A stretch of DNA of 64,000 nt from Comamonas sp. (GTDB taxonomy: Bacteria > Pseudomonadota > Gammaproteobacteria > Burkholderiales > Burkholderiaceae_C): assembly GCF_009360615.1 (NCBI RefSeq), contig NZ_SPEY01000095.1, forward strand, positions 1-64,000, written 5' to 3'. The notes beneath the pieces were generated by a model. It was given only the letters and a program-made list of their open reading frames with translations, was not told the origin of the DNA and did not search any database. A program made the position numbers and the translations under genes. Shown piece after piece: positions 1-64,000 of this stretch; within the stretch, counting starts at the first letter, position 1; each line of letters begins with the position of its first letter.

Positions 1-229
1 CCAGGATCTCCGTGCCGATCTTGTCCAGGGCGTCGGAGCGCGCCTGGATGCCCGAGGTGGACCAGGCCGGGAACGCGGCGGTGGCAGCGGCCACGGCCGC
101 CTGCACATCGGCTGCACCGCCCTGGGCGTACTCGCCGATCACATCGGACAGGTCGCTGGGGTTGGTGTTGGGGGAGTAGCTGTCAGCAGCCGTCCACTGG
201 CCGTTGATCAGGTTGTGGTGTGGGGTCAT
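1..229 (-). CDS. Aldehyde dehydrogenase, N-terminal part (2-oxoglutarate semialdehyde dehydrogenase-like)
   Basis: Only the first 76 codons are in the window; the gene runs off the left edge. The start ATG is at 229. The visible protein begins MTPHHNLINGQW and continues with an Asn-Pro segment and an alternating Ala/Val helix ending in FPAWS, the usual N-terminus of NAD(P)-dependent aldehyde dehydrogenases. It lies 113 bp downstream of a 2-keto-3-deoxyarabonate dehydratase-like gene whose product would be 2-oxoglutarate semialdehyde, so oxidation of that semialdehyde to 2-oxoglutarate is the likely role. The catalytic Cys and Glu are outside the window, so the substrate rests on context alone. 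Confidence 0.8.
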   Translation of the reverse strand, partial: MTPHHNLINGQWTAADSYSPNTNPSDLSDVIGEYAQGGAADVQAAVAAATAAFPAWSTSGIQARSDALDKIGTEIL

Positions 230-342
230 GGATATGCTCTTGATAGAGGAGCTTGCTGCGCTCGTTATTCATAGAACTCAGCATTAAAGTATCTGAATTC
301 TTCAATAAACAGGCCCAACCAGCTCCTGTATTCATCGTCGTC

Positions 343-1272
343 TCAACGGGCCCAGCGCAGCACCAGCGGGTCCAGCCGACGTACAATGACCAGCAGCTGG
401 CGCCGTACCTCGGGATGCATGGGCGGCCAGGGCGAGCGCGGCGCATCGCAGGCGATCACGCCGCCTTCCTTCATCAGCGCCTTCGCGGCCAGGAAGCCGG
501 CCTGGCGGTTTTCGTGGTTGATCAGCGGCAGCCAGCGCTGGTACTGCTCGAAGGCCTTGTCCTTGTTGCCTGCACGGTGGGCTTCGAGGATGGGGCGTAT
601 GCCATCGGCAAAGCCGCCGCCGGTCATGGCGCCGGTCGCTCCGGCCTCCAGGTCGGCCAGCAGGGTGATGGCTTCCTCGCCGTCCCAGGGGCCTTCGATG
701 GCTTCGCCGCCCAGTGCGATCAGCTCGCGCAGCTTGCCCGCCGCGCCCGCGGTTTCCATCTTGAAGTAGCTGACATGTTCGATCTCCCTGGCCATGCGGG
801 CCAGAAAGGCCGGCGAAAGTGGCGTGCCCGCGGCCGGCGCGTCCTGGACCATGATGGGGATGTCGATGGCGTCGGACACGCCCTGGTAGAAGTCCTGCAC
901 CTGGGCTTCGCCAAAGCGGAAGGTGGCACCGTGGTAGGGCGGCATGACCATGACCATGGCGGCGCCCATGTCCTGTGCGCGGCGGCTGCGTTCGGCGCAG
1001 ATTCTGGTACTGGTGTGCGTGGTGGTCACGATCACGGGCACGCGGCCGGCCACATGCTCCAGGGCCGTGCGCGTGAGGATTTCGCGCTCCTCGTCCGAAA
1101 CCAGGAACTGCTCGGAGAAGTTGGCCAGGATGCACAGGCCGTCCACGCCCGAGTCGATCATGAAGTCCAGGCAGCGCTTCTGGCTGGCCAGGTCCAGCGT
1201 GCCGTCCTCGTGGAAGGTGGTGGGCACGACGGGGAAGATGCCCCGGTAACGGGGATTGGAGAGTCCGGGCAT
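343..1272 (-). CDS. L-2-keto-3-deoxyarabonate dehydratase-like protein (DHDPS superfamily)
   Basis: A 309-residue class I aldolase-fold enzyme. It starts at the ATG at 1272 (MPGLSNPRYRGIFPVVPTTF), 11 bp after the preceding gene; the longer open frame upstream lies inside that gene and was not used. The Schiff-base lysine is K171 in the YFKMET motif. Length and motifs (GLCILANFSEQF, EGPWDGEEA, INHENRQAG) match my recollection of the Azospirillum enzyme that dehydrates L-2-keto-3-deoxyarabonate to 2-oxoglutarate semialdehyde. A keto-deoxyglucarate dehydratase or a retro-aldolase is possible in the same superfamily. The adjacent dehydratase and aldehyde dehydrogenase support a sugar-acid to 2-oxoglutarate route in the cytoplasm. 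Confidence 0.85.
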   Translation of the reverse strand: MPGLSNPRYRGIFPVVPTTFHEDGTLDLASQKRCLDFMIDSGVDGLCILANFSEQFLVSDEEREILTRTALEHVAGRVPVIVTTTHTSTRICAERSRRAQDMGAAMVMVMPPYHGATFRFGEAQVQDFYQGVSDAIDIPIMVQDAPAAGTPLSPAFLARMAREIEHVSYFKMETAGAAGKLRELIALGGEAIEGPWDGEEAITLLADLEAGATGAMTGGGFADGIRPILEAHRAGNKDKAFEQYQRWLPLINHENRQAGFLAAKALMKEGGVIACDAPRSPWPPMHPEVRRQLLVIVRRLDPLVLRWAR

Positions 1273-1283
1273 GCTGCGGCTCC

Positions 1284-2456
1284 TTACTCGATGATGTGGA
1301 ACTGGTCGAGGTACTCGGTCTTGAGCGTGAGTCCCAGGCCCGGCACGTCGTCGCGCAACTGCAGGAAGCCGTTGTCGGCAACCGGTTCGCCGTCGAAGAT
1401 GTACCAGAACAGCTCGTTGCCCACTTCCACGTCGAAGATGGGGAAGTACTCGGCCATGGGCGAGGCCAGCGTGCTCATGGTCAGGTGGTAGTTGTGCATC
1501 TGGCCGGCATGCGGGATCACGGGCACGGAATAGGCTTCGCACAGTGCATTGATCTTGTGCGCCGCCGTGATGCCGCCCACGCGGTTGGTGTCGTACTGCA
1601 CGACGGAGACGGCCTTCTTGTCCAGCAGCTGTTTGAAGCCGTAGAGCGAAAACTCGTGCTCGCCGCCCGAGATGGGGATGATGTTCATGGCGTTGAGCTC
1701 GGCATAGCCGTCGATGTCGTCGGCGATCACGGGCTCTTCCAGCCAGCGCGGCTCGAACCTGGCCAGCTTGGGCAGCATGCGCTTGGCATACTCCAGGTTC
1801 CAGCCCATGTAGCACTCCAGCATCAGGTCGGTGTCGTAGCCGATCACTTCACGGATGGCTTCGACGGACTTGAGATTCTCCTTCACACCGTCCTGCAAAT
1901 GGGCGGGCCCGTAGCCGAAGCGCATCTTGAAGGCCTTGAAGCCCTGATCCAGGAATTTCTGTGCTTCGTCCTGCATCTCTTTCAGGTCGGTGCGGTAGAG
2001 CTTGCTGTAGTAGCAGGGAATCTTTTCCTTGGTGCGCCCGCCCAGCAGCTTGAACACGGGCTTGTTCACGCTCTTGCCCAGGATGTCCCAGATGGCCAGG
2101 TCCACAGCCGAGATGGCGGCCATGGTCACGCCCTTGCGGCCCCAGGCATGGGTGGCGCGGTACATGCGCTGCCACAGGTATTCGTAGTCCCAGGGGTCCT
2201 GGCCGATGACCAGGGGCGCCAGGTACTCGTCGATGATGGCCTTGGCTATTCTTGGCGCCAGGGCCACGTTGCCCAGACCGATGATGCCGTCATCGGTTTC
2301 GATCTCGACCACGGTCCACGAATGGAAGCGGAAGGTGCTCATGGACTCGGTGTTGGAGTACACCAGATCCATGGCGTTGGAGCAGAAGTTGCCCTGGGGC
2401 GGAACGGTCTTGCCCTTCCATTCATAGACACGGGCGCGGACGGACTTGATCTTCAT
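1284..2456 (-). CDS. Mandelate racemase/enolase-superfamily sugar-acid dehydratase (rhamnonate-dehydratase-like)
   Basis: A 390-residue protein with an enolase N-terminal capping domain (about 1-125) and a TIM barrel. Candidate Mg2+ ligands are E214, E240 and E266 (the last in a GGEHE motif). D289 and H316 form the probable catalytic dyad; their 27-residue spacing equals that recalled for L-rhamnonate dehydratase. The first metal position is Glu rather than the commoner Asp. The expected reaction is syn or anti dehydration of an aldonic or aldaric acid to a 2-keto-3-deoxy acid, which the next gene would process. The exact substrate (arabinonate, lyxonate, xylonate, rhamnonate or an aldarate) cannot be fixed from sequence. 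Confidence 0.85.
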
Positions 2457-2516
2457 ACAGACCTCGGAAGCAAAGAGTGGGTAGGACAGGCGGCCCAGGC
2501 CGCCCGGAAAATGGGC

Positions 2517-3566
2517 TCAGACAGTTGGGGCGACCTGGCGATCGCGGTGGGCGGCCCCCATGCGCGCGGCAATCTGCAGCGCCTGCCAGGTGGCTTCCAC
2601 ATTGGCTTTGCCCTGGCCCGCGATGTCGTAGGCCGTGCCGTGGGCCGGTGTGGTGATGGGAATCGGCAGGCCGCCCTGCACCGTCACCCCGCGCGAGAAG
2701 CCCAGCAGCTTGATGGCGATCTGGCCCTGGTCGTGGTACATGGTCACGATGGCCTGGTACTCGCCGGCCTGGGCCTTGAGAAAGATCGTGTCAGCCGGGA
2801 ACGGGCCGTGGAACGGCGCATCGCTGGGCCAGTCGCGCGCCTGCAGGGCCTGGACGGCGGGCGCGATGATGTCGATTTCCTCGCGGCCGCAGGTTCCGCC
2901 ATCGCCGTTGTGCGGGTTGAAGCCGGCAATCGCCACCTTGGGAGCAGCTAGGCCGCTGGCGCGCAAGGCGTCGTAGATCAGCTCGGCCGCCTGGGTGATG
3001 CGCTCCTGGCTCAGGTAGCTGGCCACGTCCTTGAGCGGCACGTGCGAGGAAATGCGCGAGGTCCAGAGATCGCCCAGCGTGTTGAACTCGCAGAAGTAGC
3101 CGGTCACGCCCAGGTACTCGGCAAAATGGTGCAGCTCGTCTTCATGGCGCAGGCCGCCCAGCTTCATCGCCTGCTTGTTCAAGGGTGCAAAGCAGATGGC
3201 GTCGATATCGCCGGCCAGGGCCGCATCCATGCATTGGTCGAGCACCTGCAGCACCGAGCGGCCGCCTGCCGCACCCACCTGCCCCTGCACCACATCGGCC
3301 TGGGCGACGGTGTCCATGGCCACAAAGGCCGGCAACCGCGTGTCGGCACGCTCGCGCGCAGCCGACAGGCCGGTCAGCGGAACGGTTGCCACTTGCAGTC
3401 CGGCGATGCGCTGGCCCTGCTCCCAGAGCCAGGCATCCCCGATCAGCACCAGGTTCGCCTGCTCGGTGGCTTGCGGCCTGGCCAGCAAACGTGCGATGAG
3501 TTCGGCGCCGATGCCGGAAGGATCGCCCAGGGTCAGGGCCACAACGGGAAGAGAAGCCTTGCTCAT
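2517..3566 (-). CDS. PdxA-family 4-phospho-hydroxythreonine dehydrogenase-like protein
   Basis: A 349-residue NAD-dependent oxidative decarboxylase of the PdxA family. It has the family motifs GDPSGIG at the N-terminus, GFNPHNGDGG, YHDQGQIAIKLLGF and PAHGTAYDIAG, which carry the metal and substrate ligands. It sits 60 bp upstream of the enolase-superfamily gene and two bases after the Bug gene stop, so it is part of the sugar-acid operon and not of a pyridoxal pathway. PdxA paralogues in such clusters act on four-carbon acid phosphates or, as TphB, on aromatic dihydrodiols. The role here is probably catabolic; the substrate is unknown. Confidence 0.85.
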   Translation of the reverse strand: MSKASLPVVALTLGDPSGIGAELIARLLARPQATEQANLVLIGDAWLWEQGQRIAGLQVATVPLTGLSAARERADTRLPAFVAMDTVAQADVVQGQVGAAGGRSVLQVLDQCMDAALAGDIDAICFAPLNKQAMKLGGLRHEDELHHFAEYLGVTGYFCEFNTLGDLWTSRISSHVPLKDVASYLSQERITQAAELIYDALRASGLAAPKVAIAGFNPHNGDGGTCGREEIDIIAPAVQALQARDWPSDAPFHGPFPADTIFLKAQAGEYQAIVTMYHDQGQIAIKLLGFSRGVTVQGGLPIPITTPAHGTAYDIAGQGKANVEATWQALQIAARMGAAHRDRQVAPTV

Positions 3567-3568
3567 GC

Positions 3569-4546
3569 TCAGTCCAGCTTGATGTTGTTCTTGCGAATGA
3601 TGTCGCCGAAGCGCTTGTACTCGGCGAGGTGAAAACTGCCGAAATCAGCCTGGGGCATGGGCCGCAGCTCGGCCCCCACGGCTTCGAGACGGGTCTTGGT
3701 CTCGGGCATGGCGATGACCTTGTTGACCTCGTCATGCACTTTTTGCTGCACCGCCTTGGGCGTGGCAGCCGGCATGTAGATGCCGTACCAGGCACTGATT
3801 TCCACGTTGCGCAGACCCGCTTCGGCCATGGTCGGCACCTGGGGCAGCTGCGGGTTGCGCTGGGGCGACGTGACCGCCAGCGCGCGCAGCTTGCCCGCCT
3901 TGATCTGGCCGATCACCGAGGGCATGGTGTCGAAGCTCATCTGGACCTGGCCACTGACCAGATCGACCAGGGCCGCAGCGCTTCCCTTGTAGGGCACGTG
4001 GGTGATCTGAATGCCTGCGGCATCCTTGAACACCTCGGCTGCGATATGCTGGGTGCTGCCTGTGCCGCTGCTGGCGAAGTTGATCTGATTGGGATGCTTC
4101 CTGGCCATGGCCACCAGCTCCGCCACCGTGCTGGCCGGCACCGAATTGCCCACGACCAGCACATTGGGCACCGAGCCGACAAAGGCCACGGGCACCAGAT
4201 CCCGGTTGTTGTCGTATCCCAGCTTGAGCAGATGCGGCGCGATGGCATGGGCCGTGACCACGCCCATGACCATGGTGTGGCCATCCGTGGACTTGGCCGT
4301 CATGTCCACGGCCAGCGTGTTGGAGACGCCGGGCCGGTTCTCCACGATCACCGGCTGCTTGAGCAGCGGTCCCAGTCGGTCGGCCACGGCACGGGCCATG
4401 GCATCGGTGCCGCCTCCGGGCGCAGAACCCACCAGCATGCGCACAGGCTTGACAGGCCAGCTCGCAGAGTCTTGTGCCTGGGCCTGCCAGGGCAGCGCAG
4501 CGGTGCCGCACAAAGCGGCTATGGAAAGTAGATGACGTCTCTGCAC
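3569..4546 (-). CDS. Bug/TctC-family periplasmic solute-binding protein
   Basis: A 325-residue protein with a Sec signal peptide (about 1-24, ending AQA). Bug signatures follow: WPVKPVRMLVG, the PGGGTDAMAR substrate loop, VENRPG, HVPYKGSAAAL and LAVTSPQR. The family binds carboxylates in the periplasm. It is the first gene of the minus-strand sugar-acid operon, diverging from the LysR gene, and is the likely receptor for the compound the operon degrades. No TctA/TctB membrane genes lie nearby, so its transport partner would be encoded elsewhere. Confidence 0.92.
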   Translation of the reverse strand: MQRRHLLSIAALCGTAALPWQAQAQDSASWPVKPVRMLVGSAPGGGTDAMARAVADRLGPLLKQPVIVENRPGVSNTLAVDMTAKSTDGHTMVMGVVTAHAIAPHLLKLGYDNNRDLVPVAFVGSVPNVLVVGNSVPASTVAELVAMARKHPNQINFASSGTGSTQHIAAEVFKDAAGIQITHVPYKGSAAALVDLVSGQVQMSFDTMPSVIGQIKAGKLRALAVTSPQRNPQLPQVPTMAEAGLRNVEISAWYGIYMPAATPKAVQQKVHDEVNKVIAMPETKTRLEAVGAELRPMPQADFGSFHLAEYKRFGDIIRKNNIKLD

Positions 4547-4620
4547 ATTGGTCTCCTTGGCTTTTCTTATTGCATTGCAGCCCGATCCTAGGGAAGCCGC
4601 TGATATGCGTAAACTGAAAG

Positions 4621-4638
4621 TTATTGATTAATCGATAA
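4621..4638. promoter_or_regulatory. Candidate LysR operator in the divergent promoter region
   Basis: The sequence ttattgattaatcgataa is an 18-bp palindrome matching its reverse complement at 16 of 18 positions. It lies in the 116-bp gap between the divergent Bug (start 4546) and LysR (start 4663) genes. It has the T-N11-A form typical of LysR recognition sites, so it probably controls both directions. Binding is inferred. Confidence 0.5.
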
Positions 4639-4662
4639 CCTGAAGCAATAAGAAGCCATGCC

Positions 4663-5607
4663 ATGGGATCGATCGACAAACGTGACAACACGCCACAGCT
4701 GCTGAACCGGCTTCGCATGCGTCAGGTGGCCTTGATACTGGCCATCGACGAGCGCCAGACCTTGCGTGCGGCAGCGACCGAGCTCGGTCTGACCCAGCCG
4801 GCCGCCACCAAAATGCTGCAGGAGCTTGAAGACGCCCTGGGTCAGCCGCTGTTCGAGCGCCTGGGCCGCCGTCTGCAGCGCAATGCGGCGGGAGAACGGG
4901 TGCTGGAATATTTCCGCTCGCTGCGCGGCAATATCGAAGCCCTGAATCGCGAACTGGGCGAGCTGCGCGAGGGAAGCTCCGGGCGGCTCGCCGTGGGCAG
5001 CATCATGGCGGCATCACCGGGGCGGCTCACCCAGGCCTTGCTGGCGCTGAAAAAGCAGTTGCCCCTGCTGGAGCTGGAAGTGGCCGTGGACACCAGCGAT
5101 CGCCTGCTGGCACAGTTGCGCGAGGGGGTGCTTGAAGTGGTCATCGGGCGCATGACCCATGAGGCGGGCGGCGACTGCCGCTTCCGCGCCATCGACGACG
5201 AGCAACTGGCCTTCATCGTGCGGGAGGAACATCCTCTGCTGTCGCTGCAGCGGCCCGGCCTGGAGGCCCTGCAGGGGCATGGCTGGGTGATGCAGCCGCC
5301 CGGCAGCCCTATGCGCACACTGATCGAGCAGGAGTTCCGCGAGCACAGCTTGCCCCTGCCACGCGGCCTGATCGAGACCGGCTCCATACTCACCACCATC
5401 AATCTGGTGCGAAGCTCGAACATGGTGGGCGTGATTCCGCGCACGGTGGCGGACCTGCATGCCGCGCACGGCATGCTGCAGATCCTGCCGTATCGGACCA
5501 GACGCAGTCTCGAGGCTTACGGCAGTCTGGTACGCAGGGACCGGCCCGTCAGCCGCTCGGCACAGATGTTCCTGGATCTGCTGCACTGCCACGAAGCAGC
5601 GGCTTGA
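4663..5607 (+). CDS. LysR-family transcriptional regulator
   Basis: A 314-residue LysR protein. The N-terminal winged helix spans about residues 16-75 (TLRAAATELGLTQPAATKMLQELE as two adjoining helices). The effector-binding domain follows from about residue 100, including the usual VIGR segment and a C-terminal VRRDRPVS segment. It is transcribed away from the sugar-acid operon with a palindromic site between, the classic arrangement for a local activator of that operon. The ATG at 4663 is in frame; another ATG at 4658 is out of frame. Confidence 0.92.
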   Translation: MGSIDKRDNTPQLLNRLRMRQVALILAIDERQTLRAAATELGLTQPAATKMLQELEDALGQPLFERLGRRLQRNAAGERVLEYFRSLRGNIEALNRELGELREGSSGRLAVGSIMAASPGRLTQALLALKKQLPLLELEVAVDTSDRLLAQLREGVLEVVIGRMTHEAGGDCRFRAIDDEQLAFIVREEHPLLSLQRPGLEALQGHGWVMQPPGSPMRTLIEQEFREHSLPLPRGLIETGSILTTINLVRSSNMVGVIPRTVADLHAAHGMLQILPYRTRRSLEAYGSLVRRDRPVSRSAQMFLDLLHCHEAAA

Positions 5608-5745
5608 TACGTGACGAGGCCGGGCAGGCCCGGTCGTGACATGCGCTCTTTTTTCGCCAAGGTCAAGGAGACACCCGGACCCGGAAGCGGTCGCGGACAG
5701 CGCATCAAGCTGCCACTGCAACGCTTCGAGACATCGCGCTGCAGG

Positions 5746-6666
5746 TCAGGACTTGCGCTGGTGCAGTGGCAGACCCTGCACGTCCATCTTCGCTCTCAAG
5801 ATCTGCCCTCGCGTGGAATCTGTCACATACAGATCGCAGCGATCTGTACCTCCGAAAGCCAGATTGGTCGTCGAGATGCCGGGCTGGCTGCGCAGAACCT
5901 GCACAGGTTCTGCGCGACTGTTGAGCACCCAGACATAGCCCAAACCCGGGTTGGCGATCAGCAAACGCCCCCCGGCGTCCACCGCCAGGCCGTCCGGGCC
6001 GCTGGGGCCATGAGAGGTAAAGAACTGGCTTACTTTTGACACACTGCCGTCAGCGAGCAAAGGCACTCGCCACACGCAGTTGCCTCGGGTCACGGCGAGG
6101 TAGAGCAGCTTTTCATCCGGGGATAAGGCCACACCATTGGGGCTGGGCACGTTGGACAAAAGCAGATCCAGTTGTCCGTCGGGACGCAAGCGATACAAGC
6201 GGCCCGAAGGATCATGCAGACCGCTCTGCCCCTGGTCGGTGAAATACAGATTGCCCTGGCTGTCGAAAATCAGGTCGTTCACTCCTTTGAAGCGCTCGCT
6301 GTTGCGACGCTCCAGATAAGGGAAGACTCGCCCGCTTTCGATCTCCAGGCGCATCAACCCATTTTTGTAGTCGGTAATGAGCAGCGAACCGGCATTCAGA
6401 AATTTCATGCCGTTGGGTTCGCCGTCATACTCCGCGATCAGGGACCAATTGCCAAGCGGATCTATGCGAAAGATGCGGCCCCAAGGGATATCCGTGACAT
6501 AAAGATGGCCGGAGTCATCAAACACAGGCCCTTCCAGGAATGAGTCGGCGATGCCTCCGGCACGGTTCGCATCAGCCCATGCACTGCGCTCGCGACGGCG
6601 AAAAGACTCGGGCATTGCGCTGAACAGTTCCAGCTCTCGAACTTCAGGAGGATGTAGAAAAAACAT
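5746..6666 (-). CDS. SMP-30/gluconolactonase family protein
   Basis: A 306-residue six-bladed beta-propeller lactonase. Family motifs include FLEGPVFDDSGHLYVTDI, GVNDLIFDSQGNLYFTDQG, PNGVALSPDE and PDGLAVDAGG, which supply the usual metal-binding Glu, Asn and Asp. The start MFFLHPPE at 6666 was chosen because it lies 11 bp after the upstream stop and has a GAAAG ribosome site; a longer frame would overlap that gene. It is the last gene of the interrupted catabolic operon and probably hydrolyses a sugar-type or aldonic lactone in the cytoplasm. Confidence 0.87.
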   Translation of the reverse strand: MFFLHPPEVRELELFSAMPESFRRRERSAWADANRAGGIADSFLEGPVFDDSGHLYVTDIPWGRIFRIDPLGNWSLIAEYDGEPNGMKFLNAGSLLITDYKNGLMRLEIESGRVFPYLERRNSERFKGVNDLIFDSQGNLYFTDQGQSGLHDPSGRLYRLRPDGQLDLLLSNVPSPNGVALSPDEKLLYLAVTRGNCVWRVPLLADGSVSKVSQFFTSHGPSGPDGLAVDAGGRLLIANPGLGYVWVLNSRAEPVQVLRSQPGISTTNLAFGGTDRCDLYVTDSTRGQILRAKMDVQGLPLHQRKS

Positions 6667-6677
6667 TGGGCATTCTT

Positions 6678-7556
6678 TCAAAAGCGGTACAGCTGCGCCG
6701 GGTTGTCCACCAGTATTTGCTCCATTTTTGACGGGGACACGGCCCACGCCATCAGCAGATCCAGCAGGTCCGCATCATTCACCGAGCCGGGGGGTGCCGT
6801 CGTGTGAGGCCAGTCACTCCCCCAAACCAGCCGCTCGGGAGCCGCCTCCACCAGCGCTCGGCCGAGTGGCAGCGTATCGGCGTAGGCACGGTCTTGCGCA
6901 GTGGAGCGCATATAGGCCCCCGAGAGCTTGACCCAGGTATTGCCGCTGTCGAGCAGGCGGCGCAAAACCTCATAGGCAGCCCCTGATGTGCCTTCCTTGG
7001 GGTCGATATGGCCAAGATGGTCAATGACCAACGGCACGGGCAGCGCAGCGAGCAAAGACGCCATCTGAACCAGCTGCTCGGGATGCGCAAAAACTTGAAT
7101 ATGCCAATGTCCACATGCAGGATGTTCAGCCACCTTTCTGGCGAGCGTGGCAAGCATTTGCTGGGTTGTCTTTCCCCAGGATTGAGGGGTGACAAAGTTC
7201 ACGCGCAAGCCCCGCACCCTGCGAGCGGCAAGCAGGCTCAGTTCCGCATCGCTGACCTCATCTGCAACGACCGCCACGCCACAAGCCCCCTCTCCGAGCT
7301 CTTGCAGTGCATCGAGCATGCAGGCGTTGTCCGTGCCATACGTCGATGGCGTCACAACCACCGCTCGCTGAGTGCCCAATCGCGCCTGCAGTGGCCGATA
7401 GGCCGACACTGGCGCCTCTGGAGGCTGCCGAATCCAGTGCGGCGACGGCAAGAAGCGCCGGTCAAAGATATGCATGTGACTGTCGCAGGCTTTCGCGGGC
7501 AGAACACGTTGGGGACGATTCTGTCCGGAAGAATGCGGCACTTCTCCAGCCATCAT
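6678..7556 (-). CDS. TIM-barrel amidohydrolase, PDC-lactonase (LigI)-like, copy 1
   Basis: A 292-residue COG3618-type hydrolase. It has the N-terminal HxH metal motif (ACDSHMHIFD), a barrel His in VIDHLGHID and the terminal Asp in WGSDWPHT. The start ATG at 7556 overlaps the upstream Bug stop in an ATGA, which implies translational coupling; the longer open frame is a shadow. The family hydrolyses lactones such as 2-pyrone-4,6-dicarboxylate. A paralogue (49471-50340) lies in the other half of the same operon; both share VTPSTYGTDN and WGSDWPH. The true substrate is unknown. Confidence 0.87.
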   Translation of the reverse strand: MMAGEVPHSSGQNRPQRVLPAKACDSHMHIFDRRFLPSPHWIRQPPEAPVSAYRPLQARLGTQRAVVVTPSTYGTDNACMLDALQELGEGACGVAVVADEVSDAELSLLAARRVRGLRVNFVTPQSWGKTTQQMLATLARKVAEHPACGHWHIQVFAHPEQLVQMASLLAALPVPLVIDHLGHIDPKEGTSGAAYEVLRRLLDSGNTWVKLSGAYMRSTAQDRAYADTLPLGRALVEAAPERLVWGSDWPHTTAPPGSVNDADLLDLLMAWAVSPSKMEQILVDNPAQLYRF

Positions 7557-8530
7557 TGCTTGTCCATTCCCAGTTTTCCGGCGACCGATTCCCAAAGCAG
7601 CGCATCGGACTTCAGCTTCTCGGCAAACGCCTTTCCACTCAGCGCATTCGGCACAGCGCCCAGCTCCTGGGCAAATGCCTGCATGTCGTTGGAGGCCATG
7701 GCTTGCTCGATGTTTTTGCGGAGCACTTGGAGAACAGCCTCTGGCGTGCCCCGGGGTGCCCAAAGCCCCGTGAAGTTGACCACCTTGTAGCCAGGTGAGC
7801 CCGCCTGTGCGAATGTCGGTACCTCGGGCAGGGAGTTCAGGCGCTGTTCGCCGCTCACGGCAAGCAGTCGGACCTTGCCACCGTGCACCTGGCCCATCAC
7901 ACCCGGAGTTGAGGCGATCTGAAAGTCGATGGAGCCCCCCAGAAGCGCCATGGTCGCCTCCCCTGCCCCCTTGTATGGGACATGGGTCGCGTTCAGCCCG
8001 CTGGCGGTCTTGAGCGCTTCTGTCGCGAAATGCGGCATGGTGCCCGCCCCGCCCGTACCGTAGTTGAGTTTGCCCGGATGAGAGCGCGAATAGGCAATCA
8101 AATCGGCCAGTGTCCTGAACGGTGATCCGCTGGCCACCACCACCGCCGTGGGAGCGAAGTTGAAGCCCGCGACCGGCACCAGGTCAGTGGCGTGATCCCA
8201 CGGCAGCTTCTTGAAAACTTGCGGCAGGATGGAGTAGGTCGTGTCGTTGGCCAGTAGCGTGTAGCCGTCGCCAGGCGAACGCGCGACCAGTGAAGCACCA
8301 ATGGTTCCCGTGGCCCCGGCCTTGTTTTCGACAAAGAAGCTCTGGCCGGTCTGCTCGGTCAGTTTCTGCGCAATACGCCGCGTTACCTGATCCACAGCGC
8401 CACCTGGCGGATAAGGAACCACGATCTTCACGGGCTTGGCGGGATAGCTGGCTTGAGCGAATGCCCCCACGGGCGTTCCAGCGCACGCGCAAGCAAGCCA
8501 CAGGATAGAGGAGAGATGCATGCGATTCAT
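7553..8530 (-). CDS. Bug/TctC-family periplasmic solute-binding protein
   Basis: A 325-residue protein starting MNRMHLSS at 8530, with an AAAGGAA ribosome site seven bases upstream, a signal peptide of about 26 residues and Bug motifs (YPAKPVKIVVPYPPGGAVD, VENKAGATG, HVPYKGAGEA). Its stop overlaps the start of the downstream amidohydrolase. It is one of two tandem Bug genes here, probably paralogous receptors for related carboxylates. Confidence 0.92.
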   Translation of the reverse strand: MNRMHLSSILWLACACAGTPVGAFAQASYPAKPVKIVVPYPPGGAVDQVTRRIAQKLTEQTGQSFFVENKAGATGTIGASLVARSPGDGYTLLANDTTYSILPQVFKKLPWDHATDLVPVAGFNFAPTAVVVASGSPFRTLADLIAYSRSHPGKLNYGTGGAGTMPHFATEALKTASGLNATHVPYKGAGEATMALLGGSIDFQIASTPGVMGQVHGGKVRLLAVSGEQRLNSLPEVPTFAQAGSPGYKVVNFTGLWAPRGTPEAVLQVLRKNIEQAMASNDMQAFAQELGAVPNALSGKAFAEKLKSDALLWESVAGKLGMDKQ

Positions 8531-8556
8531 GAGAGATTTCCTTTGCGCCAGTGAAT

Positions 8557-9558
8557 TCACTCGGCTGTGATGTCCAGCGCTTGTGCCACGCGGGAATATG
8601 TCGCGACCTCGCGGAGCACCTGCGCTGCGAACGGCGCACCGCACTGCGATTCAGGCTCCATGCCCAGACTGCGCATCCGTTCGGCGGCCGCTTCGTTCTT
8701 TGAGAAGCCCTGGGCCACATCCTCCAGCACTTTGACGACCTGGGCTGGTACTCCCGCCGGTGTCAAGACCCCATACCAGGCATCTGCAGTGAATTCGCCA
8801 GCGCCTGCCTGCGAAAAGGTGGGCACTTGAGGCAGAAGTGTGGATCGCTTGGAAGCTGCCACTGCCAGGGCATGGAGCTTTCCGTTCTTGATCTGGGACA
8901 ACACCGAGCCCAGCGTGGCAAACGAGCTGTCGAGTTGTCCACCCATCAAGTCGGTGACCACCGGTGCAGCGCCTTTGTAGGGGACGTGGTTGAAATGCAG
9001 GTCATTGACGCGCGCAAACATCTCGGTTGCAAAATGGCCCGAGCTTCCCACACCGGGCGAGCCCGCGGTGATCTTGCCGGGTTGCGCACGCACTGCGGCC
9101 ATGAAGTCCTTCAAGGTGCGGGTCTGGACTGCAGGCCCGGTCACCAGAACGGTCGGGCTCGTTGCCACAGAGCAAATGGCCTGAAAGGACTTCACGACAT
9201 CAAACTTCACACGCGCCCCGTACAAGGCGGGGATCATCGTGAGATTGGTTGCGCCGAACAACAAGGTGTATCCGTCGGCCGGAGAGCCAGCAACGGCCTG
9301 CGCAGCCAGTATGGTGTTGGCCCCCGGCCTGTTTTCCACCACGAATGGCTGTCCTGAAGTACGCCCTGCGTAATCGGCGAAGGCTCTGGCAACCACGTCT
9401 GTCGGACCGCCTGCAGCAAACCCCACAACCAGTCGCACCGGCCTTACCGGATAAGGGCTCGCCTGCGCAAAGCCGCTGCCCGAGGCCGCCAGTATCGCGG
9501 TCAGCGAAACGCAACGGATTGCAATTGAACACCGCGTATTTTTCTGAATTTTCTGCAT
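8557..9558 (-). CDS. Bug/TctC-family periplasmic solute-binding protein
   Basis: A 333-residue protein with a signal peptide (about 1-32, ending GFAQA) and Bug motifs (YPVRPVRLVVGFAAGGPTD, VENRPGANT, HVPYKGAAPV). It lies 26 bp upstream of a second Bug gene and 26 bp downstream of the hydroxyacid dehydrogenase gene, all in one orientation. The two Bug proteins are clearly diverged, so they probably bind different ligands. Confidence 0.92.
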   Translation of the reverse strand: MQKIQKNTRCSIAIRCVSLTAILAASGSGFAQASPYPVRPVRLVVGFAAGGPTDVVARAFADYAGRTSGQPFVVENRPGANTILAAQAVAGSPADGYTLLFGATNLTMIPALYGARVKFDVVKSFQAICSVATSPTVLVTGPAVQTRTLKDFMAAVRAQPGKITAGSPGVGSSGHFATEMFARVNDLHFNHVPYKGAAPVVTDLMGGQLDSSFATLGSVLSQIKNGKLHALAVAASKRSTLLPQVPTFSQAGAGEFTADAWYGVLTPAGVPAQVVKVLEDVAQGFSKNEAAAERMRSLGMEPESQCGAPFAAQVLREVATYSRVAQALDITAE

Positions 9559-9584
9559 GCAATGTCTCCTGATCGTTTTGAGAC

Positions 9585-10514
9585 CTAGACGGCTGCCTCT
9601 TGTCTCAGAACCCTCAATGCATTACGTGCGGCACTCAGACCCATATTCACATATGCGTCGCTGGTCACGCCTCCAATGTGCGGGCTCAGGATGAATCCGG
9701 GCTGATGCTGGAACGGGTGATCTGCCGGCATCGGCTCCACGGCAAAGCTGTCCAGCCCTGCAGCGAGCACCTGGCCACTGCGCACGGCGGCAAGCAGCGC
9801 AGGCTCATCGATCAATCCACCCCGGGCCGTGTTAACCACGATCACGCCGCGCTTGCAAAGTGCCAGCGTTTCCGCGTTCAGCAGGTTTCGGTTCTCACTC
9901 GTCAACGGGCAGTGCAGCGAAATCGCATCACTGTCCCGCCACAACGTGGTCAAGTCCACGGGCTGTACCCAATCCGGCAGATTCTTGGCAAAAGGGTCAA
10001 AGCCAATCACCCGCATTCCCAGCGCATCTGCCATCTTCGCAAAGCGCAGTCCAATCGCACCCAGCCCGATCAGACCAATCGTCCGTGCGCCCAGCTCGAG
10101 GCTCTTGTGCGTAGCCTTGTCCCAGTGGCCCTGGTGCATTCGCACATCAAGCTGGGGGACAGACTTGGCACACGCCAGCAGCAGCGCGAGTGCCTGCTCA
10201 GCCACTGCCGCGGCATTGGCTCCGACGGCCGCCACCACCTCGATGCCGCGTGACCTGGCAGCGTCTTTGTCAATGGTGTCGGTTCCGCTGCCATGCTTGG
10301 AGATGACCTTGAGCGATGGCGCGGCGTCCATTGCTTCGGCACCTACCTTGCTGTATCGAACGATGATGGCGACAGGGTCATGCTGACGGCACAGGGCAAC
10401 AATGTCGTCTTCGCTCGGGGTCTTGCCCGCATAGATGATTTCGTAGTCCGTGAGCAGAGCGAGCGCCTGCGGAGCCAGATCGGCGGCAGTAATGAGAATG
10501 CATTCGCGCTTCAC
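9585..10514 (-). CDS. D-isomer-specific 2-hydroxyacid dehydrogenase (phosphoglycerate dehydrogenase-like)
   Basis: A 309-residue NAD-dependent dehydrogenase. The Rossmann motif is GLIGLGAIG. The catalytic triad is the Arg in NTARGGLIDEPAL, the Glu in VEPMP and the His in LSPHIGG. The start is a GTG at 10514 with a GGAAGGGGAA ribosome site. It overlaps the original TGA of the prophage-interrupted RraA gene, so the two were translationally coupled before the insertion. The role is probably interconversion of a 2-keto and a 2-hydroxy acid in the operon's pathway. It now lies downstream of a 37-kb prophage and may be poorly expressed. Confidence 0.9.
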   Translation of the reverse strand: MKRECILITAADLAPQALALLTDYEIIYAGKTPSEDDIVALCRQHDPVAIIVRYSKVGAEAMDAAPSLKVISKHGSGTDTIDKDAARSRGIEVVAAVGANAAAVAEQALALLLACAKSVPQLDVRMHQGHWDKATHKSLELGARTIGLIGLGAIGLRFAKMADALGMRVIGFDPFAKNLPDWVQPVDLTTLWRDSDAISLHCPLTSENRNLLNAETLALCKRGVIVVNTARGGLIDEPALLAAVRSGQVLAAGLDSFAVEPMPADHPFQHQPGFILSPHIGGVTSDAYVNMGLSAARNALRVLRQEAAV

Positions 10515-10562
10515 AGTGCTTCCCCTTCCTTCAGCACGCCTGCGGCGCGCAGTGCTGCCGGC
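10511..10562 (-). pseudogene. Detached 3' end of the prophage-interrupted RraA-family gene
   Basis: Read in the frame of the RraA gene at 47748-48401 across the shared GCCGGC, these bases complete the Ala codon and then encode ALRAAGVLKEGEAL and a TGA. The TGA overlaps the GTG start of the next gene. This is the original C-terminus of the protein, which would have been 228 residues long. The in-frame join and the stop/start overlap show that the two flanks were once contiguous. Confidence 0.88.
10557..10562. repeat. Target-site duplication, copy 1 (GCCGGC)
   Basis: GCCGGC directly precedes the terminal TGAA of the prophage. The same six bases follow the other end at 47761-47766 in the same orientation. 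A short target duplication flanking TG...CA ends is the mark of DDE transposition. Confidence 0.88.
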
Positions 10563-10591
10563 TGAAGCGCGGCGCGAAAACTGGGGGCGCT

Positions 10592-10607
10592 GAGGTGTGA
10601 TAAATCG
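10592..10607 (+). repeat. End-proximal transposase-site repeat, left
   Basis: GAGGTGTGATAAATCG occupies nucleotides 30-45 from the left terminus. The right end has the same site in inverted orientation at exactly the same distance, with one mismatch. The equal spacing suggests a transposase binding site equivalent to L1/R1 of Mu. Confidence 0.75.
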
Positions 10608-10613
10608 TGCGCC

Positions 10614-10654
10614 GCTCTATTTCACCTGATGCAAAGGAATTACAGAAATAGAGC
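10614..10654. repeat. Stem-loop near the prophage end
   Basis: GCTCTATTTC (10614-10623) and GAAATAGAGC (10645-10654) form a perfect 10-bp inverted repeat around a 21-base spacer. It lies between the late-operon terminator and the phage end. It could be a second terminator or a site for transposition proteins; neither is shown. Confidence 0.5.
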
Positions 10655-10660
10655 AAAAAC

Positions 10661-10690
10661 ACGAAAAAGCCGGCAGATGCCGGCTTTGCT
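10661..10690 (-). terminator. Rho-independent terminator of the late operon
   Basis: AAAGCCGGC (10666-10674) and GCCGGCTTT (10679-10687) form a perfect 9-bp stem with an AGAT loop. On the minus strand it is followed by TTTTTCGTGTTTTT. It should stop late phage transcripts before they enter the host dehydrogenase gene. Confidence 0.8.
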
Positions 10691-10758
10691 GTTTCTGGGT
10701 GATGGGGGCAGAACTCGACCGTGAGGTAACGCCACGGCCAGACTGCAGCCCCTGCCGC

Positions 10759-11202
10759 CTAAGGTAGCATCCCGCTAAAGGCTTGCTTCAATTTGTCGAT
10801 GCCATCAACTACACCGCAGGCAGTGGCGAACATCTCGACCGCTTTCCAAGATGTCGCCAGGGCGCCCATGTCGGGATCGGGCCGCTGGATTGCGTCACGC
10901 AGAGCTATTGCTTCTATGACGGCTTTATTGGCATCCGCTGTGCCTACTGCTACGGCTTTCTGAATCAGCGCAGTGAGTTCTGAGAGAAGCTCCTCAAGGG
11001 GAATTGGACTGAGCCCGCTGCCTGCATAGGCACCGACAGCAATGGTGTCTCTATAAGACCTTGCTCTGTTGCCCATAGCCATTGGCTTGTCAAGCCTGAT
11101 GTTTCCCGATGCATCGGTAGCACGCCAAATGACGTTTCCATCGCCAATCACAGTGCCTTCGGGGAAGTCTCCTACCAGCACGTTGTCTTTACCCACCTTC
11201 AT
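10759..11202 (-). CDS. Hypothetical phage protein at the end of the tail-fibre operon
   Basis: A 147-residue protein with a good ribosome site (GAGAGGATCAGAGC before the ATG). The first 50 residues are Gly/Asp-rich with short beta repeats (VLVGDFPEGTVIGDGNVIWRA), as in phage fibre or needle modules; the rest is helical. It is the last gene of the late operon, about 70 bases from the terminator. I do not recognise a family; a fibre accessory role is suggested only by position. Confidence 0.65.
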   Translation of the reverse strand: MKVGKDNVLVGDFPEGTVIGDGNVIWRATDASGNIRLDKPMAMGNRARSYRDTIAVGAYAGSGLSPIPLEELLSELTALIQKAVAVGTADANKAVIEAIALRDAIQRPDPDMGALATSWKAVEMFATACGVVDGIDKLKQAFSGMLP

Positions 11203-11282
11203 GCTCTGATCCTCTCTTTTGTTGAAAGCTGATCTTAGCCAGAGATGGCATCAGAAAATTGACTTCGTTGATCGAGGTGCCT

Positions 11283-11804
11283 CTACGCCCAAACAATCGC
11301 AGCAGCGGGCAAGCTGGCCGGATCAAATCGCCAGGCGTCATGCGCCGGGCTGCCCAGGGCAGCGGCACAGGCCTCGCTGCAGGTCCAGCGTTGATCCTTT
11401 TGCGGGATCACCCAGCTCAGGAAACCCAGGATCAGTTGCCAGTCGTACATTTCGCCTTCGTGCTGCTTGAACCAGTTGGCCGTGGCCACGGGGTCCAGGT
11501 TGACCTTGACGACGTCCCAGCGGCTGGGGTCGAGTACCACGCGCTTGAAGCGCACGCCGCCTGTTTTTCCTGCCCTGCGCTGAGAAAACTCGGGAAGTGC
11601 CTCGGCCGCCACGCTGGATGCGCACCACAGTGCGCCGTCCTGGTCGGACTCAGTCGTGCCATCGGGCATGAGGTGGCGAACGCCATCCCCTGGCTCAAAT
11701 ACCACCTCGCAATGGCTGTACTTGCCACGCAGGCGCAGCCGGATGATGCGATTGAAAAGCCCCTGCAGACCGGGCCGTGTGGCTTTGTAGCTGGCGATCA
11801 GCAT
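11283..11804 (-). CDS. Permuted papain-like cysteine hydrolase (NlpC/P60-YiiX type)
   Basis: A 173-residue protein. The conserved His comes first (H31, in KYSHCEVVF) and the nucleophile Cys later (C142, in RWTCSEACAAALG), the order of permuted NlpC/P60 (YiiX/YebB-like) enzymes. The ATG at 11804 overlaps the upstream TGA; a GTG three bases earlier is also possible. In phages such enzymes are often tail-associated peptidoglycan or amide hydrolases. Here it follows the fibre genes, so it may assist cell-wall penetration or modify the fibre. Function is inferred. Confidence 0.7.
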   Translation of the reverse strand: MLIASYKATRPGLQGLFNRIIRLRLRGKYSHCEVVFEPGDGVRHLMPDGTTESDQDGALWCASSVAAEALPEFSQRRAGKTGGVRFKRVVLDPSRWDVVKVNLDPVATANWFKQHEGEMYDWQLILGFLSWVIPQKDQRWTCSEACAAALGSPAHDAWRFDPASLPAAAIVWA

Positions 11805-12226
11805 CACTCAGACTCCGGTGCGGCCTGTTTATCCAGCTGCTGCAGCGCTGCAATCGTGGCTTGTAGCGCCCCAATCGTCTGCGCCTGCTGGGTCGCTAGC
11901 CCGGCAGCCGCCTCCAACTGTGTGCGCTGCTCAGCCAGCGTCTGGGCCGCGTCAGCAAGAGCTGCATTCGTCTGATCGAGCTGCGCCTGACATTGAGTCA
12001 GAGAGGCCTTCAGCGCCTCCACCTGGGCCAGAGCCGCAACAGTGGCAGCGCCCAGCACCTGGTCCAGGTCCTGACCAGAGATCGGCAGAGGCTCGCTGAT
12101 CGATGCGCCGGGCAGGATGGTGTCGCCATCTAGGATTTCGGTAATGGTCTGGTGCTGAGCACCGATGGTCCCGTCGTCGCGGTGAAGGATTTGGGTCCAA
12201 TAGGGGCGCGTACGCTTGGTAAGCAT
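11804..12226 (-). CDS. Tail-fibre-associated coiled-coil protein
   Basis: A 140-residue protein starting MLTKRTRPYWTQ at 12226 with an AAAGGAA ribosome site. Residues about 60-135 are a long Ala/Gln/Leu heptad-like stretch (coiled coil). It lies ten bases after the tail-fibre gene, where phages usually keep a fibre assembly or attachment protein, and I infer such a role. No catalytic motif is visible. Confidence 0.7.
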   Translation of the reverse strand: MLTKRTRPYWTQILHRDDGTIGAQHQTITEILDGDTILPGASISEPLPISGQDLDQVLGAATVAALAQVEALKASLTQCQAQLDQTNAALADAAQTLAEQRTQLEAAAGLATQQAQTIGALQATIAALQQLDKQAAPESE

Positions 12227-12236
12227 GTGAATTCCT

Positions 12237-13916
12237 TTAGGAGACAGTGGTGGTGGTGTTGAGGATTTGCCAGACCGAGCCATTGCTGCGGCAGCGCTTG
12301 GAGCCGCCCGTGGCATTGGTCACATCGATTTCATATCCGTTGAAGGCCGAGGCACTGGGCAGAGTGGTCAGCGTGTATTGGCCAACCCGTACCGGCCCAG
12401 AAGCCGTCAGGCTGCCGCCCACGAACATGTCACCCGCGATGCCAGCACCTCCAGAGACACGTAAGGCCCCGGTCGTGGAGCTGGTGCTCGCGGTCGTGTT
12501 GGTGATGTTGAGCCAGCCTTCAATCTGGTTCTGGGAGTCTCCGCTGAGCCGAAAGCCCCACTTGGTCGCGAATGTGCCGGTGTAGGTGCCCCGGAACAAA
12601 TGAGCGGTATCTACCGTGCCTGCACTGTTGGTGACGGCAGAGCGCACCCCTTCCACGGTGCTGATGGTGTTTCCTGCATTGTTGTTCTGCACAAAGCCAA
12701 TCACCCCGATGGAGTTGGTCACGGACCCGGTGCCCGTGTGATTGCAGTAGCAGTACGCGCCGTAAGCGAAGTTCAGAGCGGTGGTTTTGCCGGCACTATC
12801 TGTCGCCTGCGCATGCACCCCACGCAGCTCAGTCGCCTCCCCCGCATTCCCCATTGTGGTCGCGCTTCGGGCTTCAATAAGCGAGCCCATGACTGTGACT
12901 GCAAACGAGCCTTTGTCCTGTGCCGTCATATCGCCGGTTGCGCGCAACCAGCCGCCACGGTAGGTATGCGAGGCTGTCAGCGCGCCTGGGCCAGTACTGA
13001 TATCAACCGAGATGCCTCTCACATCCACATTGGGGTCCATTCCAGATGTACCGGCAGCCAGCAACACATTCGAGCTGGCGGTGGCGCTTCCCAGTGCCAG
13101 GCGGTTGGACCACATGCCGAGTGACAGAAAGGACGCGACCGATACCCCGGCATAGGACACACCAATAGCGCCAGCAGGCTTATAGAAGCCAGTGGACTGG
13201 TCTGCAGAGAAGCACAGTGACGGTGCGGCCACGGTGCCTGCATCGATCAGGATACGCTCGGCAGACGTGCTGCTGGTGAGGATCTGATCCCACAGCGTCC
13301 AGACGCCGTTATCGCTGCGCGTGCGCGTCCAGATTTTGGGCAGCGCTCCGCTGCTATAGCTGGAGATGACTTGGCGCACGCGTACAGATCCGCCGCTCTG
13401 GCCGCCGGCGTTGTACACCTGCATGCCGAATGCTCCACCGCCCAAGCCGACAGGCTTGTTGATGATGGTGGCACTGGCGGAGGATGTACCGCAGACATAC
13501 TCGCCTAAACCAGTCACATCATCCAGATTGGTACCGTTTGCAAGACCAGCGGGAGAGCCGGTCAAGATCCAGTTGGCAGCATCTGTACTCGGGTCTGCAG
13601 ACGCTCGGCCTGCGACCAGGCGCCGATACACCTTGCCAGTGGCAGGGCTCCAGGCCTGCGCACCGGACTGGTAGGTAACAGCAGGGTCAAACTTGCTGGC
13701 CCCAATCGCCGCGACCGCAAGATCGGAGGCGTTTTTGGCGACGTCTGCCGCCGCCACTGTGCTGGCATTGAGCAGATTGTTTTCCTGGGCCTGAGTATTG
13801 GCGGCCGCCGCGAATGGCGGCAGCGCGGCCAGGAAGGCATCGGCGCGGGCAGCGAAATTTTGCGGGTCGGTGGACTGCGGGACCGGCGTAGGCAATGGAG
13901 GAATCAGCGTCGTCAT
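12237..13916 (-). CDS. Tail fibre protein with pyocin-knob-like region
   Basis: A 559-residue protein. The N-terminus is proline-rich (phage-attachment type). An Ala-rich helical segment follows (about 35-75), then a knob-like segment (about 165-215, including SVRVRQVISSYSSGALPKIW and GVWTLWDQIL), then long Ser/Thr/Gly-rich beta repeats and a C-terminal region ending GGSKRCRSNGSVWQILNTT. This is the usual build of a receptor-binding fibre. It is the most likely host-range determinant of the prophage. Confidence 0.8.
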   Translation of the reverse strand: MTTLIPPLPTPVPQSTDPQNFAARADAFLAALPPFAAAANTQAQENNLLNASTVAAADVAKNASDLAVAAIGASKFDPAVTYQSGAQAWSPATGKVYRRLVAGRASADPSTDAANWILTGSPAGLANGTNLDDVTGLGEYVCGTSSASATIINKPVGLGGGAFGMQVYNAGGQSGGSVRVRQVISSYSSGALPKIWTRTRSDNGVWTLWDQILTSSTSAERILIDAGTVAAPSLCFSADQSTGFYKPAGAIGVSYAGVSVASFLSLGMWSNRLALGSATASSNVLLAAGTSGMDPNVDVRGISVDISTGPGALTASHTYRGGWLRATGDMTAQDKGSFAVTVMGSLIEARSATTMGNAGEATELRGVHAQATDSAGKTTALNFAYGAYCYCNHTGTGSVTNSIGVIGFVQNNNAGNTISTVEGVRSAVTNSAGTVDTAHLFRGTYTGTFATKWGFRLSGDSQNQIEGWLNITNTTASTSSTTGALRVSGGAGIAGDMFVGGSLTASGPVRVGQYTLTTLPSASAFNGYEIDVTNATGGSKRCRSNGSVWQILNTTTTVS

Positions 13917-14797
13917 GTCAGGCTCTCAATCTCAAGGGAGCAAAGGTGCTTGGTCGGGTACGCCACTTCCAGGGAAAAGTCCTTGTAGTAGCCGTAGATG
14001 GTCATGGGGCTGTATGTCTCGCTGCCAGGCACGCCCAGCCAGACGCAAGGTGTCGCGCGCACTGCTTCAAGGGCACGCTGCACGGCTGGGTAACGCTCGC
14101 GCGGCTGCTCAAGGCGAACAGACATGCGCCGGGAGAAACGGCCAGGCTCGAACGACTGGATGCCCTCGGCTGTGGTGGTCTTGCGGCTGTAGTCGATGAT
14201 CGAAGTCGTAGCACCCCACTGGGCATCGCCCAAGTCGAAGGTGTTACCGACAACCACCGCAGCGCATGCGGCCGGGCCAGTGATCTCAATCTCCAGGCGG
14301 CTACCGCTGGACGGCACCAGGCCTGTAAACACCACATCCGGTATTTGCTCGGGCACAGCGAAGAAGTACTCGTACCAGTCCGCTGGCTGGGTTTGCAGCA
14401 CCTTGGAGAACTGGGCGAGCAATGCGCCATCAGCGCTCAGCTGGGTCACAACGATCTTGGAGCCGATGGCCCCAAAGAAGGCCACTGCGTTGACGCGACC
14501 GGGGATGGTCAGCGTCGTGGCCAGATTGCCCGGCGTAACCGTGACTGTGCTGGTTTCCGAGTCGTACATAGACCAGCGATTCGAGGGAGCGGTCAGCATC
14601 CAGTACAACGCCTCGGTTGCGGGATTCTTGTCCAGAGCTGGCTCCTGCACGCACTCGTAGGTTTTGCCGGTGGCAGACAGAAACACCCTGTTGCCCAGCG
14701 CATAGCTGGTGCTGGCCATCCACTCGGCGTCGGCCGCGCCAGCATTGCTAACGGTGACCATCGTGGGGGTGATCTTCGTAGGCCGTATCAACAGCAT
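13913..14797 (-). CDS. Putative tail tip/fibre-base protein
   Basis: A 294-residue protein directly after the tape measure gene (start 14797, tape measure stop 14798). Residues about 25-70 resemble small carbohydrate-binding-like repeats (ASTSYALGNRVFLSATGKTY and W-rich flanks). The rest is beta-rich without known motifs. By position it should be a distal tail or baseplate-like component. No homology to lambda gpM, gpL or gpJ is evident by eye. Confidence 0.65.
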   Translation of the reverse strand: MLLIRPTKITPTMVTVSNAGAADAEWMASTSYALGNRVFLSATGKTYECVQEPALDKNPATEALYWMLTAPSNRWSMYDSETSTVTVTPGNLATTLTIPGRVNAVAFFGAIGSKIVVTQLSADGALLAQFSKVLQTQPADWYEYFFAVPEQIPDVVFTGLVPSSGSRLEIEITGPAACAAVVVGNTFDLGDAQWGATTSIIDYSRKTTTAEGIQSFEPGRFSRRMSVRLEQPRERYPAVQRALEAVRATPCVWLGVPGSETYSPMTIYGYYKDFSLEVAYPTKHLCSLEIESLT

Positions 14798-17700
14798 TTA
14801 AACGGCCTCCAAATACATCACAAAGCGCTGGCCATCGGCATTGCGCACGGGGAAGCCTTCAACGGAAAGGCGGTCCAGAATTCGATGGGTCTTGCCTGTG
14901 TTGGTCGCAATGGCACCGGCATCAGCGCGGCGCTCGGCACTCAGCACTTCAACCACCCGGCGAAGACGTACCAGCTCGGCCAGCAGCGGAGCCAGGTCAA
15001 AGCCTTGGCTGGGTGCTGCCAGCATGCTGCGCGTCATGTCAGCGCTGAAATACCGGGCCGGTCCCGTGACTTCCAGCTCTGGGCCGCGCTCACCGACCAG
15101 GCGCAGACCACCGGAGTGCAGGCCACCGGCCGCAAAGGCGGGTACAGGCCGCCCCTGCAGAGCGGCGATCACGGCCCGCAGGCCGTCGCGGGTGGTGTCG
15201 GTACCGGCCTTGATGGCCTCGGTCATGACCTGGTCGCTGCTCTTGGCACCGGCTTCCAGGGCGGCCAGGGTGCTGTCGATCTGGCCGAGAAGGCCCAGGG
15301 ACTCTTCCTGGTAGTTCTTGGGCGCGTCCTTTTCAATGCGCCCAGCGATGGCTTCTGCCCTGGCCAGCAGCGTATTGACCAGGCTGGCGTACTCGGCACC
15401 GCCAAGGCCTGCCTCCTGGGCCTTTTGCAGCAGGGGCTGCAACAACGAGTTCATTTCAGAGCCATAGCCCGCCAGGGTTTCGCCGGTCGTGGACATGGCC
15501 ATCGAATAGGCCACGTTGTAGCGCTCTTGCAGGTTGGCAAACTGTCCCGCCGTGCTCATCTGGCTGAAGCGAATGTCTGCCACGGTGGAGCGCAGGCCGC
15601 TGGCCGAGGCGTTCATAGCCTGCGCCAGTTGGGCCTGAGACTGGTAGTAGGCGACGGTCTCTTCGCGCAGCTTGCTCAGGTTCGATACCGCCTTGCCGCT
15701 GTCCAGGCTGTATTTCTGGAGGGCGGCGACGTAGTCGAGCTGGGCCTTCTGCGCATTATTGGAAGCGTTGGTCTGTGCAGCGCGGGCAGCGGCCAGGGCC
15801 TGCTCAGCCGTGGTCACCTTGTTGGCCAGGGTGGCTGCCTGGTCACGCAGAGACTGTGCCTTGGCGCGGTTGGCGGCCTCTTCGTCCATGGCCTTTTGAT
15901 AGGCGGCCATGGCGTTCAGATAGGAATTGGTGCTGCCCAGGCCAGAGCGCAGGCCCGAGGTGCCCAGCCTGGTCAGCTGGTCCGCGAAGGCCTGGATTTC
16001 AGACGTAGGCAGGTTCTGGAGCTTGGCCAGCATATTGGCCTGGGTGTCCTCATACGTAGCCAAGCCCTGCAGGCTGCCCGGCACGTACTCACCCTGAATG
16101 CCCGACTGGATATTGCCGTGGCGCAGGTAGGTGGCCACCAACGCACGGGCCGCATCGCCACGCTTAGCGTCCAGTGCGGCCGCACTGCTTTGCAGACCAG
16201 GTGCCTTGTTGGCGTTGTTGGCATAGGCCGTGGCGTACTCGTTCTGACGCTGGTTCACCAGGGCGTCGGCCTTGGCCAGGGCGGACTGGGCATTGGCAAT
16301 GCCGGTCTGGCCTGGCAGGGAGACGGTCTGCTGCTGGATCTGGGCGCGGATCTGCGCGGGCGTCATGACCGTGGGGCCCAGAATGCTGATGGCGGCCTCA
16401 CGCACCGCCTGGCGCTCGCTGGCAATGCTGCTTAGATCGTCTTTGACGCGCTGGGCGATCAGCTCAAAGGCGCTGGTGATCGTGGCCGTAAATGTCTTGG
16501 TGTCGACACTCGCAAGGGCTTTGGCCAGGCCGTCGATGTTGATCACGGTGCCGCTGGCCGAGGTCTGCAGGGCGTAAATCTCACTGCGCAGCAGGCCAAC
16601 TGCCGCCTGGGCGGGATTGAGCGCGGTCGTGGTGGACTGCACCTGGTTGGACCAGGTCAGCACACCGCTGGAGCTATCGCCCAGAATCTTGTTGATGCTG
16701 GACATGCTGCCGCCCAGCGTCTGGGCCTGGCTGGTGGTGCCGCTCATGGCCTCGCGGGCGATCTGCATGCCAGGTGCCACTGCGGCCGCACGGGTATAGG
16801 TCGAAATCAGGTCTGCGGCCGCCGCCTTGGCCAGCTCATCGAGCTGCTTGGCCGTCTCGTCAAACTGCGGGGCCATCTGCAGCAGCATGGCGTATGCCTT
16901 GCGGCCGTGGTCGGTCGTCAGGTCCAGGCTGGAGACCAACGCGCGGAACTCGGACTGCGTGCCAGGCAGCGCCAGGCCCAGCTCGGACAGCTGCTTGGTC
17001 ATGGCGGCCGTGCTGTTGTTGGCACGCTCAGCCTGGCTGTAATAGGTCTTGTAATAAGCCTCGGAGGCCGAGATATAGGCATCCACGCTGCCAAAGTTAG
17101 CCACCAGCTTGCTGGCCATGTCTGCGCCGGTCAGGCCTACGCTGTAGAGCTTGATGCCCAGAGTCTCAAACGTGGCATTGGTGGCGGCCAGGCTGGTGGA
17201 CAAGCGCGTCAGGGTGGCGGACTGGCTCTCACCAGCCTTGGTGTATTTGTCGGTGCCCAGCACCAGGGCGGCCATGGTGTTGCCTGCGGCCGCCATTTCC
17301 TCTTGCAGGCGAGCCGTGATCTGGTCGCCGGTCAGGCCTTCCGTGCTGAAACGAATGTCCCGCGTGTACTTCTTGACCGCGTCAGAAGACAGGCCGAGGG
17401 CCTTGGCCTGCTCGCCAATATTGGTCTGCAGGCCCTTGAAGGTCTCCTGCAGGGCGGCGTTGGCCTCCAGTTTGCCAATCTTGCTCCAGCTGCGGTCACT
17501 TCCAAACCAGCCGCCGTCCCGCTCAAACTCGGCATAGCCGCTGAGCTGCCCTCCCAGGCTGCCGGTGATGCCCGAGCCGGTCTGCGTGACTTCTCCGCCC
17601 CAGATGCCCATGCCGTCGACCAAGCCGCCAAGAACTGAGCCGATCATGGTGCCAATGCCCGGCATGATGTAAGTGCCGATGGCTGAGCCAATGGCTGACC

Positions 17701-20700
17701 CGTATTGGCCTTGAGTAAGGCTGTAGATGCTTCCCAGGTAGCCAGCGGCCGAGCCCAGACCGCCCTCAAAGCCAGGCAATGTCTTCAGATACGCGTCGGC
17801 CGACTGCACCGTCTGGCCCAGCGACATCAGGGACGAGCCAGCAGACTCCCAGCCCTTGGTAACCAGGCTCATGCCCTGGTCCATCATCCAGGTGCTGCCT
17901 TTGGCACCCCAGGTCGACCAGTCGGCAAAGCCGCCATTGAGCAGGTTGCTGCCGCTGCTCAGAATGCCCGAGCTGCCAGCCAGGCTGGCGGCCGTACCAG
18001 TGGCACCGGCAGCGCCGCCGCCCGTAATGCCCAGCATCTGGCCGACGATGCGGACCACAAAGGGCTGTGCAAAGGCCTTGTAGAGCTGGTCCGCAACTGT
18101 GGTTCTAAAGGTCGTGCCCAGGCTAGTTGTGAAAGACTTCCACTTGCCCTCTCCGCGATTGAGCATGTCCGCAAATCCCTTGCGGAACACATCGTCATAC
18201 TGCTGAACGGACTCGCTCCAGACCTGCAAATTGACCTTTGCGCCTGCGTTGGCCAGCTCCTGCAGGCGGGCCTGCTCCAGTGTGGCCAGGGCCGCCTTCT
18301 TCCCGGCGTCATCCAGGTTGAGCTTGTCTACGGCCGCGATTTCCTTGGCATAGCGCAGCTCCACCTGGCGCTGGGCGGCAATGATCTGGCGCTGCTGCGC
18401 GCTGGCCCCGGACAGCTCAAACTCCAGCTGGTAGGACTTGCCCATTTCCATGGCATTGCGCAGCAACTCATCAGCCTGTTGCTTGACGGCCTTGTAGTCA
18501 GCCTGGCCAAGCGCTGCGACGAATCGCTTCTGAGCAGCTATCTTGCGCTCCAGCCCTTCGATGTACTTCGGGTCGAACGTGCCGCTGCTCTCTGCCTCGG
18601 CCAGTTGATGCTCCAGCGTAGCCAGCGTCATCTGCTGAATTGCTGTTCGGCCCTTGCCAAACACTTCGTTGGCAGCTTCCTGCTCCCTGGTCCGCTGCAC
18701 TATGGCATCGGCATCCTTGTAGTTGCCGTCAATGATGGCTTGGTGAGCCTTGAGCGACTTCTCTAGGCCGTCATTGCTGCGCAGTTGCACTGCCAATGCA
18801 TCGGCCGTGGCCTTGGCTTCCTTCAGCTTGGCAATGGTTTTGCCGTCAGTGGCCAGTTTCAACTGCTCGGCAATCTTGAGGCTCTCGCGCTCGGCGGTGT
18901 TCAGATCGGAAGCGCCAATGCCGGTGGCCACCAGTTGCTGATGGTATTGCTGGGCTGCCTGCAGCTGGCTGCGCAATGTGGCCAGTTGGGTGTCAGAGAG
19001 GGAAACACCAACTGCGCCCTTGGGCTGCTTTGGGTCCTTGTATTTTTCATTGATGCCCGACAGGAGCTTGTCGTACTCCTGCTGGCTGAGCGCCAGCGTC
19101 GCTCGGTCTCGGTTGAGCTGCTCAATCTCTTGCTGCCGGATCTCAGAGCGTGAGCGCACCTCTTTTTTGAGGGCATCCGTGCGCTGGCGTGCTTGCACCT
19201 TGGCGTCTTCAGTGGCCTGCTGCTCGGCTTTGATTTGCGCCTGAGCCTCTGCGGCTTCCAGTGGCGCGGCCTGGGCATGCAGATCTCCAAGCTCCTTTTT
19301 CAGTGCAGCGATCTTGCGTGCCCTTTGACGAGCGCCGAGGTCGACGTATGCGCCGCCCTCTGTGGTCGAGCCTGTAGTGGTGAGCAGCCCATTGAGTTCA
19401 CGGGTCGTTTCATCCACTTTGGCACGGATGTCGCTAAGTGTCGCTGCGCGCCCCACATTGAGCATGGAATCCCAGGTCTTGCGCGCGACTGACCCCAGGG
19501 TCTCCCATGCGCGCTCGAGCGTGCCCAGGCTGCCCTTGATTTCAGCGGACCGTGCTGCCATGGCACTGGCATAGGTCTTTTGCGCCAGCGCGGCGGCTTC
19601 GTCCTTCTGGCCCTTTTCCTCCAGGGCCTTGATCTGCCGGTAGACGGCCTCTGTCAGGTAGTGATACTGCTCATTGAGCTTTGCGCTGGCCTGGGCTGGA
19701 GCCTCGCCCAGCTTGGACATCTGCTCGACTGTCGTTTTGATGGGCTGGCCGGCATAGCGCTCCAGATCCGCTGCCACGATGCTGAACTGCTGCAAGTTGT
19801 CCCTGGCCACCACGCCACTGGCAGCCATCGCAGTCAAGGCTTTGGAGGCTTCATGCTGAGAGCCGATCACATCGCCTGCAGCGCGGGCCATGTCGGTCAT
19901 TTGATTGACCGTGGTGCCTGCTGCATTACCACTCATCACCAGGGCGCGGGTATAGCCGCTGGCCTCTGCAGAACCCTGGTAATAGGCCGCAGCCATCAGG
20001 CCACCGACACCCACCAGCGCACCAATGGCAGCTGTCACCGGGGTAATAGCGCCCAGCATGGCGCGAGCAGCGTTGCTCACCCCGCCGAAGCTGTCCTTGA
20101 TCTGCCCGCCTTGCTGAATTGCCACCATCCACACGGGCATGCCCGAAGCAATGCTGGTGACCACGTCCGTCATCTGCATGGGGAGCATGCGCATGGCCTG
20201 GGCGTGTTGACCAGCACTGATGGTGCCGCGCTTGTTGGCGCTGTTGGCGCTGTCCAGGGCCTGTATGTATTGCGCCGCGGACTCAGAAATGCCCAGTTGC
20301 GCCGCACGATACTGCAGCACCTCGGAGGAGGATTTGCCCTGCAAAGCGACCTGCTCACGCAGGCTGGCCATAAAACTGTCCTGCGCAGCCGTTGCGCGCA
20401 TCTTGGCTGCTGTGGCCTCTCGCTGGGCAGCGTCTTCCTGTCGCGCGGCTTCGGCCGCTGCCAACTGGGAGGCTTTCTGGTTCTGGAACTGCAGGATGAG
20501 ACTTGCAGCTTCAGAGGCAACACCGAGCTGAGTGGCCCTGTAGCGCAGCAACTCATCAGCAGATTTCCCTGAGACAGCAATTTGCTCGCGCAGGGTTGCC
20601 AGGAACTGCTGTGCAGCCTGGCTGGCCTGGACCTGGCTGCCGGTGACCTCTTGGCTACCCTTAGCGACTTGATTCAGGCCCTTGCTGGCCTCATTCGCGC

Positions 20701-20875
20701 CTGCCAGGACCTGGCTGCCCATGCGTGCGGCTTCTGCGCCCACCCCTTGCAAGCTTTGCTCGGCTGGCCCACCGTCGATTCCCGCAATGGCTTTGGCAGC
20801 CTCGGCCGCTCCAGTCTTGACGCCGCTGACGTCTAGTTTTGCGCGGTATTCGACGGTGTTATTGCTGCTAGCCAT
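14798..20875 (-). CDS. Tail length tape measure protein
   Basis: A 2025-residue protein, the largest in the window. It contains the TMP_2 signature RMLPMQMTDVVTSIASGMP followed by VWMVAIQQGGQIKDSFGG (about residues 228-270), long Ala/Gln/Lys-rich coiled coils, a hydrophobic Gly-rich stretch in the middle (about 940-1120) and further helices to the C-terminus. At about 0.15 nm per residue of helix it predicts a tail near 300 nm, so a long flexible siphovirus tail. It lies just after the frameshifted tail chaperone genes, as expected. Confidence 0.93.
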   Translation of the reverse strand: MASSNNTVEYRAKLDVSGVKTGAAEAAKAIAGIDGGPAEQSLQGVGAEAARMGSQVLAGANEASKGLNQVAKGSQEVTGSQVQASQAAQQFLATLREQIAVSGKSADELLRYRATQLGVASEAASLILQFQNQKASQLAAAEAARQEDAAQREATAAKMRATAAQDSFMASLREQVALQGKSSSEVLQYRAAQLGISESAAQYIQALDSANSANKRGTISAGQHAQAMRMLPMQMTDVVTSIASGMPVWMVAIQQGGQIKDSFGGVSNAARAMLGAITPVTAAIGALVGVGGLMAAAYYQGSAEASGYTRALVMSGNAAGTTVNQMTDMARAAGDVIGSQHEASKALTAMAASGVVARDNLQQFSIVAADLERYAGQPIKTTVEQMSKLGEAPAQASAKLNEQYHYLTEAVYRQIKALEEKGQKDEAAALAQKTYASAMAARSAEIKGSLGTLERAWETLGSVARKTWDSMLNVGRAATLSDIRAKVDETTRELNGLLTTTGSTTEGGAYVDLGARQRARKIAALKKELGDLHAQAAPLEAAEAQAQIKAEQQATEDAKVQARQRTDALKKEVRSRSEIRQQEIEQLNRDRATLALSQQEYDKLLSGINEKYKDPKQPKGAVGVSLSDTQLATLRSQLQAAQQYHQQLVATGIGASDLNTAERESLKIAEQLKLATDGKTIAKLKEAKATADALAVQLRSNDGLEKSLKAHQAIIDGNYKDADAIVQRTREQEAANEVFGKGRTAIQQMTLATLEHQLAEAESSGTFDPKYIEGLERKIAAQKRFVAALGQADYKAVKQQADELLRNAMEMGKSYQLEFELSGASAQQRQIIAAQRQVELRYAKEIAAVDKLNLDDAGKKAALATLEQARLQELANAGAKVNLQVWSESVQQYDDVFRKGFADMLNRGEGKWKSFTTSLGTTFRTTVADQLYKAFAQPFVVRIVGQMLGITGGGAAGATGTAASLAGSSGILSSGSNLLNGGFADWSTWGAKGSTWMMDQGMSLVTKGWESAGSSLMSLGQTVQSADAYLKTLPGFEGGLGSAAGYLGSIYSLTQGQYGSAIGSAIGTYIMPGIGTMIGSVLGGLVDGMGIWGGEVTQTGSGITGSLGGQLSGYAEFERDGGWFGSDRSWSKIGKLEANAALQETFKGLQTNIGEQAKALGLSSDAVKKYTRDIRFSTEGLTGDQITARLQEEMAAAGNTMAALVLGTDKYTKAGESQSATLTRLSTSLAATNATFETLGIKLYSVGLTGADMASKLVANFGSVDAYISASEAYYKTYYSQAERANNSTAAMTKQLSELGLALPGTQSEFRALVSSLDLTTDHGRKAYAMLLQMAPQFDETAKQLDELAKAAAADLISTYTRAAAVAPGMQIAREAMSGTTSQAQTLGGSMSSINKILGDSSSGVLTWSNQVQSTTTALNPAQAAVGLLRSEIYALQTSASGTVINIDGLAKALASVDTKTFTATITSAFELIAQRVKDDLSSIASERQAVREAAISILGPTVMTPAQIRAQIQQQTVSLPGQTGIANAQSALAKADALVNQRQNEYATAYANNANKAPGLQSSAAALDAKRGDAARALVATYLRHGNIQSGIQGEYVPGSLQGLATYEDTQANMLAKLQNLPTSEIQAFADQLTRLGTSGLRSGLGSTNSYLNAMAAYQKAMDEEAANRAKAQSLRDQAATLANKVTTAEQALAAARAAQTNASNNAQKAQLDYVAALQKYSLDSGKAVSNLSKLREETVAYYQSQAQLAQAMNASASGLRSTVADIRFSQMSTAGQFANLQERYNVAYSMAMSTTGETLAGYGSEMNSLLQPLLQKAQEAGLGGAEYASLVNTLLARAEAIAGRIEKDAPKNYQEESLGLLGQIDSTLAALEAGAKSSDQVMTEAIKAGTDTTRDGLRAVIAALQGRPVPAFAAGGLHSGGLRLVGERGPELEVTGPARYFSADMTRSMLAAPSQGFDLAPLLAELVRLRRVVEVLSAERRADAGAIATNTGKTHRILDRLSVEGFPVRNADGQRFVMYLEAV

Positions 20876-20879
20876 AGTG

Positions 20880-21263
20880 CTATTGCTTGTTGCGCAGCTT
20901 GCGCGCTTCGTCTTCCAGGATGCGCACCTGCATGAGTACAGAGCGCCGCTTTTTAGGCTTGATGCCGTGCATGTCCATCACAGCAAGAAGGGATGCGTAG
21001 TCAATCCCTTCGTAGAACACCTTGGCGAATCCAGCGATAACACGCCACTGGGTCCAGGTAGACAGGAAGCACTCCCATGCGGGCCAGAGGTCGGCGGACA
21101 GCTCCAGGTCTTCGTCCTGGTCCTCCTCGATCTCCTGTGGCTGGGCCTGCTTGACCAGGTCTGGGTCAACACCGAGCTTTTTCCACTGCTCCCGCAGCTC
21201 GGCGTCTTCCTCTTCAGTGCTGCGCGGCCCGGTCAGGAGGTGGTGACGGACTGCGCTTCGGAG
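20880..21263 (-). CDS. Downstream frame of the tail assembly chaperone (DUF1799-like, -1 frameshift extension)
   Basis: This frame has no good start of its own near the recognisable domain. It would be translated after a -1 slip on A-AAA-AAC at 21269-21263, giving a fusion of about 279 residues with the first 152 residues of the upstream gene. The encoded segment (LTGPRSTEEEDAELREQW, then AELSADLWPAW-type and RVIAGFAKVFYEGIDY motifs) looks like DUF1799, the usual extension of tail chaperones in Mu-like siphoviruses. It ends five bases before the tape measure start. Confidence 0.75.
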   Translation of the reverse strand, partial: LRSAVRHHLLTGPRSTEEEDAELREQWKKLGVDPDLVKQAQPQEIEEDQDEDLELSADLWPAWECFLSTWTQWRVIAGFAKVFYEGIDYASLLAVMDMHGIKPKKRRSVLMQVRILEDEARKLRNKQ

Positions 21264-21718
21264 TTTTTTTCCACGTCCTCGACAGACACAGGCTTGCCCG
21301 TGGCTTCCAGGTAGGCTTTGACCAAGCAGCCTTCCAGACCGTCCAGGTCCTCTTCCAGCTCTGCGCGCGTAGCAGGCGTATAGGCAACAAACCCACCTTC
21401 GTGGTCCTTCAGGTCCCAATCCGCCAGGACTTCATTGAGGACCTCGGCGTCATTGGTGGGCTGGGCCGCCAGGCGTGCTCGCAGGAAATCGCGCGTACCG
21501 GCCTCGGTTTCGGGGTTGTCGATCTTCTCCTGCAGCATCTTGCGGGTGTCTGGCAGCAGGCCAGAGACCGCAATGCGATGGTCCAGCGCAATACGCTCGG
21601 ACTTCTTCAGGCGCTTGAAGCGCGCCCGGAACTTGAGCACCTCGGGCTTGTCATCGTCGCCCACTCGGGCGAAGGTGACAGAAGTCCAGAAGGCGACGGA
21701 TGGAAGGATGACGGCCAT
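21233..21718 (-). CDS. Tail assembly chaperone, short form
   Basis: A 161-residue acidic protein placed between the tail tube gene and the tape measure gene, the position of gpG-type chaperones. Near its 3' end the codons GAA AAA AAC contain the slippery heptamer A-AAA-AAC. A slip there enters the downstream frame (20880-21263). The short form ends ten codons later at the TGA at 21233. Both products are expected to bind the tape measure during tail assembly and to be absent from virions. Confidence 0.75.
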   Translation of the reverse strand: MAVILPSVAFWTSVTFARVGDDDKPEVLKFRARFKRLKKSERIALDHRIAVSGLLPDTRKMLQEKIDNPETEAGTRDFLRARLAAQPTNDAEVLNEVLADWDLKDHEGGFVAYTPATRAELEEDLDGLEGCLVKAYLEATGKPVSVEDVEKNSEAQSVTTS

Positions 21719-21772
21719 AACTACTCTCTTTGAAACGGGTTTTCAGGGAACTGGGGGCTCAGGGCGTAGCGA

Positions 21773-22711
21773 TCAGACCGTGATGGTCCATTCGTCATTG
21801 CCTGCGCTGCTTGGGATCAGCGTCAGAGGGATGGTGATCATCTGGATGCCGTCCTGGTCGCTGAAGCTGGGTTTGCCGATCTGGGCCTGCGGGGCAGCGA
21901 TAGAGACGGTGTTCGTCAACGCCTGGCCATGCTTGAGAACCAGCGGCACCTTGGCACCGGTGCGGGCCATTTCGATCCAGTTCTTGGTGGCCACATCCGT
22001 ATTACGGAAGGTCACGCTGGCCGTGGATTCGCGGCCTGTGATGTCGGTGTCATCCACCTTCATCAGGTCTTGCTTGACCACTTTGTTGCCGAAGTCCAGA
22101 TTGAAGCTGCTGGCCTCTGCCTGGTACCCGTCCAGGCTCAATGTGCTGTTGAGCTTGTTGACGCCCAGAGGGCGCTGGAACTTGGCGTAGTTCACGGCGG
22201 GCATGCTTGCGGCGTCTTCCACCGGAATGAATGCGCCCGTGAACTCAAACTGCCATTTCGGGATGCCTTTGGCATCAATCACGGCCTTGCAGTTGCCGCG
22301 TGCGCCGCTCATCTTGTAGACCAGCTTATCGAGCGTGGCGATGATGGTCAGGCTCTGCAGGTTGTCGGTGACCGGGGCAAACACAGTGCCTGCCGTAGGG
22401 CTGGGCGCAGGCGTATTGGTGGCACTGGCTGCACAGGCGCGAATCAGTGCTTCGTAGCCAGGCAGATCGCCTGCCACGCCCACACCGGCCAGGCCCACGC
22501 TGAATGACACCTTGCGGTAGATGGTGACCAGGACTTTTTCAGAGGCACCAAAGTAAGGGCGGATCACGCCCTGGCTGGCCTCGTCGCCCTCCAGAGGCGT
22601 CAGCGTCACGTCGCTGACTTGGATGGCATTGGCGGCCGTGGGAGCGGCCAGGGTGCCGGAAACGGCTTCGATCATGGCCAGGATGGCCAGCTTGTTGATG
22701 TACTTCGCCAT
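21773..22711 (-). CDS. Major tail tube protein
   Basis: A 312-residue protein (MAKYINKLAILAMIEAVSG) with Gly/Thr-rich beta-sheet composition and the PVEDAASMPAVNYAKFQRPL segment seen in tail tube proteins of Mu-like siphoviruses. It lies between the head-tail connector genes and the chaperone genes, in canonical order. No tail-sheath gene accompanies it, so the tail is predicted to be non-contractile. Confidence 0.78.
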   Translation of the reverse strand: MAKYINKLAILAMIEAVSGTLAAPTAANAIQVSDVTLTPLEGDEASQGVIRPYFGASEKVLVTIYRKVSFSVGLAGVGVAGDLPGYEALIRACAASATNTPAPSPTAGTVFAPVTDNLQSLTIIATLDKLVYKMSGARGNCKAVIDAKGIPKWQFEFTGAFIPVEDAASMPAVNYAKFQRPLGVNKLNSTLSLDGYQAEASSFNLDFGNKVVKQDLMKVDDTDITGRESTASVTFRNTDVATKNWIEMARTGAKVPLVLKHGQALTNTVSIAAPQAQIGKPSFSDQDGIQMITIPLTLIPSSAGNDEWTITV

Positions 22712-22713
22712 GC

Positions 22714-22917
22714 TTACTCCTCGGAAGTTACGGGCTTGTCGGCAACGAGCTGGCGTTTGCCGTCAATGATTTGGTAGAGGCCGCCCTGGCCATGGAACTC
22801 GTCCGTGGCGTCATTCGTGGCGGTCTGCGTGGGCTGAACCACGGCCAGGGAGGCATCGGCTCCTGCGGCAGTGCTGGGCGTTTGCCCTTCTTTGGCTTTG
22901 CCATTGGTAGTACTCAT
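22714..22917 (-). CDS. Small phage protein (DUF2635-like)
   Basis: A 67-residue hydrophilic protein with an unstructured N-terminal half (Thr/Ala/Gln-rich) and a short beta-forming end (GQGGLYQIIDGKRQLVADKP). Its start overlaps the upstream stop and it ends two bases before the tail tube start. Small proteins of this kind occupy this position in Mu-like phages; the role is unknown. Confidence 0.65.
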   Translation of the reverse strand: MSTTNGKAKEGQTPSTAAGADASLAVVQPTQTATNDATDEFHGQGGLYQIIDGKRQLVADKPVTSEE

Positions 22918-23339
22918 TTGCTGCTCCAGTAGTGCTCGATGTGGAACTCGTCACCCCACCAGACCCGGCCGTTGTCCAGGTCGATGAGCTGCCCCCTGCC
23001 TGCGGTCAGGGGGCTGTCAACACCGTCAGGTGCCCAGCCAAGCAGGGCTTCACGGATCTCGCCTCGCAGCCGCTCCAGCTCGTCGTTGGCGGCGCTGCCC
23101 GTGCTGTCGCGCTTGTTGTCCAGGACCAGCACGATGGAAAGCGTGGTTTCGACGGCCTGCAGCACGCTGCCGCTGAAGGCTGCGTCAGCACCAGGTCGGT
23201 CAGCCATCGGCACCACAAAGGCGGCGGGTGTGGCCACAGACGGGGCTTTGAGCGCGGCCGCCAGCTCCAGAGCCCCATCCACCATGCGCAGGCTGGTTTG
23301 GGCTTTGAGGCGCTGTTTGACGGCATTCACCATGCTCAT
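22914..23339 (-). CDS. Mu gp37-like head-tail joining/tail terminator protein
   Basis: A 141-residue protein with the alternating helix and sheet pattern of minor tail/terminator proteins (VNAVKQRLKAQ, then VETTLSIVLVLDNKRDSTG, then LERLRGEIREALLGW and WGDEFHIEHYW). It follows the gp36-like gene with a four-base overlap. Family assignment (Mu gp37/DUF1834) rests on position and pattern. Confidence 0.7.
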   Translation of the reverse strand: MSMVNAVKQRLKAQTSLRMVDGALELAAALKAPSVATPAAFVVPMADRPGADAAFSGSVLQAVETTLSIVLVLDNKRDSTGSAANDELERLRGEIREALLGWAPDGVDSPLTAGRGQLIDLDNGRVWWGDEFHIEHYWSSK

Positions 23340-23872
23340 CGGAAGGCCCCCAACTGGCGGCGGCTGAACACGGGGTCAGGGAAGCTGAAACGCACGTCCG
23401 TGTTGGCACCTGCGCTGCCACCGGCTTGCGGATCGTCCGCGCCCAGGCTGAACTTGCCCTCGGCCGTGGCCTGCAGCAGGCGCTGTGCGTCGCGGTAGTC
23501 ACGGGCAATGGGCGAGGTCTTCTCGTCGCTGATGCCGTCCTTCTGCAGCAGATAGCGGGCAATGGCACGGGACCAGCCCGCAATCAGCTTTCGAGTGGAT
23601 GCCGCCGACAGATCCATGGGCACGGCATAGCCGCGTTTGGCCAGGTAGCCGTCAATCACGGCATCGGCCTCAGACACGGCGTCGTCAATGCGGCGCAGGG
23701 CTGCATCAGCATCGGCAATGTCCTCTGCACTCCATGCCCCACGGTCAAGCCCGCGCAGCGTGGCGTCCATCAGATCGTCCGCAATCACGGCCTTGCCGTC
23801 CGGTGTGGCCACCTGGGCCAGCTCACGAGCGCCTGGGCGCTCGGCCAGCTCTGCATGGGAGATGTAGGGCAT
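23336..23872 (-). CDS. Mu gp36-like protein (DUF1320)
   Basis: A 178-residue head-completion protein. Features include the N-terminal YISHAELAERPG, a central helix containing DAVIDGYLAKRGYAVP, and the KLIAGWSRAIARYLL segment with the following RDYRDAQRLLQ helix, all typical of DUF1320. It lies between the major head gene region and the tail terminator gene. Confidence 0.82.
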   Translation of the reverse strand: MPYISHAELAERPGARELAQVATPDGKAVIADDLMDATLRGLDRGAWSAEDIADADAALRRIDDAVSEADAVIDGYLAKRGYAVPMDLSAASTRKLIAGWSRAIARYLLQKDGISDEKTSPIARDYRDAQRLLQATAEGKFSLGADDPQAGGSAGANTDVRFSFPDPVFSRRQLGAFR

Positions 23873-23883
23873 GGCGCGTCTGT

Positions 23884-24135
23884 TTACTCGGTCTTGCTAT
23901 CCGAAGCCGACTCGGCAGGCAGATCCACCAGGATCGCGTCCAGCATGGGATCAGTAGTCAGCTGCAGGTACTGCTGGTCGTCCAGTTCGCTGGTCGGGAC
24001 CACCGTAGCGCCATGCCATTCGCGGCCTGCACGACGAAATCCGTCACGCTTTGCGACTACGCGCAATGCTTTGCCTTCGGCTTCCTTGGGCTTGCGGAAG
24101 GCCGAAGCCTTGGTGTTGTTGCGTGGCTGTGCCAT
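23884..24135 (-). CDS. Small Mu-like head-region protein
   Basis: An 83-residue basic-then-acidic protein (MAQPRNNTKASAFRKPKEAE, later WHGATVVPTSELDDQQY). The TVVP and LTTDP segments resemble the small HI1506-type proteins that follow the major head gene in Mu-like prophages. Function is unknown. Confidence 0.7.
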   Translation of the reverse strand: MAQPRNNTKASAFRKPKEAEGKALRVVAKRDGFRRAGREWHGATVVPTSELDDQQYLQLTTDPMLDAILVDLPAESASDSKTE

Positions 24136-24168
24136 TGGGGCTCTCCTTGCTTATTACGCTGTATCGGG

Positions 24169-25062
24169 TTACTGGGCCAGCCAGGGGCACACAACGACCT
24201 TGGCGGTGTTGCGCATCACGTTGGTGGCACCGTTGGCCAGGCGCTCGGCCTGCACCACTTCCAGGGCTTGGGCTTCCAGGCTCGGGGGAACCCACAGCTC
24301 CTTGCTGTTGATCACCAGGGGCTTGCCGTTGTCGCCAACAAAGCTCTGGTGCTGAGCTCGGGCATCCTTGTAGGAAGCCGAGGTCAGGTCCTCCTTGGAG
24401 GCAAATGCCATCTGCCACAGTCCAAAGCCCACATTGCCGCGACCGTCAGCGCCCCAAACAAACTCGTTGCGGCTGAAGACGTTTTCGTCGCTCAGGCTGG
24501 TCTTGGCGACGAAGGTGTAATCGCGGCGCTTCTGGTAGATCAGAGGCTTGAGCACTCGGCTGGTATCCAGCAGGAACCAGCCTGTGCCAGAGCCGCCCTG
24601 GAAATTGCTCACGCTGGATTGCTTGCCGGGCTGGCCGACAGGGTGATCGGTGTCGAAGAAGTACTGCCCGTCGTAGCACGCCGTCGAGAAGCCACGATTG
24701 AGCAGCTCGAACACCATCTCGTCGGGGTGGGTCGCAGCGTCCTGACCTTGCTGCTGTGCGACGGTCTTGTAGATCCCGTATCGGTCGTCTTCGATTTCGT
24801 CACGATTGACCGTGATGGTGTTCTCGAATGTCTTGTTCTTGATGGAGTAGTCGTGCGCCTTCAGGTTCTGGTACTGGCGTTCACCGACCCATTCGCGGAA
24901 CTTGGTGAAATTGCCCAGCCAGCCGTACTTTTCTTCGGAGGTGGTGCTGGGCACCAATGTGGCCAGCTGGCTCCACATCGGAGCCGCCGACTGCAGGCCC
25001 AGGCGGAATGCGCCGTTGAAGGCCTGGTTGAGGATGGAGAGATTGGCGTGATTGATGATCAT
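24169..25062 (-). CDS. Major head subunit (Mu gpT-like)
   Basis: A 297-residue capsid protein. It shows the gpT signatures: N-terminal SILNQAFNGAFRLGLQ, the LGNFTKFREWVGERQYQNL segment, the NRDEIEDDRYGIY helix and FFDTDHPVG. It lies downstream of the protease and cement genes, as in Mu. It should adopt the HK97 fold, with about 400 copies per head. Confidence 0.9.
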   Translation of the reverse strand: MIINHANLSILNQAFNGAFRLGLQSAAPMWSQLATLVPSTTSEEKYGWLGNFTKFREWVGERQYQNLKAHDYSIKNKTFENTITVNRDEIEDDRYGIYKTVAQQQGQDAATHPDEMVFELLNRGFSTACYDGQYFFDTDHPVGQPGKQSSVSNFQGGSGTGWFLLDTSRVLKPLIYQKRRDYTFVAKTSLSDENVFSRNEFVWGADGRGNVGFGLWQMAFASKEDLTSASYKDARAQHQSFVGDNGKPLVINSKELWVPPSLEAQALEVVQAERLANGATNVMRNTAKVVVCPWLAQ

Positions 25063-25091
25063 TTGGGAAGCGCTCCTAGAGGCAAACTGAA

Positions 25092-25502
25092 TCAGCGGAA
25101 GTCGACCCAGACGCCATCGGCATCCACGTCAAACACTCGGCCAGCGCGGCTGCGGGTGCCAGCGCCGTCGGTCTTGGCTACGGTCTGGTCGTCCACGATG
25201 AAACAGTCCTTGCCGATATCGGCCAGGGTGATGGCATCAGCCGCTGCAGAGTTCGCGAACTGGCTGGGGCGCGTGCTGACTCGCACGCGGATCGCGCCAG
25301 CCGGGCCGCCGGTGTTGTCGGCTCGGTGTTCGGCACAGCCGCAGGCAGCTAGCCCCAAAGCAGTGGATGCAGCCACTGCAAAGCCTGCTGCGTTGATGGC
25401 CACCAGCGAGCCGCCGAAGATGCGCGCATTGGCCGCAACAGGGGGCTCTTTCTGGTCGCCGTTACGAGACAGCGTGTTGCGGTCTTGAGTGAGAGCGGTC
25501 AT
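25092..25502 (-). CDS. Capsid decoration/cement-type protein
   Basis: A 136-residue protein rich in Ala, Gly, Val and Asp, with beta-strand pattern (IFGGSLVAINAAGFAVAA, later DCFIVDDQTVAKTDG and DADGVWVDFR). It lies between the protease/scaffold gene and the major capsid gene, the slot of DUF2190-type cement proteins. Assignment is by position and composition. Confidence 0.65.
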   Translation of the reverse strand: MTALTQDRNTLSRNGDQKEPPVAANARIFGGSLVAINAAGFAVAASTALGLAACGCAEHRADNTGGPAGAIRVRVSTRPSQFANSAAADAITLADIGKDCFIVDDQTVAKTDGAGTRSRAGRVFDVDADGVWVDFR

Positions 25503-25539
25503 GAGTTACTCGCTATAGAAAGGGTTGATCCAGGCCTGA

Positions 25540-26109
25540 TCAGGCCGCTGCGCCAGCCTTGTATTCCTCGGGGCTCATGCCCAGGGCCGTGCAAACGGCC
25601 AACTCGGCGGCGCTGAGCTGGCCGTCGCCCTTGGCCGTGCCAGAGGGAGGCAGGCCCCCCGTTTGAGTGCTGGTCAGCGCAGCAATGGGCTTGGCTGTAT
25701 CCAGGAAGGCCGTCAGCTGAGCAATGTTTGTCTTGCCGAGATCGCGTGCCCATGCTTCTTGGAACGGCATCAGGCGGCCATCCTCCAATGCCGGCTGGAT
25801 CAGCTTTTCGACCTGGTCGGATTGCTGCTGAGCAGTCAGAACGGCCAGTTGCGCCTGCATCTTGTTGACCACGTCGATGGGGACGAACTTGCCGGGGTCA
25901 GGCGCTGCAGTGCGCAAGCTGGTGCAGGCGGCCGTGAGCGCTTCGGGAGTGGCGTCGGCAGGAAGATTCAGCGCGGAGCAGACTGCGACGGAACGGTCTT
26001 GCAGGGGTTTAATGGGTCCAAGGGCCGTCAAAGCGGCGATAGCGGCTTCTTCGGAGGTGTTTTCAGCCAGGCCGAGTGCGGTCAGCAATGCTTTCAGCAA
26101 AAGATTCAC
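25540..26109 (-). CDS. Putative internal scaffold protein (Z-like) nested in the protease gene
   Basis: This is an in-frame internal start at GTG 26109 (VNLLLKALLTALG). AGGAG at 26116-26120 is ideally spaced (six bases). The product would be 189 residues, almost wholly helical and Ala/Gln/Glu-rich, as expected of a scaffold. Mu encodes its scaffold Z inside I in this way. Independent translation here is inferred. Confidence 0.6.
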   Translation of the reverse strand: MNLLLKALLTALGLAENTSEEAAIAALTALGPIKPLQDRSVAVCSALNLPADATPEALTAACTSLRTAAPDPGKFVPIDVVNKMQAQLAVLTAQQQSDQVEKLIQPALEDGRLMPFQEAWARDLGKTNIAQLTAFLDTAKPIAALTSTQTGGLPPSGTAKGDGQLSAAELAVCTALGMSPEEYKAGAAA

Positions 26110-26691
26110 GGATTGCTCCTGAGGTTGGTGGGCGGGAATAAAGGCCGCCGTTGCAGCAGCCAACAGGGAAAGGGGCCGCATCCCATGGATGCCGGGGTTG
26201 TTGGTCAATGCCCCCATATGGATGTCTTCAACGGAGCCATCCAAACGTGAGTACTCAAAGACGGGGGAGAAGTAGAGGTATTCCTCGGCATCGATGGCGG
26301 CGCGTGCCTTGGCCGTCAATGCGACTGCACCGAACAATCCCTGGCCGTCAACCCAGCGAAGCTCTTTCAGCCAGCCAGCGGCAGGAGCGGGCTGGCCGTT
26401 CTTTTCCTTGTGGATCGTCTGGTGCTCGTAGTCGATGACCACAGGCTGTTTACGGGCGGCGTGACGCGCAATGACCGCTTCAGCTTGGGTCGCGTCAATG
26501 CGCCAGGCGGGCACATCCAGCGCACGGCCGTCACCAGGCTTGAACTCGCCTGCTGGCGTGAACTGGATGAGAGTTAAGCCGTCCTCACCTGCAGCGGGGA
26601 TCTGATATGTGCACGCTGCAACGGCGATGCCTGCGGGTGCGGCACCGGTGCAGACTGCGATGAGGGAGGTTTTGGAAGGCATGCCCGCCAT
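25540..26691 (-). CDS. Mu gpI-like prohead protease with in-frame scaffold
   Basis: A 383-residue protein. The N-terminal part is the I-type protease (AEAVIARHAARKQPVVIDYEHQ, EYLYFSPVFEY, VEDIHMGALTNNPG, the last like the Mu gpI catalytic region). The C-terminal part is helical and scaffold-like. An internal GTG at 26109, with AGGAG six bases upstream, would start a 189-residue scaffold (Mu Z-like) in the same frame. It is preceded by a conserved 20-bp intergenic repeat. Confidence 0.87.
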   Translation of the reverse strand: MAGMPSKTSLIAVCTGAAPAGIAVAACTYQIPAAGEDGLTLIQFTPAGEFKPGDGRALDVPAWRIDATQAEAVIARHAARKQPVVIDYEHQTIHKEKNGQPAPAAGWLKELRWVDGQGLFGAVALTAKARAAIDAEEYLYFSPVFEYSRLDGSVEDIHMGALTNNPGIHGMRPLSLLAAATAAFIPAHQPQEQSVNLLLKALLTALGLAENTSEEAAIAALTALGPIKPLQDRSVAVCSALNLPADATPEALTAACTSLRTAAPDPGKFVPIDVVNKMQAQLAVLTAQQQSDQVEKLIQPALEDGRLMPFQEAWARDLGKTNIAQLTAFLDTAKPIAALTSTQTGGLPPSGTAKGDGQLSAAELAVCTALGMSPEEYKAGAAA

Positions 26692-26712
26692 GGTCGGCGG
26701 GCGGGGCTGCGC

Positions 26713-26732
26713 GGTCTTTTGGCCGAGGGCAC
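26713..26732 (-). repeat. 20-bp intergenic repeat, copy 1
   Basis: GGTCTTTTGGCCGAGGGCAC on the plus strand is identical to 34999-35018. This copy lies 21 bp upstream of the protease start. On the transcribed strand it forms the distal arm of an imperfect hairpin (GGCCGTGGCACA with TGTGCCCTCGGCC). Confidence 0.75.
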
Positions 26733-26754
26733 AAGATGTGCCACGGCCGGGTGA

Positions 26755-27231
26755 TCAGTCGGGCAGACCGTTCATCTTGCGGTGCAGCCAGTCCTGGACG
26801 ATGGCCAGGACTTCGGCATTGTCCTCGTCAGACACGCCCAAAAATTGTCGCGGCGGCATATTGCCATTGATGCCGCTCCCATTGCCACCCGCATTGTGGA
26901 TGGCTGCATACACGCGGTTGCTGCCCCAAGCCACGGTGTCAGCGGCAAGCACCTGGGACTGGATGTACCGCCGCAGGTAAGCGTTGAGCGTCAGGATCAG
27001 GCTGGTGTTCTTCTTTTTGCGCTTGATGTAGCCAGGCGACAAAGGCTTCCAGGCGACGCCTTGTGGATCTGTCTGGGAGGTGAAGCGCTGTTGCGTGCTG
27101 CCCTGGAAGTACTCGCCCAGGCGGTACATCAGCGGCGTCGTGTCCGGGCTTTCTGCCAAGTCCTGCAGATTGCGCAGCAGTTGGTCATCGCTGGCTGTGA
27201 CGGTAATTCTTGCGCCGGTAAGGGTGGCCAT
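26755..27231 (-). CDS. Virion morphogenesis protein (Mu gpG-like)
   Basis: A 158-residue protein of the phage virion morphogenesis family: an N-terminal TGARITVTASDDQLLRNL segment, then GEYFQGSTQQRF, the WKPLSPGYIKRKKKN motif and PPRQFLGVSDED near the C-terminus. In Mu, gpG functions in head or tail completion. It follows the gp30-like head gene in the canonical Mu order. Confidence 0.87.
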   Translation of the reverse strand: MATLTGARITVTASDDQLLRNLQDLAESPDTTPLMYRLGEYFQGSTQQRFTSQTDPQGVAWKPLSPGYIKRKKKNTSLILTLNAYLRRYIQSQVLAADTVAWGSNRVYAAIHNAGGNGSGINGNMPPRQFLGVSDEDNAEVLAIVQDWLHRKMNGLPD

Positions 27232-27309
27232 GGTGCTTCCTGGCAGTCATCGTAGAATGGGTTCGTCACGTAGAAGGCAGCGCCTCTGTCCACCGACCCT
27301 GCGTGATAC

Positions 27310-27342
27310 GGCCAGCCGGAGAGCGCTCCGCTGGCCTTTTTT
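27310..27342 (+). terminator. Strong plus-strand hairpin with T-run after the gp30-like gene
   Basis: GGCCAG and CCGGAG (27310-27321) pair with CTCCG and CTGGCC (27326-27336), and six T residues follow on the plus strand. The T-run overlaps the TAA of the minus-strand gp30-like gene. It has terminator form only for plus-strand (antisense) transcription; on the sense strand there is no U-run. Confidence 0.55.
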
Positions 27343-28588
27343 ATTCCTGGTCTTCCTGCAGGCGTCGATACAGGTTCACGCCCACACGCCAGTCAGCCTC
27401 ACTTTGCCCTGTGCCGGGGAATGTGGTCACACCAGCCCAGCCATCGCTGCCGACTTCAAACACGGCCAATGCTGGCGTTTCTTCGCCCTCCACCTGAAAC
27501 CTTGCGATGTAGCGGCGGCGCACCACGGACTTTTGCAGGGCGTGCATCCACTCAAGGCGCACCCAGATCTCGTCAGGGTCCTGCAGGGCCTGGGCCAGCA
27601 AGGGCATGAAGACCTCGCGGCCGCGCTTGGTGGCCTTGATGTTGCCTTTGGCATCGGTAAACAGCTCTGCGCCCACCACCAGGCGCTCGCCGATCACATC
27701 CTGGTAGACGGCAGGCTGGGTGAGCGTGGCTCCAAACTTGGCCAGGTAGGCGCTTGCGTAGTCTTCGGCCGGGAGGCCCGCAGGCAACAAGTCCGTAGCA
27801 GCGAACGGACGCGCTGGGGGCAAAGGCCAGTCTGGGCGCTGGTTGGGCAGACCGTGGCCACCCGCACTGCCAGGCACGGGGGGATCTGGCCGCTCTGGTG
27901 GGATGGCACTGCGCAGGCGGGCATTGCCTGGCGAGTACTCAAAGCCGGGGTCAATGCCCTCTGGCACCTTGACCGTGCGCGGGCCGTTGGGACTGCGCAC
28001 GCCAATGATGTGCTCCGCATACTTGACCTCGGGGGCCTGGTCAGGCCCGGTTTTGCCCAGCTTTTCCAGGTCGCGGCTCCACAAGCCCTTGACCTTGCAC
28101 TCGCAGCCCCAGCCATTGGGTGGAAAGTAGAGCTTCCACCATGGGTTGTCGCGTTCCAGCACCAAGCCATGTAGCGCAACGTGATGAGGACGCGGATGCG
28201 CCACCCAGTCGCTGTGTTCGTACTGCCAGTACGGCGCGTGCTGCAGCTGCTCCCAGCGGCCCGCCGCATAGCTGGTGGAAAGGTTGGTGTCGTAGATGAC
28301 GCGGCTGCGCCAGTTGCGGCCGCCGTTGTAGTCCCAGCCGTGCTTGGCCACGATGCGGTCAAAGTCGCGGCGAAACTCTTCCAGCGTGGTGCCGTCCACG
28401 ATGGCCTTTTCCACGGCCGTGCGGAAGTCCGAGACGATGGCGTCACGGTTGGCACCCGCCACCACAAACGCATAGTCGTGCTCCTGGGTGTAGATGTCCG
28501 TCCAGGCCGTGGTGGGCAGGTTCAACTTGCGTTGAAAAAAGCCAATCTGCTCCCTGAAGGGCAAGGCCCCAAACGCAGCGCTGGCCAT
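27341..28588 (-). CDS. Mu gp30-like minor head protein with C-terminal PBECR-type domain
   Basis: A 415-residue protein. The N-terminal two-thirds is the SPP1 gp7/Mu F head-morphogenesis domain (RVIYDTNLSTSYAAGRWEQL, the HPRPHHVALHGLVLERDNPW segment and the PPNGWGCECKVKGL Cys-containing loop). The last 120 residues (AVYQDVIGERLVVGAELF onward to FPGTGQSEADWRVG) resemble the PBECR2 domain, a predicted barnase/EndoU/RelE-like nuclease fused to such head proteins. The start overlaps the portal stop by one base. Confidence 0.85.
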   Translation of the reverse strand: MASAAFGALPFREQIGFFQRKLNLPTTAWTDIYTQEHDYAFVVAGANRDAIVSDFRTAVEKAIVDGTTLEEFRRDFDRIVAKHGWDYNGGRNWRSRVIYDTNLSTSYAAGRWEQLQHAPYWQYEHSDWVAHPRPHHVALHGLVLERDNPWWKLYFPPNGWGCECKVKGLWSRDLEKLGKTGPDQAPEVKYAEHIIGVRSPNGPRTVKVPEGIDPGFEYSPGNARLRSAIPPERPDPPVPGSAGGHGLPNQRPDWPLPPARPFAATDLLPAGLPAEDYASAYLAKFGATLTQPAVYQDVIGERLVVGAELFTDAKGNIKATKRGREVFMPLLAQALQDPDEIWVRLEWMHALQKSVVRRRYIARFQVEGEETPALAVFEVGSDGWAGVTTFPGTGQSEADWRVGVNLYRRLQEDQE

Positions 28589-30174
28589 CAGAGGGCTCCC
28601 GCTTCCTGCAACACCTCATAGCGCCCGGCCAGTTGCGCGGCCGCCATGGCCTCGCCCATGGCCAGGGCGAACTGGTCCTGCGTCATGTTGGGGATGAGCT
28701 GCTCCAGGCCGTCGCGGATCTGCTCCAGACTGCCTGCAGATTCGACCAGTTTGCGAATTTGCGCAAACCAGGGGCTGGTGGCTTGCTGTACGTTGCTGGC
28801 CAGCTGTGGCTGCATGGTCTGGGCCACGGTCAGGGGCTGGGCAGCAGGGGCAGGCAGAACAGCGGTCAGAGCTGCCGTGCCCGTGGGGGCCGCCTGGACC
28901 ACGGGCGTCACCCCAAGCACCACCTGGCCAGGCTGAGGCATGGGGATACCCAGCTTCTGATTAGCCCAGTCCTGCGGAACCTGCACACCGATGCCCACCA
29001 GCTTGGGCAACGCTTCGGACAGCACCTGGATGTCTTCAGTCTCGCCTGTGATCAGCCCGAAGCGTGGGCAGCGCTTGATGCCATCGGGTGCCAGGCCGTT
29101 CATGGCCGCAATGGCATAGACCAGGTCGCGGGTGATCGTGGCGTTGAGCTGGCGGATATCGCCGTCCCGCAGATCCTTGCGCACTTCGTTGTGCACATTG
29201 CCCAGGGCATTGGTGCTGGCCGCGCCATCTGCGCCGCTGGTCAGCGTGCCGCCCAGGATGACCTTGGACTGGTTGCGCTCGCACCAGCTGATCATCAGCT
29301 CAAAGGCCTTGGGGTCGCCGGTGGCAGCGTCCTTGAAGTCAATCAGCATCCCCTCGGGGATGATGCCGGCCGCATTGTGGCCAATGCCCACCAGGGCACG
29401 CAGGAGCGTGGCCTTCTCGCGCTCGCTGGCATTGGGCGGGTACTTGCCCAGGCGCACGGGGATGCCGTAGATCTCCAGAAACTCGGCCAGGTCGCCCACG
29501 CTGTAGTTCTTGAAGAGGTAGGTCCAGACCAACTGGCGGAACAAAGCTGTGCGCTCCAGGTAGCCGCTTTTGGCCTTGTGGATGTGGGTGACCCAGCCAA
29601 AGGGGTTGAGGGCTTCGCCTTGGATCCCTTGCCCGTCCGTAGTGTTGGAGCGCAGGCGCAGCTCCTGCCGGTAGCCACGGTGCAACTGGAACCAGGACTG
29701 AGGCCGGTGCGTGAGGGTCTTCGGGAGCCAGAAGCCCTCGACCCGATGCCATTCGATTTCAAGGCATGCAAAGCCTTTTCCGATGGCGTCGGTCGCATCA
29801 AAGATCACGTCCTCAAAGTCGGGGATGGACTGCACCAGCTCGCCCAACTGCTCGGCGTTGCGCTTTTCCAGGGCGCTGGCGTTGTCGGGTGCGGTGATCT
29901 CCCAGTCCAGAATCAGGGCGCGGCGGCGTTTGCCCATCTCGCTGGCAATGTGACCGTCCTTTTCTTCCATGTCCTCAAACAGGTCGAACTGGGCCGTGAG
30001 GTCACCTTGCTCGGCCGCGTCCAGGATGGTGGCCAGCTTTGAGGGTGTGAGGCCTCGGGTCGGGTGAGTCTGCAGTTCGCGCTGCAGATGGCCCAGCTGA
30101 GAGGTCTGCGGTGTGTCCACGCTGGCCAGGTCGATGGGCTGGCCGTCAGCGCCCAGAATCATGCTTTTTGCCAT
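28588..30174 (-). CDS. Portal protein (Mu gp29-like, DUF935)
   Basis: A 528-residue portal. DUF935 motifs include QFDLFEDMEEKDGHIASEMG, KRRRALILDWEI, WFQLHRGYRQELRLR, VWTYLFKNYSVGDLAEFLEI, YGIPVRLGKYP and GTLTSGADGAAS. The C-terminal 130 residues are Pro/Ala/Gln-rich then helical. It lies between the terminase and gp30-like genes as in Mu and forms the DNA-entry ring of the head. A 166-bp gap (30175-30340) without recognisable sites separates it from the terminase gene. Confidence 0.92.
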   Translation of the reverse strand: MAKSMILGADGQPIDLASVDTPQTSQLGHLQRELQTHPTRGLTPSKLATILDAAEQGDLTAQFDLFEDMEEKDGHIASEMGKRRRALILDWEITAPDNASALEKRNAEQLGELVQSIPDFEDVIFDATDAIGKGFACLEIEWHRVEGFWLPKTLTHRPQSWFQLHRGYRQELRLRSNTTDGQGIQGEALNPFGWVTHIHKAKSGYLERTALFRQLVWTYLFKNYSVGDLAEFLEIYGIPVRLGKYPPNASEREKATLLRALVGIGHNAAGIIPEGMLIDFKDAATGDPKAFELMISWCERNQSKVILGGTLTSGADGAASTNALGNVHNEVRKDLRDGDIRQLNATITRDLVYAIAAMNGLAPDGIKRCPRFGLITGETEDIQVLSEALPKLVGIGVQVPQDWANQKLGIPMPQPGQVVLGVTPVVQAAPTGTAALTAVLPAPAAQPLTVAQTMQPQLASNVQQATSPWFAQIRKLVESAGSLEQIRDGLEQLIPNMTQDQFALAMGEAMAAAQLAGRYEVLQEAGAL

Positions 30175-30340
30175 GTCGGCACCTCGCTTTGTGTTTTGCA
30201 GTTGGGCGTATGCAGCGCGCCTTCGGCGGGAAGACGTTTAGGCGCGTTTACAAGGCCCTGGATGCAGCAAACCGGGGGCATTGCATGTCCACCGGCTAAA
30301 AATCGCTTAAATCGCCGTTTTCGGGCTTGTCGGTTTTGCA

Positions 30341-32005
30341 TCACCAGCCCTCGTGTTCGATGAGCGGGAAGTCCAGGTCTTCGCGCATGTCACCGGCCTG
30401 CATGTTGTCGAAGCCTCTGGGGTGAGTTGGCACGGCGATGTAGCCGATGGGGGCGTGCAGGTTAAGCGTGGCAAACCAGCCCAACGCCAGCATGACGGCG
30501 CTGTCGCCGTGGCGCTGCAGTTCGGGGTCTTTCAAGTCATCGCGGCGTAACTTGCTGACCATGGGAACGCCTTCGACGTCTTCAATGGCCGTCAAGTCCT
30601 GGGCCATGTTGGCGTCTTTGGGTAAGTCCAGCATGCCGTCCTCAAAGCCTTGCAAGAACTTGGGCATCCAGGTGCTGTACCAAGCGCGGTTGAGTTTGAC
30701 CTGGTGCACATGTTCATGGCCAAACTCATCGGCAGTGACCTCGGCCAGTGCTTCACCGGAGCCGGTGGCGTCCATCGCCCCGCCGCAGCGATTGGGCAGC
30801 CTACGGATGGCGTAGTGGGTGATTTGCTTTTGCTGGGCGAAAGGCACCTTGTGCATTTCAATGACTACGCGGCATTGGCGGCGCAGGCCCAGTGTCAGAG
30901 CGTGGCCGCCCCAGCAGGAGAAGTCCCGGTGGCGTGCGTAGTCTTGGGAGAACACATGGCGCACGCTCGGGTCCAACGTGGCCAGCACCGGGTCTAGCTC
31001 GCGCTTGATCCAGTCGTCCACCCACGACTTGCGCTCCTCCATGTCTTTTTTGACGAAGTCGTCATTCAGTGCCAGCCGCACCACCAGCGTCTCTGGCAGC
31101 ACCATGGCGCGGTCTACCCACACACCGGGCAAGCGCACACCAGAGCCATCGCGAGGGATGGCGTCCAGCTCCTCGCGCATGGCAGCCTTGCGAACGCCAT
31201 AGCCGTTGCGAATCTTGGCGTACCACTTCTTCTTGCCCTCGGCCGTGGCTTCCTCGCCCTTCATCCAGCAGACGCGCTCGTACAGGCCGTTGGCCACGGC
31301 ATCGTCAAACGTGACCGTGTACACGGCCGCATCGTCGCCATAGCGCCCAGCCTCGATGTCGCGGCAGAACTGTGCAAATGGGTTGTTCTTGCCGTTGTGC
31401 GAGCTGATGACTGTGATCTGGCCGCCCCAGATCAGCAGAGCGGTCGCTGCATCCAGCACGCCCTGGACGTCCGGGTGGAATGCGGCTTCGTCAATGACCA
31501 CATGGCCCTGCAGGCCCCGGATATTGGCAGGACGGCTGGACAGCGCACAGACCTGAAACCCGCTGGCGAAGCGGATACGGTAGGCCGTGATGTGCTTGGT
31601 CTTGCCGGTCTCGGGGTCCTGGTCTTCAAACAGGAACTCTTCAATGTCCGACACGGAGCCCTGAGCGCGGGCAATGATCTGGGCAAACTTGGCCACATAG
31701 CCAATGGCCTCCAGGCCCTTTTCGCGGGTGTCACCGATGTAGTAGACGTTGTCGCCGCCCGCCACCTTGCTGGCAGCAGCCACCAGGGTCTTGCGCAGCA
31801 TGACTGCAAAGGTGATGCCTGTGCGGCGGCCCTTGGGAACGGCAACGATGGAGCGCTGCAGCTTCACCACCTCGCGTTGGTGCGCCATCAGCACGCCTTC
31901 GTCTAAGGGGTTGAAACCGGCCGGAATCTCCCGCACACGGGCGGGCAAATCGTCCCACTCGACAATACGGACGGTGCTGCTCAAGGGCTGGACGGTAGAT
32001 GCCAT
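30341..32005 (-). CDS. Terminase large subunit (Mu gp28-like)
   Basis: A 554-residue packaging ATPase/nuclease. A variant Walker A lies at about 55-66 (VAVPKGRRTGIT) and Walker B at 168-174 (HVVIDEA). The nuclease region includes FSQDYARHRDFSCWGG and GGAMDATGSGEALAE, with the expected acidic residues. It starts one base into the end of the small-subunit gene. It should drive headful packaging of phage DNA together with flanking host DNA, as in Mu. Confidence 0.92.
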   Translation of the reverse strand: MASTVQPLSSTVRIVEWDDLPARVREIPAGFNPLDEGVLMAHQREVVKLQRSIVAVPKGRRTGITFAVMLRKTLVAAASKVAGGDNVYYIGDTREKGLEAIGYVAKFAQIIARAQGSVSDIEEFLFEDQDPETGKTKHITAYRIRFASGFQVCALSSRPANIRGLQGHVVIDEAAFHPDVQGVLDAATALLIWGGQITVISSHNGKNNPFAQFCRDIEAGRYGDDAAVYTVTFDDAVANGLYERVCWMKGEEATAEGKKKWYAKIRNGYGVRKAAMREELDAIPRDGSGVRLPGVWVDRAMVLPETLVVRLALNDDFVKKDMEERKSWVDDWIKRELDPVLATLDPSVRHVFSQDYARHRDFSCWGGHALTLGLRRQCRVVIEMHKVPFAQQKQITHYAIRRLPNRCGGAMDATGSGEALAEVTADEFGHEHVHQVKLNRAWYSTWMPKFLQGFEDGMLDLPKDANMAQDLTAIEDVEGVPMVSKLRRDDLKDPELQRHGDSAVMLALGWFATLNLHAPIGYIAVPTHPRGFDNMQAGDMREDLDFPLIEHEGW

Positions 32006-32550
32006 CAGCGCACCCCCAGGAATTCCTTGACCCAGAAGTCCACTTGCTCTTGGCTCATGCCCTGGGTCTTGGCGATCTTTTCCAGGTTGCCTTGCTGCTC
32101 CTCGAGGAGCCTGCGGCGGGCATGCTCTTCAATGGCCTCGCGCTCTTTCAGGCTCATGGTGCGGGCCTGCATGGCGGCACGAGCGGCGCGGGCCAGCTCG
32201 GACACTTCCTTGATGCTGACCTTTGCGTTGCCATGCGCGTTCAACGCCGCATTTGTGGCCAGCGTGGTCACGGCCTGGGCGAGCAGTGCCCCGGCTTTGT
32301 CGCCTACGCCTTCACCCAGCTCGTCCACCAGAGCGGCCGAGGCCGTCTCAATCTCACGCATGCGCCCCATCATTTCGTCAAAGCCGACGCGGTAGCGGTG
32401 GATGCCGCTGCGGCTGATGTCGGCTGCGGGGTACTTGACGCGCATGGCATCCAGCAGCTCGTCCAGCGTGTGGCGGCCGTCGCGGATGAGCTTTTCGAGG
32501 AACTTTCGGGCCTCGGGGTCCAGGCGCGATACAGAAGACTTGCGGCCCAT
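32005..32550 (-). CDS. Terminase small subunit-like protein (DUF3486, Mu gp27-like)
   Basis: A 181-residue protein starting MGRKSSVSRLDPEARKFLEK at 32550. The N-terminal HTH-like segment (TLDELLDAMRVKYPAADISR, then SGIHRYRVGFDEM) and the long following helices are the DUF3486 pattern. It lies directly upstream of the large subunit. It probably recognises packaging-initiation DNA. Confidence 0.87.
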   Translation of the reverse strand: MGRKSSVSRLDPEARKFLEKLIRDGRHTLDELLDAMRVKYPAADISRSGIHRYRVGFDEMMGRMREIETASAALVDELGEGVGDKAGALLAQAVTTLATNAALNAHGNAKVSIKEVSELARAARAAMQARTMSLKEREAIEEHARRRLLEEQQGNLEKIAKTQGMSQEQVDFWVKEFLGVR

Positions 32551-32551
32551 A

Positions 32552-32845
32552 TCAGGCTCCGGGGCGCTTGACGCCAGGCTGGACGACGCGGCCCTTGGCC
32601 ACATCCATGCCGCGCTCGCTTAGCGTGGCCAGGAACACCGACTCGACTTCTTCAACCTTGAGCAGGCCTTGCTCTTCCAGCCAGCGCAAATCGGTCTTGA
32701 CCTGGTCGCGGCTGGGTGAGTGACCCCAGCGCTCCAGCAGCGTGCAGATGATGGAGCTGTTGCTCTTGTACGAGGGCAGCTCGGCCAGCGCCCGCAGGAT
32801 GACCAGGCGACGGTCTTCGGTAAGGACTTGGGCGTAGTTGCTCAT
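32552..32845 (-). CDS. Small winged-helix protein (Mu gp26-like position)
   Basis: A 97-residue protein with a winged-helix-like pattern (RRLVILRALAELPSYKSNSS, then RDQVKTDLRWLEEQGLL). Proteins of this type sit just upstream of the small terminase gene in Mu-like phages. A DNA-binding role is inferred. Confidence 0.75.
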   Translation of the reverse strand: MSNYAQVLTEDRRLVILRALAELPSYKSNSSIICTLLERWGHSPSRDQVKTDLRWLEEQGLLKVEEVESVFLATLSERGMDVAKGRVVQPGVKRPGA

Positions 32846-32854
32846 GTCTTGGCT

Positions 32855-33160
32855 CTATTTCGAGTTGTGGAGTAGATAGCTCTCGACACGCTCAAGCCCG
32901 CGTGCCATGGGGTCCATGCGCTGGCTGACGGCCTCGACAGAGCCCGCCAGCCTTGCCAGATTGGTGCCCAGCTCGTGCAGCTGCTGCTGGCTAGGAACCT
33001 GTTTCATCTGGGCTTCCAGTGTGGTGATGCGGGTGCGTAGGTCCAGCAGCTCGGCCGCACTGGCTGCCTGACGGCCCACGAACCAGGAATAGACGCCCAG
33101 CGCGGCCATGACCAGCCAACGCACGGCCTCGGAGCTGAATGTCATGTCGGAAAAATTCAT
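32855..33160 (-). CDS. DUF2730-type membrane-anchored coiled-coil protein
   Basis: A 101-residue protein with an N-terminal transmembrane helix (about 14-30, WLVMAALGVYSWFVG) followed by a heptad-rich helix (LLDLRTRITTLEAQMKQV and onward). This matches DUF2730 proteins found next to Mu-type lysis genes. Its start overlaps the zinc-finger gene stop. Confidence 0.75.
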   Translation of the reverse strand: MNFSDMTFSSEAVRWLVMAALGVYSWFVGRQAASAAELLDLRTRITTLEAQMKQVPSQQQLHELGTNLARLAGSVEAVSQRMDPMARGLERVESYLLHNSK

Positions 33161-33381
33161 GGTTTTGGCTGCTCAAAAATGGACTGGCACTTCACACACC
33201 GCTGGCAACCTGGCATTGCCCAGCGGCGGGCTTTGGGGATCTGGGCATCGCAGTCGATGCACTCTGTGGCCGAGTCGGCCATGGTCTTACCCACAAGGCC
33301 TGCGCGGCGCACCTGGTCTCGCAGCGCGTCCTCTCGCAACTGCAGCTCGCGGGCCTGGGCACGGTCAAAGAAGTCGGTCAA
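33157..33381 (-). CDS. TraR/DksA-type C4 zinc-finger protein
   Basis: A 74-residue protein. Four cysteines in two pairs (CIDC and CVKC, 18 residues between) form the TraR/DksA zinc finger. The N-terminal helix (FFDRAQARELQLREDALRDQ) matches small phage-encoded members. TraR-like proteins bind RNA polymerase in its secondary channel and could retune host transcription during phage growth. Overlaps the spanin gene by four bases. Confidence 0.87.
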   Translation of the reverse strand: MTDFFDRAQARELQLREDALRDQVRRAGLVGKTMADSATECIDCDAQIPKARRWAMPGCQRCVKCQSIFEQPKP

Positions 33382-33905
33382 TCTGCAGCTCCTACGGCGG
33401 GCTGCAGGGGCTGTCCTGCGTGGCAGACGCTGACTGCGAACTGCTGCAGTCCTGCGACTTGGTCTCGGAGCTGGTCAGCCTCTGCAGCCAGGTCGACAAA
33501 CGCTTCTGCGCTTTCTCCGAATAGCTCTCGGGCGGTGGCGGCTTCGCCAGCGCAGGCGGTAAGGCCGGGATCTCCATCTGGGTAAGGATTGGCGCGGGAT
33601 TTGAGGCGGGCAAGCTCTGCGCGCAAGCTGCGCAAAGCAGCGGCAGCAGAGTCAGCAGCAGCCTGGCTGGCCGCAGCGCGTTCGGTTTGGTCATGGGCGA
33701 CTTTCTCGGCATTGCGTTGGCGCAGGGTGTTGCCTGCAGCGGTGACCTGGCTGCGCAGGCGTTCCTGGTCGTCCCAGGCCTTTTGCACGCGACCTGCGCC
33801 TTGGGCATCACCTTGGGCGATCAAATGGTCCTGGTACAGGCCGAAGCCCCAGTAAGCTGCGGCCACCACCAGAGCCACCAGCAGATAGCGCGCTGCGGGC
33901 TTCAT
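33378..33905 (-). CDS. Rz-like i-spanin (DUF2514 type)
   Basis: A 175-residue protein with an N-terminal membrane anchor (about 6-24) and a long periplasmic Ala/Gln/Arg/Glu-rich coiled coil. It overlaps the endolysin gene by four bases and contains a second spanin gene (33392-33694) in another frame. It should disrupt the outer membrane in the last step of lysis. Confidence 0.85.
   Translation of the reverse strand: MKPAARYLLVALVVAAAYWGFGLYQDHLIAQGDAQGAGRVQKAWDDQERLRSQVTAAGNTLRQRNAEKVAHDQTERAAASQAAADSAAAALRSLRAELARLKSRANPYPDGDPGLTACAGEAATARELFGESAEAFVDLAAEADQLRDQVAGLQQFAVSVCHAGQPLQPAVGAAD
33392..33694 (-). CDS. Rz1-like o-spanin lipoprotein embedded in the Rz gene
   Basis: A 100-residue product starting MTKPNALRPA at 33694, entirely inside the Rz gene in another frame. 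It has a basic N-terminus, a hydrophobic segment (LLLTLLPLLCAAC) with candidate lipidation cysteines and a proline-rich mature part (PALPPALAKPPPP), the hallmarks of Rz1. The residue at -3 is not the usual Leu for one of the two cysteines, so the lipidation site is uncertain. Confidence 0.72.
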   Translation of the reverse strand: MTKPNALRPARLLLTLLPLLCAACAQSLPASNPAPILTQMEIPALPPALAKPPPPESYSEKAQKRLSTWLQRLTSSETKSQDCSSSQSASATQDSPCSPP

Positions 33906-34525
33906 AGGCCAGGCCCCCAGCTCAGATAGCGCGGCTGCAGCTCGACCAGGATGCGCTGGGGGTAGCCGAGGTTTTCACGGCAATGGACGGCCGCGCGGCG
34001 GGCTTTGCCGCAGGCCGCATCTACTTGCTGCCGTGTGGGCTGGGCGGCCCCGAAAACCGCTGCTTCACGTTGCCAATGGCCAAGCCCGCCGTTGTAGCCG
34101 CGCAGGGCCACCCACATGCGGTCGTAAGCGCCGTAGTGAGTGGGCGTGCGGTCGTAGAGGTATTTGTCGTAGCCGACCAGGGCGCGCAAGGCCCAGGTGG
34201 TGTTGTGAGGCTGGCAGTCGGCCGGAGCCAGCTTGTTCAGCTCGCACCACCAGGAAGCAGTTGCAGGCATGAACTGGCCCAATCCACGAGCACCAACACG
34301 GCTGACGGCCTCGGGCTTCCAGGCAGATTCCTGGTGTACCTGTGCGGCGAAGACTGCCACCGGGGCACCCAAGCCCCAGATGGAGTTGGCAGTGCGTACC
34401 AGCAACGCCCTATGCGGCTGGGCGGCAGCTGGCACCTGGGCCTGCGCGCTGCGGCAGTAACCCAGCGCGGCCGAGAGCACCGCCACGCCTACCAGGATGG
34501 CAGCACGGATATGACGGCTGTGCAT
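33902..34525 (-). CDS. Lytic transglycosylase endolysin (SLT family)
   Basis: A 207-residue enzyme with an N-terminal signal or signal-arrest sequence (about 1-29) and the SLT core: catalytic E66 in HQESAWKP, then RVGARGLGQFMPATA and the LRGYNGG motif. It should cleave peptidoglycan glycan strands. It is flanked by the holin-like gene and the spanin genes, completing a lysis cassette. Confidence 0.9.
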   Translation of the reverse strand: MHSRHIRAAILVGVAVLSAALGYCRSAQAQVPAAAQPHRALLVRTANSIWGLGAPVAVFAAQVHQESAWKPEAVSRVGARGLGQFMPATASWWCELNKLAPADCQPHNTTWALRALVGYDKYLYDRTPTHYGAYDRMWVALRGYNGGLGHWQREAAVFGAAQPTRQQVDAACGKARRAAVHCRENLGYPQRILVELQPRYLSWGPGL

Positions 34526-34528
34526 GGC

Positions 34529-34936
34529 TCAACCGCCCAGGCTGATGGCAAGAATGGCGGCCGACATGATGAGCGCACGGCGCAGCATGCAGCCCAGCAT
34601 GAAGTACAGAGGGGCAGCATCCGGCCAGGACACAAGCACGCATGACTCGCCAGGAGAGGCTGGATCAGAGCTGTATTCGGCTGGCTGAGCGGTGCCGGGA
34701 TGGCTCAGCAGGCGTAGCGCGTCCAGATTGGGGCGGGCATAGAAAAAGACCGCGCGGTCAATCCAGTAACCAGCCAGGGCAGCCAATGAGATCAGGTTGA
34801 GCTTGTAAAGGCTGACCGGCAGCTGCTGAGGGGCTATCCAAAAGACAGCCAACGAGAGCGCCGTGGCAATAAACCACCAAAGGGTCAGGCGCGGCAGTCT
34901 GGACTTGCGGGGGCTTTGGGCGGAAGTGGATGACAT
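34529..34936 (-). CDS. Putative holin (membrane protein of the lysis cassette)
   Basis: A 135-residue protein starting MSSTSAQ at 34936 behind a GAGGACG ribosome site. It has three hydrophobic segments: LTLWWFIATALSLAVFWIA, NLISLAALAGYW and the C-terminal ALIMSAAILAISLGG. It lies immediately upstream of the endolysin. Holin function is inferred from topology and position. Confidence 0.7.
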   Translation of the reverse strand: MSSTSAQSPRKSRLPRLTLWWFIATALSLAVFWIAPQQLPVSLYKLNLISLAALAGYWIDRAVFFYARPNLDALRLLSHPGTAQPAEYSSDPASPGESCVLVSWPDAAPLYFMLGCMLRRALIMSAAILAISLGG

Positions 34937-34998
34937 GAACGTCCTCGGTGTGAACTTTCGGGTTTGAAAGCCCACACTCTGGACGTCAGAGTGGGATT

Positions 34999-35018
34999 GG
35001 TCTTTTGGCCGAGGGCAC
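34999..35018 (-). repeat. 20-bp intergenic repeat, copy 2
   Basis: Identical to 26713-26732. This copy lies in the 99-bp gap upstream of the holin gene, 63 bp from its start. On the transcribed strand it is followed by a second hairpin, CCCACTCTG with CAGAGTGTGGG. Confidence 0.75.
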
Positions 35019-35035
35019 TATGGCCCGCCAATATC

Positions 35036-35554
35036 TTAGGGCACGCAGCGAGCCCAGCGGGGGCTGTTAGAGATGTCGCTTGCGTCAAGCTTCACGACCC
35101 CTATAGGGTCATTAAAGTCCACTTCGCCGGGAAGTCTCATTTCCCCTTGCGTTGAGCCATTCACCAGCTTCCATTTTGAGTCTTGAAACGCATAGTGAAG
35201 GACGTCGGTCCGGCGATAAGTCGAGCCGTCTTGCTTTCCTGCTGCTCGTGCCTCGTCTTCAGTTGCACGACGTATGGAGTGGCTTACCGATTCAACTTTG
35301 ATGTAACCCGTGAAAGGCGAGATGAGCGAGTCTGTACGCTTAACGTCGTGGGAAATTGAGCCCACCTCCAAGAAGTTGCGAACCCACTGGTCTTTGACCA
35401 GTCGCACGGTGTCGGAGGGCCAGCTACGGGCCTGAGCCTGGCAGGCCACGGCTAACTTTTTGAAAGAAGGTAGCGGGTCTACTTTTTTCTGCGCAAATGC
35501 CGGTGAGGCAGTAATCGTCAAGGTGATGAAAGCAAGGCTAGATATTCGCGTCAC
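35036..35554 (-). CDS. Secreted protein of the lysogeny module, unknown function
   Basis: A 172-residue protein with a clear Sec signal peptide (about 1-21, ending AFA), a mature region with two cysteines (one at C38, one three residues from the end) and no motif I recognise. It overlaps the upstream gene by four bases and is cotranscribed with the repressor. A secreted product expressed in the lysogen could change surface properties or block superinfection; this is speculation from position. Confidence 0.75.
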   Translation of the reverse strand: MTRISSLAFITLTITASPAFAQKKVDPLPSFKKLAVACQAQARSWPSDTVRLVKDQWVRNFLEVGSISHDVKRTDSLISPFTGYIKVESVSHSIRRATEDEARAAGKQDGSTYRRTDVLHYAFQDSKWKLVNGSTQGEMRLPGEVDFNDPIGVVKLDASDISNSPRWARCVP

Positions 35555-36090
35555 AGGTTCCCCTTTTCCACATCTTGCAATGAATCATTAGCTGTGACCG
35601 CAACGGCACCCTTGATGCGAAGAGCAACAGCACGCGGTTCCATGAGCGCCTTTCTTAACAAGACGATCACGCCTAAATACATAAGGCCAGTTGCATTCAA
35701 TATCGGCACTGCAAACTTATGCTCAGAGGCAGGCCCAATCACTAAGACTGAGGCCACCGCAGCAAAGTAAAGCGTGACTATGGCAATACAGAACCACGCA
35801 AAGTAAGGTTCAGCCCTGCTGATCTTTACTCTGGGCTCATTTGTCCGTTTGTCCCAGCCGATAGAGCCAAAGCGCCAAGCGTTGCCCAGCTCCCGCCCAG
35901 TAAACCCGTGAACCTGCATCAGATCCGTTAGCCACTCGCGGGCATCTCTTCTGCAAGTAATCCCTGTTGCTTTCTGAAAATCTCTTTGAACGGCCCACTC
36001 ATGAACTGTGTGTGGTGAATCGCCAAAGTAGTAGAAGTCTCCCGCCGAAGCTTGGCTGATATGGCCACTGAATTTGACGTTTCTAGGCAT
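35551..36090 (-). CDS. Membrane protein with N-terminal QASAGD motif, lysogeny module
   Basis: A 179-residue protein. The N-terminus (VKFSGHISQASAGDFYYF) matches motifs in its two upstream neighbours. A soluble middle (EWLTDLMQVHGFTGRELGNA) follows, then two transmembrane helices (about 95-120 and 130-150). No known family is recognised. It is probably expressed with the repressor from the same transcript. Confidence 0.75.
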   Translation of the reverse strand: MPRNVKFSGHISQASAGDFYYFGDSPHTVHEWAVQRDFQKATGITCRRDAREWLTDLMQVHGFTGRELGNAWRFGSIGWDKRTNEPRVKISRAEPYFAWFCIAIVTLYFAAVASVLVIGPASEHKFAVPILNATGLMYLGVIVLLRKALMEPRAVALRIKGAVAVTANDSLQDVEKGNL

Positions 36091-36123
36091 GCTCTCCCCC
36101 GGTCAATATGTCGGCTAAATGGT

Positions 36124-36852
36124 CTAGCGCGCTTGTACAGCCGACCGGCTTGAACGCTGAGTACCTGCTGGATTCCAGCGTGCAAAGGCATCCAAAGCTC
36201 CCTCGGCCACTTCACAGCGCATAGGCCCACCCGCGTGGGAGACTACGCTCCCAAGAGAGTAAGGCTGTCCAGCATACTGACAGCTCTGCTGCATCATTCG
36301 GTCCGAGATTTGGCCCAGTTGGGAGCGGGTGTCAATAACCGCAGCGCCAGAGGCAACGGCCAGTAGCAAGCCGCAGGCAGCAAGCCAAAGAGGCACTTTA
36401 GAAACAGGCGGATGAGATTGCGGATAAATCACCTTCTCTGCAGGTGATGGGTGGGACGGATCAGCAGAAGCGGGTACGGATTGAGGTGCAACTACAGGAA
36501 CTGGTTGCACCACAGCAGAAGCTGCCAATTCGGCCAACTGCAAGCGCAAGAAGTCTTCAAGCTGTCGATATTCCTCGATAGGAATTTCTTTGACCCTTTT
36601 TGCGTTGGCTCGCGCAAGAACGCCACGCCAGACCAGCAGTTGCTCGCATTTTTTCAGGGCAGCTATCTCCAGCACCAACTTGCCGAGAACGTCCTTTTGC
36701 TGCGAAGTCAGGTATTCGCCAGACCTCACAGGGGCAACGCCTGGAGCGATATTTACGTTGACCGAGTTGCTGTATTGCGGCGCTTTGTTTATTACGTCTC
36801 CTGCTGCCGCTTGTTCTACCTTGCCGGTGAAACGAACGCTCCCTGTATCCAT
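36124..36852 (-). CDS. Single-pass membrane protein with N-terminal QAAAGD motif, lysogeny module
   Basis: A 242-residue protein. It begins with the shared motif (VRFTGKVEQAAAGDVINK) and an Asn/Val-rich repeat (SNSVNVNI). A helical domain follows (about 45-115), then a Pro/Ser/Ala-rich linker, one transmembrane helix (about 153-173) and a 65-residue C-terminal part with two cysteines. It starts three bases after the repressor stop. Function is unknown. Confidence 0.75.
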   Translation of the reverse strand: MDTGSVRFTGKVEQAAAGDVINKAPQYSNSVNVNIAPGVAPVRSGEYLTSQQKDVLGKLVLEIAALKKCEQLLVWRGVLARANAKRVKEIPIEEYRQLEDFLRLQLAELAASAVVQPVPVVAPQSVPASADPSHPSPAEKVIYPQSHPPVSKVPLWLAACGLLLAVASGAAVIDTRSQLGQISDRMMQQSCQYAGQPYSLGSVVSHAGGPMRCEVAEGALDAFARWNPAGTQRSSRSAVQAR

Positions 36853-36854
36853 GC

Positions 36855-37289
36855 CTACTTCCGTCTCCCCTTGTTGACGATGTCACCCGCAGCCGCCTGA
36901 CCGATCTGGGCTCCGCCAAAGCTCACCGTATATCGCGGTTCGCTCGTTTCCTTCTTGGACTTTAGAGCGGTGGGTTCAGCACCAATCAATGCTCCTAAGG
37001 CGGCCTTTCGCACAGCGGCGCTCGCTTTGCGAAAGTAACTCAGCATGGTGCTCTCTTCCGCTGAAAGGGTCGGAGCCGGAGCGACTCCACCCGCGTGGAC
37101 GCCGGTCACGACAAAGAGCACATCCATCCCGACCTTTGCTAGCTGCTCCAAATGAACAGCCGTCGGAGAAGAACTGCCTTTCTCCCAATTGATGACTGTG
37201 GTTTTACCCACCTTGGTCAGCGTGGCCACATCTGGCTGCGTGAAGCCTAGCCGCTCACGTTCGGCTTTCAAGCGTTCATGCAAGTTCAT
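36855..37289 (-). CDS. XRE-family phage repressor
   Basis: A 144-residue protein starting MNLHERLKAERER at 37289. The HTH spans about 5-60 (GFTQPDVATLTKVGKTTVIN as helices 2 and 3). The C-terminal tail carries VSFGGAQIGQAAAGDIVNKG, the motif seen at the N-termini of the next two genes. It diverges from the early operon with palindromic operators between, so it is the probable lysogeny repressor. No RecA-cleavage (S24) domain is present, so induction must differ from lambda. A start at 37316 is possible but lies in the operator. Confidence 0.85.
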   Translation of the reverse strand: MNLHERLKAERERLGFTQPDVATLTKVGKTTVINWEKGSSSPTAVHLEQLAKVGMDVLFVVTGVHAGGVAPAPTLSAEESTMLSYFRKASAAVRKAALGALIGAEPTALKSKKETSEPRYTVSFGGAQIGQAAAGDIVNKGRRK

Positions 37290-37314
37290 AAAAAATCTGC
37301 ACCATGAATATTGC

Positions 37315-37336
37315 ATGGTTCAAATAATTGAACCAT
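37315..37336. promoter_or_regulatory. Perfect 9-bp dyad, probable repressor operator
   Basis: ATGGTTCAA-ATAA-TTGAACCAT is a perfect inverted repeat lying 26 bp upstream of the repressor start, between the repressor and the first early gene. It is the best candidate for the repressor's own binding site. Confidence 0.65.
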
Positions 37337-37355
37337 AATCGCACCAACGCCAACC

Positions 37356-37381
37356 TAGTGCGACCTAACTACACCGCACTA
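37356..37381. promoter_or_regulatory. Second dyad in the early control region
   Basis: TAGTGCG (37356-37362) and CGCACTA (37375-37381) are perfect 7-bp inverted arms with a 12-bp spacer, about 70 bp before the first early gene. It may bind the small DNA-binding protein encoded at 37452. Confidence 0.5.
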
Positions 37382-37451
37382 AGGGCAAAAAAAGCAGCAG
37401 CCCCTTCCACAGAGCAACTGCACCTATTCACATCAACAGACACATTTTGAC

Positions 37452-37697
37452 ATGAAGAAGCTACGCACCCCCGCTGAAGCCCGCGCATGGCTTGAGTACC
37501 AAGGCATCACGATTGCCCAGTGGGCTCGTGAGAACAAGAAGAGCGACAGCCTGGTCCGAGAGGTCCTGGCGGGCAATAAGAAGTGCCTGCGTGGCGAAAG
37601 CCACAACATTGCCGTCTTGCTGGGCATGAAGGAAGGCATTGTGACCACCCGTCCTGCACGCGTTTCACCGTTGGCTATGCAGGGCGCTGCAGCATGA
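37452..37697 (+). CDS. BcepMu gp16-family DNA-binding protein
   Basis: An 81-residue protein. The core (TPAEARAWLEYQGITIAQWA, then VREVLAGNKKCLRGESHNIA) matches the BcepMu gp16 family, a small HTH protein found at the start of the early region of BcepMu-like phages. By position it is the counterpart of Ner/Cro and may turn down early or repressor transcription. Confidence 0.82.
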   Translation: MKKLRTPAEARAWLEYQGITIAQWARENKKSDSLVREVLAGNKKCLRGESHNIAVLLGMKEGIVTTRPARVSPLAMQGAAA

Positions 37698-38191
37698 AGA
37701 GCCCGCTCTATCGCCTTAGCGATGCGTGGCTTGCGTACTGCCATGCACTCACAGTACCGGTCGCTGACGTGCAGGAACTGGCTGCCCTGGGCTCAGTGTT
37801 GGAGGCGTTTCGCCATCTATCAAAGCACCTAGCTGGCAAAGGTACTGGTGCCATTGGTGCTCAACGTCCTCTAACGCCTCCCTTTGTTGCGGTGGCGCAA
37901 GTTGGCGCATCTGTTCCAGCCGCTGAGCAGTCGCCAGCAACGCAGGCCGGGGTAGTTGCCTTGCCATCTCCGTCAGCAGCCAGTGGTGTGCCCACAGCTG
38001 ATTTTGAAGCGGCAGCAGTTGCTTTTGCACTGCGCGCTCTACCAGTCTCTCAAGCAGGGAAGTCTCGACGTTTTCGCCCATTGGTTCGCTCCAGGTTGTT
38101 GCTGGTCCCCAGTGTCTATGCGTCGCGCATTTCCATGCGGATTTTTGTTTTGAACAAGCTTCTGGGAGGTGCTTCCAATGGCCGCACGTAA
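37694..38191 (+). CDS. Doubtful early-region ORF, 165 residues
   Basis: The start overlaps the upstream stop in an ATGA and the end overlaps the next gene, which fits an operon. The first 50 residues look protein-like, but the remainder is low-complexity Ala/Pro then Arg/Leu-rich and looks non-native. A minus-strand frame at 37749-38081 has a better ribosome site, so only one of the two may be real. Confidence 0.4.
   Translation: MKSPLYRLSDAWLAYCHALTVPVADVQELAALGSVLEAFRHLSKHLAGKGTGAIGAQRPLTPPFVAVAQVGASVPAAEQSPATQAGVVALPSPSAASGVPTADFEAAAVAFALRALPVSQAGKSRRFRPLVRSRLLLVPSVYASRISMRIFVLNKLLGGASNGRT
37749..38081 (-). CDS. Possible antisense gene in the early block, 110 residues
   Basis: The product (MGENVETSLLERLVERAVQK and onward) is a Leu/Gln/Glu-rich helical protein of natural-looking composition. 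TGGAG lies seven bases upstream of its ATG. It runs against the early operon. No family is recognised. Confidence 0.4.
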   Translation of the reverse strand: MGENVETSLLERLVERAVQKQLLPLQNQLWAHHWLLTEMARQLPRPALLATAQRLEQMRQLAPPQQREALEDVEHQWHQYLCQLGALIDGETPPTLSPGQPVPARQRPVL

Positions 38192-38657
38192 CTGGAAACG
38201 CTTTCGTGCCAACAACTTGCGTGATGCCATGCGTGCTTGCAAAGACTTTGCGCTGGAAAAGCGCCAGCTGTCTGTGCCCCGCATTGCCGAGTTGATGGGC
38301 GACGTGACTGAGGAAACACTGTATGGCTGGCTGAGCAAAGGCCGCATGCCTGCGGTGCTGATCCCTACCTTTGAGATGGTGTGCGGGGCCTACTTTGTGA
38401 GCGAGTGGCTCGCTGCATCATCCGGCCGGATGGTCATCGCCATGCCCAAGGGCCACAAGGCCAGCCAGGCAGAGCTGATGCAGATCACTACGGACTGCTC
38501 CAACGCCATGTCCCAGCTGGCAGCGTTCTACGCCGACCCCACCAAGGTGGACACCGCTGCGCTGATGGAGCTGCTGCAGCGTCACCTGGAACAGGTCGCT
38601 TTTCAGCACCACAACGTGGGCCAGTACATCGCGCCAGAACTGGAGTTTGGGTCATGA
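38178..38657 (+). CDS. Early HTH protein, CII-like
   Basis: A 159-residue protein starting MAARNWKRFRANNLRDAMRA at 38178 behind GGGAGGTG. A helix-turn-helix is visible at about 30-60 (SVPRIAELMGDVTEETLYGW). The C-terminal half is helical. It is translationally coupled to the next gene by an ATGA overlap. A regulator of early genes is likely. Confidence 0.75.
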   Translation: MAARNWKRFRANNLRDAMRACKDFALEKRQLSVPRIAELMGDVTEETLYGWLSKGRMPAVLIPTFEMVCGAYFVSEWLAASSGRMVIAMPKGHKASQAELMQITTDCSNAMSQLAAFYADPTKVDTAALMELLQRHLEQVAFQHHNVGQYIAPELEFGS

Positions 38658-38959
38658 GCATGTCCCCCGCTACTACCAAAAGCGCCCAGCCTGTGTTGCT
38701 TGTGATGGAGGTCTTGTGCGATTTCGCCGAGCAAGGCGTCACCAACAAGGACCTGGCTGAGGCCTGCAAGACCACCGCCGTGGTGATCACCCGAGCCACC
38801 AAGACCCTCATTGCCTTCGGCTGGTGCCGCAAATGCGAGGAAACAGAGCGCTTCTACCCCACATCGAAGTTCACCCGTCTGACCTTCAAGGTCGCTGACT
38901 CATTTGACCGGGCGCAGCGCCGCTTTGACGAGCGCCGCCAGTCCATGACTTCCCACTAA
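38654..38959 (+). CDS. Early winged-helix DNA-binding protein
   Basis: A 101-residue protein with an IclR/MarR-like winged helix (LVMEVLCDFAEQGVTNKDLA, then VVITRATKTLIAFGW and a short wing ERFYPTSKFTRLT). Starts in an ATGA overlap. The role is unknown; similar small proteins accompany BcepMu-type transposase genes. Confidence 0.75.
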   Translation: MSMSPATTKSAQPVLLVMEVLCDFAEQGVTNKDLAEACKTTAVVITRATKTLIAFGWCRKCEETERFYPTSKFTRLTFKVADSFDRAQRRFDERRQSMTSH

Positions 38960-38976
38960 TTCAGGAGAAATGACCC

Positions 38977-39981
38977 ATGCCCCGTGCAGCAACAAAAACA
39001 CAAGAACCCGTGACCGATATCGTGCTGAGCCCCAAGGCTGTCGCTCAAATCGAAGGTGCTCAGGACGCCTTGGCAATCGATGAAATGCAGATGCAGGCCC
39101 GCGTGCGGGCCGTGGCCCTGCAGGTTGGCTACCAGCTCCCCGGTGACTGCATTGACCCCGACCTGATCCAGCGCGATATCGCTGCCAATATGCGCCGCAG
39201 CGTGGAGGCCTGCCTGGAGGTTGGACGCGGTCTTACTGCCTTGAAAGCAGCTTGCCAACACGGCAGCTTTATGAGCCGACTGGACGTTCTTGGTCTTGAA
39301 ACTCGTGTAGCGCAGCGCTTCATGCAAGCCGCTGCCAAGTTCTCAAATGCGGCGTTGACGACGCATTTGACCAAGGCCATCGGCAACCAAACCAAGCTGT
39401 TTGAAATGCTGGTCCTGGAGGATGAACAGATTGATGAGCTGGCACTCACTGGCGAAAGCGGCGAACTGAAGCTGGATGACATTGCCACAATGTCCGTCAA
39501 GGAGCTGCGCCTGGCCTTGCGCCAGTCCAAGCAGGACCATAAGTACGCCAGCGAGCAGCAAACCAAGGAGCGCGAGCGCGCCGAAAAGGCTGAGAAGGCC
39601 CTCAAGGCTGGCGGCCCCAAGGCCCCGCCGCCTCTGTCGGAGCGGCTGGAAGAGATCAGCGAAGACGTCGACAAGGTGCAAAAGGCAGCATCTGAGGCCT
39701 TGCTGCAGATCAGCGGCCAGATTAAGTCCATCGACCAATGGTGGATGGACGAGATGGTCAAGCAGCCGGGCTATGAACCCGGTGACGCAGTCCCCATGCC
39801 CGCCGAGCTGGTGGCCCTGGCGCAGAAGCTGCACGACAACGCCGAGCGCATTGCTGCAGCAGTTGGCAGCCTGCAGCACCTGGTCTTTGACCGCTTCGGC
39901 CACGAAATCCAAGCCGCTCACACCTATGTGATGCAGCCCGGTGTGATCCCCGGCCAAGCTGGCCAGGCTCAGGTTGAGTAA
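38977..39981 (+). CDS. DUF3102-like phage protein upstream of the transposase
   Basis: A 334-residue protein. A central region (MRRSVEACLEVGRGLTALKA, CQHGSFMSRLDVLGLETRVA) resembles DUF3102, a helical DNA-binding-type domain. A charged coiled coil follows (about 180-250). It ends three bases before the transposase start and is conserved in this location in BcepMu-like prophages as far as I recall. Function is unknown. Confidence 0.72.
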   Translation: MPRAATKTQEPVTDIVLSPKAVAQIEGAQDALAIDEMQMQARVRAVALQVGYQLPGDCIDPDLIQRDIAANMRRSVEACLEVGRGLTALKAACQHGSFMSRLDVLGLETRVAQRFMQAAAKFSNAALTTHLTKAIGNQTKLFEMLVLEDEQIDELALTGESGELKLDDIATMSVKELRLALRQSKQDHKYASEQQTKERERAEKAEKALKAGGPKAPPPLSERLEEISEDVDKVQKAASEALLQISGQIKSIDQWWMDEMVKQPGYEPGDAVPMPAELVALAQKLHDNAERIAAAVGSLQHLVFDRFGHEIQAAHTYVMQPGVIPGQAGQAQVE

Positions 39982-39984
39982 GTC

Positions 39985-41790
39985 ATGGCGGAGGACGATT
40001 CCATGGCACTCACACCAGCGATTTGTGACTACCTGCGGGAGCTGGCGCGCAAATTGGATGCTGCCCCCCATGGTGGCGCAGGCCAACTGCTGGACGACGC
40101 AGGCCAGTTTCTGGGCATGAGCAAACAGACCATCTATCGCCATCTGAAGGCGGTGGCTGGCTGGGAAAGCGGCCGCAAGGCCCGCGCCGACAAGGGCAGC
40201 ACCAGCGTGGATAGCGATGCGCTGCTGACCCTGGCCACGATGCAGCGAGAGAGCGTGCGCGACAACGGCAAGCAGACCATGAAGACGCCTGTGGCGCGCA
40301 GTGTGCTGGAGGCCAATGGCCTGGAGGTTGGTGTGAGCAACGCCCACCTGAACCGCCTGATGCGCGACCGCTCCCTGAATGTGGAAGCCCAGCAGCAGGC
40401 TGCACCCGCACAGCAGATGCGTGCGTTGCACCCGAACCATGTGCATCAAGTGGACCCCAGCTTGTGCCTGGTGTACTACCTGAACGGTCGCCAGCAGATC
40501 ATGGAAGACCGCGAGTTCTACAAGAACAAGCTGGAGAACTTTGCCAAGGTGAAGTTCAAGGTCTGGCGCTACGTGCTGTGGGATATGGCCAGCGGCGCGA
40601 TTCAGGTCTGGTACTGCGAGGCTGCAGGCGAGAGCCAGGCCAATATGTTCAGCTTCCTGATGCATGCCTGGGGCCAGCAGGAAGGCCGTCTGTTTCATGG
40701 CGTGCCCAAGTACCTGTACTGGGACAAGGGCAGCGCGAACATGGCGACGGCAATCCAGTGCCTGCTGCGCAGCCTGGAATGCGAAAGCCGCACCCATGAG
40801 GCGGGCAACGCCCGCGCCAAGGGCGGCGTGGAAGGCGGTAACAACATTGTTGAGACCCAGTTTGAATGCCGCCTGCGCTTTGAGCCTGTGGACGATGTGG
40901 CAGGCCTCAACCGCGCTGCCCAGGCCTGGAGCGAGTCCTACAACGCCAATCTGATTCCCGGCCAGGACACCCGTCTGCGCCGCACCGGCCTGACGGTGCC
41001 CGTAGCGCGCTATGACCTGTGGCAGCTGATCAAGTCTGACCAGCTGCGCCTGCTGCCCCCGGTGGATGTGTGCCAGGCTCTGATGACGGGCAAGGAGGCC
41101 GAGCGCAAGGTGGATGGCCACCAGTGCATCAGCTTCAAGCACCCCAAGGCCGACCGCTCCATGACATACAGCCTCAAGGGCATGGATGGCGTGAACGTGG
41201 GCGACATGGTGGCGGTGCGCCCCCTGGTGTATGGCGAGCTGGCCATCCAGATTGAGCTGCCGCGCTATGACGGCGAGCCTTTGGTGTACCGCGTAGAGCC
41301 CGAGCTGGAGTACGACGCCTTTGGCCGCTCGCTGTCTGCCGCCGTGTTTGGCGAGGAAATGAAGTCCCACGCCGACACGCCCGCCGAGAAGTCTGGCAAG
41401 GCCATGGACGAGCTGGCTTTCCCTGGCCAGGACGCCGACCAGGCACGCCAGAAAAAGGTGGTGCCCTTCGGCGGCGAGATCAAGTCGCACAGCTACCTGC
41501 AGGAAGTGCAACAGCCCAGCTATCTGCAGCGCCCTGGTGTGGATATCGCCACCCCGGCCCACGCCCAGCCTGCAGCGCCTGCGCTGCTGAGCGCGGTGAC
41601 CGTGATGCTGCGCATTCGCACCGAGCTGGGCCGCAACCTGACCACTGCAGAAAACCAGTTCATGCGCAGCCGCTTCAAGGATGGCGTGCCAGAGGACCAG
41701 CTGCAGGCGCTGATTGAGCAGTTCAAGAACCCGGCCCATGCCGACCAGGATCAGCCGATTCGCGCTGCCGGTGGCCTGCGTGCTGTCTGA
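39985..41790 (+). CDS. DDE transposase (BcepMu A-like, rve core)
   Basis: A 601-residue phage transposase. The N-terminal HTH (about 10-60) and a linker precede the RNase H-fold core with D157 (HQVDPSLC), D247 (LYWDKGSAN) and E283 (GGVEGGNN), giving D-D-35-E spacing. A beta-barrel Mu-C-like domain follows (about 390-450), and a C-terminal region probably contacts the ATPase. It catalyses strand transfer in lysogenization and replicative transposition. The probable binding sites are the repeats 30-45 bp from each phage end. Confidence 0.93.
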   Translation: MAEDDSMALTPAICDYLRELARKLDAAPHGGAGQLLDDAGQFLGMSKQTIYRHLKAVAGWESGRKARADKGSTSVDSDALLTLATMQRESVRDNGKQTMKTPVARSVLEANGLEVGVSNAHLNRLMRDRSLNVEAQQQAAPAQQMRALHPNHVHQVDPSLCLVYYLNGRQQIMEDREFYKNKLENFAKVKFKVWRYVLWDMASGAIQVWYCEAAGESQANMFSFLMHAWGQQEGRLFHGVPKYLYWDKGSANMATAIQCLLRSLECESRTHEAGNARAKGGVEGGNNIVETQFECRLRFEPVDDVAGLNRAAQAWSESYNANLIPGQDTRLRRTGLTVPVARYDLWQLIKSDQLRLLPPVDVCQALMTGKEAERKVDGHQCISFKHPKADRSMTYSLKGMDGVNVGDMVAVRPLVYGELAIQIELPRYDGEPLVYRVEPELEYDAFGRSLSAAVFGEEMKSHADTPAEKSGKAMDELAFPGQDADQARQKKVVPFGGEIKSHSYLQEVQQPSYLQRPGVDIATPAHAQPAAPALLSAVTVMLRIRTELGRNLTTAENQFMRSRFKDGVPEDQLQALIEQFKNPAHADQDQPIRAAGGLRAV

Positions 41791-41807
41791 AGGAGGAGCC
41801 CAACCCT

Positions 41808-43067
41808 ATGAGCAGTGAGTACGTGAAGCTGAACCTGTACCCCACGTTGGTGCAGCTCAAGCAGTCCCAAGCCCACCTGGCACGGCACTGCCGTGTGTCC
41901 CCGGCCACGATCAACTTGATTTGCAAGTTCGGCAAGTGGCCCAGGTCGGTCAAGACCAACGAGACGGCCTTGCGGCCGCTGATTGAAGAGTTCCTGCGCT
42001 GCCACGGTGCCACCGAAGAGCAGGTACTTCACGCCTTTGACGAGTTATTCGAGGGAGAGCACCCGATGCGTTGCAGCGCACCAGGTGCCCTTCATTCCCA
42101 CGGCCAGAAGGCCACAACACAAGAGGACCAAGAGATGTATGTTCGCCACCAACGCCTGACCCAAGAGGCCCGCCAACACTTCAAGATTCTAAAGGACCCC
42201 TTTATTGACGAGCTCCGCTCCAGCGCTGACGTCTTTGAGAGCGAAGACATCCGCTATGTCCGGGCAGCCGTTCGCCAGACCGCCAGCCATGGCGGCATGC
42301 TGGGTGTGGTGGGTGACTCCGGTGCGGGAAAGAGCACCATCCGTAAGGACCTGCAGGAGTGGATCAACACCAGCGGCGCGCCCATTACGGTGATTGAGCC
42401 CTATGTGGTCAATACCAGCAGCGCTTCTAAGTCGGGCCGCCCCTTGGTGGCCGCCGATATCACCGGGGCCATCATCCGCAACGTTGCACCCGGCAAGAGC
42501 GCACGCGTTTCGGTGGAGGCCCGCACCGAGCAGATGCACCAGTTGCTCAAGGAAAGCGCCCGCGCTGGCCGCAAGCATGTGGTGATCATTGAGGAGGCCC
42601 ACGACCTGGCCACCCCCACGCTGAAGGCCATGAAGCGCTTTTACGAGCTGGAAGACGGGTTCAGCAAGCTACTGTCAATCATCCTGGTGGGCCAGAGCGA
42701 GCTGGCCGAGAAGCTCAGCGAGAAGTCTGCAGAGGTGCGCGAGGTGGTCCAGCGCTGTGAGCTGGTGACGCTGCCGCCCCTGGACCAGAACCTGGGCGCG
42801 TACCTGCAGCACAAGTTCAAGTGCGCTGGCCATGACATGGCGCGGGTGCTGGAGCCTGACGCCATCGACGCCATCCGCACTGCGCTGCGCCGCACCGAAA
42901 ACCGCACTTTTGGCGGCAAGCGCACCGCCCAGGACGTGTCCAAGTGCCACCCTCTGGCTGTCAACAACCTGGTTACCCGCGCCATGAACCAGGCAGTGCT
43001 GATTGGTGCCGAAAAGGTGGATGCGGCCTTGATTCATGCAGCGTTCCAGGGGGCCGGCGATGCATAA
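41808..43067 (+). CDS. AAA ATPase, transposition target protein (MuB/ExeA-like)
   Basis: A 419-residue protein. An N-terminal XRE-like HTH (about 15-60) is followed by an AAA core with Walker A at 169-177 (GDSGAGKST) and Walker B at 258-265 (VVIIEEAH). The C-terminal lid ends with a helical bundle. As with MuB and IstB, it should select target DNA and activate the transposase. It lies 17 bp after the transposase gene. Confidence 0.92.
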   Translation: MSSEYVKLNLYPTLVQLKQSQAHLARHCRVSPATINLICKFGKWPRSVKTNETALRPLIEEFLRCHGATEEQVLHAFDELFEGEHPMRCSAPGALHSHGQKATTQEDQEMYVRHQRLTQEARQHFKILKDPFIDELRSSADVFESEDIRYVRAAVRQTASHGGMLGVVGDSGAGKSTIRKDLQEWINTSGAPITVIEPYVVNTSSASKSGRPLVAADITGAIIRNVAPGKSARVSVEARTEQMHQLLKESARAGRKHVVIIEEAHDLATPTLKAMKRFYELEDGFSKLLSIILVGQSELAEKLSEKSAEVREVVQRCELVTLPPLDQNLGAYLQHKFKCAGHDMARVLEPDAIDAIRTALRRTENRTFGGKRTAQDVSKCHPLAVNNLVTRAMNQAVLIGAEKVDAALIHAAFQGAGDA

Positions 43068-43263
43068 AAAAGTGGCATCCATGGCTGCTTACAAGGCCTT
43101 GCGCCTTGTATGGATCAAGCGCCGCGCCCGCGTGCTGCAGCGCGCATTCAGCGCAGACCGGGCTACGGCCGTTCTTGAAGCCACCCAGGACTGGTACCGC
43201 TTCAACGGCAAGGCCTTGCCCAACCGCGCAATCCGTCGTGTTCAAGAGGAGGTATCTGCATGA
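43060..43263 (+). CDS. Small basic early protein
   Basis: A 67-residue basic protein (MHKKVASMAAYKALRLVWIK) starting within the last codons of the ATPase gene. Arg/Lys content suggests nucleic-acid binding. No family is recognised. Confidence 0.65.
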   Translation: MHKKVASMAAYKALRLVWIKRRARVLQRAFSADRATAVLEATQDWYRFNGKALPNRAIRRVQEEVSA

Positions 43264-43499
43264 AGCGCTATTTCTTTGAGCCTGGCGCAGTCCAGTGCTA
43301 CCGCAAGCGCGGCCTGCGCGCCCGCCTGGAGCGCGGTCTGCAGGCTTTCAAGGGTCTGCTCCAGGCGGCGCTTGGCAGGCATCCCTCTGACTCCATCGGC
43401 CACTTTGTGTTGCTGGGCGCGATGGTGGCGGCCGCCGCCGCTTGCCTGGGTTCGCTGGCGGGCTATGTGCAGTTTGAGCTGGGAATGGGGGTGATCTGA
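43260..43499 (+). CDS. Small early membrane protein
   Basis: A 79-residue protein with a basic, amphipathic N-terminal half and one C-terminal transmembrane segment (FVLLGAMVAAAAACLGSLAG). It overlaps both neighbours by a few bases. Function is unknown. Confidence 0.62.
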   Translation: MKRYFFEPGAVQCYRKRGLRARLERGLQAFKGLLQAALGRHPSDSIGHFVLLGAMVAAAAACLGSLAGYVQFELGMGVI

Positions 43500-43903
43500 T
43501 GGCACTGAAGAAGAACCGCCTGAGTGAGGACAGCAAGCGCCTGCTGGACCACATCAAGGCTCATGGCCCGCAGAACCTCGCGCAGCTGCGCCCGGTGACG
43601 GGCGAACTGGAAAGCGACCTGGTCAAACGCCTGCGCAATCTGCGCACAGGCGGCTGGCTGGAGATTGTGGAAGACGCACCGGAGCTGCGCTGGAACATCT
43701 GCAGCGTGGCCGCGCCACTGTTTGACCTGGGCCTGACACCAGGAAGGACTAGCAAGGGAACGCCCAAGCCCATGGGCGAAATGCCTGCAAGACGAGAAAT
43801 CAATGTGATGGGGGGCGAGGACTACAAGCCCAAGCCATTCACGCCACCCCGTCAGGGATCACTGGATTTCAGCGCAATTGCCAGCCGTGGCGTGCGCTGT
43901 TGA
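43499..43903 (+). CDS. Early winged-helix protein
   Basis: A 134-residue protein. The N-terminal 65 residues form a winged-helix pattern (SKRLLDHIKAHGPQNLAQLR, then SDLVKRLRNLRTGGWLEIV). The C-terminal half is Pro/Lys-rich and probably disordered. A transcriptional or transposition-accessory role is likely but unproven. Confidence 0.7.
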   Translation: MALKKNRLSEDSKRLLDHIKAHGPQNLAQLRPVTGELESDLVKRLRNLRTGGWLEIVEDAPELRWNICSVAAPLFDLGLTPGRTSKGTPKPMGEMPARREINVMGGEDYKPKPFTPPRQGSLDFSAIASRGVRC

Positions 43904-43919
43904 GAGGAGATCAGGAGCG

Positions 43920-44201
43920 ATGAGCACCACACAAGAAATGCCGCAGATGACGCTAGAGCAGTTTGAGCTGGAGTCAAACAGGTTGGCAATCGAGTTTCTG
44001 GCAGTTCTGAGCGGCCGCACTTTGTCAACTGGCGTAGTCATGCAAGCAGTGATGAGTGTGCATCGTAGCGTTGCCAGCCAACTACCTGCGGAAGCCCAGG
44101 GGCAACTTTCCATGGCCATGGCGGCCTATGCGGGAGAGCTGATGCAAGGGCTTCAGCCCTTGCCCGTACCTAACCCAGCCCAATCGACCAATTTGCACTG
44201 A
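43920..44201 (+). CDS. Small helical early protein
   Basis: A 93-residue helical protein (MTLEQFELESNRLAIEFLAV) starting at 43920 after a GAGGAGATCAGGAG ribosome region. No family is recognised. It lies in the early operon between the winged-helix gene and the DUF3164 gene. Confidence 0.62.
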   Translation: MSTTQEMPQMTLEQFELESNRLAIEFLAVLSGRTLSTGVVMQAVMSVHRSVASQLPAEAQGQLSMAMAAYAGELMQGLQPLPVPNPAQSTNLH

Positions 44202-44215
44202 AGGAGTAACGACAA

Positions 44216-44842
44216 ATGACTCAACAAAATATTCCCGAAATTCCTCCCGGCTACATGAAAAACGCACGTGGCCACCTGGTGCCGCGCGACCAGGTGCGCG
44301 AGCAGGATCTGCTGCGAGACGAGACGGCCCGCCGCCTGACCGCCAAGGCCATCGCGCTGAATGCCGCACTCAAGGCCTTCAAGGATGAGTCGCTAGCCGA
44401 TATCGCCGACCTGGTGAAGATTGCCGGCGAGCGCTACGACGTGACGCTGGGCGGCGAGAAGGGCAATGTGTCTGTGACAACCTACGACGGTGAGTTCAGG
44501 GTGCAGCGCGTGGTGGCCGACCGCATCGAGTTCACCGAGGAAATCGAGGCCGCCAAGGCCCTGATCCACGGCTGCATCGCCCGCTGGAGCGAGGGCGCCG
44601 ATGCCAATATCCGCGTGATTGTGGATCGCGCCTTTGCCGCCGACAGCAAAGGCCAGCTCAAGACCGCCGCCGTGCTCGACCTGATGCGTGTGCAGATCGA
44701 TGACGGCGAGTGGAAGCGCGCCATGGAGGCCATTCGCGGCAGCATCCAGGCCGTTGGCACGGCCACCTATGTGCGCGTCTATCGGCGCGTGGGGGCGTCT
44801 GGGCAGTACGAGGCAGTTCCGTTGGATCTGGCGGCGGTATGA
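44216..44842 (+). CDS. DUF3164 family protein
   Basis: A 208-residue protein with the DUF3164 signature near the start (PPGYMKNARGHLVPRDQV and the LLRDETARRL helix) and the later KTAAVLDLMRVQIDDGEWKR segment. This family is nearly universal in the early region of Mu-like phages. Its biochemical role is unknown to me. Confidence 0.87.
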   Translation: MTQQNIPEIPPGYMKNARGHLVPRDQVREQDLLRDETARRLTAKAIALNAALKAFKDESLADIADLVKIAGERYDVTLGGEKGNVSVTTYDGEFRVQRVVADRIEFTEEIEAAKALIHGCIARWSEGADANIRVIVDRAFAADSKGQLKTAAVLDLMRVQIDDGEWKRAMEAIRGSIQAVGTATYVRVYRRVGASGQYEAVPLDLAAV

Positions 44843-45018
44843 GCACCCCCACCAAAAAGCAACTGGCCGCACGCCACACCCGCCGTCTGAAGACCATGCA
44901 AGAACAGCTGATGACGATGGCCGAGCAATGGGAAGACATTGACCAATATTGCGTCAACCAGCTCGGCGCATTGGCTGACCAGGTTGAGAAAACCGCCGCA
45001 GAGTTAAAGGAAGACTGA
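44839..45018 (+). CDS. Small coiled-coil early protein
   Basis: A 59-residue charged helical protein starting in an ATGA overlap with the DUF3164 gene. No known domain is seen. Confidence 0.62.
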   Translation: MSTPTKKQLAARHTRRLKTMQEQLMTMAEQWEDIDQYCVNQLGALADQVEKTAAELKED

Positions 45019-45019
45019 C

Positions 45020-45412
45020 ATGAGCAATATCAAAACGTACGCAGTGAAGGCATCCTGGTTTAACGATGCCGAGGTCACTCTGCAGGTTGACCACAGCATC
45101 CTGACGGTCGAGCTGGCAACAGAGATCAATGATTTCTGGAGCGATTCCAGCTACCGCCTTCTGAAAGAGGGCAAGGATGTGGTGCGAGTCATCATTCGTA
45201 TGTTCGGTGCACGGACTATTTCTCTTGCCATGGAGCAAGGCGGCTGGGACTTTTCCAACAGCTCCCCTGCAGCCGGACTTCGGACTGCGCAAGAGGTCAT
45301 TGATGACTTTGGCGAAGGCTGGCCCAAGGCTGAGGAGCTGGGCATCTCGGTCATCCAGGTTGCTGCCGATAGTGTCGGCTTTGACGATGTTGAGCTGGAG
45401 ATTGCAGCATGA
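45020..45412 (+). CDS. DUF2528-like early protein
   Basis: A 130-residue protein (SNIKTYAVKASWFNDAEVTL at its start; later FGARTISLAMEQGGWDF). The pattern matches DUF2528 proteins of Mu-like phages as I recall them. It is stop-start coupled to the next gene. Function is unknown. Confidence 0.68.
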   Translation: MSNIKTYAVKASWFNDAEVTLQVDHSILTVELATEINDFWSDSSYRLLKEGKDVVRVIIRMFGARTISLAMEQGGWDFSNSSPAAGLRTAQEVIDDFGEGWPKAEELGISVIQVAADSVGFDDVELEIAA

Positions 45413-45570
45413 AGAGCATTGAATCTATCGCTAAAGCCGCCTACGAGGCCTTCCGCCACCGCCTGACGCCGGTTCCCGTCGTGACCTGGAACGAAATGGC
45501 AGAGCCTATGCGCCAGGCCTGGATCGCCGCAGCGCAGACCATGGCCGACGAGATCCGCCAGGTGCATTGA
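45409..45570 (+). CDS. Small early protein, 53 residues
   Basis: Starts in an ATGA overlap with the DUF2528-like gene and encodes a helical peptide with PVVTWNEMAEPMRQAWIAAA in its middle. Such short aromatic-containing proteins are common in phage early operons. It is the last gene before the terminator at 45589. Confidence 0.62.
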   Translation: MKSIESIAKAAYEAFRHRLTPVPVVTWNEMAEPMRQAWIAAAQTMADEIRQVH

Positions 45571-45588
45571 CGTCGGCTGCCACCACTC

Positions 45589-45627
45589 AAGCCCCCATGC
45601 AGCCGCTGAGCCATGGGGGCTTTTTCA
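45589..45627 (+). terminator. Rho-independent terminator after the early block
   Basis: AAGCCCCCATG (45589-45599) pairs with CATGGGGGCTT (45612-45622), followed by a T-run. It separates the transposition block from the GemA-Mor pair and would make their expression depend on read-through or a new promoter. Confidence 0.8.
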
Positions 45628-45646
45628 TACCCCAACGGAGTCAAAA

Positions 45647-46258
45647 ATGGCAACAACAACGCAAACCACATACCGCAACCGGCTCATCAAACTGATTCAG
45701 GTAGCCCGCCGCGACCTGAGCCTGGACGAACCCAACTATCGCGGCATCCTGTTCGCCCAAGGCGGTAACGACTCCCTTGCGGCCATGCCCATCGACGGCA
45801 TGCAGAAGGTGCTGGACTATCTCAAAGCCCAAGGTTTCAAGGTGCGATCGACAAAAACCGATCGCAAACAGGCCACCGGCAAGGACGCCAGCAAGGTGCG
45901 CGCCCTGTGGCTGTTCCTGCACGAGCTGGGAGCCGTGCAAGACCCATCAGAAGCGGCGTTGACAGCGTATGTGAAGCGCATTGCGAAGGTGGATGACGTG
46001 CAGTGGATGCGCAGCGGCCGCCGCGTTGAAACGGTGATTGAGTCCCTGAAAAAGTGGGCCATGCGCTATCTGCCTGCGGCCGTGGCCACGCTCAAGCAGG
46101 AAGTACGAGAGAGGTATCACAAGGGGCTGCTGAACGAAGAGCAGACTGGCTGCGCTGCTCGCGGTTTTAAGCGTTCGGACGAGGGCGAAGGGTTTGATGT
46201 GCAGTGGGAAGCATGGGAGAATCTACGCACTGCCGCAGGGCGTCCATTCCTCATCTGA
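45647..46258 (+). CDS. gemA: GemA-like regulatory protein (DUF1018)
   Basis: A 203-residue protein with DUF1018 features: NRLIKLIQVARRDLSLDEPN, YRGILFAQGG, KVRALWLFLHELGAVQDPSE and the VDDVQWMRSGRRVETVIESL segment. In Mu, GemA (gp16) modulates host gene expression and DNA gyrase-related functions. It lies just before the Mor gene as in Mu. Confidence 0.85.
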   Translation: MATTTQTTYRNRLIKLIQVARRDLSLDEPNYRGILFAQGGNDSLAAMPIDGMQKVLDYLKAQGFKVRSTKTDRKQATGKDASKVRALWLFLHELGAVQDPSEAALTAYVKRIAKVDDVQWMRSGRRVETVIESLKKWAMRYLPAAVATLKQEVRERYHKGLLNEEQTGCAARGFKRSDEGEGFDVQWEAWENLRTAAGRPFLI

Positions 46259-46271
46259 AGACCCGATTTCA

Positions 46272-46646
46272 ATGGCCACTCACGTCGACCGTGACTCCAA
46301 CATGGCGATCCGCAGGAACCAGTTCCTGGCGGACCTGATGGACGTGGCCAAGAAGCACCTGCAGGAGCATGTCTCCGGCCCAGCGGCCGACCTGGTTGCG
46401 GGCTCGCTGACAGATCACCTGGCTGATTATTGGGGCGGCCAGCTGATCAACATCCCCAAGGACTACCGGTGGAAGCTCAGCCAGCGCGAAGCTGAAATCT
46501 ACGCGGAGTTCAACGGCTACAACATCGCGGACCTTGCCCGAAAGTACGATATGCACGAACGCAGCATGCGCAAGCTGCTAGACCGGGTCAGAAAGCGTAT
46601 GGCGGCGGCAACTGACCGCCGTAACAGAGACCTCTTCAACGACTAA
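46272..46646 (+). CDS. mor: Mor-family middle transcription activator
   Basis: A 124-residue protein starting MATHVDRDSN at 46272. The C-terminal half carries the Mor/C HTH (SQREAEIYAEFNGYNIADLA, then RKYDMHERSMRKLLDRVRKR). Mu Mor activates middle transcription leading to late gene expression, so this is the likely switch to the minus-strand late genes. A later start (MAIRRNQF) is possible. Confidence 0.87.
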   Translation: MATHVDRDSNMAIRRNQFLADLMDVAKKHLQEHVSGPAADLVAGSLTDHLADYWGGQLINIPKDYRWKLSQREAEIYAEFNGYNIADLARKYDMHERSMRKLLDRVRKRMAAATDRRNRDLFND

Positions 46647-46674
46647 GGCCCCAGATCTGGGGCCTTTCTTTTAT
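46645..46674 (+). terminator. Rho-independent terminator after mor
   Basis: AAGGCCCCAG-AT-CTGGGGCCTT is a perfect 10-bp stem followed by TCTTTT. It begins in the TAA of mor and shields the convergent cargo gene. Confidence 0.85.
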
Positions 46675-46714
46675 TCCACATAGAGCGCGGGCTTAGTGCT
46701 GCAAGGGCTCTGGC

Positions 46715-47584
46715 TCAGCTACCGTAGTGCGTAGCCATGTCGCTATGACCAATGCACCACTTTTCTGCAATCCTGGCTGATTCCTGATCAGCATGGAGCG
46801 CTGCTTTTGCAGCGCCAAATAGCCCCGAATAGCTAAAAGCAAAGTGCGCCATGAGCACAACGCCAATTCCAAGGATCGTTTGTGAAAGCTGCTCTTGCGT
46901 ATCTCGGGATTTCGCTTGGCCAACCTGAAGCGCGCTCAGATAGCTTGCATGTGAGTAGCTACAGAGGTAGCTGTAAACGTTCTTGAAATACTTAGGATGA
47001 AAACCCGCGTCTGCGCCTAGATCATTCCAGTCAGCTGCAGGCCGCCAATTGCCCTTAAGAATCTCCCGCTGCTGCTTTGGGGTGAATTTGTTCATCCAGG
47101 GAGATGCCTGAACCTCGGCCTGCAACTGTGATATCAGTGAACTTTCTTCAGATAGTACGTCCTGATGCTCTTGGGTCGTAACGTGGAACTTCTGGCGGTC
47201 ACACAGCCCCGCTAGCCGCCAAGTCGTATGCCTGAACTTGCAAAGAGACTCGTCATCCTGACCATAGACGTAGAAGAAAACAAGGTATGTTTCCAGCGCT
47301 GCACGGCAAATCACCTTAATAGACGCATGATCTATAAAAGCTGCAGTGCCAGCTTCACCTCTTAATTGCGCACCAGCCGCTAGTATTTGCATTGAGGCAA
47401 GGTGCCGGAAGAGCTTCACAGAAAGCACCTGCGCGTCGTTCAGCCATTCCTCATTCTTCCCGATGCTTCTTCCTGCTTGAGTCTCCACGAGCCGTACGAA
47501 GAGCTTGAGAAGTGTCGAGTAGTCTTGGGCGTAGTTCATGGCGTCACTATAGCCAGATGACAGAAGGGGCTTTCTCTGGGTCAT
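46715..47584 (-). CDS. End-proximal cargo gene, all-alpha protein resembling DUF5677
   Basis: A 289-residue, mostly helical protein. Notable segments are ASIKVICRAALETYLVFFYV, the DESLCKFRHTTWRLAGLCDR helix and VYSYLCSYSHASYLSALQ. The pattern resembles DUF5677/HEPN-like proteins, but I cannot prove this. It is visibly more AT-rich than neighbouring genes, points opposite to the early operon and sits next to the phage end, a common place for cargo genes. A second possible start is 47539. Functions such as defence against other phages are plausible but unsupported by motifs. Confidence 0.72.
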   Translation of the reverse strand: MTQRKPLLSSGYSDAMNYAQDYSTLLKLFVRLVETQAGRSIGKNEEWLNDAQVLSVKLFRHLASMQILAAGAQLRGEAGTAAFIDHASIKVICRAALETYLVFFYVYGQDDESLCKFRHTTWRLAGLCDRQKFHVTTQEHQDVLSEESSLISQLQAEVQASPWMNKFTPKQQREILKGNWRPAADWNDLGADAGFHPKYFKNVYSYLCSYSHASYLSALQVGQAKSRDTQEQLSQTILGIGVVLMAHFAFSYSGLFGAAKAALHADQESARIAEKWCIGHSDMATHYGS

Positions 47585-47715
47585 CAGCCCATCTGGAACT
47601 GCTGAGCGCTGAGGGACCCTGATTGGCTCAGCCTCAAGGGCCTAAGCAGTTTCAATGGCTGCAACTCAATTTCAGGTTGCCATTGCACTACGTCGCGGTA
47701 AGTCCCACAACGTTT

Positions 47716-47731
47716 CGATTTATCACGCCTC
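47716..47731 (-). repeat. End-proximal transposase-site repeat, right
   Basis: Read on the minus strand this is GAGGCGTGATAAATCG. It lies 30-45 nucleotides from the right terminus and matches 15 of 16 bases of the left-end site at the same distance. Confidence 0.75.
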
Positions 47732-47747
47732 TCCCTCTATCTTTATC

Positions 47748-48401
47748 TCACTCCCTTTCAGCCGGCAGCCATTTGGCTGCGGTGTCACCGCGCGAGATCG
47801 CCTCGATACGGGCCGCTTCATCAGCCACCTTTTTCACAGCCAATGCCATCATCGCAGGCGCTTTGGCCCGCTCGATGACGACCACTCCATCGGCATCGCC
47901 GACCACCAGATCTCCGGGATTCACCGTTGCACCGCCACACGAGACAGGATGATTGATGCGTCCGGGAACGAACTTGGTCGGGCCCGCCGGATTGAAGCCG
48001 GCACTGAACACCGGAAAGTCCAGCTCCAGGATTTCGAGCTTGTCACGAATGGCTCCATCGACGATCACGCCCCCCAACCCACGCTTCTTGCAGGCGCTCA
48101 GCATCAGGGTGCCCATCAGCGCGGCGGTCTGGTCCCCTTTGCCATCGATCACCAGGATGTCGCCAGGCCGTGCGAGGGCAATGGCTGCATGGATCATGAG
48201 GTTGTCGCCAGGCCGAACCTCGACGGTGAATGCCGGACCTGCGAGTTGCATGCGCTCATGCACCGGCGCCACGCGGGCATGCATGGTGCCGCGGCGACCG
48301 GCGACGTCCGCAAGGATGGCAGCCTGGAACGTCGCTGCGGTTTGAACCACTTCGGCGTCAACACGCTCGATGTCACGAATGATTTCTGGAGTTTGGCTCA
48401 T
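47748..48401 (-). CDS. RraA-family protein (aldolase-like), 3' end replaced by prophage sequence
   Basis: A 217-residue protein starting MSQTPEIIRD at 48401. RraA-fold features include the GDNLMIHAAIALARPGDILV and GVIVDGAIRD segments that form the active-site cleft of HMG/CHA aldolases. The last residues (ERE and the TGA) come from the phage end; the native protein would continue ALRAAGVLKEGEAL (remnant at 10511-10562). The core fold is intact, so activity may survive. In the operon it probably cleaves or decarboxylates a 4-hydroxy-2-oxo acid. Confidence 0.88.
   Translation of the reverse strand: MSQTPEIIRDIERVDAEVVQTAATFQAAILADVAGRRGTMHARVAPVHERMQLAGPAFTVEVRPGDNLMIHAAIALARPGDILVIDGKGDQTAALMGTLMLSACKKRGLGGVIVDGAIRDKLEILELDFPVFSAGFNPAGPTKFVPGRINHPVSCGGATVNPGDLVVGDADGVVVIERAKAPAMMALAVKKVADEAARIEAISRGDTAAKWLPAERE
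47761..47766. repeat. Target-site duplication, copy 2 (GCCGGC)
   Basis: GCCGGC directly follows the terminal TTCA of the prophage and repeats 10557-10562. Together they define the insertion point within the RraA-family gene. Confidence 0.88.
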
Positions 48402-48439
48402 GGTGTGCTTTCTGTGAGAAAAGGTGATGGGGGCCGACT

Positions 48440-49444
48440 TCATTCGGCTTTGATATTTCCGTCCTTGATGACCTGGGCCCACTTTGCTGAATCAGCTTTT
48501 TGCAGCTCGGCCAATTGCTGCGACGTCCCCCCGACCAGGGTTACGCCCAGCTTGTCCGCCATTGCGACAACGGCGGGATCCTTGAGCGTTCGTGCGATTT
48601 CGCCGTTCAGGCGCTGAACGATGGCGACAGGTGTATGGGCTGGCGCAAAAACGGCTTGCCACTGCTCCACCACAAAGTCCTTCCACCCCTCCTCGCCCAT
48701 GGTGGGCACCGTCGGCAACCCCTTCAAGCGCCTGGAGGACGTCACGGCCAGCGCACGCAATCGGCCTGACAGCACGTGAGGCAAGGCTGCAGCAGCGGGA
48801 GCGAACATGAACTGCACCTGCCCGGCAAGCGTGTCCTGCAATGCGGGGGTGTCGCCCTTGTAGGGAACGTGAATAAACCTTGCGCCGGATTGCTGCTGCA
48901 GAAGCTCGCCTTGCATCTGCAGGATCGTGCCGTTGCCGCCCGAGGCAAAGGCGAGTTTTCCGGGTTGATCCTTTGCGGCGGCAATCAGCTCTGCCACGGA
49001 CTTGAAGGGCTGATTCGTGCCGACCACCAGGACATGCGGAATGGTGCCGATGGTGATCACGGGCTCGAAGCCGGCGATCGGGTCGTACGGCAGCTTTCCC
49101 ATCAGGTGCGGGGCGATGGCTTGAGGACCAATCGAGGTGCCAAGCAGCGTGTAGCCATCGGCAGATGCCTTGGCGACAAAGGCCGCGCCGATGGTTCCAG
49201 TTGCACCTGGCTTGTTCTCCACAATAACCGTTGTGCTCAAAGACGCGCCCAGACGCTGAGCGATATTGCGGCCCAATACATCGGTACTGCCGCCAGGTGG
49301 ATAGGGCACCACCCAGGTAATGACACGACCTGACGGCCAGTCCTGAGCCGACGCTTGTGCGGCGACCACCATGCCGCCCAACGCGGCAAGACAGCGACGA
49401 CGTGAGATGCCGCCGCTGCGACAGGAAAATGAGCGATGAATCAT
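48440..49444 (-). CDS. Bug/TctC-family solute-binding protein, possible Tat signal
   Basis: A 334-residue Bug protein (WVVPYPPGGSTDVLGRNIAQ, VENKPGATGTIG, HVPYKGDTPAL). The N-terminus has three consecutive arginines (SRRRCLAALGG) before the hydrophobic segment, so export by the Tat pathway is possible. It lies 38 bp upstream of the RraA gene in the interrupted operon. Confidence 0.92.
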   Translation of the reverse strand: MIHRSFSCRSGGISRRRCLAALGGMVVAAQASAQDWPSGRVITWVVPYPPGGSTDVLGRNIAQRLGASLSTTVIVENKPGATGTIGAAFVAKASADGYTLLGTSIGPQAIAPHLMGKLPYDPIAGFEPVITIGTIPHVLVVGTNQPFKSVAELIAAAKDQPGKLAFASGGNGTILQMQGELLQQQSGARFIHVPYKGDTPALQDTLAGQVQFMFAPAAAALPHVLSGRLRALAVTSSRRLKGLPTVPTMGEEGWKDFVVEQWQAVFAPAHTPVAIVQRLNGEIARTLKDPAVVAMADKLGVTLVGGTSQQLAELQKADSAKWAQVIKDGNIKAE

Positions 49445-49470
49445 TGGATGGTTCCTTTTCGCGCAGTGAG

Positions 49471-50340
49471 CTAGAAGCCGTAGAGCGCGCTGGGGTTGTC
49501 AACCAGCACCTGCTTCAGCGTAGGAGCGCCTTCAGTGCACTTCAGCCATTCGCTCAGCCGATCAACCTGACGTGCGTCATCGGGCATGGCCTGCATCCCG
49601 GCACTGGCTGTGGCATGTGGCCAGTCGCTCCCCCAAAGCACCCGTTGCGGGGCAGCGCGCAGATAGCTGGCTGCCAGGTCATCAAGAGCAGGGTCTTCCA
49701 CGCTGCGTTGTTCGCTGACGATGTAGCCTCCAGAGAGCTTGACCCATGCATGCCCGGATTCCATCAGCTCGAGAATCAGGCGATGTGCGGGATGGATGCC
49801 CGTCTGTGCTGGCGAGATGCGCCCCATGTGGTCAAAAACCAGTGAGACTGGCAAGTGTCTGAGGACATCGGCCTTGGATGCCAACAGATCCGGCGGCATC
49901 AGCAACTGCAGATGCCATCCCAAAGACGCGATGCGCTGTGCCAGAGACACCAGTTGATCGACGCAGCCGGAAACGCCTAACGACAGGTTGAGGCGAACGC
50001 CGCGGACCCCCTGTTCATGCAGGCGGGACAGCTCCAGGTCACTCTCCAGGCCATCAATGACTGCGACGCCTCGCGCCGCGGATCCGAGTGCGGCCAGGCC
50101 GCTCAGCATGCAACGGTTGTCTGTCCCGTAGGTGGATGGCGTCACCAGTACCACCCGAGAAAGACCCAATCTGCATTGGAGCTGCCGGTAGTCCGAAACA
50201 GACGCGTCAGGAGGCAGAAGCTTGGCACCGGATGCGGCAGGGTAGCTCGCGTCATACACATGCACATGGCAATCGCAGGCACCGGAAGGCACTGGACTTG
50301 CGGGACCGAGATGACCCGCAGAGAAGGGCACGTTCTCCAT
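49471..50340 (-). CDS. TIM-barrel amidohydrolase, PDC-lactonase (LigI)-like, copy 2
   Basis: A 289-residue protein with the HxH motif (CDCHVHVYD), the barrel His in VFDHMGRIS and the Asp in WGSDWPHA. It is a diverged paralogue of 6678-7556. Having two such enzymes in one operon suggests two lactone or amide hydrolysis steps, or two stereo- or regio-isomers. The gene lies between two Bug genes. Confidence 0.87.
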   Translation of the reverse strand: MENVPFSAGHLGPASPVPSGACDCHVHVYDASYPAASGAKLLPPDASVSDYRQLQCRLGLSRVVLVTPSTYGTDNRCMLSGLAALGSAARGVAVIDGLESDLELSRLHEQGVRGVRLNLSLGVSGCVDQLVSLAQRIASLGWHLQLLMPPDLLASKADVLRHLPVSLVFDHMGRISPAQTGIHPAHRLILELMESGHAWVKLSGGYIVSEQRSVEDPALDDLAASYLRAAPQRVLWGSDWPHATASAGMQAMPDDARQVDRLSEWLKCTEGAPTLKQVLVDNPSALYGF

Positions 50341-50363
50341 GATCGACTCACCAACGATGTGGC

Positions 50364-51368
50364 TCAGTCCAAGCTTGCGCCGGATTTCCTGACAATCTGT
50401 CCCCAGCGAGGAATCTCTGTTCGCAGCAGTTGCGCGAACTGTTCTGGGCTGCCTCCCAGTACCTCGCCCCCTTCGGAGCGCAGCTTCTCGGCCACGTCAG
50501 GCTGCTTGAGGGCCTGATTGACCGCCTGATTGATCTTCTGGACGACTGCGGCCGGCGTACCTGCCGGTGCCAGGATGCCAAACCAGGAAATGGCATCGAA
50601 CTCCTTGTAGCCCGCCTCGGCCAGTGTCGGAGTGTCCGGCAGCTGGCTAGAGCGCTTTGCCGATGTCACGACAATCGGACGCACCTTGCCACTTCGGACA
50701 TGCCCCAGCAGCGTGGGAATGGAAGACATGTACAGCGCCACTTGACCACTCATCACGTCCGTAAGAGCTTGGGCCGCCCCTTTATAGGGCACATGACGCA
50801 GCTGGATACCCGCTGCGTTCTCCGCCATTTCTCCCGCCAGATGAGCGACGGTTCCGTTGCCCGGATAGCCCAGGGTCAACGAGTCGGGCGCTTTTTTTGC
50901 AGCCGCCATCACGTCACCGAAACTCTTGAACGGTGATGTGACCGATGCCACCATCACGATGGGAGAGGAAGACACCAGCGCCACGGGCGCCAGGTCAGTC
51001 AAAGGCTTGTAAGGGAGCTTGGGATACAGCGTCGGGTTGATCGCCAAGTTGCTGGTCTGACCCATCACCAGGGTGTAGCCGTCAGGTGCGGCCTTGGCGG
51101 CAGCATCAACCCCCAAATTGCCGCCCGCTCCTGGTTTGTTCTCAACCACCACGTTCCACTTGTTCTGCTCGGCCACCTTCTGTGCAACTGCGCGCGCAAT
51201 CATGTCGGTTCCGCCGCCAGGGGGAAACGGAACGATCAGCCTGATCGGCTTGTTGGGGTAGTCGGATTGTGCGAATGCAGACGTCGCAGGAAAGGCTGCA
51301 ACTACCAGGCCGAGCATTGCGGTGCCGACATGGGCAGCCCAGTTCGGGGAACACATCGAAAAACGCAT
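50364..51368 (-). CDS. Bug/TctC-family periplasmic solute-binding protein
   Basis: A 334-residue protein with a signal peptide (about 1-33, ending SAFA) and Bug motifs (YPNKPIRLIVPFPPGGGTD, VENKPGAGGN, HVPYKGAAQA). It is the first gene of the interrupted operon and diverges from the IclR gene, so it is the receptor most directly tied to that promoter. Confidence 0.92.
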   Translation of the reverse strand: MRFSMCSPNWAAHVGTAMLGLVVAAFPATSAFAQSDYPNKPIRLIVPFPPGGGTDMIARAVAQKVAEQNKWNVVVENKPGAGGNLGVDAAAKAAPDGYTLVMGQTSNLAINPTLYPKLPYKPLTDLAPVALVSSSPIVMVASVTSPFKSFGDVMAAAKKAPDSLTLGYPGNGTVAHLAGEMAENAAGIQLRHVPYKGAAQALTDVMSGQVALYMSSIPTLLGHVRSGKVRPIVVTSAKRSSQLPDTPTLAEAGYKEFDAISWFGILAPAGTPAAVVQKINQAVNQALKQPDVAEKLRSEGGEVLGGSPEQFAQLLRTEIPRWGQIVRKSGASLD

Positions 51369-51430
51369 GGCAAAGTCTCCTCATGTAATGCACGGCATCT
51401 CCAGCCACGGGCACCGCATGGCGCAATTCT

Positions 51431-51445
51431 GTGAAAACGTTTCAC
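51431..51445. promoter_or_regulatory. Candidate operator in the IclR/Bug divergent region
   Basis: GTGAAA-ACG-TTTCAC is a perfect inverted repeat with a 3-bp spacer, 62 bp from the Bug start and 55 bp before the IclR start at 51500. It is flanked by an AATT-centred outer dyad (GCGCAATT ... AATTGCG). An IclR-type regulator binding here could control both genes. Confidence 0.5.
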
Positions 51446-51499
51446 GCAGTACAATTGCGTTGCGCACAGCGAAACAATTTAGACGTGGAAAACCCTGAA

Positions 51500-52291
51500 A
51501 TGCCTTTGGCCGATCGCAACGAAGCCCGCATCGCGAGCGCTGCAAACATGGCTCCTCATTCCGGCCCCGAAGGCGGCGTGATCGCTGTGACACGCGCGCT
51601 GCAAGTCCTCGATGCCTTTGCCTTGGGCGAATCCCACCTGTCTCTGGCAGAGCTCAGCCGTCGGTGTGGACTGCACAAAACGACGGTGTTGCGGCTCGCG
51701 CGAACCCTGGCCATGTCGGGCTACATGGTTCAACGCGATGACGGTGAATGGCGCCTCGGACCCTCGACGGGTTGGCTAGGTGCGCGCTATCAGGCCGGCT
51801 TTGATGTGCAAAACGTGCTGGAGCCGGCCCTGCGCCTGCTCACCCAGAGCAGCGGGGAAAGTGCCGCGTTCTATGTCCGCGAAGGCAATGTGCGAACGTG
51901 TCTGGTCCGTGTCGAAGGACAGCAGGCATTGCGCCACCACGTGCGCATGGGCGAAGGGCTTCCTCTCGACCAGGGCTCGCCGGGCCGAGTGATCCTCGCG
52001 TTTTCCGGCGAGCCGGGACGAATATACGAGCAGATTCGCAAGCAAGGCTATCAATGGTCAATCGGCGAGCGCGAACCTGGGGTCTCGACCGTGTCTGCCC
52101 CGGTCTTCGGCATGAATCGAAGACTGCTGGGTTCAGTGTGCATTTCGGGACCGGAGCTGCGGCTGCCGCCGAACAAGCTGGAGCAACTGGCTCCTTCAGT
52201 CATGGATACGGCTCGCCAGCTTTCCTATGCGCTGGCGGGGAACACGGCCACCTCTGCGGCGGCGCTTTCGCCCAGCCGCTGGCATCCCTAA
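51500..52291 (+). CDS. IclR-family transcriptional regulator
   Basis: A 263-residue protein starting MPLADRNEAR at 51500; the longer GTG-initiated frame overlaps the operator-like dyad. The winged helix is at about 28-85 (LSLAELSRRCGLHKTTVLRL) and the effector domain follows (ESAAFYVREGNVRTCLVRVE, LPLDQGSPGRVILAF). It diverges from the interrupted operon and is its probable regulator, responding to a pathway acid. Confidence 0.88.
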   Translation: MPLADRNEARIASAANMAPHSGPEGGVIAVTRALQVLDAFALGESHLSLAELSRRCGLHKTTVLRLARTLAMSGYMVQRDDGEWRLGPSTGWLGARYQAGFDVQNVLEPALRLLTQSSGESAAFYVREGNVRTCLVRVEGQQALRHHVRMGEGLPLDQGSPGRVILAFSGEPGRIYEQIRKQGYQWSIGEREPGVSTVSAPVFGMNRRLLGSVCISGPELRLPPNKLEQLAPSVMDTARQLSYALAGNTATSAAALSPSRWHP

Positions 52292-52880
52292 TCCTGTGCA
52301 TGCCCGGCAATGCCTCACCTGTTGGCCGAGGCGTCGAAGAGCGCTGCCCGCAGCGTCGGCGGCGTTCACAGCGTCCCCAGAGGGCGCTCACCGGCAGCCA
52401 CCGGGCATGGATGACGATGCGCAGCCCGCATCACCGAGGCAGCCTCCCGGCTGCCAGTATCTTGGACCTCCATGCGCATCGGTCCGTGAACTTCATGCCT
52501 GCAGTGCCAGGCCATGCAGTCAGCCCCTCCGTGCAGGTTCGGCACACTGCTCTCGAATCCCGAGAAGCGGCACAGCGCAAAAAGCCTGAGACAGACCGCG
52601 CAAGCCCAGACAGATGCCACGACATCCACGATGCCAGGGTTGGCGCTGTGGTACGTCGCTTTGCTGAAAGACCTGCCTTCAGGAATTTTCCTCGAAATCA
52701 ATCACATTCATTTGCAATCCGCTCTTCGGAGCTCTGCAAATATCCAATCAAATCAAACATTTAAAATCCCGCCCTCTGCCGAAATACCCAACCCGGCGCA
52801 AAAAGCAGCAGGCCCTGGAAAAATCGGCACCAGCGGCCAGCGCCCTGAAAAAACCAACAAAAGCTGTGGGAACTTTGTCT
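52292..52880. other. Intergenic stretch without a convincing gene
   Basis: This region between the IclR gene and the rpoH control site holds only short overlapping frames with unnatural Arg/Ser/Pro-rich products. The last 200 bases become AT-rich, as expected of the rpoH promoter region. Nothing else was recognised. Confidence 0.6.
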
Positions 52881-52907
52881 TTAGCACTCCCTCTAACGGA
52901 GTGCTAA
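52881..52907 (+). promoter_or_regulatory. CIRCE element (HrcA operator) upstream of rpoH
   Basis: TTAGCACTC, nine bases, GAGTGCTAA: a perfect match to the CIRCE consensus. It ends 31 bp before the rpoH start. HrcA bound here would repress rpoH under normal growth, coupling the two heat-shock systems as described for betaproteobacteria. Confidence 0.93.
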
Positions 52908-52938
52908 TATGAAGATCATGGAAGAAAGGAAACCTGCA

Positions 52939-53883
52939 ATGAAAACTGCCTCCGGCGCCATTGCTACTGCCCTGGCGCCCGCGAACCCCTGGGCGCTGGT
53001 ACCTCCGCTGGGCAACCTGGATGCCTATATCTCGGCGGTCAATCGTATGCCAATGCTCACCCTTGAGGAAGAGCAGGACTACGCTCGCAAGCTCAAAGAA
53101 CACAATGATCTGGACGCCGCCGGGCGTCTGGTGATGTCTCACCTGCGTCTGGTCGTCTCCATCTCGCGCCAGTACCTGGGCTATGGCCTGCCTCACGGCG
53201 ACCTGATTCAGGAAGGCAATGTGGGCCTGATGAAGGCTGTCAAACGCTTCGACCCTGATCAGGGTGTGCGTCTGGTCAGCTACGCCATGCACTGGATCAA
53301 GGCGGAAATCCACGAATACATTCTGAAGAACTGGCGCATGGTCAAGGTCGCCACGACCAAGGCCCAGCGCAAGCTGTTCTTCAATCTGCGCTCGATGAAG
53401 CATGAGCTGAAGTCCGATGCCGCCATGGCCGACGATGAACTGGCCCTGCGCGAAACCCTGACCTCGAACGAAATTGACGCTGTCGCTGCCAAGCTCAACG
53501 TCAAGCGCGAGGAAGTCATCGAGATGGAAACCCGTCTGGCCGGCGGCGATGTGCTGCTGGATCCTTCTCCCAGCGACGACGGAGAGCAGGCCTTCGGCCC
53601 CATCGCCTACCTGGCCGACGCCAGCCACGAGCCTACCGCCATGCTTGAATCGCGTCAGCGCGATCATCTGGCGACCGATGGTCTGGTCATGGCCCTGGAG
53701 GGCCTGGATGACCGCAGCCGCCGCATCGTTGAAGAGCGCTGGCTCAAGGTCAATGACGACGGCTCCGGCGGCATGACGCTGCATGAGCTGGCTGCCGAAT
53801 ATGGCGTGAGCGCCGAGCGCATTCGCCAGATTGAAGTAGCCGCCATGAAAAAGATGAAAAAAGCGCTGGCCGAGTTTGCGTAA
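52939..53883 (+). CDS. rpoH: RNA polymerase heat-shock sigma factor sigma-32
   Basis: A 314-residue sigma factor. It has region 2 (DLIQEGNVGLMKAVKRFDPD, then YAMHWIKAEIHEYILKNWRM), the RpoH box QRKLFFNLRS at the end of region 2, and region 4 HTH (LHELAAEYGVSAERIRQIEV). The start at 52939 has a GAAAGGAAA ribosome site; an ATG at 52909 lies two bases after CIRCE and is less likely. It directs heat-shock transcription and is itself under CIRCE. Confidence 0.95.
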   Translation: MKTASGAIATALAPANPWALVPPLGNLDAYISAVNRMPMLTLEEEQDYARKLKEHNDLDAAGRLVMSHLRLVVSISRQYLGYGLPHGDLIQEGNVGLMKAVKRFDPDQGVRLVSYAMHWIKAEIHEYILKNWRMVKVATTKAQRKLFFNLRSMKHELKSDAAMADDELALRETLTSNEIDAVAAKLNVKREEVIEMETRLAGGDVLLDPSPSDDGEQAFGPIAYLADASHEPTAMLESRQRDHLATDGLVMALEGLDDRSRRIVEERWLKVNDDGSGGMTLHELAAEYGVSAERIRQIEVAAMKKMKKALAEFA

Positions 53884-53931
53884 ACGCCAACTTGCGCACC
53901 AGGTCACTAAAAGGCTGAAATGCTGAACCTC

Positions 53932-53957
53932 AAACCCGGATAATTTCCGGGTTTTTT
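53932..53957 (+). terminator. Rho-independent terminator of rpoH
   Basis: AAACCCGGA (53932-53940) and TCCGGGTTT (53946-53954) form a 9-bp stem with a TAATT loop, followed by a T-run. Confidence 0.88.
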
Positions 53958-54025
53958 ATTTTTCGGAATCGATGCATGTTTTCATGCACACCGATCCCCC
54001 GTCAAGAATTCAAAAGAGACCTGCC

Positions 54026-55024
54026 ATGCCTATTCGCACTTCGCAAATTCTGAAGAATCTGTCTCGCCGCAGCCTGATCGCAGCTGGCGCCACCCTGGCA
54101 GCCACCGCCATGGCTCCGGCTGCACTGGCAGCCGACAACTGGCCCGACAAGCCCTTGCATCTGATCGTGGGCTTCCCCGCCGGCTCCTCACCCGACCTGA
54201 CGGCCCGCGCACTGGCCGAGCCGCTGGAGAAAAAGCTGGGCCAGACCATCATCGTGGAAAACCGCGTGGGTGCGGGCGGCAACATTGCCGGGGAATATGT
54301 GGCCAAGGCCGACGGCTACACCTTCAGCGTGATGATCAACGGCAATATGACCATTGCCAAGATGCTCAACCCCGCGGTGCGCTATGACCCCCTGAAGGAT
54401 CTGCAGCCCGTGAGCCTGATCGGCGTGGCGCCTCTGGTACTGGTAGCCCCCTCGTCGGCCCCCCAGGGCAAGGCCTTCATGGAAGCGGCCGCCAAGGCTG
54501 GCGACAAATGGAGCTACGGCTCTCCCGGCGTCGGCACCGTGGGCCATCTGGGCATGGAACTGCTCAAGAGCCGCTCGGCCATCAAGGCCGTGCATGTGCC
54601 CTATACAGGCTACCCCCAGGTGTTCAACGGCATTCAGGGCGGTGACTTGAAGCTGTCCATGCTGCCACCGGCGCTGGCCATGGCACAGATTCAGGCCGGC
54701 AAGCTGCACGGCATTGGCGTGACCTCTGCTGCACGCAGTCCGCTGGCTCCCGGCCTGCCCAGCCTCAAGGAACTCGGCGTCAACAACTTTGATCTGGAAA
54801 TCTGGAACGCCGTAGCGGCACCCCGCTCCATGCCCAAGGCCCATGTGGACAAGCTGGCAGCCGCCGTCAGCGAGATCGTGCGCACGCCAGAAATGCGCCA
54901 GAAGCTGTCCATGCAAGGCTGGCAAGCCGTGGGCAGTTCGCCCGAAGGCCTGAGCAACCGCATCCAGCAGGATGTGAAGGCGCTGGGCACCATCATTCGC
55001 GAGCAGGGCATCACGGCGCAATAA
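54026..55024 (+). CDS. Bug/TctC-family periplasmic solute-binding protein (orphan)
   Basis: A 332-residue protein starting MPIRTSQILKN at 54026 after an AAAAGAGA ribosome site. The signal region includes LSRRSLIAAGATLA (Tat-like twin arginine) and ends ALA. Bug motifs: WPDKPLHLIVGFPAGSSPD and VENRVGAGGN. It stands alone between two terminator-like structures and has no catabolic neighbours, so its ligand is unknown. Confidence 0.9.
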   Translation: MPIRTSQILKNLSRRSLIAAGATLAATAMAPAALAADNWPDKPLHLIVGFPAGSSPDLTARALAEPLEKKLGQTIIVENRVGAGGNIAGEYVAKADGYTFSVMINGNMTIAKMLNPAVRYDPLKDLQPVSLIGVAPLVLVAPSSAPQGKAFMEAAAKAGDKWSYGSPGVGTVGHLGMELLKSRSAIKAVHVPYTGYPQVFNGIQGGDLKLSMLPPALAMAQIQAGKLHGIGVTSAARSPLAPGLPSLKELGVNNFDLEIWNAVAAPRSMPKAHVDKLAAAVSEIVRTPEMRQKLSMQGWQAVGSSPEGLSNRIQQDVKALGTIIREQGITAQ

Positions 55025-55026
55025 AC

Positions 55027-55100
55027 ACGCCCCCTGAGCCGCTTTGCGGCTTCCCCCCAGGGGGACGACAGCCTCGCTGCGCGGCGGCGCTTGCTCGCTG
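55027..55100. repeat. Comamonadaceae-type intergenic repeat/terminator
   Basis: The block has an outer stem CCCCCTG/CAGGGGG (55030-55036 and 55058-55064) and an inner stem GCCGC/GCGGC (55038-55042 and 55046-55050), then a GC-rich tail ending GGCGGCGCTTGCTCG. From memory, this repeat type is common after genes in Comamonas, Acidovorax and Delftia. It probably terminates the Bug transcript. Confidence 0.7.
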
Positions 55101-55272
55101 TCACGCAGATGCGGTGCGCCAGTTCTCCTCCATTCCACACGCTGACGCTACTCCGGGTATCAACGGGAGCTACTGCGGCGTCCTTTATCATGCGCCCGAC
55201 AGGCATGGGTTTACGCTATGCCTTCGGGCGCATTGTTGTTTCTGGGGCTGCGCCGCCGCTTTTGGAGCCTTC

Positions 55273-56016
55273 ATGGACGCTGGTACCTGGTTCACGCAGC
55301 TCAATGCCTGGCAAGTCATGGCTTTGGGTCTGGTTTTTTTCGGGGGTATTTATCTGCTGGGCGGCCTGTTCATGGGCATGCTGACAGGATTGCTGGCCCG
55401 CCGGGGCATCGGCAGGCCGCTGGATACGCGCCCGCTCAAGTCCGAACAACTGCGCCGCGAATGGCGCCAGTCCTTTCATTCCATACTGATCTTCGGCATC
55501 GGCATGATCGTCCCCTGGGGCTTTCTGCAACTGGGCTGGGCCCGGCTCTCGCCCACCGCCAGCAGCGGACGCATTGCCCTGGAGATCTTTGCGCTGCTGA
55601 TCTGGAACGATGTGCACTTCTGGATCAACCACCGCCTGCTGCACACCCGCCGTCTGGTGCGCTATCACGGTGACCATCATCGCTCGGTGGTGACCACACC
55701 CTGGTCCACCTACAGCTTCCATCCCATAGAGGCCCTGATGCTGGGCAACATCATCTTGCTGCCGATGCTGGTGCATGACTTCTACTTCTGGTCGCTGGCC
55801 TCGGTGCCGGTATTGAGTCTGATCCTGAATCTGATCGGCCATTCCAACTACGATTTTTTTCCCAGAGTCTCCGACACGCACCCGCTGGCCGCCAGCCGCC
55901 GTCATCATCTGCACCACGCACGCCCCGCAGGCAACTATGGCTTTGCACTGGCTTTCATGGACCAGATCATGCGCACCAGGGTCACCGACAGTGCTCCACA
56001 CAGCCCCCGCCACTGA
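55273..56016 (+). CDS. Sterol desaturase/fatty acid hydroxylase superfamily membrane protein
   Basis: A 247-residue integral membrane protein starting at 55273; the longer frame from 55114 was rejected. Histidine clusters HFWINHRLLH, HGDHH and HHLHH are the di-iron ligands of this superfamily. Four or so hydrophobic helices surround them. It should hydroxylate or desaturate a lipid or fatty acyl chain. Its stop abuts the next desaturase gene, so the two are probably coexpressed. Confidence 0.87.
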   Translation: MDAGTWFTQLNAWQVMALGLVFFGGIYLLGGLFMGMLTGLLARRGIGRPLDTRPLKSEQLRREWRQSFHSILIFGIGMIVPWGFLQLGWARLSPTASSGRIALEIFALLIWNDVHFWINHRLLHTRRLVRYHGDHHRSVVTTPWSTYSFHPIEALMLGNIILLPMLVHDFYFWSLASVPVLSLILNLIGHSNYDFFPRVSDTHPLAASRRHHLHHARPAGNYGFALAFMDQIMRTRVTDSAPHSPRH

Positions 56017-56937
56017 ATGAGCAGGCGCCGCTATCCCGTTCTGCGCCATTGGCGCGACTGGCAATCCGTGTTCTACATGCTGCTGCTGCCACTGCTGGTA
56101 TGGTGGCAATGGAGCCGGGGCTTCAGCGTCATTCTCTACGGCGTCGAGCTGTTCCTGACCTTGGGGGTCGGCGTGATTCACCACAACCACACCCATGTGC
56201 GGATGTGGCGGGGGCGCTGGACCAACCGCCTGACCGATTACTGGCTGACCCTGCTTCAGGGCCATCCCACCTTTGTGTTCTGGCCCGCCCATGTGGCCAA
56301 CCACCACCGCTTCCGCCACGGACCGCGCGATCTGGCGCGCACCTACCGGCCTGAATGGGGTGGCGATACCAACCATCTTTGGGGCTATCTGATTCACCCT
56401 GTGCAGGCGGCATTGGTGCTGTATCCGCTATTTTTTCGCTGGCTGAACAACCTGCGTCTGCACTGGCCCGGTGCCTTTCGCTACTGCATGGGGCAATACC
56501 TGCTGTGGCTGGGCAGCTGGGGCTTTTTTCTCTGGCTGGACTGGCAGAAGGCCCTGATTTTCATCATCGTTCCCCAGTTGCACGGCCTGCACTGGCTGCT
56601 GGCCACCAACTATCTGCAGCATGCCCATGCCGACGGCCGGCCGCTGACCAGAGCACAGCGCAATACTCCAGGTATCGAGCTGAACTACGCGCGCAACTTT
56701 GAAGGCCTGGTCAACCCCCTGCTTTTTAATATTGGCCTGCACACCGCGCACCATGAATGCCCGCATGCCCACTGGTCTGAACTGAGCGGACTGCATGAGC
56801 GCATTTACCGCCAACGGGTCACTCCTGCATTGAACGAACGTGGCCTGCTGCCTTATATGGGACGCGTGTTTGTATTGGGTCTGGTCCGGCCCGCGGCAAG
56901 AACCGAGCCGCTGATGCCGCCCGACGCTGTGAAGTAA
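56017..56937 (+). CDS. Fatty acid desaturase family membrane protein
   Basis: A 306-residue membrane protein with three histidine boxes in order: HHNHTH (about 55-60), HHRFRH (about 95-100) and HTAHHECPH (about 245-253), plus several transmembrane helices. This is the acyl-lipid desaturase pattern. It begins immediately at the end of the hydroxylase gene and 17 bp before the KAS III fusion gene. The acyl substrate and carrier are unknown. Confidence 0.88.
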   Translation: MSRRRYPVLRHWRDWQSVFYMLLLPLLVWWQWSRGFSVILYGVELFLTLGVGVIHHNHTHVRMWRGRWTNRLTDYWLTLLQGHPTFVFWPAHVANHHRFRHGPRDLARTYRPEWGGDTNHLWGYLIHPVQAALVLYPLFFRWLNNLRLHWPGAFRYCMGQYLLWLGSWGFFLWLDWQKALIFIIVPQLHGLHWLLATNYLQHAHADGRPLTRAQRNTPGIELNYARNFEGLVNPLLFNIGLHTAHHECPHAHWSELSGLHERIYRQRVTPALNERGLLPYMGRVFVLGLVRPAARTEPLMPPDAVK

Positions 56938-56954
56938 AAACCTGTTGAGGATCT

Positions 56955-58889
56955 ATGCCCGTCGCCTATTCCAAGGTCTATCTGCAATCTGCCGGCATGT
57001 TTCTGCCCGGTGCCCCGGTGGACAACGCTGGCATGGATGCGTTTGTCGCACCGCTGAACCGCATCTCCGAGCGCATCAAGCGCCGCATTCTGGCCGAAAA
57101 CGGCATCCAGACTCGCCACTACGCGATTGATGGCGAAGGCCAGACGGTGTTCAGCAACGCCCGCATGGCGGCTGGCGCGATCGAAGAGACCCTGGCCCTG
57201 GCGGGCAAGAAGCTCTCCGATATCGGCTTTCTGTCCAGCGGATCTTCGGGAGGCGATGCGCTGATGCCCGGCTTTGCCAGCATGATCCAGGGCGAGATGG
57301 CCGCCCCCCCCATGGAAACGCTGTCCGTGCATGGGGTCTGCGCCGCCAGTGTGGGTGCCATGCAAGCCGCTGCCATGGCCGTGGAAAGCGGCGCCCATGC
57401 GCTGGCCCTGTCGGTGGCCAGCGAAATGCCCTCGCGTCTGTTCAAGCGTTCGCGCTTTGCGGCCCAGGGCTATGACACCGACTTTGATGCCCACTTTCTG
57501 CGCTGGATGCTGTCCGACGGCGCAGGCGCGGTGCTGCTGGGCGGACCCAGGGCCCTGCCCCAGGCCAACGGACTGCGCCTCCGGCTCAAATGGACGCACC
57601 AGCGCAGCTTTGCCGGCGACTACCCCGTGTGCATGCAGCTGGGCATGACGGCCGATCGTGGCAAAAGCCATCTGGACTTCCCTGCCTGGGGCGATGCCGA
57701 GGCTGCAGGCGCTCTCGCACTGCGCCAGGACATTCGCCTGCTGCCGCATCTGTTCGATGTCTGCATCCACGAATATGCTGCCCTGGCCCACCAGGGCTGG
57801 TTGCCTGAACGCGGCATCGACCACTTTCTCTGCCACTACTCGTCGGAGCGCTTCATCCCCGTGGTCGACGAGCTGCTGGACAAGGCCCAGCTCGGCATTC
57901 CACGCGAGCGCTGGTGGAGCAATCTGGCCTGGCGCGGCAACACGGGGGCCGCCTCGATCTTCATCATGCTGTCGGAGTTTCTGCAAAAACAGGGCCAGCG
58001 CCTGAAAGCCGGCGACACCGTGCTCTGCTTCATCCCTGAGTCGGGCCGTTTCACCGCAGGCTACATGCTATGGGAAGTCGAGCAGGACACGCATACGCAG
58101 AAAGCGAGCGAGACCACTTTCCCTCAAAACTCCGTGCAGATGTCGGTGCCAGCGGGTGACGCGCTTCCCGATGTTTCGAGCATCGCCGCACCGCACGACC
58201 CGGCCACCGCGCCTGCACAGCTGGCGCCGCTGCTGACCGAGCTGGCCAGCATCTGGCAGGACTACCGCAGCAATGTCTGGCGCACGCCCCTGCTCCAGCG
58301 CATGCGCACGCGCCGGTTGCAGATCACCGACTATCTGCGCTGGATGAGCCACTGGATTCCCCAGGTGCGCGAAGGCAGTCTGTGGATGCGCGAAGGCGCG
58401 GCCTCGCTGACCGGAGACTACGCCACGCTGGCCTCGCTGATCGACCTGCATGCCGGCGAGGAGCAGAACGACTTCAAGATTCTGCACAGCGACTATCTGA
58501 AGGCAGGCGGCACCGAGACCGATATCCATCGCCTGCGCCGCAACCCCGGCGGCGAAGCGCTCAACGCCTATCTGCACAGCCTGGCTGCCACACCCAACCC
58601 GATCGGCCTGCTGGGGGCCATCTACATCATCGAAGGCACGGGCCAGCGCATCGTGCCCAGCCTGCTGCCCCTGCTGCGCCAGAGCCTGCCGCTGCCGCCC
58701 GATGCCTTCCGCTTTCTCGAATACCACGGTGCCAACGACGAGAACCACCTGGAGCGCTGGCTGCTGGCCGTGCAGATGGCACTGGATCTGGACAGCGAGG
58801 GCACGGCGCAGCAGGCCATACTGCAGACGGCGCGCAGCACGGCCGCCATGTACCTGATGCAGTTCCAACATGTGCTGACCGAGCGCTAA
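56955..58889 (+). CDS. KAS III-like ketosynthase fused to a heme-oxygenase-like di-iron domain
   Basis: A 644-residue two-domain protein. Residues about 1-380 are a thiolase fold with the KAS III triad C129 (HGVCAAS), H294 (CHYSSERF) and N329 (RGNTGAAS). After a Pro/Ala/Ser linker, residues about 425-640 form a helical domain with ligand-type residues: E502/E503, H511, E560, H591, D595 and H598. This resembles iron-containing redox enzymes (UndA, CADD, PqqC type). It could build a beta-keto or chain-extended acyl product and oxidise or fragment it. I know of no characterised enzyme with this fusion. Confidence 0.82.
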   Translation: MPVAYSKVYLQSAGMFLPGAPVDNAGMDAFVAPLNRISERIKRRILAENGIQTRHYAIDGEGQTVFSNARMAAGAIEETLALAGKKLSDIGFLSSGSSGGDALMPGFASMIQGEMAAPPMETLSVHGVCAASVGAMQAAAMAVESGAHALALSVASEMPSRLFKRSRFAAQGYDTDFDAHFLRWMLSDGAGAVLLGGPRALPQANGLRLRLKWTHQRSFAGDYPVCMQLGMTADRGKSHLDFPAWGDAEAAGALALRQDIRLLPHLFDVCIHEYAALAHQGWLPERGIDHFLCHYSSERFIPVVDELLDKAQLGIPRERWWSNLAWRGNTGAASIFIMLSEFLQKQGQRLKAGDTVLCFIPESGRFTAGYMLWEVEQDTHTQKASETTFPQNSVQMSVPAGDALPDVSSIAAPHDPATAPAQLAPLLTELASIWQDYRSNVWRTPLLQRMRTRRLQITDYLRWMSHWIPQVREGSLWMREGAASLTGDYATLASLIDLHAGEEQNDFKILHSDYLKAGGTETDIHRLRRNPGGEALNAYLHSLAATPNPIGLLGAIYIIEGTGQRIVPSLLPLLRQSLPLPPDAFRFLEYHGANDENHLERWLLAVQMALDLDSEGTAQQAILQTARSTAAMYLMQFQHVLTER

Positions 58890-58920
58890 CCACAAACAGC
58901 AAGAAGCACCGGGAGGACCC

Positions 58921-59859
58921 ATGAAGAACGAATTCAACGACCATGTCTGGGACGAGCGCGACCCCAGTCCCTGGCTGGCGCTCTACCTCGACCAGAGCAC
59001 GCCTCTGCCCGATGACGTCAAGGCCGCCTGGCTGCGCGACTGCAGCAGCAGCTCGCGCCAGTTCTTTCTGCCTGCCATGCGGCCGCTGGCGCGGCTGTCC
59101 ATGATCATCATTCAGGCGCTGAAGATCTTTCTGCCCAAGCGCTGGTCACACTCCATGCTGCTGCACCGCCTGCTGGCCTTCGGCATGAAGAAATTTCTCT
59201 CGCCGGAGGCCAACTGGCTCATCATGCGGCACTTTCACCTGGGCTCCCAGGTACTGGCCTTCGTCGCAGCCAATGCCCCGACCAGGGTCAGCACCGCGCC
59301 CTTGATGCCCATGGAAATCGACGATGTGAAGGACGAGCTGTTTCTCAAGCACGACCTCAACCTCTTCAACTTCGTGATCCGCCTGAACAAGGCGCTGCGG
59401 GAGAACGGGCAGGAACTGGTGCCCGTGGCCGAGCCCGACTTTTCCATGATCCGCGAGCCCGAGCTCAGGCTCGAAGACATGCCGCGCGGGCGCTTCAACG
59501 TCATCGACCTGCAAAGCGCCATCGAGCTCTACACACCCATCTACCAGTTGCTGCTGACCGACAACGACTTCTGGCGCGCCAGCAACTCGCTGCAGCTCGA
59601 CGAAACCGTTGCCATCTACTGCGCCAAGATCCTGGCCTCTCCCGAGCATCTGGTGCTGCTCAACAACAAGCACCCCATGGTGCCGCTGTCCACGCTGTAT
59701 GCAGCCTACCGTCTGGTGCTGCACGGCCTCTCCACCGAGATGCTGCACTCGCTGCTGACACGCATGGCCAACGGCGAGCACCCTGTTCCCGCGCGCGAGC
59801 TGGCCAGGATGCACCGGGCCGCCGAGACGGTGATGGATCAGACAGCCGCACAAAGCTGA
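58921..59859 (+). CDS. Unknown protein of the lipid cluster
   Basis: A 312-residue protein starting 31 bp after the ketosynthase fusion stop, behind a GGGAGGA ribosome site. It is mainly helical, with a hydrophobic segment at about 55-75 (LSMIIIQALKIFLP), a His-containing region (MRHFHLGSQVLAF, FLKHDLNLFNFVIRLNKALR) and no signal peptide. I do not recognise the family. Its fixed place next to the fusion gene suggests a carrier, chaperone or transport role for the lipid product. Confidence 0.75.
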   Translation: MKNEFNDHVWDERDPSPWLALYLDQSTPLPDDVKAAWLRDCSSSSRQFFLPAMRPLARLSMIIIQALKIFLPKRWSHSMLLHRLLAFGMKKFLSPEANWLIMRHFHLGSQVLAFVAANAPTRVSTAPLMPMEIDDVKDELFLKHDLNLFNFVIRLNKALRENGQELVPVAEPDFSMIREPELRLEDMPRGRFNVIDLQSAIELYTPIYQLLLTDNDFWRASNSLQLDETVAIYCAKILASPEHLVLLNNKHPMVPLSTLYAAYRLVLHGLSTEMLHSLLTRMANGEHPVPARELARMHRAAETVMDQTAAQS

Positions 59860-59862
59860 AAC

Positions 59863-60504
59863 ATGGACCCACGAAGCAACCGCATCACAAGCGTTCGCAT
59901 CGACGAGCAGACCATCTGGCTTGCACTCGCGGATGGACGTGAACTGGCCGAGCCCATCAAGCGGCATATCCGGCTCGAAAAAGCCACCCCCGAGCAACGC
60001 CTGGCCTGGGTTCTGACCGATGAGGGTCACGGCCTGGACTGGCCGGCACTGTGGCAGCCCTCTGCTGCGGGCATGGTCAGCGTCTGGGATCTGGATCAGG
60101 ACAGTCTCTACCGCCAGGCCATGGACGCGCTGCTCGCCGCCCAATGGGACGTCACCCGGATATCCGCGGTCCATCGGGAACTGGTGGCCCTATGGCGCAT
60201 GGAAGCCGATATCAACAACGGCGGCTTTCTGCAGTTTCTGGGCAACTGGGGGCTGGCCAACCATCAGCTCACCCTGCAGGCTCTGCAGGCCATAGGCGCG
60301 CCCATCACGCGCCAGTGTCTGCAGGACATGTTTGCGGTGCTCAAGCGCTTCGAGGAGGGGCCAGAAAATGTGGACTACTCCGATCTGCCGGCACTGCTGA
60401 CGGATGCCGAGCATGCGCAGTTGCAGGAGCTCGAAGAAGCCTTCTGGGACTACCCGGAGCCCCTGAACAAGCTGGTGGTCATGCACTACGGATCCGCCCA
60501 ATGA
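59863..60504 (+). CDS. DUF2442-DUF4375 fusion protein
   Basis: A 213-residue protein. The N-terminal 65 residues (ITSVRIDEQTIWLALADGRE, then ATPEQRLAWVL and GLDWPAL) match DUF2442, often seen as a solitary or toxin-linked domain. The C-terminal 140 (VHRELVALWRMEADINNGGF) match DUF4375. It is stop-start coupled to the downstream Imm22-like gene, so it may belong to an orphan immunity locus. Confidence 0.77.
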   Translation: MDPRSNRITSVRIDEQTIWLALADGRELAEPIKRHIRLEKATPEQRLAWVLTDEGHGLDWPALWQPSAAGMVSVWDLDQDSLYRQAMDALLAAQWDVTRISAVHRELVALWRMEADINNGGFLQFLGNWGLANHQLTLQALQAIGAPITRQCLQDMFAVLKRFEEGPENVDYSDLPALLTDAEHAQLQELEEAFWDYPEPLNKLVVMHYGSAQ

Positions 60505-61091
60505 AATCTGAGAACACATCCGGCAAAACCTATTCGCTGGCATTTCGCAAGGCTCTGGTGGACGAAGCGCTGAACCGCACACCCGGCGGCGGCTTTCCGG
60601 AACTGGAAAAGCGCCACCGCCTCAAGCCCGGAACCCTGTTCGACTGGGTCGAGGAGCTGGGTCCGGCACCGCCGCCCGCGCCTTTTTCCGCATTGCATTT
60701 CTGGATCGGCAATACGCCGCTGGGCGAGGCGGAGTTTGCGCGCTACTTCGACCATGCAGACAGCTACTGGGAGCTCGACGTCGAAGATATCGAAAGCAGC
60801 AGCGAAGATGTCACGGGCTGCGGTTTCTGTCAGGACCTGGGCAGACAGTTTCTGTTCAACGAAGACCTGCTGCTGATGATCTGGCTGCCCGAGCCGGTCC
60901 CTGTCGCCACCCTCGTGGAGCAAAGCACGCTGGACTCCGACGCATCGCTCGCGCTCATCGTGCAGGCCTGCGAGTCCCGGGGCATTCATACGGCCAACGC
61001 CATGTTTGTCTATGCCGACCCCACCGAGCCGATCATCGATCCGGACAAGCCCTACAACGGCCTGAGCTACATCGGCCTCTTCGATGACTGA
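60501..61091 (+). CDS. Imm22-like immunity protein with transposase-type HTH N-terminus
   Basis: A 196-residue protein. The first 55 residues (YSLAFRKALVDEALNRTPGG, then ELEKRHRLKPGTLFDWVEEL) resemble the HTH of IS3-type OrfA proteins. From about residue 63, LHFWIGNTPLGEAEFARYFD starts an Imm22 domain, which neutralises toxins of polymorphic toxin systems. No cognate toxin gene is within the window. The fusion is unusual. Confidence 0.75.
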   Translation: MKSENTSGKTYSLAFRKALVDEALNRTPGGGFPELEKRHRLKPGTLFDWVEELGPAPPPAPFSALHFWIGNTPLGEAEFARYFDHADSYWELDVEDIESSSEDVTGCGFCQDLGRQFLFNEDLLLMIWLPEPVPVATLVEQSTLDSDASLALIVQACESRGIHTANAMFVYADPTEPIIDPDKPYNGLSYIGLFDD

Positions 61092-62163
61092 CGCCCCGGA
61101 GCGTCTCCAGACCGGACTTTATTGCCCAGATTTCGCAGCAATGACTGTGGCCAAGCCGAGCGCCGGGACGAGGCCGGAACACGCATCTGCAGCAGCACAG
61201 CGGCCGGCTGCATGGATGTCGAATTCTTTGTGCGCCATGGTGACTGCCCGGCCCCCGACATGCAAGCGCCATGCAACTGGGCGCGGAGCACAGGCGGCAT
61301 GCTTGGATCACGCTGCGCGATGCCGCCGGTGAAGCCATGCGCCATGAAGTCAGCTGCCAGCCACAGCGCCTTGCGCAGCTGCTGCATGCATGGCGTGCAG
61401 AGCCCGATGCTGCGCCCGCATCGACACACTGCAGACCACGGCCGGCAGCCCGTCCACGCATGCGGCGGACGCCTGCGCGCCTTCGAACGACGAGGATCGG
61501 AGCCTCGGCCTGCTGAACAGGCTTGCCGATGCCGGATCGGCGCTTGAACGTCCGCTGGCCGATATCTCGGCCCCGGCCCCAGTGCGCCTGCTTCAATCCT
61601 GGCCGCGGCGATGATCGCGGACGACTTGCGCCACGCACCACCGCCGTGGTCGCGGCCAATGGCTTTGCCTGCTGATTCGGTCGGCCGTGGCGTCAAGAAT
61701 GCCCGGCAGGCATTGCGGCTGTCCTCCGAATGTCTCTACAACCACCGCTACCCATGGAGCGATGCACGCTGGCTGTGGTCATCGGCCTGCACACCCGAGA
61801 ACCGTGCGCAGGAGCCTCCGGCGCGCAGGCGGATGACAGAGGCAGGATCAGCGGGGCCCGCGCCCTCCAGGCATCGGGCTGCACGAGCTCCAGGCCACGC
61901 TCTTGCAACCGGCTCCCATGGCACCTCACAGCGAGGCTGCAGCGCAGCGCATACCGGCGCATCTGCCCCTGGCCTGGTGCAGGCCGCCCCAGCACGGCAG
62001 CTGGTAGCGCAAGCTGTTCCGGTTGTCGGGCCAGCGCCAGCAGGCGCGGTGAGGCCTCGGGTGCGCTTCGGCGAGGATGTCAGCCCGTGCTGAACCTCGT
62101 CGTCACCGCCTCCAACGAATGCTTCCCCGAGCCTGACTGAAAGCACTCGCCACGCTCGTCGCG
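61092..62163. other. About 1.07 kb without an intact gene
   Basis: Both strands hold only short frames with Arg/Pro/Ala-rich, unnatural products, and no ribosome site precedes a longer one. The base composition is that of coding DNA, so decayed genes are possible, but no ancestor could be named. Confidence 0.55.
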
Positions 62164-63936
62164 TCAGGCGGCCAGCCAGTCCCGCACCTGATCGGCCGGC
62201 ATCGCGCGCGAGTGCAGCCAGCCCTGGAAGAACTCGCAGCCGATATCGCGCAGCAGTTGCAGCTGATCGATCTCTTCGACGCCTTCGGCCACGACCTCCA
62301 GATCCAGCGCATGGGCCATGTGCACGATGCCGCCCATCAGCCTGTCACGGCTGGGCGACGGAAACAGAAACTCCCGCCCCAGCTTCACGCGCTGCAACGG
62401 GAGATATTGCAGATAGGCCAATGACGAATGGCCCGTGCCGAAATCGTCGAGTGCAATCGTCACGCCGAGCCGAGCCAGCTCCTGCAGCACTTCACACCCC
62501 TGACCGGGATTGATCATGGCCTGGGACTCGGTCACCTCCAGTTCCAACCATTGCGGCGGCACTTGGTAGCGCTGCAGACAGCTTCGGACCTGCTCGACCA
62601 GGTTCACCTGACGCAGCTGATAGGCAGACAGATTGACCGCCACCCGCAGCGGCGTTCCGTCCTCCAGCCACTGTGCGATCTGCTTGCAGGCGGCGTCCAG
62701 CACATAGTTGCCCAGTGCCACGATCTGGCCCGAGGCTTCGGCCACCGGTATAAAGCGCGCCGGACTCACATTGCCCAGCAAGGGGTCATGCCAGCGCAGC
62801 AGGGCCTCCACCGCCACCACGGCGGCGCTCTCGACCTTGACCTGGGGCTGGTAATGCAGCTGCAGGCCGCCATAGCTGAGCGCCATGCGCAAGCGCTCGG
62901 CCAGCTGCACACGTTCGGCCATTTCCTTGCCCATACCGGGCTCGAAGAACACCGCATGCCCGCGTCCCTGGGCCTTGGCGCTGTACATCGCCATGTCGGC
63001 AAAACGCATCAGATCGTCGCCGGTCTGCGCGTTTTCGGGATAGAGGGCAATGCCCACGCTGGCCCCGAAATCCAGTGCCAGCCCGTCGTGCTTGAAAGGG
63101 ATGGAGAGAGCAGCCAGGATCTGCTCGCTCCAGAACCGGGCTCGGGTCGCGTTCTCGCCCACCAGCAGCACCATGAATTCGTCGCCCCCCAGGCGAGCCA
63201 GGGTGCCTTCGCTGCGCAGCTGGGACTTCAGCCTCCTGGCGACCTCCCGCAGCAGTTGGTCCCCTGCGGCATGTCCGTAGCCGTCATTGATGGCCTTGAA
63301 GTTGTCAAGGTCCAGTTGCAGCAGGGCCAGGGCTTCGCCACTGGCCTGCGCCAGCTTGAGCTGCTCCTGCAGTTCCTGGCCGAACTGCCAGCGATTGTTG
63401 AGCCCTGTCAACGTGTCCTTGGTGGCCTGGAACTTCAGGCGTTGCTGCATCTGGTGCAGCTCCGTCACATCGCGCACAAAGGCAATGGCCAGGCCTTTGT
63501 CGTCATCTCCGAAATAGCCCAGGGCAATGTCCACCGGCACGGCATTGCCCTGCTTGCGCTGCAGCCACAGCACGCCGCCCAGGCCCATGGGACGGCGTGA
63601 TGGCCGCGCAAAATAGCTGCTCAGGTACTGGCCATGGCCCGCCTGAAACTCGGGCGGCAGCAGCATGTCCAGCATCTGGCCTTCGAGCTCATCGCGCTCG
63701 TAGCCGGAGATGGCCAGCATGGCGGCGTTGGCCGTCACCATCTTCCCGTCTCGGTCCACCAGCAAAATGCCGTCCGGCGCGGCGTCCAGCGCCTGCCGCT
63801 CGCGCCGGCTCAACATGACGGAAAGACTCACGCCCTCCTGCCGAGCCGACATGGCCAGTCCCAGACGACGCTGGCAGTCCGCCAGCGCCAGTTCAGACAC
63901 GGGTTTGAGCATTGAGGAAAAAGGGCACTCGGCCAT
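62164..63936 (-). CDS. PAS-GGDEF-EAL diguanylate cyclase/phosphodiesterase
   Basis: A 590-residue protein starting MAECPFSSML at 63936 behind a GGAG ribosome site; the frame stays open to the window edge, so an earlier start is possible. A PAS domain spans about 45-160, GGDEF lies at 250-254 (intact; the RxxD inhibitory site is not preserved), and the EAL domain begins at E377 (VEALLRWHDP) and includes NLSAYQL, LEVTES, DDFGTG and VAEGVEE. Both activities may be present. No membrane helix is visible, so it is probably a cytoplasmic sensor of redox or ligand state. Confidence 0.92.
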   Translation of the reverse strand: MAECPFSSMLKPVSELALADCQRRLGLAMSARQEGVSLSVMLSRRERQALDAAPDGILLVDRDGKMVTANAAMLAISGYERDELEGQMLDMLLPPEFQAGHGQYLSSYFARPSRRPMGLGGVLWLQRKQGNAVPVDIALGYFGDDDKGLAIAFVRDVTELHQMQQRLKFQATKDTLTGLNNRWQFGQELQEQLKLAQASGEALALLQLDLDNFKAINDGYGHAAGDQLLREVARRLKSQLRSEGTLARLGGDEFMVLLVGENATRARFWSEQILAALSIPFKHDGLALDFGASVGIALYPENAQTGDDLMRFADMAMYSAKAQGRGHAVFFEPGMGKEMAERVQLAERLRMALSYGGLQLHYQPQVKVESAAVVAVEALLRWHDPLLGNVSPARFIPVAEASGQIVALGNYVLDAACKQIAQWLEDGTPLRVAVNLSAYQLRQVNLVEQVRSCLQRYQVPPQWLELEVTESQAMINPGQGCEVLQELARLGVTIALDDFGTGHSSLAYLQYLPLQRVKLGREFLFPSPSRDRLMGGIVHMAHALDLEVVAEGVEEIDQLQLLRDIGCEFFQGWLHSRAMPADQVRDWLAA

Positions 63937-64000
63937 ACGCAAGCTCCAGACATCCACTCTGGCGTTCCTGCGTGCAGCCACTGCCCATGCCGCATCCACG

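Follow-up and report, generated by a model that had tools for sequence, protein, structure and literature searches.

The window analysed here, a 64,000-nucleotide stretch of Comamonas sp. DNA, carries a gene module with a conserved core of a ketosynthase, a heme-oxygenase-like dimetal oxidase (HDO) and a DUF6999 protein. We tentatively propose, as a reading that seems plausible if somewhat short of probable, that this core makes a dialkylresorcinol-type lipid independently of DarA, the HDO taking the place of that flavin enzyme. In the window the module is an operon of four genes on the forward strand (55273-59859, 4.6 kb including accessory genes), with the following features:

55273-56016, + strand, FA_hydroxylase/sterol-desaturase-type membrane protein (Pfam PF04116; start codon from the sequence)
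56017-56937, + strand, membrane fatty-acid desaturase with His boxes (Pfam PF00487)
56955-58889, + strand, ketosynthase-HDO fusion, 644 aa (PF08541 and PF14518 in one protein)
56955-58079, + strand, ketosynthase half of the fusion, residues 1-375, StlD/DarB-like (NF005293; PDB 5gk0)
58212-58889, + strand, predicted HDO half of the fusion, residues 420-644 (AlphaFold2 model; Foldseek; alignments)
58921-59859, + strand, DUF6999 protein, 312 aa (PF22523)

Gene order and distribution of the module

The four tightly packed genes reported in a preliminary description of this DNA are real, correctly placed and conserved across relatives. Genome mining for the fusion and its neighbours turned up 51 more loci with this fusion (49 of them distinct), and in 32 of the 38 named loci it is adjoined by the hydroxylase, the desaturase and DUF6999 alike; of the six exceptions, L046 breaks off 100 bases past the fusion, and L060 and L061 have little or no upstream sequence. 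Conservation of the gene order is far above chance. With eight further loci in which ketosynthase and HDO are separate genes, adjoining each other in every case, the sample comprises 59 module loci besides the window (57 distinct sequences).

The hydroxylase and desaturase are accessory genes, seen only alongside the fused form. Their Pfam matches (FA_hydroxylase, 72.2 bits against a cut-off of 31, E 7e-20; FA_desaturase, 65.6 bits against a cut-off of 29.7, E 7.7e-18) are accompanied by largely invariant histidine clusters in the hydroxylase (12 aligned homologues) and His boxes in the desaturase (13 aligned homologues), and PDB searches with the two proteins returned no relative. A fifth gene (59863-60504, DMP19/DUF2442) had a tblastn match only in L024, L025, L033 and L058 of the 38 loci, and was therefore regarded as non-core. 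No dedicated ACP gene was seen in the module, and where the gap between ketosynthase and DUF6999 is wider (L049-L052, Iodobacter and similar), a search for an extra carrier-protein gene found only short, dissimilar ORFs. Promoter and terminator scans gave matches no more frequent than in shuffles.

The module is recurrent in Comamonas and Delftia, with the fusion present in 13 of 300 genomes of the order (window genome included) and DUF6999 in 9 of 398 genomes of the phylum. The 18 fusions placed in a tree form one clade (support 100/99); the split of the HDO-linked ketosynthases from DarB has a support of only 90/67, with a very long FabH outgroup branch, and is given no weight here. G512 and its kin belong to another class of the same phylum, at a guess the alpha-proteobacteria, and a copy in Caulobacter vibrioides is indicated only by control matches to PF22523 and PF14518. 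In L071 an acyltransferase/AMP-binding/MFS fusion protein adjoins the module.

The ketosynthase half is closest to StlD and DarB

The front half of the fusion matches ACP_syn_III_C (PF08541, E 9.9e-9) and retains the expected Cys-His-Asn triad, with Cys129 (57339-57341), His294, preceded by Cys293 (57831-57836), and Asn329 (57939-57941). In the 59 other module loci (57 distinct) His and Asn are present throughout and Cys in 58, L061 being truncated before it. The residue before the catalytic His is changed from Pro to Cys in 25 of 26 aligned module ketosynthases and in 58 of the 59 loci.

By far the closest solved structure is StlD (PDB 5gk0, E 2e-61), the best non-StlD entry reaching E 6.6e-8. 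The NCBIfam model NF005293 matches the fusion ketosynthase with 308.4 bits (E 6.9e-92) and four split relatives with 321.7, 398.2, 341.0 and 326.8 bits, all below the curated cut-off of 450, whereas two DarA-linked DarB controls lie above it (567 and 614.4 bits). The DarB model NF053539 (cut-off 550 bits) is missed by the module ketosynthases, and equally by both controls (452.9 and 502.2 bits). Residues typical of the DarB family surround the motifs FLRWxLSDGA, CMxxG and PESGR; at least 24 of the 26 module ketosynthases share them, as do all 6 DarA-linked DarBs. In triad and family motifs the protein is thus StlD/DarB-like. The genome has a separate FabH-like gene of its own (L001), in which most of these motif residues are different or missing; the fusion is far nearer StlD. 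As judged from sequence, the front half is thus closest to StlD/DarB, though below the curated family cut-off, and the generic KAS III suggested in the preliminary description is not supported. With scores of 308-398 bits, all five ketosynthases of the module that were tested stay under the cut-off, and their substrate or product may therefore differ from that of DarB.

The HDO half and its candidate metal site

The rear half matches Haem_oxygenas_2 (PF14518, E 1.3e-9), and its AlphaFold2 model (pLDDT 94.6) has a predicted heme-oxygenase fold, with Foldseek matches to 3dde, CADD and UndA at E 1e-6 to 5e-5 (TM 0.82 for CADD and 0.78 for UndA). The heme-oxygenase-like fold that was anticipated for this domain is thus predicted by the model. 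The likeness to UndA was seen by fold only; at the sequence level no relation to UndA was found, and at E<=0.1 the sole PDB entry matched by the HDO profile is 3dde.

Candidate ligands are Glu503 (58461), Asp506 (58470), Glu560 (58632), His591 (58725), Asp595 (58737) and His598 (58746), all six positions being fixed in 59 of 59 loci. The ligands of MboA are given as Glu86, His89, Glu143, His172, Asp176 and His181 (PMC13185094, seen in excerpt), and in the alignment register the position of MboA His89 corresponds to Asp506 of the fusion. Every one of the 59 module loci (57 distinct) has Asp here, and all 8 control HDOs as well as PDB 3dde have His. Accordingly, the full set of candidate iron ligands noted earlier is there in position, whereas its identity has changed at the first-helix His. 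By alignment the candidate set consists of two His and four carboxylates, instead of the 3-His/3-carboxylate set or its 3-His/4-carboxylate variant by which HDOs were tested. Methane monooxygenase and ribonucleotide reductase, whose fold is a different one, also use two His with four carboxylates. In addition, an invariant His499 (58449) in the module HDOs is replaced by Tyr in 8 of 8 control HDOs. With Asp for His at 506 and His499 for Tyr, UndA-like reactivity should not be assumed.

DUF6999 is the third core member

The fourth gene belongs to DUF6999 (PF22523, 422.9 bits against a Pfam gathering cut-off of 27, E 5.4e-127). It is present in 58 of the 59 module loci, the remaining locus ending before the gene, and all 15 genomes found by way of DUF6999 have ketosynthase, HDO and DUF6999 together (as separate genes in eight, with the fusion in seven). 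His104, His144, Asp145, Asp196, Asp227, His268 and Glu273 are invariant. The model is all-helical (pLDDT 83.4); Foldseek gave no PDB match below E 0.26, no entry among PDB or viral structures reached E<=0.001, and a sequence search returned nothing better than E 1.8. A divergent HDO was also considered, and hhalign profile comparison indicated no relation (probability 0.2).

DarA lies beside ordinary DarB genes but was not found beside the module

Each of the 6 ordinary DarB loci examined has a DarA-type flavin aromatase gene upstream of its ketosynthase. In four of them the two genes are immediate neighbours, and in the other two one or two small ORFs intervene. Using DarA queries from these loci, tblastn found no DarA near the module in any of 35 module loci. 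Elsewhere in the module genomes, tblastn/BLAST gave no DarA match in 21 of 22 (2 of the 22 being less than 85% complete), and the sole match sits on another contig, together with a second DarB of the ordinary kind.

Proposed pathway and alternative explanations

The pathway model builds on the observed gene set, conservation, predicted folds, residues, pairing and the missing DarA match in all but one of the module genomes searched, from which we infer every chemical step. The ketosynthase would join two thioesters that occur as intermediates in ordinary fatty-acid synthesis, one beta-ketoacyl and one 2-enoyl, to a 4-carboxy-2,5-dialkylcyclohexane-1,3-dione, as described for DarB in an excerpt of PMC5515871, citing Fuchs 2013. 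Being an acid, the DarB product would lend itself to an UndA-type step; UndA binds the carboxylate of its substrate to Fe1 and releases CO2 (review PMC13108848, in excerpt). The metal site of the HDO may bind the ring carboxylate and bring about UndA-like removal of a hydrogen from the neighbouring carbon together with CO2. The resulting C4=C5 enedione would be a tautomer of 2,5-dialkylresorcinol, so that a single O2-dependent step could do DarA's job. Fusion or adjacency would serve to hand over the beta-keto acid before spontaneous CO2 loss, and in the fused lineage the membrane hydroxylase and desaturase may trim the chains or the ring. DUF6999 is probably needed, since it is a constant partner. 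Heterologous expression of darA and darB yielded dialkylresorcinol, according to the accessible part of PMC3992019, and thus a cyclase plus an aromatising oxidase can be enough. The aromatising enzyme could be DUF6999 instead. No reported metabolite was found for any module locus.

A more far-reaching version of the same proposal is possible but rather doubtful: a 2-His/4-carboxylate diiron enzyme of HDO fold would act as an O2-dependent decarboxylating aromatase and, fused to a DarB-type cyclase, make up a one-chain dialkylresorcinol synthase that arose in evolution as an alternative to the flavin-dependent DarA, DUF6999 being an enzyme of a new fold.

It is conceivable, although we do not expect it, that the ketosynthase makes a cyclohexanedione or resorcinol while the HDO performs some other oxidation (ring hydroxylation, quinone formation or chain oxidation), and that DUF6999 or spontaneous chemistry completes the route. 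The non-canonical HDO ligand set and the exchange at position 499 are in line with this, and the near-constant DUF6999 could be an enzyme in view of its invariant His, Asp and Glu residues; on the other hand, no relation between it and the module HDOs or any solved structure could be detected, and nothing links it to redox chemistry.

The preliminary description instead envisaged a ketosynthase that joins or extends acyl chains to a beta-keto acid, and oxidative cleavage of the latter by the HDO to an alkene or ketone. Some KAS III relatives (OleA) do join two acyl chains head to head, and the HDO fold is close to that of UndA. However, the first-helix His ligand is replaced, and in the PDB search that gave StlD at 2e-61 the OleA entries only reached E values of about 4e-5 to 2e-3 (4kti, 4ku3, 5vxf and similar, listed as 3-oxoacyl-[ACP] synthase III and which we take to be OleA), which argues against OleA identity. 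Given the nearness to ring-forming StlD/DarB, a ring product is likelier than an alkene or ketone, and this outcome now appears improbable. What stands of the undescribed lipid pathway suggested at the time is a conserved module with a ketosynthase physically coupled to an HDO-fold domain, without the generic KAS III and the alkene or ketone.

We likewise consider it unlikely that the module serves to build or modify a structural lipid of the membrane or envelope, the resorcinol likeness being merely ancestral. The hydroxylase and desaturase come from families acting on acyl chains, and recurrence in Comamonas and Delftia and the protein beside the L071 module would agree with such a role, but the distribution is patchy and no flanking lipid gene is common across the loci with gene calls inspected. 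A purely structural HDO half, without catalysis or without metal, is very unlikely. One canonical ligand is changed and some proteins of the fold function without metal (excerpt of review PMC13108848), but drift would be expected in a dead domain, and all 59 loci keep the six ligand positions unchanged, Asp itself being a possible ligand.

Relation to known systems

With DarA/DarB dialkylresorcinol biosynthesis (flexirubin, arcuflavin) and StlD stilbene biosynthesis the module shares the broader ketosynthase family, the triad and the motifs, and with DarA/DarB possibly a minimal cyclase-plus-oxidase logic. It differs in having HDO and DUF6999 instead of an adjacent DarA, in scoring below the NCBIfam StlD/DarB cut-offs and, in the lineage of the window, in the fusion of ketosynthase and oxidase. 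The predicted fold is common to UndA, MboA and CADD, and the ligand frame Glu-x2-X, Glu, His-x3-Asp-x2-His is close to that of MboA; coupling to a ketosynthase and the Asp in place of the first-helix His set the module apart, as does its His where MboA has Tyr82, four residues ahead of the first Glu. CylC-type dimetal-carboxylate halogenases are a different family from the HDOs. Cyanobacterial dialkylresorcinol clusters with a dimetal enzyme of the CylC type (bartoloside-like) also combine such an enzyme with DarB, but they keep DarA, and an excerpt of PMC8406957 calls the dimetal enzyme a halogenase. An Acinetobacter HDO linked to desiccation, DtpC, belongs to a different setting (PMC13232832, in excerpt).

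The module is apparently undescribed in the open-licence literature searched, where no characterised pathway with the same gene set was found. If the proposal is true, dialkylresorcinols have a second chemical solution, the HDO superfamily extends to aromatisation, and the HDO fold has a natural 2-His/4-carboxylate site, which is not among the ligand sets named in the accessible part of the 2026 HDO review. The contents of the antiSMASH 'resorcinol' clusters listed for Delftia, some of them in biocontrol strains, would be explained as well; the passages on these clusters give the cluster type only, with no product, mechanism or HDO half. These clusters are probably the present locus, because the fusion is the only DarB-type match at E<=1e-20 in G133 (4 of 10 candidates scored). 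The G133 fusion is identical to that of Delftia tsuruhatensis L037, and the match values of desaturase, fusion and DUF6999 are equal.

The four-gene unit and its ketosynthase

The window derives from a 5.26 Mb genome in 125 contigs. Comamonas testosteroni is a near relative of its host: the fusion of ketosynthase and heme-oxygenase-like dimetal oxidase (HDO) shares 94% identity with its counterpart in C. testosteroni ATCC 11996. The preliminary description had proposed four tightly packed genes with the following extent:

55273 to 59859: four-gene unit, outer coordinates correct

Both the span and the packing were borne out, with all genes on the + strand and intergenic gaps of 0, 17 and 31 bases. 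By Pfam, the first two genes encode membrane proteins of the FA_hydroxylase and FA_desaturase families, the third a two-domain protein and the fourth DUF6999. A gene encoding DUF2442 plus DMP19 (59863-60504) starts 3 bases past DUF6999; it had a tblastn match in 4 of the 38 named fusion loci, all from C. testosteroni or Comamonas.

The front half of the fusion is a KAS III-type enzyme, and the module ketosynthase retains the catalytic Cys-His-Asn and the DarB-family motifs. The closest solved structure is the stilbene ketosynthase StlD (E 2e-61; best non-StlD entry 6.6e-8), and among NCBIfam models StlD/DarB family beta-ketosynthase matched best (E 6.9e-92), at 308 bits and under the cut-off of 450; four unfused relatives scored 322 to 398 bits with this model, and two ordinary DarBs 567 and 614. 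Whereas all six aligned DarBs have Pro ahead of the catalytic His, 25 of 26 module ketosynthases have Cys. A ketosynthase tree that included 18 fusions grouped them as one clade (100/99), beside the ketosynthase of L072, a locus with separate ketosynthase and HDO genes, a topology that fits a single fusion event.

An altered candidate metal site in the HDO half

The AlphaFold2 model of the HDO half was all-helical and confident (pLDDT 94.6), and Foldseek matched it to 3dde, CADD (TM 0.82) and UndA (TM 0.78); 3dde was also the only match of the sequence profile (E 1.8e-11). The candidate ligands are Glu84, Asp87, Glu141, His172, Asp176 and His179 in the numbering of this half (503, 506, 560, 591, 595 and 598 in the fusion), those of MboA being Glu86, His89, Glu143, His172, Asp176 and His181 (PMC13185094). 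Asp506 replaced the first His in 59/59 module loci (51 fused, 8 split; 57 distinct, since two pairs are identical), in contrast to MboA, 3dde and all eight control HDOs from outside the module (seven from a 31-genome sample plus the window genome's own second HDO), which have His in this column; in the controls the remaining five ligands agree. The predicted module site would thus have two His and four carboxylates. Residue 499, four ahead of the first Glu, was His in 59/59 module loci and Tyr in 8/8 controls, and corresponds by spacing to MboA Tyr82, which has been placed as a possible base (PMC13185094). In MboA, moreover, the first His is at partial occupancy in one chain and a neighbouring Asp swings onto the iron (PMC13185094). 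With changes at both 506 and 499, the module active site is, judged from the aligned residues, set apart at two functional positions.

The second HDO of the window genome (L077:56-2842, contig C1) is canonical, with Glu-x2-His kept. It is flanked by an AMP-binding acyl-ligase-like gene on one side and a short-chain dehydrogenase gene on the other, and this group is possibly another uncharacterised HDO lipid pathway.

Distribution of the module

Searches for DUF6999 found it in 9/398 genomes of the phylum, 6/289 in the class of genome G512 and 2/197 in the order of genome G640; as G512 and G640 were each counted twice, this gives 15 distinct genomes, the window's included. DUF6999 was adjoined by a DarB-like ketosynthase and an HDO in all 15, and in eight these were separate genes (L071, L072, L085-L090). 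Six of the eight belong to a different class of the phylum from the window's and two to another order of its class. Neither hydroxylase nor desaturase had a tblastn match in the DNA of these eight loci, of which L085 is a short contig. A plasmid of Pseudoalteromonas sp. THAF3 is a named example of the separate-gene arrangement.

The fusion occurred in 13/300 genomes of the order (window genome included), where six more matches comprised a ketosynthase alone. It was also found in 38 named loci, among them loci of Comamonas, Delftia, Corticibacter, Collimonas, Iodobacter, Chitinibacter and Lysobacter. Hydroxylase, desaturase and DUF6999 were all present in 32 of the 38. The desaturase was missing from L056 and L057 (Lysobacter), and neither accessory gene was seen in L042, L060 and L061, the last two with little or no upstream sequence; L046 ends ahead of DUF6999. 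Among the 12 other order-level fusion loci, L013 and L015 were without desaturase and L014 without hydroxylase, the flanks of these three being short. Overall, DUF6999 was present in 58/59 module loci.

Its model was helical (pLDDT 83.4) and matched neither a solved structure (best E 0.26, probability 0.07) nor anything in a sequence profile search. The invariant His, Asp and Glu residues of DUF6999 leave room for an enzyme role.

Two separate-gene modules, one of them that of Pseudoalteromonas sp. THAF3, have a small ORF directly upstream of the ketosynthase (L072:10441-11007, 188 aa; L107:3621-4178, 185 aa), with no Pfam match for either protein. By eye the L072 protein resembles a membrane protein rich in His, and it might take the hydroxylase's place. 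In the separate-gene module L071 an 1133-aa MFS/acyltransferase/AMP-binding fusion protein (4697-8098) directly follows DUF6999; in L049 a protein whose start looks similar (14267-16147) is encoded some 3 kb downstream.

No DarA match near the module

A DarA-type gene, so labelled here by position and likeness, lies upstream of the ketosynthase in all six ordinary DarB loci (L091-L096); the two genes are immediate neighbours in four, and one or two small ORFs separate them in L095 and L096. No NCBIfam model named the DarA-type protein tested, and Pfam gave a weak flavodoxin match only. With one DarA-type query (E<=0.001), matches were found in 6/6 ordinary DarB genomes (one being the query's own) versus 1/22 module genomes, G144 and G780 of the latter being 84% and 74% complete. 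None of 35 module loci had a match nearby. By gene content, the module thus occupies the place where DarA would be expected.

The exception, genome G651, carries its DarA-type gene on a different contig from the module, beside a second ketosynthase 59% identical to an ordinary DarB (DarA-DarB pair, L097:7252-9319; HDO module, L073:3915-8387). The two systems can thus coexist in one genome.

Proposed chemistry

DarB products have been described as 4-carboxy-2,5-dialkylcyclohexane-1,3-diones (PMC5515871), and a ring carboxylate is likewise proposed for a plant pathway (PMC6018206). UndA binds a fatty acid to its iron through the carboxylate and releases CO2, with a terminal alkene as product; abstraction of C3-H is one of two mechanisms considered for it (PMC13108848). 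Acting on a DarB-type product, the HDO would remove CO2 from C4 and hydrogen from C5, giving a cyclohex-4-ene-1,3-dione, by our reasoning from structure a tautomer of the 2,5-dialkylresorcinol. Beta-keto acids of this type are prone to spontaneous CO2 loss, which would be a reason for fusing ketosynthase and HDO. Co-expression of darA and darB has yielded a dialkylresorcinol (PMC3992019), so two catalysts can suffice. We regard dialkylresorcinol formation with the HDO in place of DarA as a tentative model, somewhat short of an even chance; since active-site residues are changed, family scores are low and DUF6999 has no assigned role, outcomes other than UndA-type resorcinol formation are allowed.

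Earlier notice of the locus

In the open-licence library searched we recognised no paper treating this gene set, and none containing the word DUF6999. Cyanobacterial clusters combine DarA, DarB and a dimetal halogenase (PMC8406957), whereas the module has an HDO and no DarA nearby; dimetal enzymes in DarB clusters thus have a precedent. In Delftia, antiSMASH calls of 'resorcinol' clusters have been published for D. acidovorans HK171 (PMC5334598), for D. tsuruhatensis (PMC9045143) and, in one table, for each of seven strains (PMC13339810), and these probably correspond to the ketosynthase-HDO-DUF6999 locus.
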